From Xestospongia muta (lineage: Eukaryota > Porifera > Demospongiae > Haplosclerida > Petrosiidae), in contig OY848918.1 of the NCBI GenBank assembly GCA_963693285.1, forward strand, positions 9,055,156 through 9,119,155: a DNA stretch of 64,000 bases, in the 5' to 3' direction. Positions 1 to 64,000 of the stretch are shown here, piece by piece. Each line of letters starts with the position of its first letter. The stretch's first letter is position 1. The notes below the pieces were generated by a model. That model saw only the letters and a program-made list of their open reading frames with translations, searched no databases and was not told the DNA's origin. Both the position numbers and the translations under genes were made by a program.

Positions 1-106
1 TTGTTGAGTGACTGTCAACTTGAAGCGTGACAGAGTCTCTTGATAATAATATAAGGGACTCCATTTTTCATGCCTCTATCTATGTTCTCTACGATTCGTC
101 TCGTCG

Positions 107-207
107 CTGGATTATCTCGTCACTTCGTTGGATCGACTCGCCTCATCGTTGGATCATCTCGTCTCTTCGTTCGATCGACTCGCCTCATCGTTGGATCATC
201 TTTTCGT
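107..207. repeat. Minisatellite with about 42-bp period
   Basis: Short units containing CGTTGGATCATCTCGTC and CGATCGACTCGCCTC alternate here. The same array is at about 21068-21168 and 47769-47868. Unit 3 (about 34757-34898) carries one extra copy, so the array varies in length. All reading frames stay open through it, but this follows from the repeat composition and is no evidence of coding. Confidence 0.8.
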
Positions 208-582
208 TTTAGTTATGTCATCCTATCTGTTTCTTTACCTTTATTTTTATTTTTTATTTTTATTTTATTATTTATTTTTCATTTGTGTAAAGTTTTTTGT
301 TCTCACTCTTCATTTCTACAGGACTCAACGTGAAAGTTCTACCTGTGGTTGGTCTGATTTTCTTGAATGTACTCTGATGTTCTTAGCTGTTCTGATGTTC
401 TTGATTGCTCTGATGTTTTGACTATTCTCTGGATGTAAAAGATGAGTCGCTCTCCTGCTCATTGGACTCTTCCTGTCTTCCTTCAAGCCTTCTTTCCTCT
501 TCTTTTATTGTTTTTTTAAATTTTATTTTGGGCTATCCAGCCTATACATCATACACACACTCATACAATCACTAAAAATTAT

Positions 583-655
583 CTCTCCCTTGCCGCCTGG
601 CGGCCATAAAAATTTTTTTTAAAAATATCCGTGGCCGCCAGGTGGTAGGGGAGAG
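583..655. repeat. 24-bp inverted repeat (RNA-type hairpin), unit 1
   Basis: Arms at 583-606 and 632-655 flank a 25-base A/T-rich loop. The arms are complementary over 24 positions with only three mismatches, all of the G-T type, so an RNA would form a continuous 24-bp stem with three G-U wobbles. The arms are identical in the other copies at 21534-21606, 35291-35363 and 48258-48330. It could be a foldback element, a small MITE or a hairpin RNA. Confidence 0.7.
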
Positions 656-1315
656 CTCTGATTTGTAGGGTGCGTGTGTGTGTGCTGTGTGTGTGTGTGT
701 AGGTTGGTTGTCCTTTTTCACTTCCTCTGTCTCTCTTCACTCTCTATCCATTCACTGTCATCACCAGTTCAGTTAATAACTATTCTTTCTTTCCATGCAG
801 GAGCAGCACTGTTGAAAAAGGTAAGCTATCTCTCCATCCATCCATCTCTCATCCATTCTTTAGTAATCCAGTTGTTCTGTTTCTTTCTCTATGTTTTCTA
901 CTTGTGGACTGTTCTGATGTTCTCTTGGGAACTTTTCTTTTACTGAGACTGTCTTTATCTTATTTTTTATTTTTTTATTGTGATTTTTTAAATTTTTCTT
1001 TTTAGTTTGTTATTATAATATGTTGTTTTTTAATTTAATATGTTGAAGTTTTTTAAAAAAAACTTTTTTATCTAAACTTTGTCAAAAACCAATCACCTTA
1101 CATCAGTTTTAAGATATTATTAATCTTTAATTATAATTATTAATCTTTTTACAACTATTGTAACACATTATTATACCAATATAGATCATTTTTTAACTTT
1201 AAGAATTTTTGTTTTTAGTAAAATACTATATCAATTAATTAATAAACTTTTTTTAGTAAAATACTATATCATTTAATTAATAATTTTTTTTCAATAATTA
1301 ATTTAAAACCATTAA

Positions 1316-1445
1316 TGTTTTGCGGTTCACGTTACGCGTGCACAGGTAATATTTTCCCGCCATAATAGTGATGTCACGTGTTTGCTCTTCCTTGCTAGGA
1401 GTGTGCTGGCAAACATTTTCGCGCCTGTCCAATCTATGCATGGTC
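1316..1445. promoter_or_regulatory. CpG-containing promoter-like block, unit 1
   Basis: In very AT-rich surroundings this stretch has ACGCGTGCAC, an E2F-like TTTCCCGCC, a palindromic E-box GTCACGTG, a second E2F-like TTTCGCGCC and CCAAT. Homologous blocks lie at about 22280-22405, 35995-36110 and 48985-49110. It sits upstream of the plus-strand MULE transposase remnant and may be that element's old promoter. The motif matches are by eye. Confidence 0.4.
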
Positions 1446-1635
1446 TAGTAATGGTTCTCCGGAGACCTTCTTTGACTGGACTCTCGCCCTCCTTTGACTG
1501 AACTATTGAGATCTTCACCTATTGAGATAGCTTAATACTTGTTTTAGTATTTTCTGATGTTCTCTGGATGTAGAATACGAGTCACTCTCCATCCTTATCT
1601 GTTTTATCCAAGGCCAATTACCTGGGAAGTCAATT

Positions 1636-2300
1636 TTTTATGTGTGTAAAAGCAGAAGACTTGAAATGTGATCTTCACATCTCTCCTGCAGAGATCATGT
1701 CTGATTTTGATCTTCCATTAGTACAATCACTTAAGCTTCAGTTTCCCGGTGCTTGTATTCATGGCTGTTACTTTTATTTTTCCAGTGTCTGCAGAGAAAA
1801 GTACAGTCTTGGACTGTTGGAAGAGTACAAGGAAGATGGATCTATCAGGCAATATACAAAAGAGTAGAGCCATTGATTTTGTGCCATCATTTTGTTTGTG
1901 TACGTTGCTTGAGATGGATATTAAAAGTTGAAATACCAGATTCAAGGTGAAGAGCTACTCAGAATATTTGACTTAACCTGGATGAATGGTCAGTTTAGAT
2001 ATTGTATGTGAAACTACTTTGCTCACAGTGGTCCCAGAACCAACAACCACTTAGAAGAATGGCACAATAGATGAAAAAGAATTGCAAGAAAGGTACACCC
2101 TAACTTCTATGAAGTGTTCAAACTCATACAAAAAGAACGAGCTGCTACTGAAGTAACTATTCTACAGCTGCAAGCAGGAGAATTACACAAAGCTAAGACG
2201 AAAGATAGTCCAAAGAGAAGATAACATACAATTGCTGAAAGACAAGCTTACTAATAGTAATAGATTCATTGACTTGTACATTTCTACAATTAGACATTGT
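1636..2300 (+). pseudogene. MULE-type transposase C-terminal remnant, unit 1
   Basis: One frame reads GCYFYFSSVCREKYSLGLLE, then a frameshift leads to further matches. These end in a stretch of the type RTNNHLEEWHNR, KVHPNFYEVFKLIQKERAAT and a basic tail. This order (GC-x-FHF motif, GL-x-EEYKEDxSIRxY, NNxxExWH, HPNxYE, a Q-rich helix) is characteristic of the C-terminal part of Mutator-like transposases. In-frame stops and frameshifts show it is dead. The catalytic Asp residues would lie upstream and are not seen. Confidence 0.6.
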
Positions 2301-3136
2301 GTTGTATCATTTGAGTTTTTGATATTAATTTTTTTCAGATTAGATAACTAATTACATACAATCAGTTCAATATCACTTGGTTATATCCTGTTAAACATTA
2401 TGGGAGGTTTTCAGGTATACAGTATTTCAGTATTGGTATTTCAATAGCTTTGATAATGTCACTTTTTTGTAGTGACATCATGTAAGGACATATACCCTAC
2501 TGGCTGTCTAAGAAAAATAACTCTTACAATACAATGATATTAACCATATAAGGTTAAGTTTGCCCCTCCTCATTTTTGACAAGCTAGGCTCAGCTAATCA
2601 AAAAAGAAGGAGGGACAAATTTGTTAGACTATATAGTGACGTTCTCACTGGAGTACACTGTCATTGTCTTGACTTATTTTATGCTAACATATTATGTAAA
2701 TTGAAAGAACTAATAACACGAAATATTGTAATATTAATTTGTACTATAACATTTGTCATTTATCATCCTCTTCCTCCTCTGGATAACTCTCTAGTATTTC
2801 CAATATAAGACTGAATTATTGATATTACCTAATAATAGATAAATAGGTCTAAAATGAGTTTCTATTATCCATTCATACTTCTATCAGATCATCCATCCAT
2901 CCATCTATCCATCCGTTTATCCATCGATATCATCTATCATTATCATGTATCTGTACCTTATCAATATTAGCTAAACCAAATACTGCAGCTACTGCTAAAA
3001 ACAGACCAACAAATGAACCTTTAAATACAGCAATCTCTTTTGATGATATAACAGACTAATTGTAGATCATTACTAATTATATTACCAGTCACTGTAATTT
3101 TAGTAGGTTTTTGCTGATGTCATCTTCTCTTAACTT

Positions 3137-3287
<151 letters not shown>

Positions 3288-3319
3288 AAGTTAACTAAAT
3301 TTTTGCAATAAACATTTTG

Positions 3320-3556
3320 TCATACCTGAAGTCCTCTAAATTGATATACACCATCTTTATCAGTGATTACTACATCATGAAACTCATTACATGGACTGTT
3401 AATATCTCCTGTAATTAATAGCTTAAGGATATCAAGATAGAGAGAGATCAACTTACAAACAATATTTACAGTGGCTGTTCCTTCTAGTGGTGTTCCAATG
3501 AAAGAGGTAACTTTATCATGACAACTAATAGTAGCATATATAAACAATGAGTACAT
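3320..3556 (-). other. Exon-like segments of an unrecognised minus-strand gene (distal copy)
   Basis: Two adjacent segments look like exons. One contains SCHDKVTSFIGTPLEGTATV before a GTAAGT donor. The other contains GDINSPCNEFHDVVITDKDG after a TTACAG acceptor and ends at CAG|GTATG. The wording GTPLEGTATVNI followed by DIN is reminiscent of extracellular beta-sandwich domains such as cadherin repeats. However, joining the two segments at these sites creates a stop across the junction, so no gene model is offered. Function unknown. Confidence 0.3.
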
Positions 3557-3589
3557 TATTATTTTAACCCTTTTGTACTTACCTGAAGT

Positions 3590-4798
3590 TGCTTGGGATG
3601 GATTAAAGTTGAAATACCAGACTCAAGGTATTCAGAATATTTGACTTAACCTGAATGAATGGTCAGTTTAGATATCGTATGTGAAACTACTTTGATCACA
3701 GTGGTCCCAGAACCAACAACCACTTAGAAGAATGGCACAATAGATGAAAAAGAATTGCAAGAAAGGTACACCCTAACTTCTATGAAGTGTTCAAACTCAT
3801 ACAAAAAGAACGAGCTGCTACTGAAGTAACTATTCTACAGCTGCAAGCACAAGAATTACACAAAGCTAAGACGAAAGATAGTCCAAAGAGAAGATAACAT
3901 AAAATTGCTGAAAGACAATCTTACTAATAGTAATAGATTCATTGACTTGTACATTTCTACAATTAGACATTGTGTTGTATCATTTGAGTTTTGATATTAA
4001 TTTTTTTCAGATTAGATAGCTAATTACATACAATCAGTTCATTATCACTTGGTTATATCCTGTTAGACATTATGGGAGGTTTTCAGGTATACAGCCATAG
4101 TGTTGGTATTTCAATAGCTTTGATATTTTGTAGTGACATCATGTGAGGACATATACCCTCCTGGCTGTCTAAAAAAGTAACTCTTACAATACAATGATAT
4201 TAACCCTGTTGGTGACCATATAAGGTTAAGTTTGCCCCTTCTCATTTATGACAAGCCTACAGGCTCAGCTAATCAAAAAAGAAGGAGGGACAAACTTGTT
4301 AGACTATATAGTGACATTCTCACTGGAGTACACTGTCATTGTCTTGACTTATTTTATGCTAACATATTATGTAAATTGAAAGAACTAATAATGTGAAATA
4401 TTATAATATTAATTTGTACTATAACATTTGTCATTTATCGTCCTCTTCCTCCTCTGGATAACTCTCTAGTATTTCCAATATAAGACTGAATTATTGATAT
4501 TACCTAAAAATAGATAAATAGGTTTAAAATGAGTTTCTATTATCCATTCATACTTCTATCAAATCATCCATCCATCTATCCATCCGTTTATCCATCCATA
4601 TCATCTATCATTATCATGTATCTGTACCTTATCAATATTAGCTAAACCAAATACTGCAGCTACTGCTAAAAACAGACTGACAAATGAACCTTTAAATACA
4701 GCACTCTCTTTTTAAACAAACTAATTGTAGATCATTACTAACTATATTACCAGTCACTGTAATTTTAGTAGGTTTTTGCTGATGTCATCTTCTCTTAC

Positions 4799-4847
<49 letters not shown>

Positions 4848-5110
4848 ACTAAATTTCTGCAATAAACATTTTGTCATCTTTACCAGTGATTACTACATCA
4901 TGAAACTCATTACATGGACTGTTAATATCTCCTGTAATTAATAGCTTAAGGATATCAAGATAAAGAGAGAGAGAGATCAACTTACAAACAATATTTACAG
5001 TGGCTGTTCCTTATAGTGGTGTTCCAATAAAAGAGGTAACTTTATCATGACAACTAATAGTATATATAGACAATGAGTGCATCAATATTTTAACTGTTTT
5101 GTACTTACCT
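3590..5110. repeat. Local tandem duplication of 1910-3590
   Basis: Starting near 3590 the sequence returns to the one found at about 1910 (GGATTAAAGTTGAAATACCAG). It repeats the 3' part of the MULE remnant, the surrounding AT-rich DNA, the GA tract (shorter, 4801-4848) and the exon-like segments. The other units have one copy only, so the duplication is private to unit 1. The second MULE 3' fragment is at 3596-3965. Confidence 0.85.
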
Positions 5111-5171
5111 GAAGGCAACTCTCTTTGCAGTAAACTCTACTTTCATGTTCTCCTTGATTTAACTCTATAAC
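5109..5171 (-). other. Exon-like 63-bp segment (proximal copy)
   Basis: Flanked by a TTTACAG acceptor and a CAG|GTAAGT donor, it encodes 21 codons in phase 0 (VIELNQGEHESRVYCKESCL and one more residue) and has stops in the other two frames. Homologous segments exist in units 3 and 4. In unit 2 it is deleted together with its neighbours. It probably belongs to the same broken minus-strand gene as the segments at 3320-3556. Product unknown. Confidence 0.35.
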
Positions 5172-5798
5172 CTGTAAACACAAAGAACAATACTACTACT
5201 CATTACTGTAAAATAATAAAAGAATTTGTTAATGATATTTTACTCATTGATCCTTGTCTTGTCTCCCTATATTTACCTGATCATTTGTCTGAAAATTACT
5301 TGTCAATTACATGTTTGGTTTACAAGACAACTACAGAGTATAATGTCTTGTTGCTAAGTATAGTGTTGCTATGTACAGTCATGTGACCTTTTACTTTCAA
5401 TAGAGAATAGTGAATGAAGGTAACAATCTGTCATGTAATACCTCCATTGAACACTAATGACAGATACATCACTCAGGTCTATTAAATGCCCATGTAGTAT
5501 AATAATGTACATATACATAAATTATAGACCAGTTATCATGTTTTGTCCACTACTTGAATTCATTCATGTTTCAATTAAGGTGAAATTAATATAATTAACT
5601 TCCAAGACTTAAGGGTCTCAGACTTGTGCCATAATATTAATTGTCTCTATTAAGGAGACTAACAGAGTATATTGTTTCATCATTACCATATCTGCTAGTT
5701 ATTAAGTGCATTAGCTTGTATCTCCACAGGAAGAAAATATGTACTCAATAAGGACACGTGCTTAACAAATAGCATTTCCAGATGTTGTCACTTTCCTC

Positions 5799-6020
5799 TC
5801 ACTTGACCACGTGGAGGATATGGCTGGTGTTTCTACTGAGTTCTCGTTAGACAGCGTAATTCGAGGTCATCACATTTACAAAAAAGTATGGACGCCTTCA
5901 GTTGGAGAAGTTCTTCTATTAGTGAAAGAGGAAGCAAATGAACATGACCATTTTGTGGTATCTGTGATAAAGGACGGATTCATCGTCAGTCACGCATATT
6001 GCTTATTAATAATTCATTAA
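5799..6020 (+). pseudogene. HIRAN-like domain fragment, unit 1
   Basis: The frame reads FSLDSVIRGHHIYKKVWTPS, then a GEVLL strand, a NEHDHF loop and VSVIKDGFIV. This pattern (GHHxYKxVWTPxVGE, NxHDxFAVxVxKDGxIVGH) is that of HIRAN-like modules in many uncharacterised invertebrate proteins. It is short, has no recognisable upstream or downstream exons, and ends in random sequence. Copies: 24556-24760 (with a stop and frameshift), 38367-38603 (in-frame deletion), 51826-52062. Probably a dead fragment or a single exon. The family call is by memory of the pattern. Confidence 0.4.
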
Positions 6021-6538
6021 GTGCTAAATAAAAGAGTTTTGACCAAGATAAACGTGTGCGCTTTAACAAACAGTATGCACTTAATAACCATATGTACCTA
6101 ACAACCAGCAAATATGGTAATATTAATAGCCAGTATTTCAAGTTTTGTAATTTTGTGGTAATTCAATGTACATTTAAAACATGTTAATCTACTAACTTAT
6201 AATACACACCATTTCTATACATTGTTTATATGTGTCTACTTAGACAAGGATCATGGCACACTTGATATAGTAGGTCCAACACACTACATCAAAATGGCAT
6301 AATTACTATCCTTTCATACCTTCAAACTCACTATTAAACATATGATGTTAGGACTTTACTTATTAAACAATTGTACTACTCACTCTAGCATAATAGATTA
6401 GTATAGTCACTATAATCTTGAACTAGTAGTCACTCCTATAAACTCTTACTATCTATAACTAATGTACTTAGTCAGTACATCACTGCACTTATACTAGATG
6501 TGAGGTATTGGAGGGAGAGATTAGTGTTTATAACTCAC

Positions 6539-6608
6539 TATTAACAGCTTGTTGGTCATCTTGGACCGTCTCTATAATCATATCTAACTTCTTGTACCCT
6601 CCTGCCAT
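6539..6608 (-). other. Putative first exon (MAGGYKKLDMIIETVQ...)
   Basis: An ATG opens a 70-bp segment of 23 codons plus one base, ending at a GTGAGT donor (phase 1). The segment is kept at exactly 70 bp in all units (25564-25633, 39085-39154, 52583-52652), and the donor is even better in units 3 and 4 (AATG|GTGAGT). It may be the first exon of the broken minus-strand gene whose other exon-like pieces lie at lower coordinates, but phases could not be reconciled. Function unknown. Confidence 0.35.
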
Positions 6609-7207
6609 TTTTAATACTTATCGTGTGACATTAATTGGTCTGTTGCTCATGAATATAATTAATTCTACTCACTGACGTAGGTAGACCAGTAAAAGGTAAG
6701 ATGTCATTATTATCTCATCCTACTATATTTACTGGTAGTAGATCTATTCACAAAATTCATTATTGACGTACATATGCTGGATATGTGATGGTCATAGATT
6801 GTTCAGTAAAATTTATCATTCCTGGTCAGATGGACTTTGGGACTAAATTTGTTCCACTTTGGGAATAAACAGCTGTCTGAATGAAGACCTATTATAATCA
6901 GTACTGGCTCACCCACTGAGAACACACAGGTATGTGTTGGAATGACTGGCAGATCTGATCAACCCAAGTCAAATTACTTAACAGCATTATTCTTTAATCA
7001 TTGTTATACATTGAATACTGTCCTGTTCTAATTTACCATTTCTTTAGATCCAATTGATCACACTCAGACATTTTTATAGAACCCATGATGGAATTTTCAG
7101 GCTGTAAATATCACACAATGATGACTGTGGTGTTTTATTTAATAATTATTAAAATTAATAGCAAATAACAATAATTTGTAAACATTGTACACTCGTTAAT
7201 ACATTTC

Positions 7208-7796
7208 TCAATACACAACTACTCTATTATTGCAAGAATCACAAACATACAAATATCCTTCGCTGTCAATTGTCATTCCAAGTGGACCATTAAAACAATC
7301 CACAGCACTGCCCTCACGTCCAAAGAAATGTATGAAGTGACCATCAGTTGTAAAGATGGAGATGCGATGATTAGTAGTTGATTTACTAGGAATACGATCA
7401 TTAAGAGTTGATTTAATCACTTCATAAATCGAATAAGATTCTGTAACATACACTAGATTGTTATTATCTATTACAATTCCTGATGGGTAACTAAGTTGAC
7501 CAGGATCAGATCCGTAAGTACCAAATTGAGACAAAAATTTTCCCTCAGGAGTAAACCTTTGGATACGATGGTTATATGTATCAGCCACATACACTACCTG
7601 ACCTTGTCTGTCGATAGTAACATCACTTGGATAACTAAGCTGTCCATCGGCTGAACCATTGGTACCAAATTCATGGGAAAAGGTTAGGTCTGGGTTTAAG
7701 ACTTGTATGCGATGGTTAAATTGATCTGCAATATAAATATTGCCTTTTGTAGGAGAAATGGTAACACCACATGGATCGTTAAATTCCAGTGGTCCA
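7208..7796 (-). pseudogene. TRIM-NHL 3' fragment (about four NHL repeats), unit 1
   Basis: The minus strand codes for the last NHL repeats of a gene nearly identical to 26228-28531: IYIADQFNHRIQVLNPDLTF, then a YVADTYNHRIQRFTPEG blade, and the C-terminal YVCDSCNNRVVVY end. Homology stops abruptly at 7796, at GGTCCA, where the sequence changes to one normally found next to the TMEM267-like gene. RING, B-boxes, coiled coil and filamin domain are all missing and there is no start. A short insertion changes the linker of the fifth blade. A dead relic left by rearrangement. Confidence 0.85.
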
Positions 7797-8136
7797 ATGT
7801 ATTCAACTTATCAAGTTTATTAAATTGTCACTATCCTCATAATACCACAATATCCTAGTCTCAATCTCAAGAGTAAATAAATAAAGGGCTACAATTGCAT
7901 TGGAATTGATATAATTGGTTACTTAGTAACATGCCCACATGGTTACTATTTTTAGAAATTTTTTAAGTGTTACTTTTTTTGAAAACTTATGCTTAGGTCA
8001 TAGTGATCTTTTAAATGATGTAATCTTTAGAAGTGCCACTATTATAAATACATTTTATGGTAATTGTATTTTAATGAGTTAGTCCCTGTTCATTATCCTC
8101 ATTATCCTTAATTCCTATCATCTTTATTATTATAGG

Positions 8137-8309
8137 ATGCTATTTCATTGACCAAAAGACCTATTGCGCACAATACAACGCTACTTAGTTTTGTAACTTT
8201 TCTCGCTTCTCTTCTTAATTCCTCATCTCCATAACACATATACTAAATATCTTCCACTTATAATATTACTGAGCTTTCTTTCTCATCTTTTAAGGGATGC
8301 TAATCATAG
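8137..8309 (+). pseudogene. TMEM267-like exon 2, truncated (permuted insert)
   Basis: After a TTATAG acceptor this copies the beginning of exon 2 (DAISLTKRPIAHNTTLLSFV). It then loses several bases around CTTTTCTCGC relative to 16059-16394 and stops at the internal junction of the permuted insert. The conserved RDADRRGVWFG region and the last membrane segments are missing. Confidence 0.75.
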
Positions 8310-9657
8310 ATATACTTTATCTTATATTATCAAATAAAATGAGTTGTTATCTTTTCATTTCTCCGATGTCCATTATATTCATTCATCATTCAATTGTCTA
8401 TCTCACTGGAATTGGTTGATGTGATAATCATATGATAAATGTAAGACTATGGGTTATAAGGAAACCTTTTACCTTATGCATGATAAAAGTAAGATATGGT
8501 ACATTTAATTAAGTAAAGGTACATGCAATGACATAGTGGAGACAACTAACAGGACACTGATACTCCTTCTTATGTCCCTATGGAATTACCTAAACAAACA
8601 AAGTGTACAATATGAAAACATCTTGCATATCACTATGACTACTTTATTGTAACAGACATTAATTGTTCACATTGTTGGTCTTAAAAGGAAATGTTTATAT
8701 AACATAGTTTTTTTTGCAAGGCAGTCCCACCTTTCCAGGAATTAACTGTAAGCAAATTACTAGATTGTAATAAAGACATATCCAATGATCGCAATTAAGT
8801 TATATACAGTTACCTCAATTTCATGTACAGTGGAAAATATCTGTACAATCCAATGGTAAATCTTTACACGAAAGTCACAAACTCTGTGATAATAGCATCC
8901 TTCAAATCAAACATTTCTTATATATATATGGATAGTAGTAGCTTTTTGAGTATGAGGCTTATGGCCTAAGAATCATGTACTGTGTATCTGCAGGATACTA
9001 GAGATAGTATATAGTTCCATAATCCCAAACAGCAGACAAGAAAACTAAACCCAGTGACATGTACCATACACATGCAACAACCAATTGAACAATGTCTAGT
9101 TATCGAGTCCATATGGAATTTGTTTTCTTCAAAAAAAGCATATGCTCTTAATTTTATTATGCATGACCACTCTATCAGTGTAACTTACTATAGTAATTAT
9201 TTACACAGCAGATGTCAATGGAGTTACTTCTCACATCATTCTTATACATCAATAAAGGAATAGTTTTTATTGGAAGGCATACCTACATGTTCTTAGTTAT
9301 AATGGATAGCTAGGTTAAATGTATACAAGCACAATTATAGATCACTGGACAAATCCTGTAGCAATTAATATTGGACCAAATAATACAGATGATGACAGTC
9401 TAATGTATGTTATAGAGAGAAATTAGAACTATATTTTTTTTCATTTTGTAATCAGGCTAATTAAGATGTCAATAATTACTGTCTCAAATATTGTATACTG
9501 CATATAAAATGACACAACAGTGCTGTTGATCAACCATTAAATATAGTAGTCAAAAGGTTAAAAAGAAATCAGTATAAAAAGTGGTCCCATACCTACTCTC
9601 TTGATTTATTCTTTGACCTAAGATCTTGTCCGTTCAAAGTAGAGTGTTGAAATAACT

Positions 9658-9968
9658 ATCAATGGCAGAAAATTACCGTTAGTTAAACATACATGTAGTT
9701 CTGTTTTACTGGGAGTTTCTGTTTTGGTGCTAGTTACACTGTTTTTCAATGGCCTCCATTCAAAAAAGTGCACACAAAATGAAACTGTTGAGACCTGTAA
9801 TAGATACTTTATCTCATGGAGTGATTGCTGAATGGAGCTGTGCTAATGCACTGTTATTGTAACAAGGTAACAACTTGCAGTGGCCTTGGTCCAAGTTGGA
9901 ATGGGTGTGGTTATTGGTTCAATTTTGGATTAGATCACTTCATTGAAGCTAGATCATTAAAATTAGAG
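9658..9968 (+). pseudogene. TMEM267-like exon 1, dead copy (permuted insert)
   Basis: Homologous to 15255-15567. The start ATG is ATC here (9658-9660). A single base is missing in the CTGTTTTGGTG run, the shared in-frame TAA after ANALLL is present, and the GATTAGATCAC frameshift is present too. It lies downstream of its own exon 2, in the order opposite to a functional gene. Confidence 0.8.
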
Positions 9969-10080
9969 GTAATTACACAAGTCTAACTCACTTTCTGTGC
10001 ATTAAGTTTAAATTGTTGTTACATGATGGATTAATGTGGTATGCCACACCCATTTTATTTTCTCCACTGATATGGGTCCA

Positions 10081-10540
10081 AAAATCTTCACACTTTTTAA
10101 ATATTTAAGTACTACCACATCAAATGCTGTTCTCTGTGTCTTTGTAACTTTATTTATTTTCTTCTCTCTTTTTAAATAGATTTGAACAAATCTGTATTGC
10201 TATTGAAGACTCTACTATCACAGACTACTCTATTTTTATGTCCAAAGTTTAAACAGAGAGGAATACTAGATACAATACCCATAACAATCTAGTTCTGAAT
10301 ATTGCCACATTGTATCACCTTTGACTATCACATCATTCCAGTTTAGATAATCAGTAATTCCTTTCTAACTTTTGTTTAATTCATTTTATATTTTTTAAAA
10401 AGTAGTTCAAAATTAGTTAGATCAAAGATCTTACTCAGTATAGTAAAACTAAGTGACACTTCTTGATATATATTATATGAGCAGTAGATTCATATGTAAC
10501 ACAGTATCTTAATGACAAACCTACAAACCTATATTTTTTA
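10081..10540. other. Fragment of the unit's terminal block
   Basis: This stretch matches 19914-20500, including a damaged copy of the minus-strand exon that ends that block. It is joined on the left to the permuted insert and on the right, near 10540, to the 3' flank of the next TRIM-NHL gene. No intact coding sequence remains. Confidence 0.65.
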
Positions 10541-10678
10541 TTTTATTATTAAATAGTTCAAAATCAGTTAGCTTTTAAGATCATTCAAATTGAACATACT
10601 GTTATCTGAATGTATGTGCCTCAAAATAAAGCCTACATGACGTCTACATTGTCACTTGATATAACTTAATAACTAAAT

Positions 10679-10960
10679 AATTTTATTGCACTAATTAAGC
10701 TCAACCTAGTTGCTTTGTGGTTTTCATTGTGCATGTTTACTTTTAAGATAACATTAAAACTCATAGCAATTAATACACTAACATAACAATTAATACCACT
10801 ACTAAGGGAAGTTCAATAAGTGACATCATACCAGGAGACAATTTTATTGCACTGACTAAGCTCCACCCAGTTGCTTTACGGTTTTAATTATTTAGTTAAT
10901 AGCATGTATTTATTTTTAAGATAACAATAAAACTAATAACAATTAATACACTACTAGTCT
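10679..10960. repeat. Duplicated 3' flank of the TRIM-NHL gene
   Basis: Two copies of a roughly 100-120-bp sequence (TTTTATTGCACTxAxTAAGCT ... AATTAATACACTA) lie one after the other at about 10679-10795 and 10841-10960. The second reaches the stop codon. A single copy flanks the related pseudogene at 53045-53175. The duplication probably lies in the 3' UTR of the gene at 10943-13405. Confidence 0.7.
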
Positions 10961-13405
10961 GTTGTTGTCAATATCACAAACATACAAATATCCTTCATTA
11001 TCAATTGTTATTCCAAATGGACGATTGAACTGACCAAGACTGCTACCATATCCTCCAAATGAACGTACAAACTGACCATCAGTAGTGAAGATAGAAATAC
11101 GATTATTATCAGACTCAGTAACGTACACAAGATTCTTATCATCATCGATTACAATCCCAGATGGAAGATTGAGTTGTCCACGACCTGATCCTTTAGTTCC
11201 AAATTTAGAATACAATTGTCCATCAGGAGTGAACACCTGAATGCGATTATTGTAGGTATCAGCAACATACAAAAAACCTTGTCTATCAATGGCAATATTT
11301 CGTGGATATTTAAACTGTACCTTGAACAATTCTGTTGTAACAAATTTGTAAGAAAATGTTAGATCAGGATTTAAGACTTGTATACGATTGTTACCGAAAT
11401 CTGCAATATAAATACAGCCAGTTATAGGAGAAATGGCGATACCAGTAGGGTTATTCAATTCCATTGGTCCAATACCTTGTTTACCATATGATTTAATACA
11501 TTCTCCATCCATAGATATTTTCTGGATTTTGTGTTCATCAGCAACAATAATGAAGCTATCTGAAGTAAGGGCTATCCCATAAGGCTGAGAGAACTTGAGC
11601 TTTTGACCTCCACTATGACCAAAGGACTTAACTTTTCTTCCATCTCCATCTAGTACTGTGACACAATTGCAACGTATTTCACTTACTATAATATGTCCAT
11701 CATCAGTCACAGCAACTCCCCAAGGTCCATTAAGTTCGGATATAGTACGTATTGGATTGATGTTATCAAGGTAGGGATTAAAAGGAATCACTATTGAAGT
11801 ACTATCAACTTGGACACCATTAACTAGAACATCAACTTGATAACGACCACAGGCATTACAATGTATACTATATACTCCAGGATGATTGGTAGCAGTAATT
11901 GTAACTGTTATGGGTATAGTTCTATCTTCGTCATCCTCTTTTTCTTCTTCCTCCTCTTCTTCTTGTTCGTCTTCCTCCTCCTCTACTTCTACCTCTTCCA
12001 CTTCTTCCTCTTCCTCTTCCTCTTCCTCTTCTTCTTCCTCTTCTTCTTCTTCTTCTTCTACCTCTTCTTCTTCTTCTTCTTCTTCTTCTTCTTCTTCTTC
12101 TTCTGCTTCTTCTACTTTTTCTCCAATATCAACTGGAACTAGATTACAATTGAGTGATGAGAGAGGAACGGCTAGAAGGCTGGAATCAGAAAATTGAATA
12201 GAAAGTGGGAATGAAACTGTTTTATCTGTAATCTTAATGTCATGATGATCAATCTTCTTGACTTTACATTGTTGTAGCATGGAAGATGAGAAGAACACAA
12301 TATCTCCAATATGACAAAGTACATCAACAGTGTTACAGTCCCTTTTAAAGTGGACATCAGCTTTCTCTCTAGGACTAAACTCTTCAACACTAACCTGTTG
12401 AGTCAAATGACTCATACTCTCCATCATCTGTTTTGTAGATGCCAGTACTTGTTGTGGACTGCCTAACTCAACACTTTGTTCCACAAATTCATGGCAATCC
12501 TTCAGTTGATTCAAACTCATTTCAGCTGATTTCGTTTGCTCTAATAACACTTGTAGTTTAGCATTAGTGACTGTGTCTACCTCTCTAGTTAGTTGTCTCT
12601 CTGATTGGTGAAGTACATCAATCATTTCTTCCACCATGACATGTATCTCCTCTTTGACCACTTCTCCTTGCTCTCTGATCTCATTTGTTCTGCTTGTGAG
12701 AACAGTTAGAATATCAGTAACAGCTATGATCTTGTCTCTAACTGGCTTCAGACTTGTTTTCAATTTTTGACAATGCTTGGGGTAGCAGTCAGAGACTAAG
12801 TCATAATCATGATCTCTATGAATACGTACAGTACAGTGCTGACAGATGAGGACTTCACATGTTTCACAAAATATCTCCAAAGGCTTATTATGATTAGGAC
12901 AGTTTATTTCTTGTTTCATGGGAAGCAATTGAGAAGTAGTAGAGGTTGCTATCTCATCAATATTGGTCACCATATGATTAGTGTTGGTAGGAAATTTCTT
13001 GTGAATATCGATGCATTTTTCACATAAAAACTTTGCACATTCTTTACAATAACCTGTTGCATTTGATGTAGTACATATGTCACAAGTTACCTGTTGATGT
13101 CCTGACACTTTGATCATTAGATTGTGTATTTCATTGAGGTTGTTAATATGAAAAGCTGCAGGAAAGTCAGCTGCTCCTGTTGGTTCAGGTAACTGGGTAC
13201 GATGACGACAAGTGGGACAAGAGATGAAGTAGTTATCTCCTTGAGGATCCTGTGGTAGACCCTCCAGACATTGTTGACAAAAAGAATGGAAACAAGGTAA
13301 GGACTTAGGGTTGGTGTAGAGGTCAAGACATATAGCACAGGTGAGCTGTTCCTCTAGTTTCTTAAGAGCTTCTGAAGGAGTACTAGATATTACTTTCTCT
13401 GCCAT
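10943..13405 (-). CDS. TRIM-NHL protein (TRIM2/3/71-like E3 ubiquitin ligase) with poly-Glu insert
   Basis: A single open exon codes for 820 residues. It has a RING C3HC4 finger (about 23-66: CAIC, CFHSFC, CPTC), B-box 1 (about 108-150), B-box 2 (about 168-200: CPNHNKPLEIFCETC), a coiled coil (about 205-345), a filamin-type Ig domain (about 385-555) and six NHL repeats (about 580-820) ending in YVCDIDNNRLVVY. Six blades make a complete propeller. Family members are cytoplasmic ubiquitin ligases whose NHL propeller often binds RNA. A Glu-rich tract of about 60 residues (about 430-490, GAG/GAA repeats at 11935-12117) interrupts the filamin domain between strands. The start MAEKVISS is shared with unit 3. 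It is the only intact gene of its subfamily in the array. Confidence 0.9.
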   Translation of the reverse strand: MAEKVISSTPSEALKKLEEQLTCAICLDLYTNPKSLPCFHSFCQQCLEGLPQDPQGDNYFISCPTCRHRTQLPEPTGAADFPAAFHINNLNEIHNLMIKVSGHQQVTCDICTTSNATGYCKECAKFLCEKCIDIHKKFPTNTNHMVTNIDEIATSTTSQLLPMKQEINCPNHNKPLEIFCETCEVLICQHCTVRIHRDHDYDLVSDCYPKHCQKLKTSLKPVRDKIIAVTDILTVLTSRTNEIREQGEVVKEEIHVMVEEMIDVLHQSERQLTREVDTVTNAKLQVLLEQTKSAEMSLNQLKDCHEFVEQSVELGSPQQVLASTKQMMESMSHLTQQVSVEEFSPREKADVHFKRDCNTVDVLCHIGDIVFFSSSMLQQCKVKKIDHHDIKITDKTVSFPLSIQFSDSSLLAVPLSSLNCNLVPVDIGEKVEEAEEEEEEEEEEEEEEVEEEEEEEEEEEEEEEEEEEVEEVEVEEEEDEQEEEEEEEKEDDEDRTIPITVTITATNHPGVYSIHCNACGRYQVDVLVNGVQVDSTSIVIPFNPYLDNINPIRTISELNGPWGVAVTDDGHIIVSEIRCNCVTVLDGDGRKVKSFGHSGGQKLKFSQPYGIALTSDSFIIVADEHKIQKISMDGECIKSYGKQGIGPMELNNPTGIAISPITGCIYIADFGNNRIQVLNPDLTFSYKFVTTELFKVQFKYPRNIAIDRQGFLYVADTYNNRIQVFTPDGQLYSKFGTKGSGRGQLNLPSGIVIDDDKNLVYVTESDNNRISIFTTDGQFVRSFGGYGSSLGQFNRPFGITIDNEGYLYVCDIDNNRLVVY
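11935..12117. repeat. CTT/CTC trinucleotide tract coding poly-Glu
   Basis: On the plus strand an almost pure mixture of CTT and CTC triplets with a few TAC/TTG/TGC variants; on the coding minus strand it gives Glu with rare Val, Ala, Gln, Asp and Lys. The related gene at 26228-28531 has no such tract. The related pseudogene at 53164-54187 ends inside the equivalent tract. Confidence 0.9.
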
Positions 13406-15254
13406 AATAGAAGAAACAATCTTGGCAACGTTTGGTAAAGGATGGATTGAGATGTTTTTATAGCCTGTGGTGATGTTATCTGGTTATGAATATGTATAAG
13501 TGAAACAATGAATAATATCAGTATATGAGTAGATGCGTCTTATTGTACTCTCAATTACTCCTTGGTACATTTGACTTAAGATAAATGATATACTTTATCT
13601 TATAATACCAAATAAAATCAGTTATTATCTCTTCATTTCTGTGATGTCCATTATATTTATTCATCATTCATTCATCGATCTATCTCACTGGAATTGGTTG
13701 ATGTGATAACCATATGATAAATGTAAGACTATGGGTTATAAGAAAACCTTTTACCTTATGCATGATAAAAGTAAGATATGGTACATTTAATACATGCAAT
13801 GACATAGTGGAGACAACTAACTGGACACTGATACTCCTTCTTATGTCCCTATGGAATTACCTACACAAACAAAGTGTACAATATAAAAACATCTTGCTTA
13901 TCACTATGACTTGCTTATCACTATCACTACTCTATTGTAACAGATGTTATTTGTTCACATTGTTGGTCTTAAAAGGAAATGTTTATATAACATAGTTTTT
14001 ATTGCAAGGCAGTCCTATCTTTCCATGGACAGGAAATAACAGTAACTAAATTACTAGACTGTAATAGCGATATATCCAATGATGGATATCACAATTAAGT
14101 TACATACAGTTACCTCAATTCATGTTCAGTAGAAAATATATGTAAAATCCAGTTATTAAATCTTACATTAAAGTCACTAACTATATGTGATAATAGAATC
14201 CTTCAAATTAAACATTTCTTATATATATCTAGATGGTACTAGCTTTTTTGTGTATGAGGTTTATGGCCTAAGAGTCATGTGTATCTGCAGGATACTAGAG
14301 ATAGTATATAGTTGTTTCATAACCCCAAAGAGTAGGAGATGGTATATAATAATATGTGGTTTGTGCAATTTTCTGTGACAAGAAATATAAACCCAGTGAC
14401 ATTTACCATACAAACAAACCAATCAAACAGTGTCTAATTATTAAGTCCATATGGAATTTGTTTTCTTCAAACAAAGCATATGCTCTTAATTTTATTATGT
14501 ATGACCACTCTATCAGTGTAACTTACTATGGTAATTATTTACACAGCAGATGTCAATGGAGTTACTTATCAGTGTAACTTACTATAGTAATTATTTACAC
14601 AACAGATGTCAATGGAGTTACTTATCAGTGTAACTTACTATAGTAATTATTTACACAACAGATGTCAATGGAGTTACTTATCAGATCATTCTTACACATC
14701 AATGAAGGAATAGTTTTTATTGGAAGGCATACCTACATGTTCTTAGTTATAATGGATAGATAGGTTAAATGTATACAGGCACAATTATAGATCACTGGAC
14801 AAATCCTGTAGCAATTAATATTGGACCAAATAATAGCAGATGATGACAGTCTATTGTATGTTATAGAGAGAAATTAGAACTGTATCTCTTTTCATTTTGC
14901 AATCAAGCTAATTAAGGTGTCAATAATTACTGTCTCAAATATTGCATACTGTGCATAAAATGACACAACCATGCTGTTGATCATCCATTAAATACAGTAG
15001 TCAAAAAGTTAAAAACAAATCAGTATACTACAAAAAGTAGTCCCATACCTACTCTCTTCAGCAGTATTATAGAAATAAGTCTTGATTATGTTATAACTTA
15101 TTAAGTATTAAGTAATAAGTATACAGCTGTCTACATACTTAGGAATAATTAATTACTGAATTAAGATGGGTGGAGCTACTGTTGTCTTGTACAAGATGAT
15201 TTATTCAATGACCTAAGAGATCTTGTCCGTTCAAAGTAGAGCGTTGAAGTAACT
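13406..15254. other. Gene-poor block with 3 x 56-bp tandem repeat
   Basis: No convincing gene here. The 5' side of the TRIM-NHL gene is followed by AT-rich DNA that recurs at 28774-29690 (with a deletion) and 42008-43835. At 14511-14680 a 56-bp sequence beginning TATCAGTGTAACTTACTAT is repeated three times; unit 3 also has three copies (43098-43267) and the permuted insert has one (from about 9174). Confidence 0.75.
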
Positions 15255-16394
15255 ATGAATGACGGAAAATTACCGTTAGTTAAACATACATGTAGTTCTG
15301 TTTTACTGGCAATTTCTGTTTTTGGTGCTAGTTACACTGTTTTTCAATGGCTTTCACTTCAAAAAAGTGCACACAAAATGAAACTGTTGAGAGCTGTAAC
15401 AGATACTTTATGTCATGGAGTGATTGCTGGATGGAGCTGTGCTAATGTACTGTTATTGTAACAAGGTAACAACTTGTCAGTGGCCTTGGTCCAAGTTGGA
15501 ATAGGCGTGGTTATTGGTTCAATTTGGATTTGATCACTTCATTGAAGCTAGATCATTAAAATTAGAGGTAATTACACAAGTCTAACTCACTTTCTGTGCA
15601 TTAAGTTTAAATTGTTGTTACATGATGATATCAATGTGGTATGCCACACCCATTTTATTTTCTCCACTAATATGGGCCAATGTATTCAACTTATCAAGTT
15701 TACTAAATTGTCACTATCCTCATAATACCACAGTATCCTAGTCTCAATCTCAGGAGTAAATAAATAAAGGGCTACAGTTGCATTTGGAATTGATATAATT
15801 AGTTACTTAGTAACATGTTCACATGGTTACTATTTTTAGAACAAAATTTTATTCTTTTAAATGTTACTTTTTTTAGAAAACTTATGTTTAGGTCATAATG
15901 ATCTATAAATGATGTAATCTTTAGAAGTGCCACTATTATAAATAGATTATATGTTAATGTTATATTAATACATTATATGTTAATGAAGTAGTCCCTGTTC
16001 ATTATCCTCATGTATGTAGTTTGGTTTAACTTAATTGCTATCATCTTTATCATTATAGGATGCTATTTCATTGACCAAAAGACCTATTGCGCACAATACA
16101 ACACTACTTAGTTTTGTAACTTTTCTCGTCTATTGTCTTTTCTTCTTAATTCCTCATCTCCATAACACATATACTAAATATCTTCCACTTATTATATTAT
16201 TGAGCTTTCTTTCTCATCTTTTAAGAGATGCTGATCGTAGAGGGGTGTGGTTTGGATTCTTTTCAGTTCCACCTATACCTTGGCAACTGTATGTTGCTAT
16301 GGTGATAGCAATTCCATGGTTACTACTGATTCCTTGTGTGTTTTCAGTATTATCATTACCACATCAATTTTGGAACAAGACAGAAATTGTTTAA
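15255..16394 (+). pseudogene. TMEM267-like membrane protein gene, best copy but disabled
   Basis: Exon 1 starts at ATG 15255 and reads through YTVFQWLSLQKSAHKMKLLR and AVTDTLCHGVIAGWS. The next part gives VALVQVGIGVVIGS, then GFDHFIEARSLKLE before a GTAATT donor (15567). Exon 2 (16059-16394) reads DAISLTKRP, hydrophobic helices, LLRDADRRGVWFGF and PPIPWQLYVAMVIAIPWL. This order matches animal TMEM267, a small multi-pass membrane protein of unknown function (LRAxSDxxxHxxIGxWSW, DxDHFF, RRPxxH, HxxRDxxRxGLW). A TAA (15459-15461) interrupts exon 1 and a one-base shift separates it from the DHF motif, so no full-length product is expected. Of all copies it alone keeps the frame through VFGASYTVFQW. 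Confidence 0.7.
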
Positions 16395-17170
16395 GGAAAC
16401 ACTTAAAAGTATATTTTATATTTTGTTAATTTTGTTTGTGAGTTGTTAATTTTTATATAATAATTGTTAATGTTAATTTTAAAACCTTACACTGTTCAGT
16501 AACCTTATACCTTATATTACTATCATTTGATCATATACATATAGAAGTGAAGTTATATGTTACAATCTAATATCCTCATAATGATTATTTATTATAGAAG
16601 GGTCTACACCATACTGGATTGTTCTACCAGACTTCAGCATTTGATATCTTTAGCAGAGTTTTAAGTTCTCCACCATCTATCATCTTTGTTATTCATTTCT
16701 CTTATTTTATGTACTGATCAGAACCTTTATTTACTGGAATGTGATAACAGGTCATTGTTTAGTTGACAATTGGTGCTAGAGGAGATGGAACTTTATTAGT
16801 CCTTTCTCCAAGTAAATTAAATAAATTTATTTATAGAGGGCTCGGCTGAATTAATAGATGGTATGGGATTAATAAAGGAACATTAGCAGCTGTTGACTGA
16901 CCAGTGTCTTCAAGTTAATTGTGGTAAACAGTTCAAAATGTATTGAATTTGGATTCAATCTAAACATTTTATAAGTAAAGTATATAATTTCTACAATAAC
17001 AATTAGTCTGTGATAGTCTGAAATCTGATTGGTTAGTATTTGCTCTTCTAAACAGGCGCAAATGTGATACCAAACTAACCAATAAGATTTCTTGATTGCT
17101 GATAAAGATCACATCTTATCAGTTATTAGTGTTCGTATAGACAATGTAGTAACTGGTAAGTCTGGTTTGT
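16395..17170. other. Intergenic AT-rich stretch, unit 1
   Basis: No gene or clear signal. The sequence recurs at 30803-31570 and in shortened form at 44520-45190. Confidence 0.6.
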
Positions 17171-17178
17171 CTGGTTAC

Positions 17179-17430
17179 TGCGCATGCCCAGTAGAAAACC
17201 CGGGAAAAGCGGTATAAAAACTATATCCTCGTTTGAGTCTCGTTTTTCTGACTGAATAACTGCCATTTGCCCCTGGAATACAGAGAGAAGTGCCCGTGTC
17301 TTTATCTCCTTGAGTGAATCCAGCTATTCAGTAACCATATGTGCGTGACAACAATGTTGTTTTACTGTGTGCTATAGGACAGTGTAGCACTTATATATGT
17401 CAATTCAAGATTTAAGAGAGAGACAGTCAA
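17179..17430 (+). promoter_or_regulatory. NRF1-like/TATA promoter with short noncoding exon, unit 1
   Basis: An NRF1-like TGCGCATGCCCAG (17179-17191) is followed by a TATA box GTATAAAAA (17212-17220). A stretch then ends in the strong donor TCAA|GTAAGT (17430/17431), as expected for a transcript start and first exon. The segment has no long open frame, so the product may be noncoding or have a 5' UTR exon. Homologous promoters are at 31598-31850 and 45206-45460, but both have TATCAAAA in place of the TATA box. Confidence 0.45.
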
Positions 17431-18275
17431 GTAAGTTTCTTTTCCCTACAACCTTCATTTTCAGTGCAACTAACACTAGCTACTATAGCCTTCATTACTG
17501 AACAAACAACTGTTTTAAAGTAACTAGCCTTCCCTGACATTCTGCTCAGTTGTAGTCACTTGCAACAACCAGCCTTCCTTGTTGAACAACTTACAATTTG
17601 ACATTATGTTCTTATTCTTTAGTATTTTATCAGTTTTCTTTTTATTCTATAGAATTAAATACAACTCTCTCTACAAGTTAACTGTCATGTCTTTGTCATC
17701 TCTATCAAATGATGTCATTGCTATATTGTGGACTGGATTGTTAGTACTTTGTTATATGAACTGGGATTACCATATTGTGGACTGGATTAATGTTATATGA
17801 ACTGTGATGTTGTAGTAACTATGGTAATCTGTAAGTCTGTTCATGTATGTAGTGTACACTGTCTCATGTATTGGGTAGTTACATGATGGATGACATATGA
17901 TGAACTAGAGTGAAGACTTGCATGTTAACGACTCATGACAATATAGACTTCCATCTCCCTATGTTCTGTTACAACTCCATTCATTGATACACAGCTGTAT
18001 CTAAGGGATTTGTTTGTGCTTAGTTGGGTTATCTCTGTGTGTTAGCTTCGGTAGAAGTCATTTCTGGTCCACAGCTTGACTTTGACTCTGATGGTATCTG
18101 GGCTATCTAGTTTTTGTAGACTGGGCCACCACTTAGTTTTTATAGACTGGGTCATCTAGTTTTTGATAGTAGTACATGATCGACAAGGTATCATGTGGTC
18201 CTAGTTTTCTTAGATCTAGATAATTGATATGTTATGAGCATGTAAGCTAGTTTTTTGTGCCCCATCTACTTTTTC

Positions 18276-18348
18276 ACCCAGCTTTTCTGGGTTATTTTAA
18301 GTTTTACCCAGCTTTTACTGGGTCTAGTTTTCCCCAGCTTTTACTGGG
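18276..18348. repeat. Three short CCCAG...CTGGG hairpins
   Basis: The motif CCCAGCTTTTACTGGG or a close variant occurs three times at about 29-bp spacing (18276-18292, 18306-18323, 18333-18348). Each is a small inverted repeat with a 4-6-base loop. Unit 4-side copies in unit 3 lie at about 46350-46430. Just upstream (18100-18170) a related TAGACTGGGxCAxCTAGTTTTT motif is repeated. Confidence 0.6.
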
Positions 18349-18789
18349 TGTATTATGTTCACATTCACCCTCTGTATTATTTTATTTTATTTTTATTTGT
18401 TGTTGTTGCTTATCTTGTCTTGTCTTTCTTCAAAACCGTGAGTTACCTTGTCTTTTATATTTTTGTTTAGTAACTGTACACTATGTGACAGTAACTGTAC
18501 TACTACATTCTATAACAGAACTAGGCACTAATACAGTTCATTATAAGGAGATGGAAGTCCTAATATATAATGTATTGTAGAAGCTAGTGTACCTCAGTGT
18601 AAGAGGACTAGCTTCTATTATTCTATATGTATATTGCTGCAATCTCCTGCCATAGTTTCAAGGCTTTCTTCAAGCAATCTTTTCTGATATTTGCTTCTGA
18701 ATTGGGCTAGTGTATTAAGATTACTAAGTTTTCAAAGCAGCTTTGTAATTATTCAGAGTATTGAAAATCAGTTTGACATATTTTGAATT

Positions 18790-19320
18790 ATTTTCAGAGC
18801 TTTCAAGTACATTTGAAGTTGCTTCAAACACAAAGACAGCTTTATGTCAGGCCTTAAAGACAGCTTTCAAATGTTGCACAATAAAGACAGTTCACTTTTT
18901 AAAATTGGGCATCAAAGACAGCTTTGTACATTGAAGACAGCATCTAGAAATTACACTTTAAAGACAGCTTTTCATAACTGGGTATTATCATAAAATTGGA
19001 TATTAAAGACAGGTTTGGGTTTTGATGACAGCTTCTGTAAATAGGCCTCAAATACAGTTTTCAAATATGGTGCTATGTTATATAAAGCATAGACAATGTA
19101 ACATTTTAATGGCAGATTTTCCTTTTCAAAAAAGACAGTTTTTGAGTTGGGCATAATTTGCTCATGACAGTTTCAATACAGTTTAACGTTGCTTTGTGTT
19201 TTGAAAATTTTCAAATTTTCCTTTTAAAACTTTTTTGAGTTAGGCAAGACAGCTTCATTCAAAGTATTGACAAATAAGCATATTATTACATTTAACACAG
19301 CTTTCAAAGACAGCTAGTTC
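18790..19320. repeat. Degenerate repeat with core AAAGACAGCTTT
   Basis: The core AAAGACAGCTTT or a close variant recurs about a dozen times at irregular 30-45-bp spacing. The array recurs at about 32630-33115 and as a short stub at about 46870-46925. No coding signal. Confidence 0.6.
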
Positions 19321-19419
19321 ATATACATTCATAGTTTAATGAGCTTACCTCAATCTACAAGTTTTATTAGTTTATTTGCTAGTTTTGTACTTAATCAGTG
19401 GAAACAGGTTTGTTAGAGA

Positions 19420-19830
19420 AGTAAGTTAATAGTTTAATGTATTCTTGTTACTATACAACTTATTATGTCAACATTGGATCAAGTACTTTAATGTATAGTA
19501 AGTTCTTACACTATCTTTTCTAGTGTTAAAATTAAATCAAGAACTCCAATGTTTGTTAAATAAATAAATGTTTAACAATATCTTCTCTAGTATCAACATA
19601 TTGAATCAAGTACTCCTCTTTAGTAAGTTTTTAAAACTACTTTCTCTAGTGACAACACTGCATCAAAAAATCCAGTTTGTATCAGTAAGTTCTTAACAAT
19701 ATCTTCTCTAGTGTCAATTTTGATTCAACATCTCCAGTTTGTATCAAGTTCTTAACAATATCTTCTCTAGCATCAACAATGAATTAAGTCCTCCAGTTAC
19801 AATAAGTTCTTTCTATTGTCAACATTAATT
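19420..19830. repeat. About 62-bp tandem repeat with splice-site-like motifs
   Basis: Each unit contains TATCTTCTCTAG (acceptor-like), a middle part with ATCAAxxACTCCA, and AGTAAGTTCTTA (donor-like). Roughly six degenerate copies are present. The same field at about 33230-33570 has fewer copies. Confidence 0.6.
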
Positions 19831-19923
19831 CAAGACCTTTGAAATAAACAACCTGTATTTCCAATCATGTCTTAATTGTATAACTTCCTCTCTCTCTCTC
19901 TAAAAGATTAGATCTAAAAGTCT

Positions 19924-20235
19924 TCACATTTTAAAGAACATTATCTTTAATTTTCTATTCTCTTTCCCAACAGTGTGGGCTACAATGTAGTACTGTCTCC
20001 ATGTGGTATTGCCTGGGGTCTCAATATTTCTTAACTTTTGAGATGCTAAATGTACTACATCAAATCCATCAAAAGCTGTTCTCTGTGTCTTTGTAACTTT
20101 CATCTCTCTCTTTTTAAATAGATTTAACAATTCCGTGTTGCTATTGAAGACTCTACTACCACAGACTACTCTATTTTTATGTCCAAACTTTAAACAGAGA
20201 GGTAAACCTGATACAATATCTCTACAATATCCTTA
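19924..20235 (-). other. Unrecognised minus-strand exon-like open frame, unit 1
   Basis: After a possible TTGTAG acceptor the minus strand stays open for about 100 codons. It includes GLPLCLKFGHKNRVVCGSRV, an FNSNTELLNLFKKRE segment, FDVVHLASQKLRNIETPGNT and WRQYYIVAHTVGKE, then a TGA. The composition looks like real protein (Trp, Cys, His, mixed charge). There is no upstream ATG, so it would be an internal or last exon. I do not recognise the family. The unit 2 copy (33639-33900) has a 4-base insertion that changes the frame upstream of VFNSNTEL. Unit 3 has lost it by deletion. Confidence 0.4.
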
Positions 20236-21533
20236 ACAATCTAGTTCTGAATATCACCATTGACATTGAATCTCCTTTGACTGTCACATCATTCCATATC
20301 TAGATAATCAGTAACTGTATTCCATTCCTTTCTAACTTTTGTTTAATTCATTTTATATTTTTATTTTTATTTAAAAAATAGTTCAAAATTAGTTAGATCA
20401 AAGATCTTACACAATATAGTAAAACTAAGTGACACTTCTTGATATATATATTATATGAGCAGTAGATTCATATGTAACACAGTATTTAATAACAAACCTA
20501 CATAGTTCATTTATGGCTAAAATTTACAAAATGTAAATGCGTTAATTAGAACTGAAATTAATGTACAAAATGATTGACATATTTAAATGTATATTTTCAA
20601 AGTTACCACAGACAGCTCTGAGTCTATGCAACTAGTGGGTCATGATAGCTGTCTCCTACATACATACATTAGTTTCACTAATTCATATTATATATTGATA
20701 CACACATATCATAACAGAAAATGACTTGAGACGTCTAAACTGACTAGTTTGTGAGTTTCTGAGAGAAATATTGTACTCTATATTACATATAGACATTGCT
20801 TTACAAAATGTATTCTTTCCAGTAACAAGGTGTAAAATAGTTAAAATATTATAATATTTTATGTATTTTGAAAACTTTTAATTATTTGTTAATTAGATCA
20901 ATTAAAAATCAATTAATGTTGGTCACGCGTGTGGTGCTGGTGTGAAAATTTGTCACGTGTTTTGTTGAGTGACTGTCAACTTGAAGCGTGACAGAGTCTC
21001 TTGATGATAATATAAGGGACTCCATTTTTCATGCCTCTATCTATGTTCTCTACGATTCGTCTCGTCGCTGGATTATCTCGTCACTTCGTTGGATCGACTC
21101 GCCTCATCGTTGGATCATCTCGTCTCTTCGTTCGATCGACTCGCCTCATCGTTGGATCATCTTTTCGTTTTAGTTATGTCATCCTATCTGTTTCTTTACC
21201 TTTATTTTTATTTTTTATTTTTATTTTATTATTTATTTTTCATTTGTGTAAAGTTTTTTGTTCTCACTCTTCATTTCTACAGGACTCAACGTGAAAGTTC
21301 TTACTGTGGTATGTCTGATGTTCTTGAATGTACTCTGATGTTCTTAGCTGTTCTGATGTTCTTGGTTGTTCTGATGTTCTCTGGATGTAAAAGATGAGTC
21401 GCTCTCCTGCTCATTGGACTCTTCCTGTCTTCCTTCAAGCCTCCTTTCCTCTTCTTTTATTTTTTTTTAAATTTTATTTTGGGCTATCCAGCCTATACAT
21501 CATACACACACTCATACAATCTCTAAAAATTAT

Positions 21534-21606
21534 CTCTCCCTTGCCGCCTGGCGGCCATAAAAAATTTTTAAAAAAATATCCGTGGCCGCCAGGTGGTAGG
21601 GGAGAG
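21534..21606. repeat. 24-bp inverted repeat, unit 2
   Basis: The arms are identical to those at 583-655; only the A/T loop differs slightly. Confidence 0.7.
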
Positions 21607-22279
21607 CTCTGATTTGTAGGGTGCGTGTGTGTGTGCTGTGTGTGTGTGTAGGTTGGTTGTCCTTTTTCACTTCCTCTGTCTCTCTTCACTCTCTATCCAT
21701 TGACTGTCATCACCAGTTCAGTTAATAACTACTCTTTCTTTCTTTCCATGCAGGAGCAGCACTGTTGAAAAAGGTGAGCTATCTCTCCATCCATCCATCT
21801 CTCATCCATTCTTTAGTAATCCAGTTGTTCTGTTTCTTTCTCTATGTTTTCTACTTGTGGACTGTTCTGATGTTCTCTTGGGAACTTTTCTTTTACTGAG
21901 ACTGTCTTTATCTTATTTTTTATTTTTTATTGTAATTTCTTTTAATTTTTCTTTTTAGTTTGTTATTATAATATGTTGTTTTTTAATTTAATATCTTGAA
22001 GTTTTTTAAAAAAAAAACTTTTTTATCTAAACTTTGTCAAAAACCAATCACCTTACATCAGTTTTAAGATATTATTAATCTTTAATTATAATTATTAATC
22101 TTTTTACAACTATTGTAACACATTATTATACCAATATAGATCATTTTTTAACTTTAAGAATTTTTGTTTTTAGTAAAATACTATATCAATTAATTAATAA
22201 ACTTTTTTTAGTAAAATACTATATCATTTAATTAATAATCTTTTTTTCAATAATTAATTTAAAACCATTAAATGTTTTG

Positions 22280-22405
22280 CTGTTCACGTTACGCGTGCAC
22301 AGGTAATATTTTCCCGCCATAATAGTGGTGTCACGTGTTTGCTCTTTCTTGCTAGGTGCGTGCTGGCAAACATTTTCGCGCCTGTCCAATCTATGCATGG
22401 TCATT
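22280..22405. promoter_or_regulatory. CpG-containing promoter-like block, unit 2
   Basis: Same motifs as at 1316-1445: TTTCCCGCC, GTCACGTG, TTTCGCGCC and CCAAT. Confidence 0.35.
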
Positions 22406-22589
22406 AGTAACGGATTCTCTGGAGACCTTCTTTGACTGGACTCTCTCCCTCCTTTGACTGAACTATTGAGATCTTCACCTATTGAGATAGATTAATACTT
22501 GTTTTAGTATTTTCTGATGTTCTCTGGATGTAGAATACGAGTCACTCTTCATCCTTATCTGTTTTATCCAAGGCCAAGTACCTTGGAAG

Positions 22590-23245
22590 TCAATTTTTAT
22601 GTTTGTAAAAGACATGAAGTGTGATCTTCTTCACATCTCTCCTGCAGAGATCACATCTGATTTTGATCTTCATTAGTACAATCACTTAAGCTTCAGTTTC
22701 ACGGTACTTGTATTCTTGGCTGTTACTTTCATTTTTCCAGTGTCTGCAGAGAAAAGTACAGTCTTGGACTGTTGGAAGAGTACAAAGAAGATGGATCTAT
22801 CAGGCAATATACAAAGAGTACATCCATTGATTTTGTTCTATCATTTTGTTTGTGTACATTGCTTGGGATGGATTAAAGTTGAAATACCAGACTCAAGGTA
22901 TTCAGAATATTTGACTTAACCTGAATGAATGGTCAGTTTAGATATTGTATGTGAAACTACTTTGATCACAGTGGTCCCAGAACCAACAACCACTTAGAAG
23001 AATGGCACAATAGATGAAAATGAATTACAAGAAAGGTACACCCTAACTTCTATGAAGTGTTCAAACTCTTACAAAAAGAACGAGCTACTACTGAAGTAAC
23101 TATTCTACAGCTGCAAACAGGGGAATTACACAAAGCTAAGACAAAAGATAGTCCAAAGAGAAGATAACATACAATTGCTGAAAGACAAGCTTACTAATAG
23201 TAATAGATTCATTGACTTGTACATTTCTACAATTAGACATTGTGT
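22590..23245 (+). pseudogene. MULE-type transposase remnant, unit 2
   Basis: Homologous to 1636-2300. Here the frame runs through VSAEKSTVLDCWKSTKKMDL and the SGNIQ stretch in the wrong phase, showing that the reading frame is broken. The NNHLEEWHNR and HPNFYEVFK region is recognisable further on with stops between. Not functional. Confidence 0.55.
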
Positions 23246-24038
23246 TGCATCATTTGAGTTTTTGATATTAATTTTTTTCAGATTAGATAGCTAATTACAT
23301 ACAATCAGTTCATTATCACTTCCTGTCAGACACTATGGGAGGTTTTCAGGTATACAGCCATAGTGTTGGTATTTCGATAACTTTGATAATGTCACTTTTT
23401 TGTAGTGACATCATGTAAGAACATATACTCTACTGGCTGTCTAAGAAAAATAACTCTTACAATACAATGATATTAACCCTTTTGGTAACCATATAAGGTT
23501 AAGTTTGCCCCTTCTCATTTTTGACAAGCTAGGCTTAGCTAATCAAAAAAGAATGAGGGACAAATTTGTTAGACTATATAGTGATGTTCTCACTGGAGTA
23601 CACTGTCATTGTCTTGACTTATTTTATGCTAACATATTTTATGTAATTTGAAAGAACTAATAACATGAAATATTGTAATATTAATTTGTACTATAACATT
23701 TGTCATTTATCATCCTCTTCCTCCTCTGGATAACTCTCTAGTGTTTCCAATATAAGACTGAATTATTGATATTACCTAATAATAGATAAATAGGTCTAAA
23801 ATGAGTTTCTATTATCCATTCATACTTCTATCAGTTCATCCATCCATTCATCTATCATATATCCATACCTTATCAATATTAGCTAAACCAAATACTGTAG
23901 CTACTGCTAAAAACAGACCAACAAATGAACCTTTAAATACAGCACTCTCTTTTGATGATATAACAGACTAAATGTAGATCATTACTAGCTATATTACCAG
24001 CCACTGTAGGTTTTCGCTGATGTCATCTTCTCTTAACT

Positions 24039-24166
<128 letters not shown>

Positions 24167-24555
24167 TAATATCTCCATTGAACACTAACGACAGATACAT
24201 CACTCAACTCTATTAAATGCCCATGTAGTATAACAATATAATAATGTACGTACATGTATTATAGACCAGTTATCATGTTTTGTCCATTATTTGAATTCAT
24301 TAATGTTTCAATTAAGGTGAAATTAATATAATTAACTTCCAAGACTTAAGAGTCTCAGACTTGTGCCATAATATTAATTGTCTCTATTAAGGAGACTAAC
24401 TGAGTATATTGTTCCATTATTACCATATCTGCTAGTTATTAAGTGCATGTGCTTATATCTCAACAGGAAGAAAATATGTACTCAATAAGGATACACACTT
24501 AACAAATTGCACTTCCAGAGGTTGTCACTTTTCTGGGTGTGGTTCTCACTTGAGC

Positions 24556-24760
24556 ACATGGGAGATATGGCTGGTGTTTCTACTGAGTTCTCATTTGACA
24601 GAGTAATTTGAGGTCATCACATTTACAAAAAGTATGGATGCCTTCAGTTGGAGACATTCTTCTATTAGTGAAAGAGGAAGCAAATGAACATGACCATTTT
24701 GCAGTATCTGTGATAAAGGACAGATTCATTGTCGGTCACACACATTGCTTATTAATAATT
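24556..24760 (+). pseudogene. HIRAN-like domain fragment, unit 2
   Basis: Copy of 5799-6020 with a single-base loss near CATGGGAGATATGG and an in-frame TGA where the other copies have CGA (Arg) in the VIRGHH motif. Clearly dead. Confidence 0.5.
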
Positions 24761-24837
24761 CATTAAGTGCTAAATAAAAGAGTTTTCACCAAGATCAACA
24801 CATGCGTTTAACAAACAGTATGCACTAATAACCATAT

Positions 24838-25096
24838 ACATAGGCGGAGGAAGCTCAAAAAAGTTGGGGGGGGGGCTGAACATATTTGTACACAGTTTCA
24901 CATGCAAAAGTATACATTTTAAAAATGAGAATTAAAATGCACCAAAATATTTTCTTTGTTCATCTTTTTTTTTAACAAACTCCATGGCTAGTTCTTGCAG
25001 GTCTACTAGTAATAAATGTTAGAATGCAAAATGAGTTACTCTATGTAAAAGTTGGGAGGGCATTAGCCCACTCGCCCCCACCCTCAGCCACCTATG
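24838..25096. mobile_element. MITE-like insertion (about 259 bp), private to unit 2
   Basis: Compared with units 1, 3 and 4, which read ACCATATGTACCTAAC, unit 2 has about 259 extra bases at this point. The insert begins ACATAGGCGGAGG and ends CAGCCACCTATG, imperfect terminal inverted repeats of 10-15 bases (CATAGGYGG). It is flanked by ATAT on both sides (24834-24837 and 25097-25100), consistent with target-site duplication of TA or ATAT. There is no coding capacity. Superfamily uncertain. Confidence 0.75.
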
Positions 25097-25563
25097 ATAT
25101 GTACCTAACAACCAACAAATAATATATTAATAATAATATGGTAATATTAATAGCCAGTATTTCACGTTTTGTAATTTTGTGGTAATTTAATGCACATTTA
25201 AAACATGTTAATCTACTAACTTATAATACACATCATTTCTATACATTGTTTATATATGTCTACTTAGACAAAGATCATGGCACACTTGATATATTAGGTT
25301 CAACACACTACATCAAAAATGGCGTAATTACTATCCTTTCATACCTTCAAACTTACTATTAAACATACGATGTTACGATTTTACTTATTAAGCAATTGTA
25401 CTACTCACTCTAGCATAATAGATTAGTATAGTCACTATCATCCTGAACTAGTAGTCACTCCTATAAACTCTTACTATCTATAACTAATGTACTTAGTCAG
25501 TACATCACTGCACTTATACTAGATGTGAGGTATTGGAGGGAGAGATTAGTATTTATAACTCAC

Positions 25564-25633
25564 TATTAACAGCTTGTTGGTCATTTTGGACCGTCTCTAT
25601 AATCATATCTAACTTCTTGTACCCTCCTGCCAT
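25564..25633 (-). other. Putative first exon MAGGYKK..., unit 2
   Basis: Same 70-bp ATG-to-donor segment as 6539-6608. Its presumed downstream exons are deleted in this unit, so it cannot give the original product. Confidence 0.35.
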
Positions 25634-26227
25634 CTTTAATACTTATCATGTGACATTAATTGGTCTGCTCATGAATATAATTAACTCTACTCACTAACAT
25701 AGGTAGACCAGTTCCTACAAAAGGTAATGATGTCATTATTATCTCATCCTACTATATTTACTGGTAGTAGATCTATTTACAAAATTCATCATTGACGTAC
25801 ATATGCTGGATATGTGATGGTTCAGTAAAATTTATCATTCCTGGTCAGATGGACTTTGGGACTAAATTTGTTCCACTTTGGGAATAAACAGCTGTCTGAA
25901 TGAAGACCTATTATAATCAGTACTAGCCCACCCACTGAGAACACACAGGTATGTGTCGGAATTACTGACAGATCCAATCAACCCAAGTCAAATTACTTAA
26001 CAGCATTATTCTTTAATCATTGTTATACATTGAATACTGTCCTGTTCTAATTTACCATTTCTTTAGATCCAATTGATCACACTCAGACATTTTTATGGAA
26101 CCCATGATGGAAATTTCAGCCCGTGAATATCACACAATCATAACTGTGGTGTTTTATTTAATAATTATTAAAATTAATAGCAAATAACAATAATTTGTAA
26201 ACATTGTACACTCGTTAATTAAATTGC

Positions 26228-28531
26228 TCAATACACAACTACTCTATTATTGCAAGAATCACAAACATACAAATATCCTTCGCTGTCAATTGTCATTCCA
26301 AGTGGACCATTAAAACAATCCACAGCACTGCCCTCACGTCCAAAGAAATGTATGAAGTGACCATCAGTTGTAAAGATGGAGATACGATGATTAATAATTG
26401 ATCTAGGCCTAAATGTTCCATAAACTGAATAAGATTCTGTAACATACACTAAATTGTTATTATCTATTACAATTCCTGATGGGTAACTAAGTTGACCAGG
26501 ATCAGATCCGTAAGTACCAAATTGAGACAAAAATTTTCCCTCAGGAGTAAACCTTTGGATACGATGGTTATCTGTATCAGCCACATACACTACCTGACCT
26601 TGTCTGTCAATAGTAACATCTCTCGGATAACTAAGCTGTCCATTGGCTGAACCATTGGTACCAAATGCATGAGAGAAAGTTAGGTCTGGGTTTAAGACTT
26701 GTACGCGATGGTTAAATTGATCTGCAATATAAATATTGCCTTTTGTAGGAGAAATGGTAACACCACATGGATCGTTAAATTCCAGTGGTCCACTACCTTT
26801 CTTACCAATTGATGTAATACACTTTCCATCCATAGATATCTTCTGGATCTTATGATCATCAGTGACAAGAATGAGGTTGTCTTGAGTAATAGCTACACCA
26901 CGCGGATTAGTGAACTCAACATTTCCAGTTCCTTCCCATGACAATGACCAGAATTCAAATTTCTGGCCCAAAGACTTCACCTTCCTTTTATTTTCATCCA
27001 GTATTGTCAGACAGTGTTTGTCTTTCTCACTTATTATAACATGTCCATTTTTAGTCACAACAACAGCATAAGGGATTTTAAGATCAATGATAGTACACAC
27101 TGGAGTGATGTTATCAACATAGGGATTAAATGGGATCACTAGTGAAGTGCCATCAACTTGGACATTATTAACTTGGACATTGACTTGATGATGACCACGA
27201 CTTACAGTGCTACATTGTATCGTATACACTCCAGGATGGGTGGTGGTAGTGATTGTAGTAGTAATGGGTGTAGCTGTACCAACTGGTACTATGCTACAAC
27301 TGAATGATGATAGAGGAACACGGAGTAGACTCGAATCAGAACACTGAATAGACAGTGGAAACGAAATTGTTTTTTCCTTGGTTGTTGTAACACAGACAGG
27401 ATCAATCTCCTTCACTTTACACTGTTGTAAAGATATGATGTCTCCAAGTGTATCACCAATAATACTTTTATTAAAGTGAAGATCAGCTATCTCTTTAGGA
27501 TTTAACTCTTCAAATACAACCTTTTGACTTATACCTAACATATCATTCAACCATTGTTTTGCAGAAGTTACCACCTGTTGAGAACTGCATTTCTTAAGAT
27601 TCTGTTCAACAGATTCCTTGCATTCTTTGAGTTGAGTTAACTTTTTTTCAGCTGATTTCTTCTGCTCTGATAGGACTTTTAGTTTACTACCAGTGACTTC
27701 ATCCACGTTTCCAATCAACTGTTTCTCAGATTGTTGTAGAGTATTAATTATTTCTTTTACTGTGGCATGTATCTCTTCTTTAATGGATTCTCCTTGTGTT
27801 CTGATTTTATCCTCTCTGTCAGCAAGAGCAGCCAGGACATCTGTAACAAGAGCAACTCTGTCTCTAACTCCCTTCAGATTTGTTTCCAATGTGTGAACAT
27901 ATTTTGAATGGCAGCTTGCAACTGACTTATAGTTGTGATCTTTGTGCATATGTACACTACAGTCATGACAAATAAGTTCTTCACATGTTCCACAGAAGAA
28001 TTCTAAAGGCTTATCATGAAAAGAACACTTTGTCTCCTGCTTTAAAGAAACCATTTGAGAGGCAGATCTGTCTACTTCATCGAAACTTGCAATAATGTGA
28101 TCAATATCAGAAGCCCCACTTTTGTGAATATTGATACATTTTTCACATAAACACTTGTTACATTCTTTACAGTAGACTGTTGCAATTGTTGTAGTACATA
28201 TGTCACAGATTACCTGTTGATGTCCTGATACTTTGATCATTAGATTGTAGACTTCCTTGAGGTTGTTAATCTGAAAAGCTGCAGGAAAGTCAGCTGCTCC
28301 TTTTGGTTCAGGTAACTGGGTATGATGACGACAAGTGGGACAAGAGATGAAGTACTTATCTCCTTGAGGATCCTGGGGAAGACCCTCCAGACATTGTTGA
28401 CAGAAAGAATGGAAACAAGGTAAGGACTTAGGGTTGGTATAGAGGTCAAGACATATAGCACAGGTGAGCTGATCCTCTAACTTCTTAAGAGCTGAGGAGG
28501 AGGTTCTGCTGGGTACTGCTCTTTCTGCCAT
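26228..28531 (-). CDS. TRIM-NHL protein (TRIM2/3/71-like E3 ubiquitin ligase), intact
   Basis: One open exon codes for 767 residues from MAERAVPSRTSSS; an ATG 12 codons upstream is in frame but lies outside the conserved part. Domains: RING (24-67), B-box 1 (about 109-150), B-box 2 (169-199: CSFHDKPLEFFCGTC, ending HMHKDH), coiled coil (about 210-345), filamin-type Ig (about 385-490) and six NHL repeats (about 500-767) ending YVCDSCNNRVVVY. All zinc ligands are present. There is no poly-Glu insert. A CTACAG acceptor six bases before the ATG hints at a spliced 5' UTR. Expected to act as a cytosolic ubiquitin ligase with an RNA- or protein-binding propeller. It is the only complete gene of its subfamily in the array. 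Confidence 0.9.
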   Translation of the reverse strand: MAERAVPSRTSSSALKKLEDQLTCAICLDLYTNPKSLPCFHSFCQQCLEGLPQDPQGDKYFISCPTCRHHTQLPEPKGAADFPAAFQINNLKEVYNLMIKVSGHQQVICDICTTTIATVYCKECNKCLCEKCINIHKSGASDIDHIIASFDEVDRSASQMVSLKQETKCSFHDKPLEFFCGTCEELICHDCSVHMHKDHNYKSVASCHSKYVHTLETNLKGVRDRVALVTDVLAALADREDKIRTQGESIKEEIHATVKEIINTLQQSEKQLIGNVDEVTGSKLKVLSEQKKSAEKKLTQLKECKESVEQNLKKCSSQQVVTSAKQWLNDMLGISQKVVFEELNPKEIADLHFNKSIIGDTLGDIISLQQCKVKEIDPVCVTTTKEKTISFPLSIQCSDSSLLRVPLSSFSCSIVPVGTATPITTTITTTTHPGVYTIQCSTVSRGHHQVNVQVNNVQVDGTSLVIPFNPYVDNITPVCTIIDLKIPYAVVVTKNGHVIISEKDKHCLTILDENKRKVKSLGQKFEFWSLSWEGTGNVEFTNPRGVAITQDNLILVTDDHKIQKISMDGKCITSIGKKGSGPLEFNDPCGVTISPTKGNIYIADQFNHRVQVLNPDLTFSHAFGTNGSANGQLSYPRDVTIDRQGQVVYVADTDNHRIQRFTPEGKFLSQFGTYGSDPGQLSYPSGIVIDNNNLVYVTESYSVYGTFRPRSIINHRISIFTTDGHFIHFFGREGSAVDCFNGPLGMTIDSEGYLYVCDSCNNRVVVY

Positions 28532-28740
28532 AATTAGCTGTAGAGAGACACCTGGTGAATATAACAATCACAAAGCTATATAGAAAGAAATACTATAACA
28601 AAATAACTATAACAAAGACAGGATTCCATTCCTTTATGTGACCATATAAGGTATACAGCCATAGTAGTGGTGTTTGATAGTTTTGATATTGTGATCTTAT
28701 TTTTGCAGTGACATCATATAGTATTATAATATAATGATAC

Positions 28741-28773
28741 TGAAGGAGTACTAGATATTACTTTCTCTGCCAT
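28741..28773 (-). pseudogene. Residual start of a second TRIM-NHL gene
   Basis: Thirty-three bases encode MAEKVISSTPS, exactly the N-terminus of the gene at 10943-13405, and are followed upstream by that gene's 5' flank. The rest of the gene is gone. This shows that unit 2 once carried two adjacent TRIM-NHL genes. Confidence 0.8.
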
Positions 28774-29690
28774 AATGGAAGAAACAGTCTTGGCAACGTT
28801 TTGGTAAAGTATGGATTGAGATGTTTTTATAGCCTGTGGTGATGTTATCTGGTTATGAACATGTATAAGTGAAACATGAATAATATCAGTATATGAGCAG
28901 ATGCATTTTATTGTCCTCTCAATTCCTCCTTAGTACATTTGATTTAAGATAAATGATATACTTTATCTTATAATACCAAATAAAATGAGTTATTATCTCT
29001 TCATTTCTTTGATGTCCATTATATTCATTCATCATTCAATCGTCTATCTCACTGGAATTGGTTGATGTGATAATCATATGATAAATGTAAGACTATGGGT
29101 TATAAGGAAACCTTTTACCTTATGCATGATAAAAGTAAGATATGGTACATTTAATTAAGTAAAGGTACATGCAATGACATATAGTGGAGACAACTAAGTG
29201 GATACTGATACTCCTTCTTATGTCCCTATGGAATTACCTACACAAACAAAGTGTACAACATGAAAACATCTTGCGTATCACTATGACTAGCTACTCTATT
29301 GTAACAGACATTAATTGTTCACATTGTTAGTCTTAAAAGGAAATGCTAATTAAGATGTCAATAATTACTGTCTCAAATATTGTATACTGCATATACAAAA
29401 TGACATAACAGTGCTGTTGATCAACCATTAAATATAGTAGTCAAAAAGTTAAAAAGAAATCAGTAGAAAAAGTGGTCCCATACCTACTCTCTTCAGCAGT
29501 ATTATAGAAATAAGTCATGATTATGTTATAACTTATTAAGTATTAAGTAATAAGTATACAGCTGCCTACACACTTATGAATAATTAATTAGCTGAATTAA
29601 GATGGGTGGAGCTACTGTTGTCTTGTACAAGATGATTTATTCACTGACCTAAGAGATCTTGTCCGTTCAAAATAGAGCGTTGAAGTAAGT
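28774..29690. other. Gene-poor block, unit 2 (shortened)
   Basis: Homologous to 13406-15254 but lacks about 0.9 kb: near 29346 AAAAGGAAATG jumps to CTAATTAAGATG. No gene seen. Confidence 0.6.
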
Positions 29691-30802
29691 ATGAATGACG
29701 GAAAATTACCGTTAGTTAAACATACATGTAGTTCTGTTTTACTGGCAATTTCTGTTTTGGTGCTAGTTACACTGTTTTTCAATGGCCTCCACTTCAAAAA
29801 GTGCACACAAAATGAATCTGTTGAGAGCTGTAACAGATACTTTATGTCATGGAGTGATTGCTGGATGGAGTTGTGCTAATGTACTGTTATTGTAACAAGG
29901 TAACAACTTGTCAGTGGCCTTGGTCCAAGTTGGAATGGGTGTGGTTATTGGTTCAATTTTGGATTAGATCACTTCATTGAAGCTAGATTGTTAAAATTAG
30001 AGGTAATTACACAAGTCTAACTTGCGTTCTGTGCATTAAGTTTAAATTGTTGTTACATGATGATATTAATGTGGTATACCACACCCATTTTATTTTCTCC
30101 ACTGATATGGGCCAATGTATTCAACTAATCAAGTTTACTAAGTTGTTATTATCCTCATAATACCACAGTATCCTAGTCTCAATGTCAGGAGTAAATAAAT
30201 AAAGGGCTATAGTTGAATTGATATAATTGGTTACTTAGCAACACGCCCACGTGGTTACTATTTTTAGAAATTTTAGTCTTTTCAGTGTTACTTTTTTTAG
30301 AAAATTTATGTTTAGATCATAATGATCTATCAATGATGTAATCTTCAGAAGTGCCACTATTATGAATACATTATATGTTAATGGTATTTTATGAGGTAGT
30401 CCCTGTTCATTATCCTCATGTATGTAGATTGGTTTAACTTAATTGCTATCATCTTTATCATTAAAGGATGCTATTTCATTGACCAAAAGACCAATTATAC
30501 ACAATACAATATTGCTTAGTGTTGTAACTCTTCTCATCTATTGTCTTTTCTTCTTAATTCCTCATCTCCATAACACATATACTAAATATCTTCCACTTAT
30601 AATATTACTGAGCTTTCTTTCTCATCTTTTAAGAGATGCTGACCGTAGAGGGGTGTGGTTTGGATTCTTTTCAAGTCCACCTATACCTTGGCAACTGTAT
30701 GTTGCTATGGTGATAGCAATTCCATGGTTACTACGGATTCTTTGTGTGTTTTCAGTATTATCGTTACCACATCAATCTTGGAACAAGACAGAAATTGTTT
30801 AA
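29691..30802 (+). pseudogene. TMEM267-like gene, disabled copy, unit 2
   Basis: Exon 1 begins at ATG 29691 but a missing T in the CTGTTTTGGTG run shifts the frame before the YTVFQW motif. The shared in-frame TAA and the GATTAGATCAC shift are also there. Exon 2 (30467-30802) is open: DAISLTKRPIIHNTILLSVV, several hydrophobic helices and LLRDADRRGVWFGFF. The acceptor before exon 2 is weaker (TAAAG in place of ATAG). Confidence 0.75.
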
Positions 30803-31597
30803 AGAAACACTTAAAAGTATATTTTATATTTTGTTAATTTTGTTTGTGAGTTGTAATTTTTATATAATAATTGTTAATGTTAATTTTAAAACCTTACACT
30901 GTTCAGTAACCTTATATTACTATCATTTGATCACATACATATAGAAGTGAAGTTATATGTTACAATCTAATATCCTCATAATGATTATTTATTATAGAAG
31001 GGTCCACACCATACTGGATTGTTCCACCAGACTTCAGCATTTGATATCTTTAGCAGAGTTTTAAGTTCTCCACCATCTATCATCTTTGTTATTCATTTCT
31101 CTTATTTTATGTACTGATCAGAACAGGATGTATCTTCCTTTATTTACTGGAATGTGATAACAGGTCATTGTTTAGTTGACAATTGGTGCTAGAGGAGATG
31201 GAACTTTATTAGTCCTTTCTCCAGGTAAATTAAATAAATTTATTTATAAAGGGCACGGCTGAATTAATAGATGGTATGGGATTAATAAAGGAACATTAGC
31301 AGCTGTTGACTGACCAGTGTCTTCAAGTTAATTGTGGCAAACAGTTCAAAATGTATTGAATTTGGATTAAATCTATTAAACATTTTATAAGTAAAGTATA
31401 TCATTTCTACAATAACAATTAGTCTGTGATAGTCTGAAATCTGATTGGTTAGTATTTGCTCTTCTAAACAGGCTCAAATGTGACACCAAACTAACCAATA
31501 AGACTTCTTGATTGCTGATAAAGATCACATCTTATCAAAGTAATTAGTGTTCCTATAGACAATGTAGTAACTGGTAAGTCTGATTTGTCTGGTTACT

Positions 31598-31850
31598 GCG
31601 CATGCCCAGTAGAAAACCCGGGAAAAGCGGTATCAAAACTATATCCGCATTTGTGTCTCGTTTTTCTGACTGAATAACTGCCATTTGCCCCTGGAATACA
31701 GAGAGAAGTGCCCGTGTCTTTATCTCCTTGAGTGAATCCAGCTATTCAGTAACCACATGTGCGTGACAACAATGTCGTTTTACTGTGTGCTATAGGACAG
31801 TGTAGCACTTATATATGTCAATTCAAGATTTAAGAGAGAGACAGTCAAGT
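31598..31850 (+). promoter_or_regulatory. NRF1-like promoter remnant with short exon, unit 2
   Basis: Copy of 17179-17430. The NRF1-like site and the GTAAGT donor are kept, but the TATA box reads TATCAAAA. Confidence 0.4.
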
Positions 31851-32149
31851 AAGTTTCTTTTTCCTACAACCTTCATTTTTGGTACAACTAACACTAGCTA
31901 CTATAGCCTTCATTACTGAACAAACAACTGTTTTAAAGTAACTAGCCTTCCCTGACATTCTGCTCAGTTGTAGTCACTTGCAACAACCAGCCTTCTTTGT
32001 TGAACAACTTACAATTTGACATTATGTTCTTATTCTTTAGTATTTTATCAGTTTCCTTTTTATTCTATAGAATTAAATACAAGTCTCTCTACAAGTTAAC
32101 TGTCATGTCTCTGTCATCTCTATCAAATGATGTCATTGCTATAGTGTGG

Positions 32150-32260
32150 ACTGGATTGTTAGTACTCTGTTATATGGACTGGGATTACTATATTGTGGAC
32201 TGGATTGTTAGTACTCTGTTATATGGACTGGGATTACTATATTGTGGACTGGATTAATGT
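32150..32260. repeat. 49-bp tandem repeat
   Basis: GTGGACTGGATTGTTAGTAC plus the following GGACTGGGATTACTATATT is repeated just over two times. Unit 3 has the same (45760-45865). Unit 1 has a contracted form at about 17728-17795. The period is not a multiple of three, so the open frame across it is a by-product. Confidence 0.7.
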
Positions 32261-33638
32261 TATATGAACTGGGATGTTGTATTAACTATGATAATCTGTA
32301 AGTCTGTTCATGTATGTAGTGTACACTGTCTCATGTATTGGGTAGTTACATGATGGATGACATATGATGAACTAAAGTGAAGACTTGGATGCTAACGACT
32401 CATGACAATATAGACTTCCATCTCCCTATGTTCTGTTACAACTCCATTCATTGATACACAGCTGTATCTAAGGGATTTGTTTGTGTTTAGTTGGGTTATC
32501 TCTGTGTGTTCACTTCGGTAGAAGTCATTTCTGGTCCACAGCTTGGCTTTGACCCTGATGGTATCTGGGCTATCTAGTTTTTGTAGACTGGGCCACCACT
32601 TAGTTTTTATAGACTTTCAAGTACATTAGAGCTTTCAAGTACATTTGAAGTTGCTTCAAAACACAAAGACAGCTTTTATATCAGGCCTTAAAAACTGCTT
32701 TCAAATGTTGAACAATAAAAGTGGGCATCAAAGACAGCTTTGTACATTGAAGACAACATCTAAAAATCATGCTTTAAAGACAGCTTTTCATAACTGGGAA
32801 TATTAAAGACAGGTTTGGGTCTTGATGACAGTTTCTGTAAATGGGCCTCAAATACAGTTTTCAAATATGGTGCTATGTTATATAAAGCATAGACAATGTA
32901 ACATTTTAATGGCAGATTTTCCTTTTTAAAAAAGACAGTTTTTGAGTCGGGCATAATTTGCTCATGACAGTTTCAATACAGTTTAACGTTGCATTGTGTT
33001 TTGAAATTTTTCAAATTTTCCTTTTAAAAATGTTTTGAGTTAGGCAAGACAGCTTCAGTCAAAGTATTGACAAATAAGCATATTTTTACATTTAACACAG
33101 CTTTCAAAGACAGCTAGTTTATATACATTCATAGTTTAATGAGCTTACTTCAATCTACAAGTTTTATTAGTTTATTTGCTAATTTTGTACTTAATCAGTG
33201 GAAACAGGTTTGTTAGAGAAGTAGGTTAATAGTTCAATGTATTCTTGTCACTATACAACTTATTATGTCAACATTGGATCAAGTACTTTAATGTATAGTA
33301 AGTTTCTTACACTATCGTTTCTTACACTATCGTTTCTAGTGTTAAAATTGAATCAAGAACTCCAATGTTTGTTAAGTAAGTAAATGTTTAACAATATCTT
33401 CTCTAGTATCAACATATTGAATCAAGTACTCCTCTTTACTTTCTCTAGTGACACCACTGGATCAAAAAATTCAGTTTGTATCAGTAAGTTGTTAATAATA
33501 TCTTCTCTAACATCAACAATCAAGTAAGTACTCCAGTTGCAATAAGTTCTTTCTATTGTCAACACCAGTATTTCCAATCATGTCTTAATCGTAAAACTTC
33601 CTCTCTCTCTCTCTCTAAAAGATTAGATCTAAAAGTCT

Positions 33639-33900
33639 TCACATTTTTAAGTACATTATCTTTAATTTTCTCTTCTCTTTCCCAACAGTGTGGGCTACAA
33701 TGTAGTACTGTCTCCATGTGGTATTGCCTGGGGTCTCAATATTTCTTAACTTTTGAGATGCTAAATGTACTACATCAAATCGATCAAAAGTTGTTCTCTG
33801 TGTCTTTGTAACTTTCATCTCTCTCTTTTTAAATAGATTTGACAATTCTGTGTTGCTATTAAAGACTCTATCTACTACCACAGACTACTCTATTTTTATG
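33639..33900 (-). other. Unrecognised minus-strand exon-like frame, unit 2
   Basis: Copy of 19924-20235 reading VFNSNTELSNLFKKREMKVT and then FDVVHLASQKLRNIETPGNT. The frame upstream is lost through a 4-base TCTA insertion. Family unknown. Confidence 0.35.
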
Positions 33901-35290
33901 TCCAAACTTTAAACAAAGAGGTAAACCAGATACCATATCTCTACAATATCCTTAACAATCTAGTTCTGAATATCACCATTGACATTGAATCATCTTTGAC
34001 TGTCACATCAGTAACTGTATTCCATTCCTTTCTAACTTTTGTTTAATTCATTTTATATTTTTATTTTTATTTAAAAAATAGTTCAAATCAGTTACATCAA
34101 AGATCTTAAACAGTATAGTAAAACTAAGTGACACTTCTTGATATATATCATATGAGCAGTAGATTCATATATAACACAGTATTTTAATGACAAACCTAAA
34201 GAGTTCATTTATGGCTAAAATTTACAAAATGTAAATGTGTTAATTAGAACTGAAATTAATGTACAAAATGATTGATATATTTAAATGTATATTTTTAAAG
34301 TTACCACAGGCAGCTCTGAGTCTATGCAACTAGTGGGTCATGATAGCTGTCTCCTATATACATACATTAGTTTCACTAATTCATATTATATATTGATACA
34401 CACATATCGTAACAGAAAATGACTTGAGACGTCTAAACTGACTAGTTTGGGAGTTTCTGAGAGAAATATTGTACCCTATATTACATATAGACATTGCTTT
34501 ACAAAATGTATTCTTTCCAGTAACAAGGTCTAAAATAGTTAAAATATTATAATATTTTATGTATTTTGAAAACTTTTAATTATTTGTTAATTAGATCAAT
34601 TAAAAATCAATTAATGTTGGTCACGTGTGTGGTGCTGGTGTGAAAATTTGTCACGTGTTTTGTTGAGTGACTGTCAACTTGAAGCGTGACAGAGTCTCTT
34701 GATGATAATAAAAGGGATTTCATTTTTCATGCCTCTATGTTCTCTACAATTCGTCTCGTCGCTGGATTATCTCGTCACTTCGTTCGATCGACTCGCCTCA
34801 TCGTTGGATCATCTCGTCTCTTCGTTCGATCGACTCGCCTCATCGTTGGATCATCTCGTCTCTTCGTTCGATCGACTCGCCTCCTCGTTGGATCATCTTT
34901 TCGTTTTAGTTATGTCATCCTATCTGTTTCTTTACCTTTATTTTTATTTTTTATTTTTATTTTATTATTTATTTTTCATTTGTGTAAAGTTTTTTGTTCT
35001 CACTCTTCATTTCTACAGGACTCAACGTGAAAGTTCTACCTGTGGTTGGTCTGATGTTCTTGAATGTACTCTGATGTTCTTAGCTGTTCTGAAGTTCTTG
35101 GTTGCTCTGATGTTTTGACTATTCTTCTCTGAGGTTCTCTGGATGTAAAAGATGAGTCGCTCTCCTGCTCATTGGACTCTTCCTGTCTTCCTTCAAGCCT
35201 TCTTTCCTCTACTTTTATTTTTTTTTAATTTTATTTTGGGCTATCCAGCCTATACATCATACACACACTCATACAATCTCTAAAAATTAT

Positions 35291-35363
35291 CTCTCCCTTG
35301 CCGCCTGGCGGCCATAAAAATTTTTTTTAAAAATATCCGTGGCCGCCAGGTGGTAGGGGAGAG
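35291..35363. repeat. 24-bp inverted repeat, unit 3
   Basis: Arms and loop as at 583-655. Confidence 0.7.
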
Positions 35364-36309
35364 CTCTGATTTGTAGGGTGCGTGTGTGTGTGCTGTGTGT
35401 GTGTGTAGGTTGGTTGTCCTTTTTCACTTCCTCTGTCTCTCTTCACTCTCTATCCATTCACTGTCATCACCAGTTCAGTTAATAACTACTCTCTCTTTCT
35501 TTCCATGTAGGAGCAGCACTGTTGAAAAAGGTGAGCTATCTCTCCATCCATCCATCTCTCATCCATTCTTTAGTAATCCAGTTGTTCTGTTTCTTTCTCT
35601 ATGTTTTCTACTTGTGGACTGTTCTGGTGTTCTCTTGGGAACTTTTCTTTTACTGAGACTGTTTTTATCTTATTTTTTATTTTTTATTGTAATTTTTTTA
35701 ATTTTTCTTTTTAGTTTGTTATTATAATATGTTGTTTTTTAATTTAATATGTTGAAGTTTTTTAAAAAAAAAACTTTTTTATCTAAACTTTTAAAAAACC
35801 AATCACCTTACATCAGTTTTAAGATATTATTAATCTTTAATTATAATTATTAATCTTTTTACAACTATTGTAACACATTATTATACCAATATAGATCATT
35901 TTTTAACTTTAAGAATTTTTGTTTTTAGTAAAATACTATATCATTTAATTAATAATCTTTTTTTCCAATAATTAATTTAAACCATTAAATGTTTTGCTGT
36001 TCACGTTACGCGTGCACAGGTAATATTTTCCCGCCATAATAGTGGTGTCACGTGTTTGCTCTTCCTTGCTAGGTGTGTGCTGGTAACATTTTTCGCGCCT
36101 GTCCAATCTCTGCATGGTCATTAGTAATGGTTCTCTGGAGACCTTTTTTGACTGGACTCTCTCCCTCCTTTGACTGAACTATTGAGATCTTCACCTATTG
36201 AGATAGCTTAATACTTGTTTTAGTATTTTCTGATGTTCTCTGGATGTAGAATATGAGTCACTCTCCATCCTTATCTGTTTTATCCAAGGCCAACTACCTG
36301 GTAAGTCAA

Positions 36310-36960
36310 TTTTTATGTTTGTAAAAGACTTGAAGTGTGATCTTCACATCTCTCCTGCAGAGATCACGTCTGATTTTGATCTTCATTAGTGCAATCACTT
36401 AAGCTTCAGTTTCCCGGTGCTTGTATTCATGGCTGTTACTTTCATTTTTTCAGTGTCTGCAGAGAAAAGTACAGTCTTGGACTGTTGGAAGAGTACAAGG
36501 AAGATGGATCTATCAGGCAATATACAAAGAGTAGAGCCATTGATTTTGTGGCATCATTTTGTTTGTGTACGTTGCTTGGGATGGATTAAAGTTGAAATAC
36601 CAGATTCAAGGTATTCAGAATATTTGACTTAACCTGAATGAATGGTCAGTTTAGATATTGTATGTGAAACTACTTTGCTCACAGTGGTCCCAGAACCAAC
36701 AACCACTTAGAAGAATGGCACAATAGATGAAAAAGAATTGCAAGAAAGGTACACCCTAACTTCTATGAAGTGTTCAAACTCATACAAAAAGAACAAGCTG
36801 CTACTGAAGTCACTATTCTACAGCTGCAAGCAGGAGAATTACACAAAGCTAAGATGAAAGATAGTCCAAAGAGAAGATAAGATAAATTGCTGAAAGACAA
36901 GCTTACTAATAGTAATAGATTCATTGACTTGTACATTTCAACAATTAGACATTGTGTTGT
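36310..36960 (+). pseudogene. MULE-type transposase remnant, unit 3
   Basis: Same remnant as 1636-2300, reading QSLKLQFPGACIHGCYFHFF before a frameshift, with the NNHLEEWHNR and HPNFYEV parts downstream. Dead. The sequence between this and the GA tract is shortened relative to unit 1. Confidence 0.55.
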
Positions 36961-37382
36961 ATCATTTGAGTTTTTGATATTAATTTTTTTCAGATTAGAT
37001 AGCTAATTACATACAATCAGTTCATTATCACTTGGTTATATCCTGTTAGATATTATGGATAACTCTCTAGTATTTCCAATATAAGACTGAATTATTGATA
37101 TTACCTAATAATAGATAAATAGGTCTAAAGTGAGTTCCTATTATCCATTTATACTTCTATCAGATCATCCATCCATTTATCCCTCCATTCATCTATCACG
37201 TATCCATACCTTATCAATATTAGCTAAACCAAATACTGCAGCTACTGCTAAAAACAGACCCACAAATGAACCTTTAAATACAGCACTCTCTTTTTTAACA
37301 AACTAATTGTAGATCATTACGAACTATATTATCAGTCACTGTAATTTTAATAGGTTTTCAATGATGTCATCATCTCTTACAT

Positions 37383-37383
<1 letters not shown>

Positions 37384-37423
<40 letters not shown>
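37384..37423. repeat. (GA)n microsatellite, unit 3
   Basis: Short GA tract of about 40 bases, the shortest main copy in the array. Confidence 0.9.
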
Positions 37424-37425
<2 letters not shown>

Positions 37426-38366
37426 TAAATTTTTGCAATAAACATTTTGTCATACCTGAAGTCCTCTAAATCGATATAGACCATCTTTATCAGTGATTAC
37501 TACATCATGAAACTAATTACATGGACTGTTAATATCTCCTGTAATTAATAGCTTAAGGATATCAAGATAAAGAGAGAGAGATCAACTTACAAACGATATT
37601 TACAGTGGCTGTTCCTTCTAGTGGTGTTACCACTACAACTAATAGTATATATAGACAATGAGTACATCAATATTTTAACTGTTTTGTATTTACCTGAAGG
37701 CAACTCTCTTTATAGTAAACTCTACTTTCATGTTCTCTTCGATTTAACTCTATAACCTGTAAACAGACAGAACAATACTACTACTCATTACTGTAAAATA
37801 ATAAAAGAATTTGTTAATGATATTTTACTCATTAATCCTTGTCTTGTCTCCCTATATTTACCTGATCATTAGTCTGAAAATTACTTGTCAATTACATGTT
37901 TTGTTTACAAGACCACTACAGAGTATAATGTCTTGTTGCTAAGTATAGTGTTGCTATGTACAGTCATGTGACCTTTTGCTATCAATAGAAAGTAGTGAAT
38001 GAAGGTAACAATCTGTCATGTAATATCTCCATTGAACACTAATGACAGATACATCACTCAACTCTATTAAATGCCCATGTAGTATAATAATGTACATATA
38101 TACATGTATTATAGACCAGTTATCATGTTTTGTCCACTACTTGAATTCATTTATGTTTCAATTAAGGTGAAAGTAATATAGTTAACTTCCAAGACTTTAA
38201 GGTCTCGGATTTGTGGCATAATATTAATTGTCTCTTAAGGAGACTAACTGAGTATATTGTTCCATCATTACCATATCTGCTAGTTATTAACCACATGTGC
38301 TTGTATCTCCACAGGATGAAAATATGTACTCAGTAAGGACACATGCTTAACAAATAGCATTTCCAG

Positions 38367-38603
38367 ATGTTGTCACTTTTCTGGGTGTGGCTCTCACTTG
38401 ATCACGTGGAGGATATGGCTTGTGTTTCTACTGAGTTCTCGTTTGACAGAATAATTCGAGGTCATTACATTTACAAAAAAATATGGATGCCTTCAGTTGG
38501 AGAACATCTTCTATTAGTAAAAGAGGAAGTAAATGAACATGACCATTTGATAAAGGACGGATTCATCGTCGGTCACGCATATTGCTTATTAATAATTCAT
38601 TAA
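38367..38603 (+). pseudogene. HIRAN-like domain fragment, unit 3
   Basis: Copy of 5799-6020 that stays open (FSFDRIIRGHYIYKKIWMPS) but lacks several residues after HDH (AVSV is missing). No flanking exons recognised. Confidence 0.4.
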
Positions 38604-39759
38604 GTGCTAAATAAAATAGTTTTGACCAAGATAAACATGTGCGCTTAACAAACAGTATGCACTAATAACCATATGTACCTAACAACCAGCAAATATGGTA
38701 ATATTAATAGCCAGTATTTCAAGTTTTGTAATTTGTGGTAATTTAATGTACTAACTTATAATACACATCATTTCTATACATTGTTTATATGTGTCTACTC
38801 AGACAAAGATCATGACACACTTGATATAGTACATCAAAAATGGCATAATTACTATCCTTTCATACCTTCAAACTCACTATTAAACATATGATGTTAGGAC
38901 TTTAAGTATTAAGCAATTGTACTACTCACTCTAGCATAATAGATTAGTATAGTCACTATAATCTTGAACTAGTAGTCACTCCTATAAATTCTTACTATCT
39001 ATAACTAATGTACTTAGTCAGTACATCACTACACTTATACTAGATGTGAGGTATTGGAGGGAGAGATTAGTATTTATAACTCACCATTAACAGCTTGTTG
39101 GTCATCTTGGACCGTCTCTATAATCATATCTAACTTCTTGTACCCTCCTGCCATCTTTAATACTTATCATGTGACATTAATTGGTCTGCTCATGAATATA
39201 ATTAACTCTACTCACTGACATAGGCAGACCAGTTCCTACAAAAGGTAATGATGTCATTATTATCTCATCCTACTATATTTACTGGTAGTAAATCTATTTA
39301 CAAAACTCATCATTGACGTACATATGCTGGATATGTGATGGTCATAGATTGTTCAGTAAAATTTATCATTCCTGGTCAGATGGACTCAGGGACTAAATTT
39401 GTTCCACTTTAGGGAATAAACAGCTGTCTGAATGAATACCTATTATAATCAGTACTGGCCCACCCACTGAGAACACACAAGTATGTGTCGGAATGAGTGA
39501 CAGATCCAATCAACCCAAGTCAAATTACTTAACAGCATTATTTTTTAATCATTGTTATACATTGAATACTGTCCTGTTCTAATTTATCATTTCTTTAGAT
39601 CCAATTGATCACACTCAGACATTTTTATAGAACCCATGATGGAAGTTTCAGGCTGTAAATATCACACAATGATGACTGTGGTGTTTTATTTAATAATTAT
39701 TAAAATTAATAGCAAATAACAATAATTTGTAAACATTGTACACTCGTTAATTAAATTGC

Positions 39760-42007
39760 TCAATACACAACTACTCTATTATTGCAAGAATCACAAACAT
39801 ACAAATATCCTTTGCTGTCAATTGTCATTCCAAGTGGACCATTAAAACAATCCATAGCACTGCCCTCACGTCCAAAGAAACGTATGAAGTGACCATCAGT
39901 TGTAAAGATGGAGATACGATGATTAATAATTGATCTAGGCCTAATCGTTCCATAAACTGAATAAGATTCTGTAACATACACTAAATTGTTATTATCTATT
40001 ACAATTCCTGATGGGTTACTAAGTTGACCAGGATCAGATCCGTAAGTACCAAATTGAGACAAAAATTTTCCCTCAGGAGTAAACCTTTGGATACGATGGT
40101 TATCTGTATCAGCCACATACACTACATGACCTTGTCTGTCAATAGCAACATCTCTTGGATAACTAAGCTGTCCATTGGCTGAACCATTGGTACCAAATTC
40201 ATGGGAAAAGGTTAGGTCTGGGTTTAAGACTTGTATGCGATGGTTAAATTGATCTGCAATATAAATATTGCCTTTTGTAGGAGAAATGGTAACACCACAT
40301 GGATCGTTAAATTCCAGTGTTCCACTACCTTTCTTAGCAACTGATGAAATACATTTTCCATCCATAGATATCATTTGGATCTTGTGATCATCAACAACAG
40401 CAATCATGTTATCTGGAGTAATGGCTATGCCACGAGGATTTATGAACTCAACATTTTCAGTTCTATACCACGATGACAAAAAATTACTCTTCTTTCCCAA
40501 AGATTTTACTTTCTTTTTATTTTGATCCAGTATTGTCAGGCAGTGTTCATCCTTTTCACTTACTATAAGATGTCCATCATTAGCTGCTACAACAGCATAT
40601 GGTCTTTTAAGATCAGTTATAGTATGTGTTGGGATGATGCTATCAACATAGGGATTAAAAGGAATCACGAATGAGGAGCTATCAATTTGGACATTATTAA
40701 CTTGGGCATTGACTTGATGATGACCACGACTTACAGTGCTACATTGTATTGTATACACTCCAGGATGGGTGGTGGTAGTGATTGTAGTAGTAATGGGTGT
40801 AGCTCTACCAGCTGGTACTATGCTACAACTGAGTGATGATAGAGGAACACGGAGTAGACTGGAATCAGAACATTGAATAGACAGTGGAAACGAAATTGTT
40901 TTTTCCTTGGTTGTTGTAACACAGACAGGATCAATCTCTTTCACTTTACACTGTTGTAAACATATGATGTCTCCAAGTGTATCACAAATAATACTTTTAT
41001 TAAAGTGAAGATCAACTATCTCTTTAGGATTTAACTGTTCAATTATGACCTTTTGACTTACATCTGACATATCATTCAACCATTGTTTTCCAGAAGATAC
41101 CACCTGTTGAGAACTGCATTTCTTAAGATTCTGTTCAACAGATTCCTTGCATTCTTTGAGTTGAGTTAACTTTTTTTCAGCTGATTTCTTCTGCTCTGTT
41201 AGGACTTTTAGTTTACCACCAGTGACTTCATCCACGTTTCCAATTAACTGTTTCTCAGATTGTTGAAGAGTATTAATTATTTCTTTTACTGTGGCACGTA
41301 TCTCTTCTTTAATGGATTCTCCTTGTGCTCTGATTTTATCCTCTCTGTCAGCAAGAGCAGCCAGGACATCTGTAACAAGAGCAACTCTGTCTCTAACTCC
41401 CTTCAGATTTGTTTCCAATGTGTGAACATATTTTGAATGGCAGCTTGCAACTGAGTTATAGTTGTGATCTTTGTGCATATGTACACTACAGTCATGACAA
41501 ATAAGTTCTTCACATGTTCCACAGAAGAATTCTAAAGGTTTATCATGAAAAGAACACTTCGTCTCCTGCAATAGTGTGATCAATATCAGAAGCCCCACTT
41601 TTGTGAATATTGATACATTTTTCACATAAACACTTGTTACATTCTTTACAATAGACTGTTGCATTTGTTGTAGTACATATGTCACAGATTACCTGTTGAT
41701 GTCCTGATACTTTGATCATTAGATTGTGTACTTCCTTGAAATTGTTAATCTGAAAAGCTGCAGGAAAGTCAGCTGCTCCCTTTGGTTCAGGTAACTGGGT
41801 ATGATGACGACACGTGGGACAAGAGATGAAGTACTTATCTCCTTGAGGATCCTGGGGAAGACCTTCCAGACATTTTTGACAAAAAGAATGGAAACAAGAT
41901 AAGGACTTAGGGTTGGTATAGAGGTCAAGACATATAGCACAGGTGAGCTGTTCCTCTAGTTTCTTAAGAGCTTCTGAAGGAGTACTAGATATTACTTTCT
42001 CTGCCAT
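39760..42007 (-). pseudogene. TRIM-NHL fusion gene disabled by a 50-bp deletion, unit 3
   Basis: The start MAEKVISSTPSEALKKLEEQ is that of the gene at 10943-13405. From within the RING onward the sequence follows the gene at 26228-28531 (GDKYF, PEPKGAADFPAAFQINN, then the C-terminal end), so it is a fusion of the two neighbours. After B-box 1, 50 bases present in the intact gene (28041-28090) are missing. The deletion leaves CCTGC|AATA and shifts the frame to a stop after about 155 residues. Downstream, B-box 2, coiled coil, filamin domain and six NHL repeats stay open for more than 600 codons. A truncated RING/B-box product is possible. Confidence 0.85.
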
Positions 42008-43835
42008 AATAGAAGAAACAATCTTGGCAACGTTTTGGTAAAGGATGGATTGAGATGTTTTTATAGCCTGTGGTGATGTTATCTGGTTATGAATATGTAT
42101 AAGTGAAACATGAATAGTATCAGTATATGAGTAGATGCGTCTTATTGTACTCTCAATTACTCCTTGGTACATTTGACTTAAGACAAATGATATACTTTAT
42201 CTTATAATACCAAATAAAATCAGTTATTATCTCTTCATTTCTGTGATGTCCATTATATTCATTCATCATTCATCGATCTATCTCATTGGAATTGGTTGAT
42301 GTGATAACTATATGATAAATGTAATAAGACTATGGGTTATAAGGAAACCTTTTACCTTATGCATGATAAAGGTAAGATATGGTACATTTAATTAAGTAAA
42401 GGTACATGTAATGACATAGTGGAGACAACTAATGGGACACTGATACTCCTTCTTATGTCCCTATGGAATTACCTACACAAACAATGTGTACAATATGAAA
42501 ACATCTTGCTTATCACTATGACTACTCTATTGTAACAGGTTCACATTGTTGGTCTTAAAAGGAAATGTTTATATAACATAGTTTTTATTGCAAGGCAGTC
42601 CTATCTTTCCATGGATAGGAAACAACTGTAAGTAAATTACTAGACTGTAATAGCAATATATCCAATGATCGATATCACAATTAAGTTACATGCAGTTTAC
42701 CTCAATTCATGTTCAGTAGAAAATATATGTAAAATCCAGTTATTAAATCTTACATGAAAGTCACTAACTACATGTGATAATAGAATCCTTCAAATTAAAC
42801 ATTTCTTATATATATCTAGATGGTACTAGCTTTTTTGTGTATGAGGTTTATGGCCTAAGAGTCATGTGTATCTGCAGGATACTAGAGATAGTATATAGTT
42901 ATTTCATAACTCCAAAGAGAAGGAGATTGTATATAATAATATGTGGTTTGTGCAATTTTCTGTGACAAGAAATATAAACCCAGTGACATTTACCATACAC
43001 AACAACCAATCGAACAGTGTCTAATTATTAAGTCCATATGGAATTTGTTTTCTTCAAACAAAGCATATGCTCTTAATTTTATTATGCATGACCACTCTAT
43101 CAGTGTAACTTACTATGGTAATTATTTACACAGCAGATGTCAATGGAGTTACTTATCAGTGTAACTTACTATGGTAATTATTTACACAGCAGATGTCAAT
43201 GGAGTTACTTATCAGTGTAACTTACTATAGTAATTATTTACACAGCAGATGTCAATGGAGTTACTTATCAGATCATTCTTACACATCAATGAAGGAATAG
43301 TTTTTATTGGAAGGCATACCTACATGTTCTTAGTTATAAGGGATAGCTAGATTAAATGTATACAGGCACAATTATAGATCACTGGACAAATCCTGTAGCA
43401 ATTAATATTGGACCAAATAATAGCAGATGATGTCAGTCTATTGTATGTTATAGAGAGAAATTAGAACTGTATCTCTTTTCATTTTGCAATCAGGCTAATT
43501 ATGGTCTCAATAATTACTGTCTCAAATATTGCATACTGTGCATAAAATGACACAACCATGCTGTTGATCAACCATTAAATACAGTAGTCAAAAAGTTAAA
43601 AACAAATCAGTATACTACAAAACGTAGTCCCATACCTACTCTCTTCAGCAGTATTATAGAAATAAGTCTTGATTATGTTATAACTTATTAAGTATTAAGT
43701 ATACAGCTGCCTACACACTTATGAATAATTAATTAGCTGAATTAAGATGGGTGGAGCTACTGTTGTCTTGTACAAGATGATTTTTTCACTGACCTAAGAG
43801 ATCTTGTCCGTTCAAAGTAGAGCGTTGAAGTAACT
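42008..43835. other. Gene-poor block with 3 x 56-bp repeat, unit 3
   Basis: Homologous to 13406-15254. The 56-bp repeat is at 43098-43267. No gene seen. Confidence 0.65.
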
Positions 43836-44147
43836 ATGAATGACAGAAAATTACCGTTAGTTAAACATACATGTAGTTCTGTTTTACTGGCAGTTTCTGT
43901 TTTGGTGCTAGTTACACTGTTTTTCAATGGCCTCCACTTTAAAAAAAAGCACACAAAATGAAACTGTTGAAAGCTATAACAGATACTTTATGTCATGGAG
44001 TGATTGCTGGATGGAGCTGTGCTAATGTACTGTTATTGTAACAAGGTAACAACTTGCAGTGGCCTTGATCCAAGTTGGAATGGGCGTGGTTATTGGTTCA
44101 ATTTTGGATTAGATCATTTCATTGAAGCTAGATTGTTAAAATTAGAG
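43836..44147 (+). pseudogene. TMEM267-like exon 1, orphan copy, unit 3
   Basis: ATG at 43836, the one-base loss before the YTVFQW motif, the shared in-frame TAA and the GATTAGATCA shift are all present. Exon 2 is missing altogether: the sequence breaks off at about 44460 and resumes after it at about 44524. Confidence 0.8.
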
Positions 44148-44460
44148 GTAATTACACAAGTCTAACTTACTTTCTATGCATTAAGTTTAAATTGTTGTTA
44201 CATGATGGATTAATGTGGTATGCCACATCCATTTTATTTTCTTCACTGATATGGGCCAATGTATTCAACTTATCAAGTTTACTAAGTTGTCACTATCCTC
44301 ATATACCACAGTATCCTAGTCTCAATCTCAGGAGTAGATAAATAAAGGGCTACAGTTGCATTGGAATTGATATAATTGGTTACTTAGCAACATGCCCACA
44401 TGGTTACTAATAATGATCTATAAATGATGTAATCTTTAGAAGTGCCACTATTATAAATAC

Positions 44461-44541
44461 ATTATATGTTAATGTTATTTTAATACAATTAACATATAAT
44501 GTAACATATAACTTCACATAAAAGTGAAGTTATATGTTACA
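44461..44541. repeat. Nested inverted repeats at a deletion junction
   Basis: TGTAACATATAACTTCAC (44500-44517) and its exact reverse complement (44524-44541) are separated by six bases. Just outside, ATTATATGTTAAT (44461-44473) pairs with ATTAACATATAAT (44488-44500). The direct-orientation parts match 15950-15990 and 16540-16570 of unit 1, so the inverted copies arose at the junction that removed exon 2. Confidence 0.8.
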
Positions 44542-45205
44542 ATCTAATATCCTCATAATAATTATTTATTATAGAAGGGTCTACACCATACTGGATTGTT
44601 CCACCAGACTTCAGCATTTGATATCTTTAGCAGAGTTTTAAGTTCTCCACCATCTATCATCTTTGTTATTCATTTCTCTTATTTTATGTACTGATCAGAA
44701 CAGGATGTATCTTATCTTCCTTTATTTACTGGAATGTGATAACAGGTCAATGTTTAGTTGACAATTGGTGCTAGAGGAGATGGAACTTTATTAGTCCTTT
44801 CTCCAGATAAAATGAACTGTCATTATCGCAACTCTTATTTTAAATGCATTTATTTATAGAGGGCACGGCTAAATTTATGGATGGTATGGGATTAATAAAG
44901 GAACATTAACAGCTGTTGACTGACCAGTGTCTGCAAGTTAATCGTGGCAAACAGTTCTAAATGTATTGAATTTAGATTCAATCTATTAAACATTTTATAA
45001 GTAAAGTTTAATTTATCATTTCTACAATAACAATTACAGTTAACTAGTCTGTCACTGTCTGAAATCTGATTGGTTAGTATTTGTTCTTCTAAACAGGCGC
45101 AAATGTGATACTAAACTAACCAATAAAATATCTTTAATGCTTATCAAGGTTATTAGTGTTCGTAAAGACAATATAGTAACTGGTAAGTCTGGTTTGTCTG
45201 GTTAC

Positions 45206-45460
45206 TGCGCATGCCCAGTAGAAAACCCGGGAAAAGCGGTATCAAAACTATATCCGCATTTGTGTCTCGTTTTTCTGACTGAATAACTGCCATTTGCCCC
45301 TGGAATACAGAGAGAAGTGCCCGTGTCTTTATCTCCTTGAGTGAATCCAGCTATTCAGTAACCACATGTGCGTGACAACAATGTCGTTTTACTGTGTGCT
45401 ATAGGACAGTGTAGCACTTATTTATGTCAATTCAAGATTTAAGAGAGAGACAGTCAAGTA
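45206..45460 (+). promoter_or_regulatory. NRF1-like promoter remnant with short exon, unit 3
   Basis: Copy of 17179-17430 with TGCGCATGCCCAG and the GTAAGT donor, but TATCAAAA where unit 1 has a TATA box. Confidence 0.4.
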
Positions 45461-48257
45461 AGTTTCTTTTCCCTACAACCTTCATTTTCGGTACAACTAA
45501 CACTAGCTACTATAGCCTTCATTACTGAACAAACAACTGTTTTAATGTAAGTAGCCTTCCCTGACATTCTGCTCAGTTGTAGTCACTTGCAACAACCAGC
45601 CTTCCTTGTTGAACAACATACAATTTGACATTATGTTCTTATTCTTTAGTATTTTATCAGTTTCCTTTTTATTCTATAGAATTAAATACAAGTCTCTCTA
45701 CAAGTTAACTGTCATGTCTCTGTCATCTCTATCAAATGATGTCATTACTATATTGTGGACTGGATTGTTAGTACTCTGTTATATGGACTGGGATTACTAT
45801 ATTGTGGACTGGATTGTTAGTACTCTGTTATATGGACTGGGATTACTATATTGTGGACTGGATTAATGTTATATGAACTGGGATGTTGTAGTAACTATGG
45901 TAATCTGTAAGTCTGTTCATGTATGTAGTGTACACTGTCTCATGTATTGGGTAGTTACATGATGGATGACATATAATGGACTAAAGTGAAGACTTGCATG
46001 TTAACGGTTCATGACAATATAGACTTCCATCTCCCTATGTTCTGTTACAAGTCCATTCATTGATACATCACTGTATCTAAGGGATTTGTTTGTGTTTAGT
46101 TGGGTTATCTCTGTGTGTTCACTTTGGTAGGAGTCATTTCTGGTCCACAGCTTGCCTTTGACCCTGATGGTATCTGGGTCATCTAGTTTTTGTAGACTGG
46201 GCCACCACTTAGTTTTTATAGACTGGGTCATCTAGTTTTTGATAGGAGTGCATGATCGACAAGGTATCATGTGCTCCTAGTTTTCTTAGGTCTATATAAT
46301 TGATATGTTATGAGCATGTAAGCTAGTTTTTTGTGGCTTATCTACTTTTTCACCAGCTTTTTCTGGGTTATCTAAGTTTTTCCCAGCTTTTACTGGGTCT
46401 AGTTTTTCCCCAGCTTTTATTGGGTGTATTATGTCCACATTCACCTCTGTGTTATTTTATTTTATTTTTATTTGTCGTTGTTGCTTATCTTGTCTTGTTT
46501 TCCTTCAAAACCGTGAGTTACCTTGTCTTTTATATTTTTGTTTAGTAACTGTACACTATGTGACAGTAACTGTACTACTACATTCTGTAACAGAACTAGG
46601 CACTAATACAGTTCATTATAAGGAGATGGAAGTCCTAATATATAATGTATTGTAGAAGCTAGTGTACGTCAGTGTAAGAGGACTAGCTTCTATTATTCTG
46701 TATGTATATTGCTGCAATCTGCTGCCATAGTTTCAAGGCTTTCTTCAAGCAATCTTTTCTGATATTTGCTTCTGAATTGGGCTAGTGTATTAAGATTACT
46801 TAGTTTTCAAAGCAGCTTTGTAATTATTCAGAGTATTGATAATCAGTTTGACATATTTAGAGTTATTTCAGAGCTTTCAAGTACATTTGAAGTTGCTTCA
46901 AAACACAAAAACAGCTTTTATATCAGGCCTCTACAATATCCATAACAATCTAGTTCTGAATATCACCATTGACATTGAATCACCTTTGACTGTCACATCA
47001 TTCCATATCTAGATAATCAGTAACTGTATTCCATTCCTTTCTAACTTTTGTTTAATTCATTTTATATTTTTATTTTTATTAAAAAAATAGTTCAAAATTA
47101 GTTAGATCAAAGATCTTACACAGTATAGTAAAACTAAGTGACACTTCTTGATATATATTATATGAGCAGTAGATTCAGATAACACAGTATTTTAATGACA
47201 AACCTACAAAGTTCATTTATGGCTAAAATTTACAAAATGTAAATGTGTGAATTAGAACTGAAATTAATGTACAAAATGATTGATATATTTAAATGTATAT
47301 TTTCAAAGTTACTACAGGCAGCTCTGAGTCTATGCAACTAGTGGGTCATGATAGCTGTCTCCTACATACATACATTAGTTTCAGTAATTCATATTATATA
47401 TTGATACACACATATCATAACAGAAAATGACTTGAGACATCTAAACTGACTAGTTTGGGAGTTTCTGAGAGAAACATTGTACCCTATATTACATATAGAC
47501 ATTGCTATAAAAAATGTATTCTTTCCAGTAACAGGGTGTAAAATAGTTAAAATATTATAATATTTTATGTATTTTGAAAACTTTTAATTATTTGTTAATT
47601 AGATCAATTAAAAATCAATTAATGTTGGTCACGCGTGTGGTGCTGGTGTGAAAATTTGTCACGTGTTTTGTTGAGTGACTGTCAACTTGAAGCGTGACAG
47701 AGTCTCTTGATGATAATATAAGGGATTCCATTTTTCATGCCTCTATCTATGTTCTCTACGATTCGCTTCGTCGCTGGATTATCTCGTCACTTCGTTCGAT
47801 CGACTCGCCTCATCGTTGGATCATCTCGTCTCTTCGTTCGATCGACTCGCCTCATCGTTGGATCATCTTTTCGTTTTAGTTATGTCATCCTATCTGTTTC
47901 TTTACCTTTCTTTTTATTTTTTATTTTTATTTTATTATTTATTTTTCATTTGTGTAAAATTTTTTGTTCTCACTCCTCATTTCTACAGGACTCAACGTGA
48001 AAGTTCTTACTGTGGTTGGTCTGATGTTCTTGAATGTACTCTGATGTTCTTAGCTGTTCTGATGTTCTTGGTTGCTCTGATGTTTTGACTATTCTTCTGT
48101 TCTCTGGATGTAAAAGATGAGTCACTCTCCTGCTCATTGGACTCTTCCTGTCTTCCTTCAAGCCTTCTTTCCTCTTCTTTTATTGTTTTTTTAAATTTTA
48201 TTTTGGGCTATCCAGCCTATACATCATACACACACTCATACAATCTCTAAAAATTAT

Positions 48258-48330
48258 CTCTCCCTTGCCGCCTGGCGGCCATAAAAAATTTTTTTAAAAA
48301 TATCCGTGGCCGCCAGGTGGTAGGGGAGAG
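48258..48330. repeat. 24-bp inverted repeat, unit 4
   Basis: Arms identical to 583-655; loop differs by the length of the A and T runs. Confidence 0.7.
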
Positions 48331-49309
48331 CTCTGATTTGTAGGGTGCGTGTGTGTGTGCTGTGTGTGTGTGTAGGTTGGTTGTCCTTTTTCACTTCCTC
48401 TGTCTCTCTTCACTCTCTATCCATTCACTGTCATTACCAGTTAAGTTAATAACTACTCTCTCTTTCTTTCCATGCAGGAGCAGCACTGTTGAAAAAGGTG
48501 AGCTATCTCTCCATCCATCCATCTCTCATCCATTCTTTAGTAATCCAGTTGTTCTGTTTCTTTCTCTATGTTTTCTACTTATGGACTGTTCTGATGTTCT
48601 CTTGGGAACTTTTCTTTTACTGAGACTGTCTTTATCTTATTTTTATTTTTTTATTGTATTTTTTTTTAATTTTTCTTTTTAGTTTGTTATTATAATATGT
48701 TGTTTTTTAATTTAATATGTTGAAGTTGTAAAAAAAACTTTTTAATCTAAACTTTGTCAAAGACCAATCACCTTACATCAGTTTTAAGATATTATTAATC
48801 TTTAATTATAATTATTAATCTTTTTACAACTATTGTAACACATTATTATACCAATATAGATCATTTTTTAACTTTAAGAATTTTGTTTTTAGTAAAATAC
48901 TATATCAATTAATTAATAAACTTGTTTTTAGTAAAATACTATATCATTTAATTAATAATCTTTTTTTCAATAATTAATTTAAAACCATTAATGTTTTGCG
49001 GTTCACGTTACGCGTGCACAGGTAATATTTTCCCGCCATAATAATGGTGTCACGTGTTAGCTCTTCCTTGCTAGGTGTGTGCTGGCAAACATTTTCGCGC
49101 CTGTCCAATCTCTGCATGGTCATTAGTAACGGATTCTCTGGAGACCTTCTTTGACTAGACTCTCTCCCTCCTTTGACTGAACTATTGAGATCTTCACCTA
49201 TTGAGATAGCTTAATACTTGTTTTACTATTTTCTGATGTTCTCTGGATGTAGAATATGAATCACTCTCCATCCTTATCTGTTTTATCCAAGGCCAACTAC
49301 CTTGGAAGT

Positions 49310-49985
49310 CAATTTTTTATGTGTGTAAAAGACTTGAAGTGTGATCTTCTTCACATCTCTCCTGCAGAGATCAAGTCTGATCTTGATCTTCCATTAGTGC
49401 AATCACTTAAGCTTCAGTTTCCCAGTGCTTGTATTCATGGCTGTTACTTTCATTTTTCCAGTGTCTGCAGAGAAAAGTACAGTCTTGGACTGTTGGAAGA
49501 GTACAAGGAAGATGGATCTATTAGGCAATATACAAAGAGTACATCCATTGATTTTGTGCTATCATTTTGTTTGTGTACGTTGCTTGGGATGGATTAAAGT
49601 TGAAATACCAGACTCAAGATATTCAGAATATTTGACTTAACCTGGATGAATGGTCAGTTTAGATATTGTATGTGAAACTACTTTGCTCACAGTGGTCTCA
49701 GAACCAACAACCACTTAGAAGAATGGCACAATAGATGAAGATGAATTACAAGAAAGGTACATCCTAACTTCTATGAAGTGTTCAAACTCTTACAAAAAGA
49801 ACGAGCTGCTACTGAAGTCACTATCTACAGCTGCAAGCAGGAGAATTACACAAAGCTAAGACAAAAGATAGTCCAAAGAGAAGATAACATAAAATTGCTG
49901 AAAGACAAGCTTACTAATAGTAATAGATTCGTTGACTTGTACATTTCTGCAATTAGACATTGTGTTGTATCATTTGAGTTTTTGA
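49310..49985 (+). pseudogene. MULE-type transposase remnant, unit 4 (best preserved)
   Basis: The first part is open: KCDLLHISPAEIKSDLDLPL, then GCYFHFSSVCREKYSLGLLE and EYKEDGSIRQYTK. A second open part has FKLLQKERAATEVTIYSCKQ and REDNIKLLKDKLTNSNRF. These are the last parts of a Mutator-like transposase, separated by a frameshift and stops. The catalytic core is missing. Confidence 0.6.
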
Positions 49986-50769
49986 TATTAATTTTTTCAG
50001 ATTAGATAGCTAATTACATACAATCAGTTCATTATCACTTGGTTATATCCTGTCAGACATTATGGGAGGTTTTCAGGTATACAGTATTTCAGTATTGGTA
50101 TTTCAATAGCTTTGATAATGTCACTTTTTTGTAGTGACATCATGTAAGGACATATACCCTCCTGGCTGTCTAAGAAAAATAACTCTTACAATACAATGAT
50201 ATTAACCCTGTTGGTAACCATATAAGGTTAAGTTTGCCCCTTCTCATTTTTGACAAGCTAGGCTCAGCTAATCAAAAAAGAAGGAGGGACAAATTTGTTA
50301 GACTATATAGTGACGTTCTCACTGGAGTACACTGTCATTGTCTTGACTTATTTTATGCTAACATATTATGTAAATTGAAAGAACTAATAACGTGAAATAT
50401 TATAATATTAATTTGTACTATAACATTTGTCATTTATCTTCCTCTTCCTCCTCTGGATAACTCTCTAGTACTTCCAATATATATAAGACTGAATTATTGA
50501 TATTACCTAATAATACATAAATAGGTCTAAAATGAGTTTCTATTATCCATTCATATTTCTATCAGATCATCCATCCATTCATCTATCATATATCCATACC
50601 TTATCAATATTAGCTAAACCAAATACTGCAGCTACTGCTAAAAACAGACCGACAAATGAACCTTTAAATATAGCACTCTCTTTTTTAACAAACTAATTGT
50701 AGATCATTACTAATTATATTACCAGTCACTGTAATTTTAGTAGGTTTTTGCTGATGTCATCTTAACTTA

Positions 50770-50772
50770 GAA

Positions 50773-50864
<92 letters not shown>
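50770..50864. repeat. (GA)n microsatellite with GATA interruptions, unit 4
   Basis: About 95 bases of GA with three GATA interruptions near the left end. Confidence 0.9.
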
Positions 50865-50867
<3 letters not shown>

Positions 50868-51825
50868 AAGTTAACTAAATTTTTGCAATAAACATTTTGT
50901 CATACCTGAAGTCTCTAAATTGATATATATCATTTTCATCACTGATTACTACATCTTGAAACTCATTACATGAACTGTTAATATCTCCTGTAATTAATAG
51001 CTAAGGATATCAAGATAGAGATCAACTTACAAACAATATTTACAGTGGCTGTTCCTTCTAGTGGTGTTCCAATGAAAGAGGTAACTTTATCATGACAACT
51101 AATAGTAGCATATATAGACAATGAGCACATCAACATTTTAACCCTTTTGTACTTACCTGAAGGCAACTCTCTTTGCAATAAACTCTACTTTCATGTTCTC
51201 CTTGATTTAACTCTATAACCTGTAAACAGACAGAATAATACTACTACTCATTACTGTAAAATAATAAAAGAATTTGTTAATGATATTTTACTCATTAATC
51301 CTTGTCTTGTCTCCCTATATTTACCTGATCATTAGTCTGAAAATTACTTGTCAATTACATGTTTGGTTTACAAGACCACTGGAGTATAGTGACCTTGTTG
51401 CTAAGTATAGTGTTGCTATGTACAGTCATGTGACCTTTTGCCATCAATAGAGAGTAGTGAATGAAGGTAACAATCTGTCATGTAATATCTCCATTGAACA
51501 CTAATGACAGATACATCACTCAACTCTATTAAATGCCCATGTAGTATAATAATGTACATATATACATGTATTATAGACCAGTTATCATGTTTTGTTCACT
51601 GCTTGAATTCATTCATGTTTCAATTAAGATGAAATTGATATAATTAACTTCCAAGATTTAAGGGTCTCGGATCTGTGCCATAATATTAATTGTCTCTATT
51701 AAGGAGACTAAACAAAGTATATTGTTCCATCATTACCATATCTGCTAGTTATTAACCACATGCACTTGTATCTCCACAGGAAGAAAATATGTACTCAATA
51801 AGGACATGTGCTTAACAAATAGCAT

Positions 51826-52062
51826 TTGCAGATGTTGTCACTTCTCTGGGTGTGGCTCTCACTTGAGCATGTGGAGGATATGGCTGGTGTTTCTACTGAG
51901 TTCTCGTTTGACAGGGTAATTCGAGGTCATCACGTTTACAAAGAAGTATGGACGCCTTCAGTTGAAGATGTTCTTCTATTAGTGAAAGAGGAAGCAAATG
52001 AACATGACCATTTTGCAGTATCTGTGATAAAGGACAGATTCATCATTGGTCATGCTTATTAA
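51826..52062 (+). pseudogene. HIRAN-like domain fragment, unit 4
   Basis: Open copy reading FSFDRVIRGHHVYKEVWTPS, then VKEEANEHDHFAVSVIKDRF. It stops at TAA soon after GHAY, where a full domain would continue (GHxPR). Function as an isolated fragment is doubtful. Confidence 0.4.
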
Positions 52063-52734
52063 TAATTCATTAAGTGCTAAATAAAAGAGTTTTGACCAAG
52101 ATAAACATGTGCGTTTAACAAACAGTATGCACTAATAACCACATGTACCTAACAACCAGCAAATATGGTAATATTAATAACCAGTATTTCAAGTTTTGTG
52201 GTAATTTAATGTACATTATAAACATGTTAATCTACTAACTTATAATACACATCATTTCTATACATTGTTTATATGTGTCTACTCAGACAAAGATCATGAC
52301 ACACTTGATATAGTAGGTCCAACACACTACATCAAAAATGGCGTAATTACTATCCTTTCATACCTTCAAACTCACTATTAAACATATGATGTTAGGACTT
52401 TACTTATTAAGCAATTGTACTACTCACTCTAGCATAATAGATTAGTATAGTCACTATAATCTTGAACTAGTAGTCGCTCCTATAAACTCTTACTATCTAT
52501 AACTAATGTACTTAGTCAGTACATCACTGCACTTATACTAGATGTGAGGTATTGGAGGGAGAGATTAGTGTTTATAACTCACCATTAACAGCTTGTTGGT
52601 CATTTTGGACCGTCTCTATAGCCATATCTAATTTCTTGTACCCTCCTGCCATCTTTATGTGACATTAATTGGTCTGCTCATAAATATAATTAATTCCACA
52701 CACTGACATAGGTAGACCAGTTCCTCCAGTAGGG

Positions 52735-52990
52735 GTAGTGGTAGTGATTATAGCTGTAACTGTACCAACTGGTACTATGCTATAACTGACTGATGATAGA
52801 GGAGCATGAAGTAGACTGGAATCAGAAAATTGAATAGACAGTGGAAACGAATTGTTTTTCTTTGATTGTAGTAACAATTAGTCAATCTCAACTTTACACT
52901 GTTGTATATAGATGATCTCTCTAAGTTCATCACTACAATGCTTTTGTTATGGATAAAATTAACTTTCTCTTTATGATTTAACTCTTCAAT
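52735..52990 (-). pseudogene. TRIM-NHL filamin-domain fragment, unit 4
   Basis: The minus strand gives PLSIQFSDSSLLHAPLSSVS and IVPVGTV, the filamin-domain start of the 26228-28531 subfamily, with a frameshift and no NHL part. On the left it joins directly to sequence normally lying beyond the gene's 3' flank (GGTAGACCAGTTCCT), so the NHL repeats were deleted. Confidence 0.7.
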
Positions 52991-53163
52991 TATGAAACTA
53001 TAGAGGACAGATGGGTTTGTTTGATTATACTATTATAGTATCATCACCACAAATAAGTTTATTGCACTGACTAAGCTCCACCCAGTTGTTTTGTGGTTTT
53101 CATTAAAATTATTCAGTCAATAGCACGCGTTTATTTTTAAGATAACAATAAAACTCATAACAA

Positions 53164-54187
53164 TTAATACACTACTAGTCTGTTGTTGTCAATATCACAA
53201 ACATACAAATATATCATTCATTATCAATTGTTATTCCAAATGGACGATTGAACTGACCAAGACTGCTACCATATCCTCCGAATGAACGTACAAACTGACC
53301 ATCAGTTGTGAAGATAGAAATACAATTATTATCAGACTCAGTAACATACACAAGATTCTTATTGTCATCGATTACAATCCCAGATGGAAGATTGAGTTGT
53401 CCACGACCTGATCCTTTAGATCCAAATAGAGAATACAATTGTTCATCAGGAGTGAACACCTTGATGCAATTATTGTAGGTATCAGCCACATACAAAAAAC
53501 CTTGTCTATCAATGGCAATGTTTTGTAGATGACTGAACTGTCTCTTAGATAATTCTTTTGTAACAAATGTATAGAAAAAGTTAGATCAGGATATAAGACT
53601 TGAATACAATTGTTACTGAAATCTGCAATATAAATACAGCCAGTCATAGGAGAAACAACGATTCCACAAGGTTTATATAAGCTCAGTGGTTTGTTACCTA
53701 GTTTACCATATGATCTAATACATTCTCCATTCATAGATATTTTCTGGATTTTGTGTTCATCAGCAACAATAATGTAGTTCTCTGAAGTAAAGGTTACACC
53801 ACGGGGCTGAGAGAACTTGAGTTTTGACTTTCACTACTCTCTTGATGACCAAAGGATTTAACTTTTCTTCCATCTCCATCTAGTACTATGACACGGTTGT
53901 GATGTATTTCACTTACTATAATATGTCCATCATCAGTCACAGCAACTCCCCATGGATCGTTAAGTCCAGTTATAGTACGAAATGGAGTAATATTATCAAG
54001 GTAAGGGTTAAAAGGAATCACGACTGAATTACCACTATCAACTTGGACATCATTAACTTGAACATCAACTTGATAATGACCACAGGCATTACAATGTATA
54101 CTATATACTCCAGGATGATTGGTAGCAGTAATTGTAACTGTCATAGGTGTAGCTCTATCTTCCTCATTCTCTTTTTCTTCCTCCTCC
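53164..54187 (-). pseudogene. TRIM-NHL NHL-domain pseudogene, unit 4
   Basis: Homologous to the 3' half of 10943-13405, with the same 3' flank. It has at least three frameshifts (near 53215, 53560 and 53825) that split it into several frames: HPGVYSIHCNACGHYQVDVQ at the 5' side, then PCGIVVSPMTGCIYIAD, then YVADTYNNCIKVFTPDEQ. The 5' end at about 54187 falls in the remnant of the Glu-rich tract (EEEEKENEED), beyond which homology ends. Confidence 0.85.
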
Positions 54188-54893
54188 TATATTTTAAATC
54201 AAAATAAGTGGTGAAGATCAAAAAATATCATTGGACTCTGATATTTTTTATTATATTAATAAATTGCATGATTTATCAATAATCATTATTATATAATCTT
54301 TTTACACAATTTATTTTGCAAGGTTTTGACTAAAAATAGTCATTTTGATTGTTCTATTCCAAGTCAGGAAGGGTTGATTATTAACTAATATGGACTTTGT
54401 AATATATCAGCTAATTATACTATTATAGGATAAGTCTTGCTTCCACTCAATCTTGTTTCTCTGCAGTAACATTTGTTCCATGCAATCCATGACAACACAA
54501 TCATAATTTTTATTATTGATTAACATTGCCCAAATATCAACAAGGACAATGTAACCATAAAGAGTCACAACTCACATGTAAACAATGTAGTATGAAGTTA
54601 TTGCCCCTATTATCCAATAAATGATCTATCAATGAGTTAGCACTTAAATACAGCAAGTGTAAATGTATGTATGCATATACATAATATATATTATAATTAT
54701 AATAAAACCTGAATCACACAAGATAAGGTTAAAAGTATTGGCCCATCTTACAACTGGACTGTATCTATAATCCTTAGCCTTGATTTATTGTATTTATTGT
54801 AGTTTAAAGATCAAACATTAAGTAATAAAATAATACAGCATTATCTATATATTGTACTAAACAGCAATATTTGTATATACAATAAAAATTGAA
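54188..54893. other. Single-copy AT-rich intergenic stretch
   Basis: No gene or repeat seen. First sequence outside the duplicated array. Confidence 0.6.
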
Positions 54894-57164
54894 TCAATAC
54901 ACTACTAGTCTATTGTTGTCATAATCACAAACATACAAATATCCATCTTTATCAAATTTAATTTCACATGGATGTTTAAATTGATCCTCACGACTACCTT
55001 GTCTTCCAAAACTACGCTTAAAGTGACCATCGGTAGTAAATATAGTGACACGATGATTGCCCAACTCGGTAACATACAGTAAACTATTATCATCTATTGC
55101 GATTCCTGATGGATGATGCAGTTGTCCAGGACCAGCTCCTTGTTCACCAATCTGACACAAAAACTCTCCCTCAGGAGTAAACTTCTGAATACGATTATTA
55201 TAAGTATCAGCCACATACACTAACCCTTTACTGTCAATAGCAACAGTTCTTGGTTGTTTTAGTTGTGCCTCAGCTGATCCTTCTGTACCAAATTCACGAG
55301 AAAAAGTTAGATCAGATCCTAAGACTTGTATACGATGGTTATTATAATCTGCAATGTAAATGTGCCCATTTATAGGAGAAATGGTTATGCCACAAGGGAT
55401 ATTAAATTCCAACAGTCCTTTACCTAGTCTTCCAAATGATGCAATACATTCTCCATCCATAGATATTTTCTGAATTTTGTGATTATCGGCAACAAGAATG
55501 AAATTGTCTGGAGTAATAGCTACACCACAAGGAAAAGTTAAGCTGACATTTACAATCTCTCTAGCACTTTTATGACCAATAGCATTTACTTGTTCTCCAT
55601 CTCTATCTAGTATTGTGACACGGTGGCCATTTCGCTCACTTACTATAATAGATCCATTATTGGTAAATGCAATCCCACAAGGTCTTTTAAGTTCAGGTAT
55701 TGTGTATAGTGGAGTTATGTTATCAAGGTAAGGATTAAAAGGAATTACTAGTGAGGTACCTTCAATATGGACACCATTAATGTTGACATCAACGTTATAA
55801 CGACCACGATTTATATGGCTACAATGTATTGTATACACTCCAGGTTGGGTGGTGGTAGTGATTGTAGCTTTGATTGGTGTAGCTGTACCAACTGGTACTA
55901 CACTACAACTGATTGATGATAAAGGAACAGTAAGAAGACTAGAATCAGAACATTGAATAGCTAGTGGGAATGTAACAGTTTTGTCTGTAGTGGCAATTTG
56001 ATTTTGACCAATCTTCCTTACTTTACACTTTTCTAGAACACTAGGTGATAGGTGAACGGTACCTCCAATGTAGGATAGTGTATTAAAAATGCTGCTATTT
56101 TTGATAAAGTGGACATCAGCTTTCTCTTTAGGAGTGAACTCTTCAATGTTAACCTTTTTAGTCACATCACTCATACGTTTCATCATTTGTGTTGTAGAAG
56201 TCACCAATTGTTGAGGACTGTCTATCTCAAGACTCTGTTCTACAAATTCCTGACAATCCTTCAAATGATCTAATATTTTTTCAGCTGGTTTCTTTTGTTT
56301 AGATAACTCTTGTAGTTTACTATCAGTGATTGCGTCTACCTCTCTAGTCAGCTGTCTCTCAGACTGATGAATGATATCAATCATTTCTTCCACCATGACA
56401 TGTATCTCTTTTTTGACCACTTCTCCTTGCTCTTTAATTTCATTCTCTCTGTCTGCAAGAAGAGTTAGAACATTAGTAACAGCTGTGATATTTTTGCTAA
56501 CAGTTTCCAAACTTGTTCTCAATTTCTGACAATGTTTGGGATAGCAGTCAGAGACTAAGTCATAATCATGATATTTATGAATACGTACTGTACAGTGCTG
56601 ACAGATAAAAACTTGACATGTTTCACAGAAGATCTCCAAAGGCTTGTTCTCATGTAGTTGACAGTTTGTCTTCTGTATTGGATGAATAAAATGAGGAAAA
56701 GAGGCTGTCACCTCATTCAAACATGTTATCTTGTGATCTGCAGTGACGCTAAATTTCTTATGAATGTCAATACATTTTTGACAGAAAAACTGAACACATT
56801 TTTTACAATAACCTGTTGCATTTGTTGTAGTACATACGTTACAGGTTACTTGTTGATGTTCCGATACTTTGATCATTTGATAGTAGATCTCCTTGAGATT
56901 GTTAATGTGAAAAGCTGCAGGAAAGTCAGCTGCTCCTGTTGGTTCAGGTAACTGGACATGATGACGACAAGTGGGACAGGAAATGAAGTATTTATCTTCT
57001 TGAGGATCTTGTGGCAGACCCTCGAGACATTGCAGACAGAAAGAATGGAAACAAGGTAAGGACTTAGGGTTGGTGTAGAGATCGAGACATATAGCACAGA
57101 TGAGCTGTTCCTTTAGTTTATTTAGAGCTAGTGCTGGGGTGACTGGTACTGCTTTTTCTGGTAT
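54894..57164 (-). CDS. TRIM-NHL protein, single-copy locus, start codon uncertain
   Basis: The frame is open over 756 codons: RING (CAICLDLYTNPKSLPCFHSF, then CPTC), B-box 1 (CNVCTTTNATGYCKKC), B-box 2 (CETCQVFICQHC, ending HKYHDYD), coiled coil, filamin domain without poly-Glu, and six NHL repeats ending YVCDYDNNRLVVY. Where relatives have ATG-GCA-GAG this gene has ATA-CCA-GAA (ATA at 57162-57164). The frame stays open upstream to a possible acceptor TTTAACAG (exon start 57223, phase 1), so an upstream exon may supply the start. The first in-frame ATG of this exon (56876) would remove the RING finger. B-box 2 wording is closest to the 10943-13405 subfamily. Confidence 0.8.
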   Translation of the reverse strand: MPEKAVPVTPALALNKLKEQLICAICLDLYTNPKSLPCFHSFCLQCLEGLPQDPQEDKYFISCPTCRHHVQLPEPTGAADFPAAFHINNLKEIYYQMIKVSEHQQVTCNVCTTTNATGYCKKCVQFFCQKCIDIHKKFSVTADHKITCLNEVTASFPHFIHPIQKTNCQLHENKPLEIFCETCQVFICQHCTVRIHKYHDYDLVSDCYPKHCQKLRTSLETVSKNITAVTNVLTLLADRENEIKEQGEVVKKEIHVMVEEMIDIIHQSERQLTREVDAITDSKLQELSKQKKPAEKILDHLKDCQEFVEQSLEIDSPQQLVTSTTQMMKRMSDVTKKVNIEEFTPKEKADVHFIKNSSIFNTLSYIGGTVHLSPSVLEKCKVRKIGQNQIATTDKTVTFPLAIQCSDSSLLTVPLSSISCSVVPVGTATPIKATITTTTQPGVYTIHCSHINRGRYNVDVNINGVHIEGTSLVIPFNPYLDNITPLYTIPELKRPCGIAFTNNGSIIVSERNGHRVTILDRDGEQVNAIGHKSAREIVNVSLTFPCGVAITPDNFILVADNHKIQKISMDGECIASFGRLGKGLLEFNIPCGITISPINGHIYIADYNNHRIQVLGSDLTFSREFGTEGSAEAQLKQPRTVAIDSKGLVYVADTYNNRIQKFTPEGEFLCQIGEQGAGPGQLHHPSGIAIDDNSLLYVTELGNHRVTIFTTDGHFKRSFGRQGSREDQFKHPCEIKFDKDGYLYVCDYDNNRLVVY

Positions 57165-57223
57165 AATTGAGTATAAACTGTGGAATTCACTGGTTTTGCT
57201 AGTTTGTTGAAAGCCAATTCTAC

Positions 57224-58380
57224 CTGTTAAATAAGGTATGTCAAATAGAGTAAGGTAAGTTAAAAGAGACCAATATACTACATGAAACCAAACAAGATGG
57301 TATTATAAAAGGTCATTCTAATGTTGTGCTGGTATTGAATCAATTACTTTTTAGATAGAATATTTGCCTTAACTATACAGTAGTGTTGGAAATAGTGAGA
57401 AATGAAATTAACGTATGTGTTATAATAACTGTATTCTTAATAATTCAATCTACTCATATTGCAATGTTGGCCATGAAAGATTAAAACTTATCATGCGTAT
57501 GTAAGAATTGTCTCTGAGTAACATTGCTTTTAACAACTCTTTAGTCTTCAACATTAGAAAATTTTAGTCTTTAAAACAACCTTTAGAATAATCTTAGGAT
57601 GATTTTACTATTATCTTGTTTACTTCTAGCTTTTAAAAATATACCAGCATATTAATGTGCATGTTGTTTTAGTGTAGCTCAAATACAGACCAGCAATATA
57701 GGAAGTCATTGATCTTTGTAAATGACATGCAATTTGTTAGAACCATGTATTGCCGACAAATTAAGTGATCATCAATCTTACAAATAATGCTGTGCATTAT
57801 AGATTGTTTAAAGATAAATCACATGACTGCTTAAGATATAAATAACAAAAATGCACACACATCTATTTTATAAGTTTCTACCTTTATTCATACACAATAC
57901 CAACCAATATACATGTACATGTGTTATATAAAATGTTTATAAACATGCAATTGAGTCAGACTTTCCTCTTTGCTAATGCACATGTACAAAAATGGTCTAT
58001 AGAAAAAGCAGGTAAGGTCTGACTCCAAAAATAAATGATTTGGAACAGCCTAAAATAATCCAATTTTGAAAGGAACAGTATCAATTGAATTTCTACCAAT
58101 AATGGATTATACCAATGATCCATTTATGGATAACTTTCTATTATTTTCAATTCCATCCAAAAACAGATTGTACATATGATCCAGTTGTGGAAGATTTCAT
58201 CCATTATTCTTCACTATATAAGACAAAAGTGATATGAATCATCTAGATCTCGATTATTTTATACCATCATCAAATCATTCATTATTGGATTATTTGAGGC
58301 TCTTACCAATCATACATTTTTGGAACAGGAACATATCTCAGAGTAGATTAATTGCTAGCTTATGCTAAGTTAATTGTTAA
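57224..58380. other. Intergenic stretch between TRIM-NHL and Death-domain genes
   Basis: AT-rich, no gene recognised. Any upstream exon of the TRIM-NHL gene would have to lie here or beyond, but none was identified with confidence. Confidence 0.5.
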
Positions 58381-61300
58381 TTAGCAGTTACCTTTGTTGT
58401 CATTATATTTTTCATCAGCTAATTGTACTATAGTCACTCCAATGTGTTGTAGTTCCTTCAACACATCTGGATCTTGGAGATCTTTCACAATAGCAGGTAG
58501 AACAGAAGGCAGTATAGTATATGTAACAATAATACATTCAGATGAAAATTCTTTAGGAGCAAGTGACCCAGCCCAGTTAGGAAACCGATCGTTAATATAA
58601 TCATGCCAGGTAAGCATGCTTTTTTCAGGCCAAGGACTCTCCAGACGAAACATTACTTCTGGAAGTCCAACAGCAGTAGTTGGAGAGAGATCAGGATAAT
58701 TATGGAATACTTGCATTAGAAGACTAAAGCTTGATGCATTAAGAAGATGTTTATACTCACTCTCATAATGATCGAGCTGTTCTTTAACTTTAGAATCATC
58801 TACTTGTCTATTGATCACTTTCAACAGACCATAATTGAGATATCCAAGGAAACGATTATCAATTAGAAAATTAAAGAGTTCATCTACTGTTGCTACAGAG
58901 CTCAACTTGTCTCCGTAAACTTGAATTGACTTGGAAACATTGCTAAGATTTTGTACAATCATTGAACGAACACTCAACTTTACACATCGAAGATTGTGAT
59001 CATTGACAGAAACTTGAACAGCTACAAGAAGCGAACAAAACTCTTCCTTGAGTTTCATAGCTATAATTGCTAATTCTGGCACATGCTCAGTTTTCTGGCA
59101 GAGTTTATCTACAATTGGAGTGAGAAGTGTATTATAAACAATAGATGTTAGTTAATTTATTAAAACTAATGCCAACAGAATACACTACATATCACGCATA
59201 TTGTCAACATTATACATAATTATATAAATTATAATATTTTATGCATATATTATATAATATAAATTAAATTAGAATATATAAGAAAAGTGGTGGTTAAGAG
59301 GTGTATAGATATTACAATATCAAGTTGCTTCCACAATAAATAATATAGTGGGACTATGCTAAATTATATATAGAGTGGCATGAAAAAATCTTTGATCAAT
59401 GTTAAATTGTTAACTCTAAGATGAGGAGACCTGGTTAATAGTTTCAGTCTATTGTAAACCTGCCTGATCTGTAACTGATTTAATTATAAGCAGGCTAGTT
59501 TATTATAGTCATTGAGTGCATTGAAGAGATAAAGCACTTTTAATATCACATTTTATTATTTTACACCACTAGATTAATGAGCTCTAAATGATTTAAATCA
59601 TACCTAATAAGCTAGTTGGTGAAGATGTTGAGGTACCATTTTTTTCTGATGACACACTATTGTTATCTATATATAACAAAGAAAACATCTATGTTGAATT
59701 ACTGAGTACTGGCTTTCAAATATTATCATGTTGGATAGACAGATTAGAAAATTATAATTTAGTTTATTCATAATGTAATTACATCTTAATTGTTCCCACA
59801 ATTTATTTTTGATTGAATTTGCTCTACCCTATGTCACTATTATTATATTCTCATTGAAAATCACTTGCCTATAGCTATAGCTAGGTATTGACGTATATCA
59901 TCAGCTTTCTTCTTATTACTAACAATAGGTCCTTCAAGAGCAGAGATCACAGTTTCCCAGGTGACAGGAGATGGCATAGTCTCTATCCATTGATTGATTA
60001 CTTTAAAGAGTTTTATGTTATTGTTGTCTTGACCTCTCTTTAAATCATCTATAACATTTTGAGGAATACTCAGGGCTAAGCCAATGTCATCCCATTTGTT
60101 GTTGATATCATCCAATTTTTCGAGAAGAACATGAGGATCGGGGATCTTCTTTAAAACATCTGAAAAATAGACAGATAAAGTTCAGTATACATTTTAAATT
60201 AGCATAATTGTCATTTTGTTTTACATTTTAGGACAAAAAATTTAAGTAATAGACATTCTGAGATGTTTTCACAATGACATCATACAGTAGCTATAAACAA
60301 TAAATTGTATATATTGTTTTGTAAGTCATTGCTGTAATTTTATTACATGAACACCATCCATATCAAACAAGATTTTAACCTTGTTATGTGTACTTATGTA
60401 TGTTGTATGTCCTCGAGTAAAAGTCAACGCAACTAACTCTTGAGTCATGCTAGTGAGTACGGAAGCCCTAACCGACATTATTGTTTCGTTTACTCTAGAT
60501 CCGGGATTACAGAAGCCCTGTTCACGTTCGAACGGAAGCTTACGAAAGTACGGAAGCCTACTACGGAAGCCGAAGACAGATTCTAATCATACGATGTTAT
60601 ACGAATTGGAATGCCCGTCCTCAGCTTCCGTAAATAACACAGCTGCAATATACAAATGAGGAGCCGAACCCAACTAGGAATTAAGGAATATATGAAGCAT
60701 CATAGGGTATCATATACTATGATTCATGCGCAATAAAACGCGGAGCGAGATTACCACGAATCGACTGTCTACGAGCTGTTTCCAGTTGGATTGGATTCCT
60801 GATTGTGGTTGTATATTGTAATATCTATGTATACTATACACGCTAGTAGTATCATATAGTATAACGCTATTACGTTGCTCACTGCGTATGCGTCACGGTA
60901 TATGACACTATATATAGTTTACAGATGGCGTTTCATAGAAATATTTTTTTACTCATGATCGATTCTAATAGACGGCTCACGGTAATCGTGTATTCTGAAA
61001 TAATTAAAGTTCCACAATGAAAAGAGCTGGCTTATATGTTGCAAGCAATATTTTGCTAGCATTAAGTATATATTAATTATATAAAGAAAACTTGTAGAAT
61101 TAAGTGCAACATATATATCATTGCTTGTTGAAAGCTCTGTGTATTCTGCAATAAAGTTGCACAATGAAAGGAGCTAGTATTGTGAGATAAATAGTTGCAT
61201 ATTATAATTGGATAAAATAAAACAAAGAGACAGACAATATATATATGCCATGTGGTCCAAAATGATGCTTGGCACATTTAAGCTTCTCATGCTAAGCAGT

Positions 61301-61557
61301 AAAAACTGTCTTAGATGCATACCTGTTTCAGGTCCAGGATTGCTTTCAATATCACCCGATAAAATGAGGAGGAATGAGAAAAACAATATTAGAGAGAGTG
61401 CTGAGAGTAGGTTTTTACAACCAGACTGTTCAGTAAGGCTTCTAGCAGCTCCACCCGTCTCCGCTAGACTATAGTCATTTCTGCATCTTTTGTTATACGA
61501 TATTTGGTGACAACACCATAATCCAATGCTACTTCTCCATTGAAAAACATCAATCAT
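58381..61557 (-). CDS. 2A-signal / Death-domain protein, four exons
   Basis: Exons (minus): 61323-61557, 59869-60159, 59604-59666, 58381-59108. All three introns are in phase 1, giving 438 residues. Exon 1 starts at ATG 61557 and contains LLSALSLILFFSFLLIL, then SGDIESNPGP (residues 67-76). Exon 2 is a Death domain (W-DDIGLALSIP-NVIDDL, NNIKLFKVINQW, TWETVISALEGPIV, ADDIRQYLA), a homotypic adaptor fold of apoptotic and immune signalling. Exon 3 is a Ser/Thr-rich linker of 21 residues. Exon 4 (about 240 residues) resembles helical domains seen beside Death modules in sponges and cnidarians, including NRFLGYLNYGLLKVINRQ. Splice sites are canonical except a GC donor after exon 2. The spliced structure is inferred; no transcript evidence. 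Confidence 0.75.
60460..60630. promoter_or_regulatory. Cluster of ETS-type CGGAAG sites inside intron 1
   Basis: CGGAAG occurs at 60460, 60533, 60551 and 60564, and its reverse complement CTTCCG at 60625. The surrounding stretch is less AT-rich and has several CpGs. ETS-family sites (core GGAA, here ACGGAAGC) are typical of animal promoters. The position between the 2A exon and the Death exon would suit an internal promoter. Confidence 0.45.
61330..61353 (-). other. 2A-like ribosome-skipping motif DIESNPGP
   Basis: These 24 bases encode Asp-Ile-Glu-Ser-Asn-Pro-Gly-Pro, an exact fit to the 2A consensus D-(V/I)-E-x-N-P-G-P. At such motifs the ribosome fails to join Gly to Pro and continues with a new chain. 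The preceding residues are Ser-Gly and a hydrophobic run, as in the 2A-like signal sequences known from sea-urchin immune-receptor-type genes and non-LTR retrotransposons. The motif is nine bases from the exon's donor site. Confidence 0.85.
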
Positions 61558-61590
61558 GATGACCGCAATGTTACATAACAACTTACGACT

Positions 61591-61637
61591 AGAGGCGTAT
61601 TTATATAAAACATCTGAGTAGAGGCGTATTTATACAG
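61591..61637 (-). promoter_or_regulatory. Duplicated TATA-type element upstream of the 2A exon
   Basis: TAGAGGCGTATTTATA occurs twice about 30 bp apart. On the minus strand each reads TATAAATACGCCTCTA, and the nearer one extends to TATATAAATA (61599-61608). That places a transcription start near 61570, just before the ATG at 61557, which favours this ATG as the start. Confidence 0.5.
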
Positions 61638-62408
61638 CAACTTACGAGTAAAGCTTATTATATAGCGTAGCCGGAAATAATTAGCTTTAATAACTGTTAT
61701 AATTGTCATTTAATTCTAACGGAAATGAATTAGCAGTAATTTTTAAATTATTATGCCTAAGTAATTTTTCATAGCAGTTACGAGCGATTAGTGGCAGTCA
61801 ATAGTTGAAAATTACATGTTGACTTGCTCGAGAAGCAGAGAACTTTTGTATGACATTGTGGTACACTGACATCTTTTATATGCACACTACCTACAGTAAT
61901 AGTATCCTGAAATGACATCCCCATATATTTATAAATATAAAAAATGTTAAAAACTATAAAACTTGTTATTGTCAAGTCACACTACTTCTCTTGGAGTATG
62001 AATAATAAATCTTCTTACTGAAGCTTTGCTATTAGCTTAATTCTACTAGATGCGTACTTGTTGCGACATACTGGAATTATCTGTGTCAGTTACTTTATTC
62101 TTAACACAAGACACTATCTACTGTTTGATTTTAATATGTGGTAATGTTGTTTTGAATAGATGTTTGATTTGATCTTTATTATAATTACATATAAGTAAAT
62201 TCCTCTTAACTTAAGAATTGATGTAATTTATGTATGTTATACAAAAGAGCATATCAAAATCAAATGTCAATGCAAAAACAAAATGCTAATGTTTTGCTTG
62301 GAATTGAACATAATGTGGATTAGTACCTAACACTGTACCTGCTTTTATTTGTATGCACAAGATTTGTACTAAAGCAATTAACTTTGGTGTGATGTAGATA
62401 AAATCTGT
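61638..62408. other. AT-rich intergenic stretch with a decayed repeat copy
   Basis: No gene seen. Around 61955-62000 the text ACTTGTTATTGTCAAGTCAC and what follows resembles the start of the tandem repeat found from 62409 onward, so this may be a decayed member. Confidence 0.5.
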
Positions 62409-64000
62409 ACCTGTAAGTTGATAAACTAACTAATAATATTTATGAGTACAAAACATGTTATTGTCAAGTCACGCCACCTCTCCTAGAGTGTGTATGAATA
62501 TTACTAAAGGATGGATAATAATAATGAAACACCTTAATTCATCTGGACAAGAGCTTCTCATGACATACTTTATTCTTAAATTTGAGACAAGACACAACAT
62601 ATTTAAAACTCCATCAGTTCTTAAAGAAAGATGAATTCACTTCAATATAATAATACATACCAAAATCTAACATCAACACTTTGCCTGTATTTGGACATAA
62701 TGTGGATTATAGTATTATCTAATATTGTATTTACTTTCAATTTTATGTCAACAATATAATCTACATATAATTATAATTAGTTTTGCGTGTTATATGGTGT
62801 CAAAGACACTTGAGAAGCTTCTCAACTGACCAAGTATAGTTATGAATATTATTATTTAATATCAATGAAAACTGACTCCTTAATTCAGTCAAACTTGCTC
62901 GAAGATATTTCCACTTTTTTTTAGATAGACTTGCATTAGGATATCATATTTATATTTGCAGATTACTATCTTACTGTAATCTTTTGGAAGAAGTGTTGTA
63001 TAATTAATTATCACTGTAATTAATATTTCATGATATTAGAGATGATATGATGATAGCGATGGACCAAGATGATCAAAAGTTGTTAATAATAAGCTATGAA
63101 AATGAAAATTTTATAATTCTTAGTTATGCACTACATGATTTACTGGTAACTACTAAAAAGTTTACTTTAGAAATGAACTTATTTTATTTACATCTACATA
63201 CCTGTAAGTTGATAAACTAACTAATAATATTTATGAGTACAAAACATGTTATTGTCAAGTCACGCCACCTCTCCTGGAGTGTGTATGAATATTACTAAAG
63301 GATGGATAATAATAATGAAACACCTTAATTCATCTGGACAAGAGCTTCTCATGACATACTTTATTCTTAAATTTGAGACAAGACACAACATATTTAAAAC
63401 TCCATCAGTTCTTAAAGAAAGAGGAATTCACTTCAATATAATCATACATACCAAAATCAAACACTTTGCTTGTATTTGGACATAATGTGGATTATAGTAT
63501 TATCTAATATTGTATTTACTTTCAATTTTATGTCAATAATAATCTACATATAATTATAATTAGTTTTGCGTGTTATATGGTGTCAAAGACACTTGAGAAG
63601 CTTCTCAACTGACCAAGTATAGTTATGAATATTATTATTTAATATCAATGAAAACTGACTCCTTAATTCAGTCAAACTTGCTCGAAGATATTTCCACTTT
63701 TTCTTAGATAGACTTGCATTAAGATATCATATTTTTATTTGCAGATTACTATCTTACTGTACTCTTTTGGAAGAAGTGTTGTATAATTAATTATATTTGT
63801 GGGTACACTGTAATTAATATTTCATGATATTAGAGATGATATGATGATAGCGATGGACCAAGATGATCAAAAGTTGTTAATAATAAGCTATGAAAATGAA
63901 AATTTTATAATTCTTAGTTATGCACTACATGATTTACTGGTAACTACTAAAAAGTTTACTTTAGAAATGAACTTATTTTATCTACATCTACATACCTGTA
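62409..64000. repeat. About 0.79-kb tandem repeat, two copies and continuing
   Basis: ACCTGTAAGTTGATAAACTA starts at 62409 and again at 63200, with near-identical sequence following. The same start recurs at 63994 as the window ends. Periods are 791 and 794 bases. Differences between copies are single bases and small indels. Each copy contains GTCAAGTCACGCCACCTCTC and CAAAGACACTTGAGAAGCTTCTC. No convincing gene lies within. Confidence 0.9.

Follow-up and report, generated by a model that had tools for sequence, protein, structure and literature searches.

The first exon of a reverse-strand gene in the window (a stretch of 64,000 nucleotides, C2:9055156-9119155, from a genome of 158 Mb in 28 contigs) is, on the evidence of its letters, one copy of a genome-wide family of phase-1 leader exons that end in a StopGo/2A core. 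We think it probable that this leader module is spliced to a FADD-like Death protein, with most chains skipped at the 2A site and a minority routed to membranes as a fusion. The anatomy of the gene, the leader family, the phase matching and the conservation of the 2A core are the supported parts of this reading; two localisations from one transcript are carried over, by analogy, from the sea-urchin experiments described in the available text of PMC4981915.

Exon-intron anatomy of the window gene

Four exons assembled from the DNA gave 438 codons followed by TAA, with all three introns in phase 1. The exons, the introns and the segments of the leader are as follows.

61323..61557 (-), exon 1: 2A leader, 78 codons plus one base, with the phase-1 donor CAG/GTATGC
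61504..61557 (-), leader N-terminal motif MIDVFQWRSSIGLWCCHQ (family MIDxxQWRxxIGxW...), from pN/pS and the QWRxxIGxW pattern
61420..61503 (-), leader linker, residues 19-46: weakly conserved among family members, pN/pS ~1.0
61354..61410 (-), hydrophobic segment LLSALSLILFFSFLLILSG, residues 50-68: Kyte-Doolittle mean 2.42 over 19 residues
61330..61359 (-), StopGo/2A core SGDIESNPGP: predicted skip between Gly75 and Pro76 (61333/61332)
60160..61322 (-), intron 1: GT-AG, 1,163 bases, phase 1
59869..60159 (-), exon 2: predicted death-fold domain, no in-frame Met at its start, phase 1-1
59667..59868 (-), intron 2: GC-AG, ATAG/GCAAGT ... ATATATAG/AT, phase 1
59604..59666 (-), exon 3: 63-base Ser/Thr-rich linker, phase 1-1
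59109..59603 (-), intron 3: GT-AG, phase 1
58381..59108 (-), exon 4: predicted DED-like helical part and ferredoxin-like alpha/beta part, ending in TAA

The original prediction had described a hydrophobic run of ~17 residues directly followed by SGDIESNPGP, in an exon ending in phase 1 at CAG/GTATGC, and two further phase-1 exons that complete a frame of 438 codons. Reassembly confirmed the former (the purely hydrophobic run is LLSALSLILFFSFLLIL, residues 50-66) and reproduced the latter. The octamer DIESNPGP at 61353-61330 fits the StopGo/2A core (D/G/C/N)(V/I)ExNPGP. After SGDIESNPGP, exon 1 encodes ET plus one base, and since the Death exon does not open with a Met, the predicted skipped product begins Pro-Glu-Thr-Asp. 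Exon 1 had also been called a hydrophobic 2A-like signal sequence; a conserved 2A does lie at the leader end, but the run starts at residue 50, which is not the arrangement of a classical N-terminal signal peptide. Similarly, the Death exon was said to open at the next acceptor. The phase does match at that acceptor (TTTTTCAG/60159), but it is not the next one: two acceptor-like AGs occur earlier in intron 1, at ~61147 and ~60996, each before AATACAC, and these could give rise to a variant transcript.

The assignment of exon 2 to the Death domains holds at the level of predicted structure, which by structural comparison is death-domain-like and closest to FADD, but the exon stays below the Pfam gathering cut-off for PF00531 (E = 0.059; 13.9 bits against 22.6). 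PF00531 is carried by 8 of the 120 listed relatives, and one of 11 aligned relatives matches it (E = 0.0058). In exon 4 (model pLDDT, 77.5), the best death-fold matches of the DED-like part were the DEDs of FADD and caspase-8/cFLIP, a likeness that is suggestive only. Foldseek gave no significant match for either model (best E values, 0.32 and 0.031); the fold calls rest on VIA-align Z and, for the Death exon, also on the ranking and on the Pfam matches among relatives. Pfam found no NACHT in exons 2 and 4, and no NACHT match of the genome lies near C2:9.11 Mb; with no NACHT found, membership of the window gene among the NLRs was rejected.

The leader-Death gene model is supported, at the sequence level, by a paralog (L002) at C2:9168-9172 kb, ~56 kb from the window gene. 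Its leader is 94% identical to that of the window gene and its order is the same, with the leader followed by a Death exon with the same acceptor and by a counterpart of exon 3; intron 1 is ~3 kb, and the GC donor of intron 2 is kept. Between the two loci, the leaders carry 7 synonymous and 5 amino-acid differences (over 49 and 179 sites), and the Death exons carry 12.7 and 33.3 (over 58 and 221 sites). Downstream of L002, the list of exon-4 family matches contains no exon-4 relative, and the next large ORF is a B-box/NHL gene.

Genome-wide, the exon-4 family counts 88 matches, exon 4 itself among them. A leader lies within 6 kb upstream on the same strand in 12 of the 88, compared with 0 upstream on the opposite strand and 3 and 0 downstream. 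One locus, L017, combines a leader, a Death exon and an exon-4 relative of 32% identity with the same TTGTAG/ATAAA start, and it appears to be an example of the window gene architecture repeated, the Death acceptor being unclear. In the closest exon-4 relatives, L124 and L125 (C2:7.33 Mb and C13:2.02 Mb; two of the 87 matches other than exon 4 itself), the Death-like exon is a different one that carries a Met of its own. The intron before exon 4 is in phase 1 in both, and the 3.7 and 4.8 kb read upstream contained no 2A or QWR pattern. On these two loci, a simple addition of the leader onto an older gene was rejected. Since the closest relatives have a different Death-like exon and no leader pattern upstream, the two loci suggest that the window gene may be a leader-Death 5′ part fused to the 3′ exons of another gene via interchangeable phase-1 introns.

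The leader exon family and the genes downstream

With the whole 78-residue leader as the genome query (E <=0.001; 150 of 173 candidates scored), we found at least 149 matches including itself, with clusters on C4 (41), C12 (37), C14 (33) and C3 (14). A DNA pattern for D(V/I/M)ExNPGP had 150 matches in 158 Mb and one for QWRxxIGxW had 120, compared with 0 for either pattern reversed; among the places listed for QWRxxIGxW, 96 of 100 were inside matches of the leader search. A chance 2A motif is ruled out by the 150 versus 0 reversed matches and by the whole-leader homologues.

We read 124 of the 147 listed leaders. The frame from Met to NPGP is open in 110, NPGP is kept in 120 and lost in 4, and one open copy lacks the Met. 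Leader length, 78 residues in the window gene, ranges from 63 to 79 across the family. GIELNPGP occurs in nine copies, all nine with in-frame stops; these form a C14 subfamily and may represent one event. A GT candidate, as located from the DNA letters, lies 7 bases past NPGP (phase 1) in 114 of the 120 NPGP-bearing copies; the remaining six have one at +4, +10 or +13, positions that likewise give phase 1. A profile of 20 leaders matched 544 clusters of the protein collection at E <=0.01. Among the 120 clusters listed, 115 keep the core (D/G/C/N)(V/I)ExNPGP and 43 are >=95% identical to a leader that we read (median best identity, 89%); the remaining ones may be other copies or come from other species.

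To describe conservation along the leader, we computed pN/pS from pairwise comparisons of related copies, uncorrected and without filtering for the 2A motif. In 115 copies without early stops and in 27 divergent copies (<75% identical), respectively, the ratio was 0.29 and 0.22 for residues 2-8, 0.35 and 0.38 for residues 9-18, 0.34 and 0.38 for the hydrophobic segment, 0.20 and 0.15 for SGDIEx, and 0.15 (0.14 in all 124) and 0 for NPGP; these values are descriptive, and collecting the copies by similarity to the window leader favours conserved ones. For the linker, the ratio was 1.00 and 0.98, with indels leading to poor alignment and pushing it toward 1. In the divergent copies, the NPGP codons change silently (pS, 0.41) and never alter an amino acid (pN, 0). 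The N-terminal motif and the 2A core are thus conserved as protein sequence, and the linker drifts.

Membrane targeting was assessed by hydropathy alone. All 110 intact leaders contain a 19-residue stretch with a mean hydropathy of >=1.8; the best such stretch starts at residue 39-53 and stops only 3-10 residues ahead of the skip Gly. The charge N-terminal to it differs in sign among copies, and because of this and the start of the run near residue 50, the membrane insertion and topology of the leader are uncertain.

To examine what follows the leaders, we located Death-like exons (the 150 best of 1,689 first-look candidates) and NACHT exons around them. Of the 149 leaders, 21 are followed on the same strand by a Death-like exon from this set at a distance of up to 2 kb, compared with 0 in each of the three control orientations, and 28 at a distance of up to 8 kb, compared with 2, 0 and 0. 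A NACHT exon lies within 4 kb downstream on the same strand at 36 leaders, compared with 6 for same-strand upstream and 0 and 2 for the other orientations, and within 8 kb at 45, compared with 20 for same-strand upstream and 0 and 3. The 45-versus-20 contrast is weaker, and upstream exons are expected of tandem clusters. Viewed from the other side, a leader is found in the 8 kb upstream of 46 of the 98 NACHT exons.

In the long fetched loci, a Death-like exon was present within 2 kb downstream on the same strand at 18 of 24 leaders (18 of 23 intact ones), compared with 0 of 24 for the opposite strand and 0 of 7 for upstream on either strand. The five intact leaders with no Death-like exon in these 2 kb count against the best reading: three of them run on to a NACHT exon (C14:588392, C14:596297 and C12:4905259), the fourth is the paralog, with its Death exon at 3.07 kb, and the fifth is then followed by a 2,211-residue ORF. 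An open phase-1 AG is found just upstream of 22 of the 24 Death-like exons examined (of 31 matches), and an obvious phase-1 acceptor is missing from the other two, namely, L017 (CGG where CAG is expected) and one of L010. When 10 ORFs downstream of leaders were searched against Pfam at E 0.01, two gave NACHT, one was an ankyrin giant, one was a COR-A protein and one had a sub-threshold Death match; the other five matched no Pfam family. Also counted against the best reading, a full-length protein search (7,996 candidates scored) gave nothing that covers more than 57% of the protein.

The 27 listed leader relatives that extend more than 18 residues past NPGP read into intron-like sequence, none into a Death exon. 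This is as expected of genomic ORFs and was likewise counted against the best reading.

As far as the sequences go, the leader module precedes genes of the death-fold, NACHT (NLR-type), ankyrin and COR (ROCO-type) kinds. Rather than being peculiar to one gene, it seems to be a shared module under selection that occurs before many genes of immune type.

Proposed mechanism and competing readings

In the reading that we prefer, the leader product would consist of the conserved N-terminal motif, the free linker, the hydrophobic segment and the StopGo/2A core, and exon 1 would be spliced onto a FADD-like, probably cytosolic protein with a death domain followed by DED-like and ferredoxin-like parts. 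By analogy with the sea-urchin leaders, the window leader should skip. Most chains would be released at Asn-Pro-Gly/Pro. The products would be a leader of 75 residues whose hydrophobic tail lies near the C terminus, as in tail-anchored proteins, and, apart from it, a Death protein that begins with Pro-Glu-Thr and remains cytosolic. The minority of chains in which the Gly-Pro bond is formed would keep the hydrophobic segment and could take a membrane route. Because the hydrophobic stretch ends so few residues before the skip Gly, it should still be inside the exit tunnel at the moment of skipping, so that only unskipped chains could use it as a signal-anchor.

Besides any targeting role, the released leader may have a function as a product, since its exon belongs to a genome-wide family in which the N-terminal motif is conserved and the linker drifts freely. 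We put forward tentatively, as a possibility of some weight, that the leader is itself a gene product, with skipping freeing a 75-residue tail-anchor-like micro-protein whose motif is kept in more than a hundred leader copies while the downstream partner changes. Each gene would then deliver, at ~1:1, a membrane peptide common to all and a cytosolic sensor or adaptor that varies, with the 2A site making the two separable.

Alternatively, as in the original prediction, the leader could matter only as a signal sequence, with skipping efficiency setting the division between cytosolic and secreted or membrane Death protein. Such pure dual targeting has a direct precedent in the sea-urchin NLR leaders (PMC4981915, available text), and the hydrophobic segment is kept in 110 of 110 intact leaders (pN/pS, ~0.34-0.38). 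However, residues 2-18 are about as constrained as that segment (~0.2-0.4) while the linker between them is not, the hydrophobic stretch begins only at residue 39-53, and a Death-DED protein would seem to have no evident role in the lumen; we consider this reading rather unlikely. If the leader were instead a membrane anchor whose 2A-like end does not skip, all of the protein would be membrane bound, as the transmembrane domains of D. avara NLR models in the available part of PMC12909245 might suggest. An anchor would not need an NPGP that is invariant in the 27 divergent copies (pN 0 against pS 0.41) or a core retained by 115 of 120 listed relatives in the protein collection, which makes this reading improbable.

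Two further readings detach the leader from the Death gene. The leader exon might belong to an alternative transcript that, for example, uses the AATACAC acceptors in intron 1 and bypasses the Death exon. Two acceptor-like sites do lie between 61323 and 60160, but the phase-1 match and the leader-Death order are repeated genome-wide and the order is kept in L002, and we regard this reading as very improbable. It is hardly credible that exon 1 is a piece of a retrotransposon with a 2A that happens to have landed upstream of a Death gene. 2A sequences are known in non-LTR retrotransposons, as cited in the available text of PMC4981915 and PMC11512398, and in this genome some of the other 2A copies belong to ORFs with a PHD finger further on. 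However, none of the 10 ORFs scanned downstream of leaders matches a PHD or reverse transcriptase family (E 0.01). The leaders run up to a 5′ splice site and not into a continuing ORF, their placement relative to genes is strand specific, and their N terminus is unlike that of PHD-type ORFs. For the leader family as a whole, a retrotransposon remnant was rejected on these grounds, with several non-leader 2As being those in PHD-type ORFs. In the window gene, a phase-1 donor 7 bases past NPGP and then a Death exon take the place of an in-frame PHD, endonuclease or reverse transcriptase.

Comparison with known systems

The cellular (non-viral, non-transposon) 2A leaders reported in the literature searched belong to sea-urchin NLRs, and 2A leaders on immune genes are in this sense already known. 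In the available text of Roulston et al. 2016 (PMC4981915), the 26-residue Strongylocentrotus purpuratus NLR leader SpNLR2A6 skips at ~80%, a recoding-dead Pro change in it sends the reporter to the exocytic route, and 2A-like sequences are found on 85 of 241 sea-urchin NLRs. A 2026 study (PMC12846837, available part) extends the core definition to (D/G/C/N)(V/I)ExNPGP and again takes the view of dual targeting. The main text of PMC4981915 contains neither the word sponge nor the word Amphimedon. The literature searched, mostly non-subscription, contained no relevant report on 2A-like sequences or ribosomal skipping in sponges or Amphimedon, and none linking NLRs or innate immunity to StopGo or skipping beyond the sea-urchin paper and papers citing it.

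A single genome that appears to reuse one 2A leader exon before several immune-type gene families, with the skipping residues conserved, makes testable the idea that animals use ribosome skipping to place innate-immune proteins, as well as that of a job for the released leader. It may also explain the transmembrane domains reported in some invertebrate NLR models.

The present leaders resemble SpNLR2A, as presented in the available text of PMC4981915, in having a hydrophobic stretch that ends in D(V/I)ExNPGP before immune genes with death-fold and NACHT domains, and the partition between cytosol and exocytic route proposed for the sea-urchin leaders is the one considered here. In contrast to the 26 residues at the very N terminus in SpNLR2A, the leaders of this genome span 63-79 residues and occupy an exon of their own, in which the N-terminal motif is conserved and the linker is free. 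Their partners include ankyrin giants, COR and the DD-DED-like protein, and while the family sits by NACHT exons, the window gene itself has none. The survey of Dysidea avara NLRs (PMC12909245) likewise describes expanded NACHT and DEATH genes, with transmembrane domains in some models, and its available part mentions no 2A or leader; we hypothesise that those transmembrane domains might be leaders of the present kind.

What is new is the discrete phase-1 exon (110 intact of 124 read), its length and conserved N-terminal motif, and the non-NLR partners. Neither skipping nor targeting obviously needs the conserved MIDxxQWRxxIGxW, and the published model does not need it.

Retrotransposon 2As share with the leaders a leucine-rich stretch and D(V/I)ExNPGP, and similar PHD-finger ORFs exist in the window genome; these PHD-type 2A ORFs run into the PHD finger and have neither the MIDxxQWR motif nor the phase-1 donor. 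The 2A of APE-type non-LTR retrotransposons was reportedly treated by Odon et al. in 2013. Finally, the window protein resembles FADD in its predicted death domain, for which FADD is the closest, and in its DED-like part. In FADD the order is DED and then DD, whereas the window protein has the DD first and the DED-like part after it, together with an extra ferredoxin-like part and the 2A leader.

Apparent duplication and surroundings of the leader-Death gene

The minus-strand leader-Death gene of the window and its paralog, about 56 kb away (locus L002, C2:9168-9172 kb), share a GC-AG donor at intron 2, and each is adjoined by a TRIM-like gene. As such genes flank both copies, it seems likely that the TRIM-NHL gene and the leader-Death gene form one block that was duplicated.

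Window 59868-59863, minus strand: GC-AG donor of intron 2 (ATAG/GCAAGT, with the slash marking the exon/intron break)
Window 54894-57302: RING/B-box/NHL (TRIM-like) gene
Locus L003, 474-2966: RING/B-box/NHL (TRIM-like) gene
Locus L002, 2403-4322: RING/B-box/NHL (TRIM-like) gene
Window 62408-64000, continuing to C2:9126849 (locus L001, 1-7850): tandem array

The array spans ∼9.3 kb, starting upstream of exon 1 at a distance of roughly 850 bases, and its units of ∼0.79 to 0.80 kb are 95 to 99.8% alike.

Divergent leaders and Death-like exons

Two more divergent leaders, absent from the main list, also end in 2A (L126, IWRARIGLF...; L136, IQWRARIGSW...), and a NACHT exon lies downstream of the latter at C1:31814939. 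Nine leaders at C14:5.10-5.22 Mb form a subfamily that carries GIELNPGP and in-frame stops; in the sole member whose available downstream sequence was long enough, the first 2 kb contained no Death-like exon. Death-like exons are extremely abundant genome-wide (1,488 and 1,689 first-look candidates with two queries, 150 per query being scored), and contigs C4, C1, and C6 hold many among the matches listed.

2A copies outside the leader family

Eight non-leader 2A copies (L127, L128, and L130 to L135) have similar starts after the 2A core, e.g., DTVKCV or VVKCV, and all three long open reading frames scanned match Pfam PHD. These copies are probably open reading frames of non-LTR retrotransposons.
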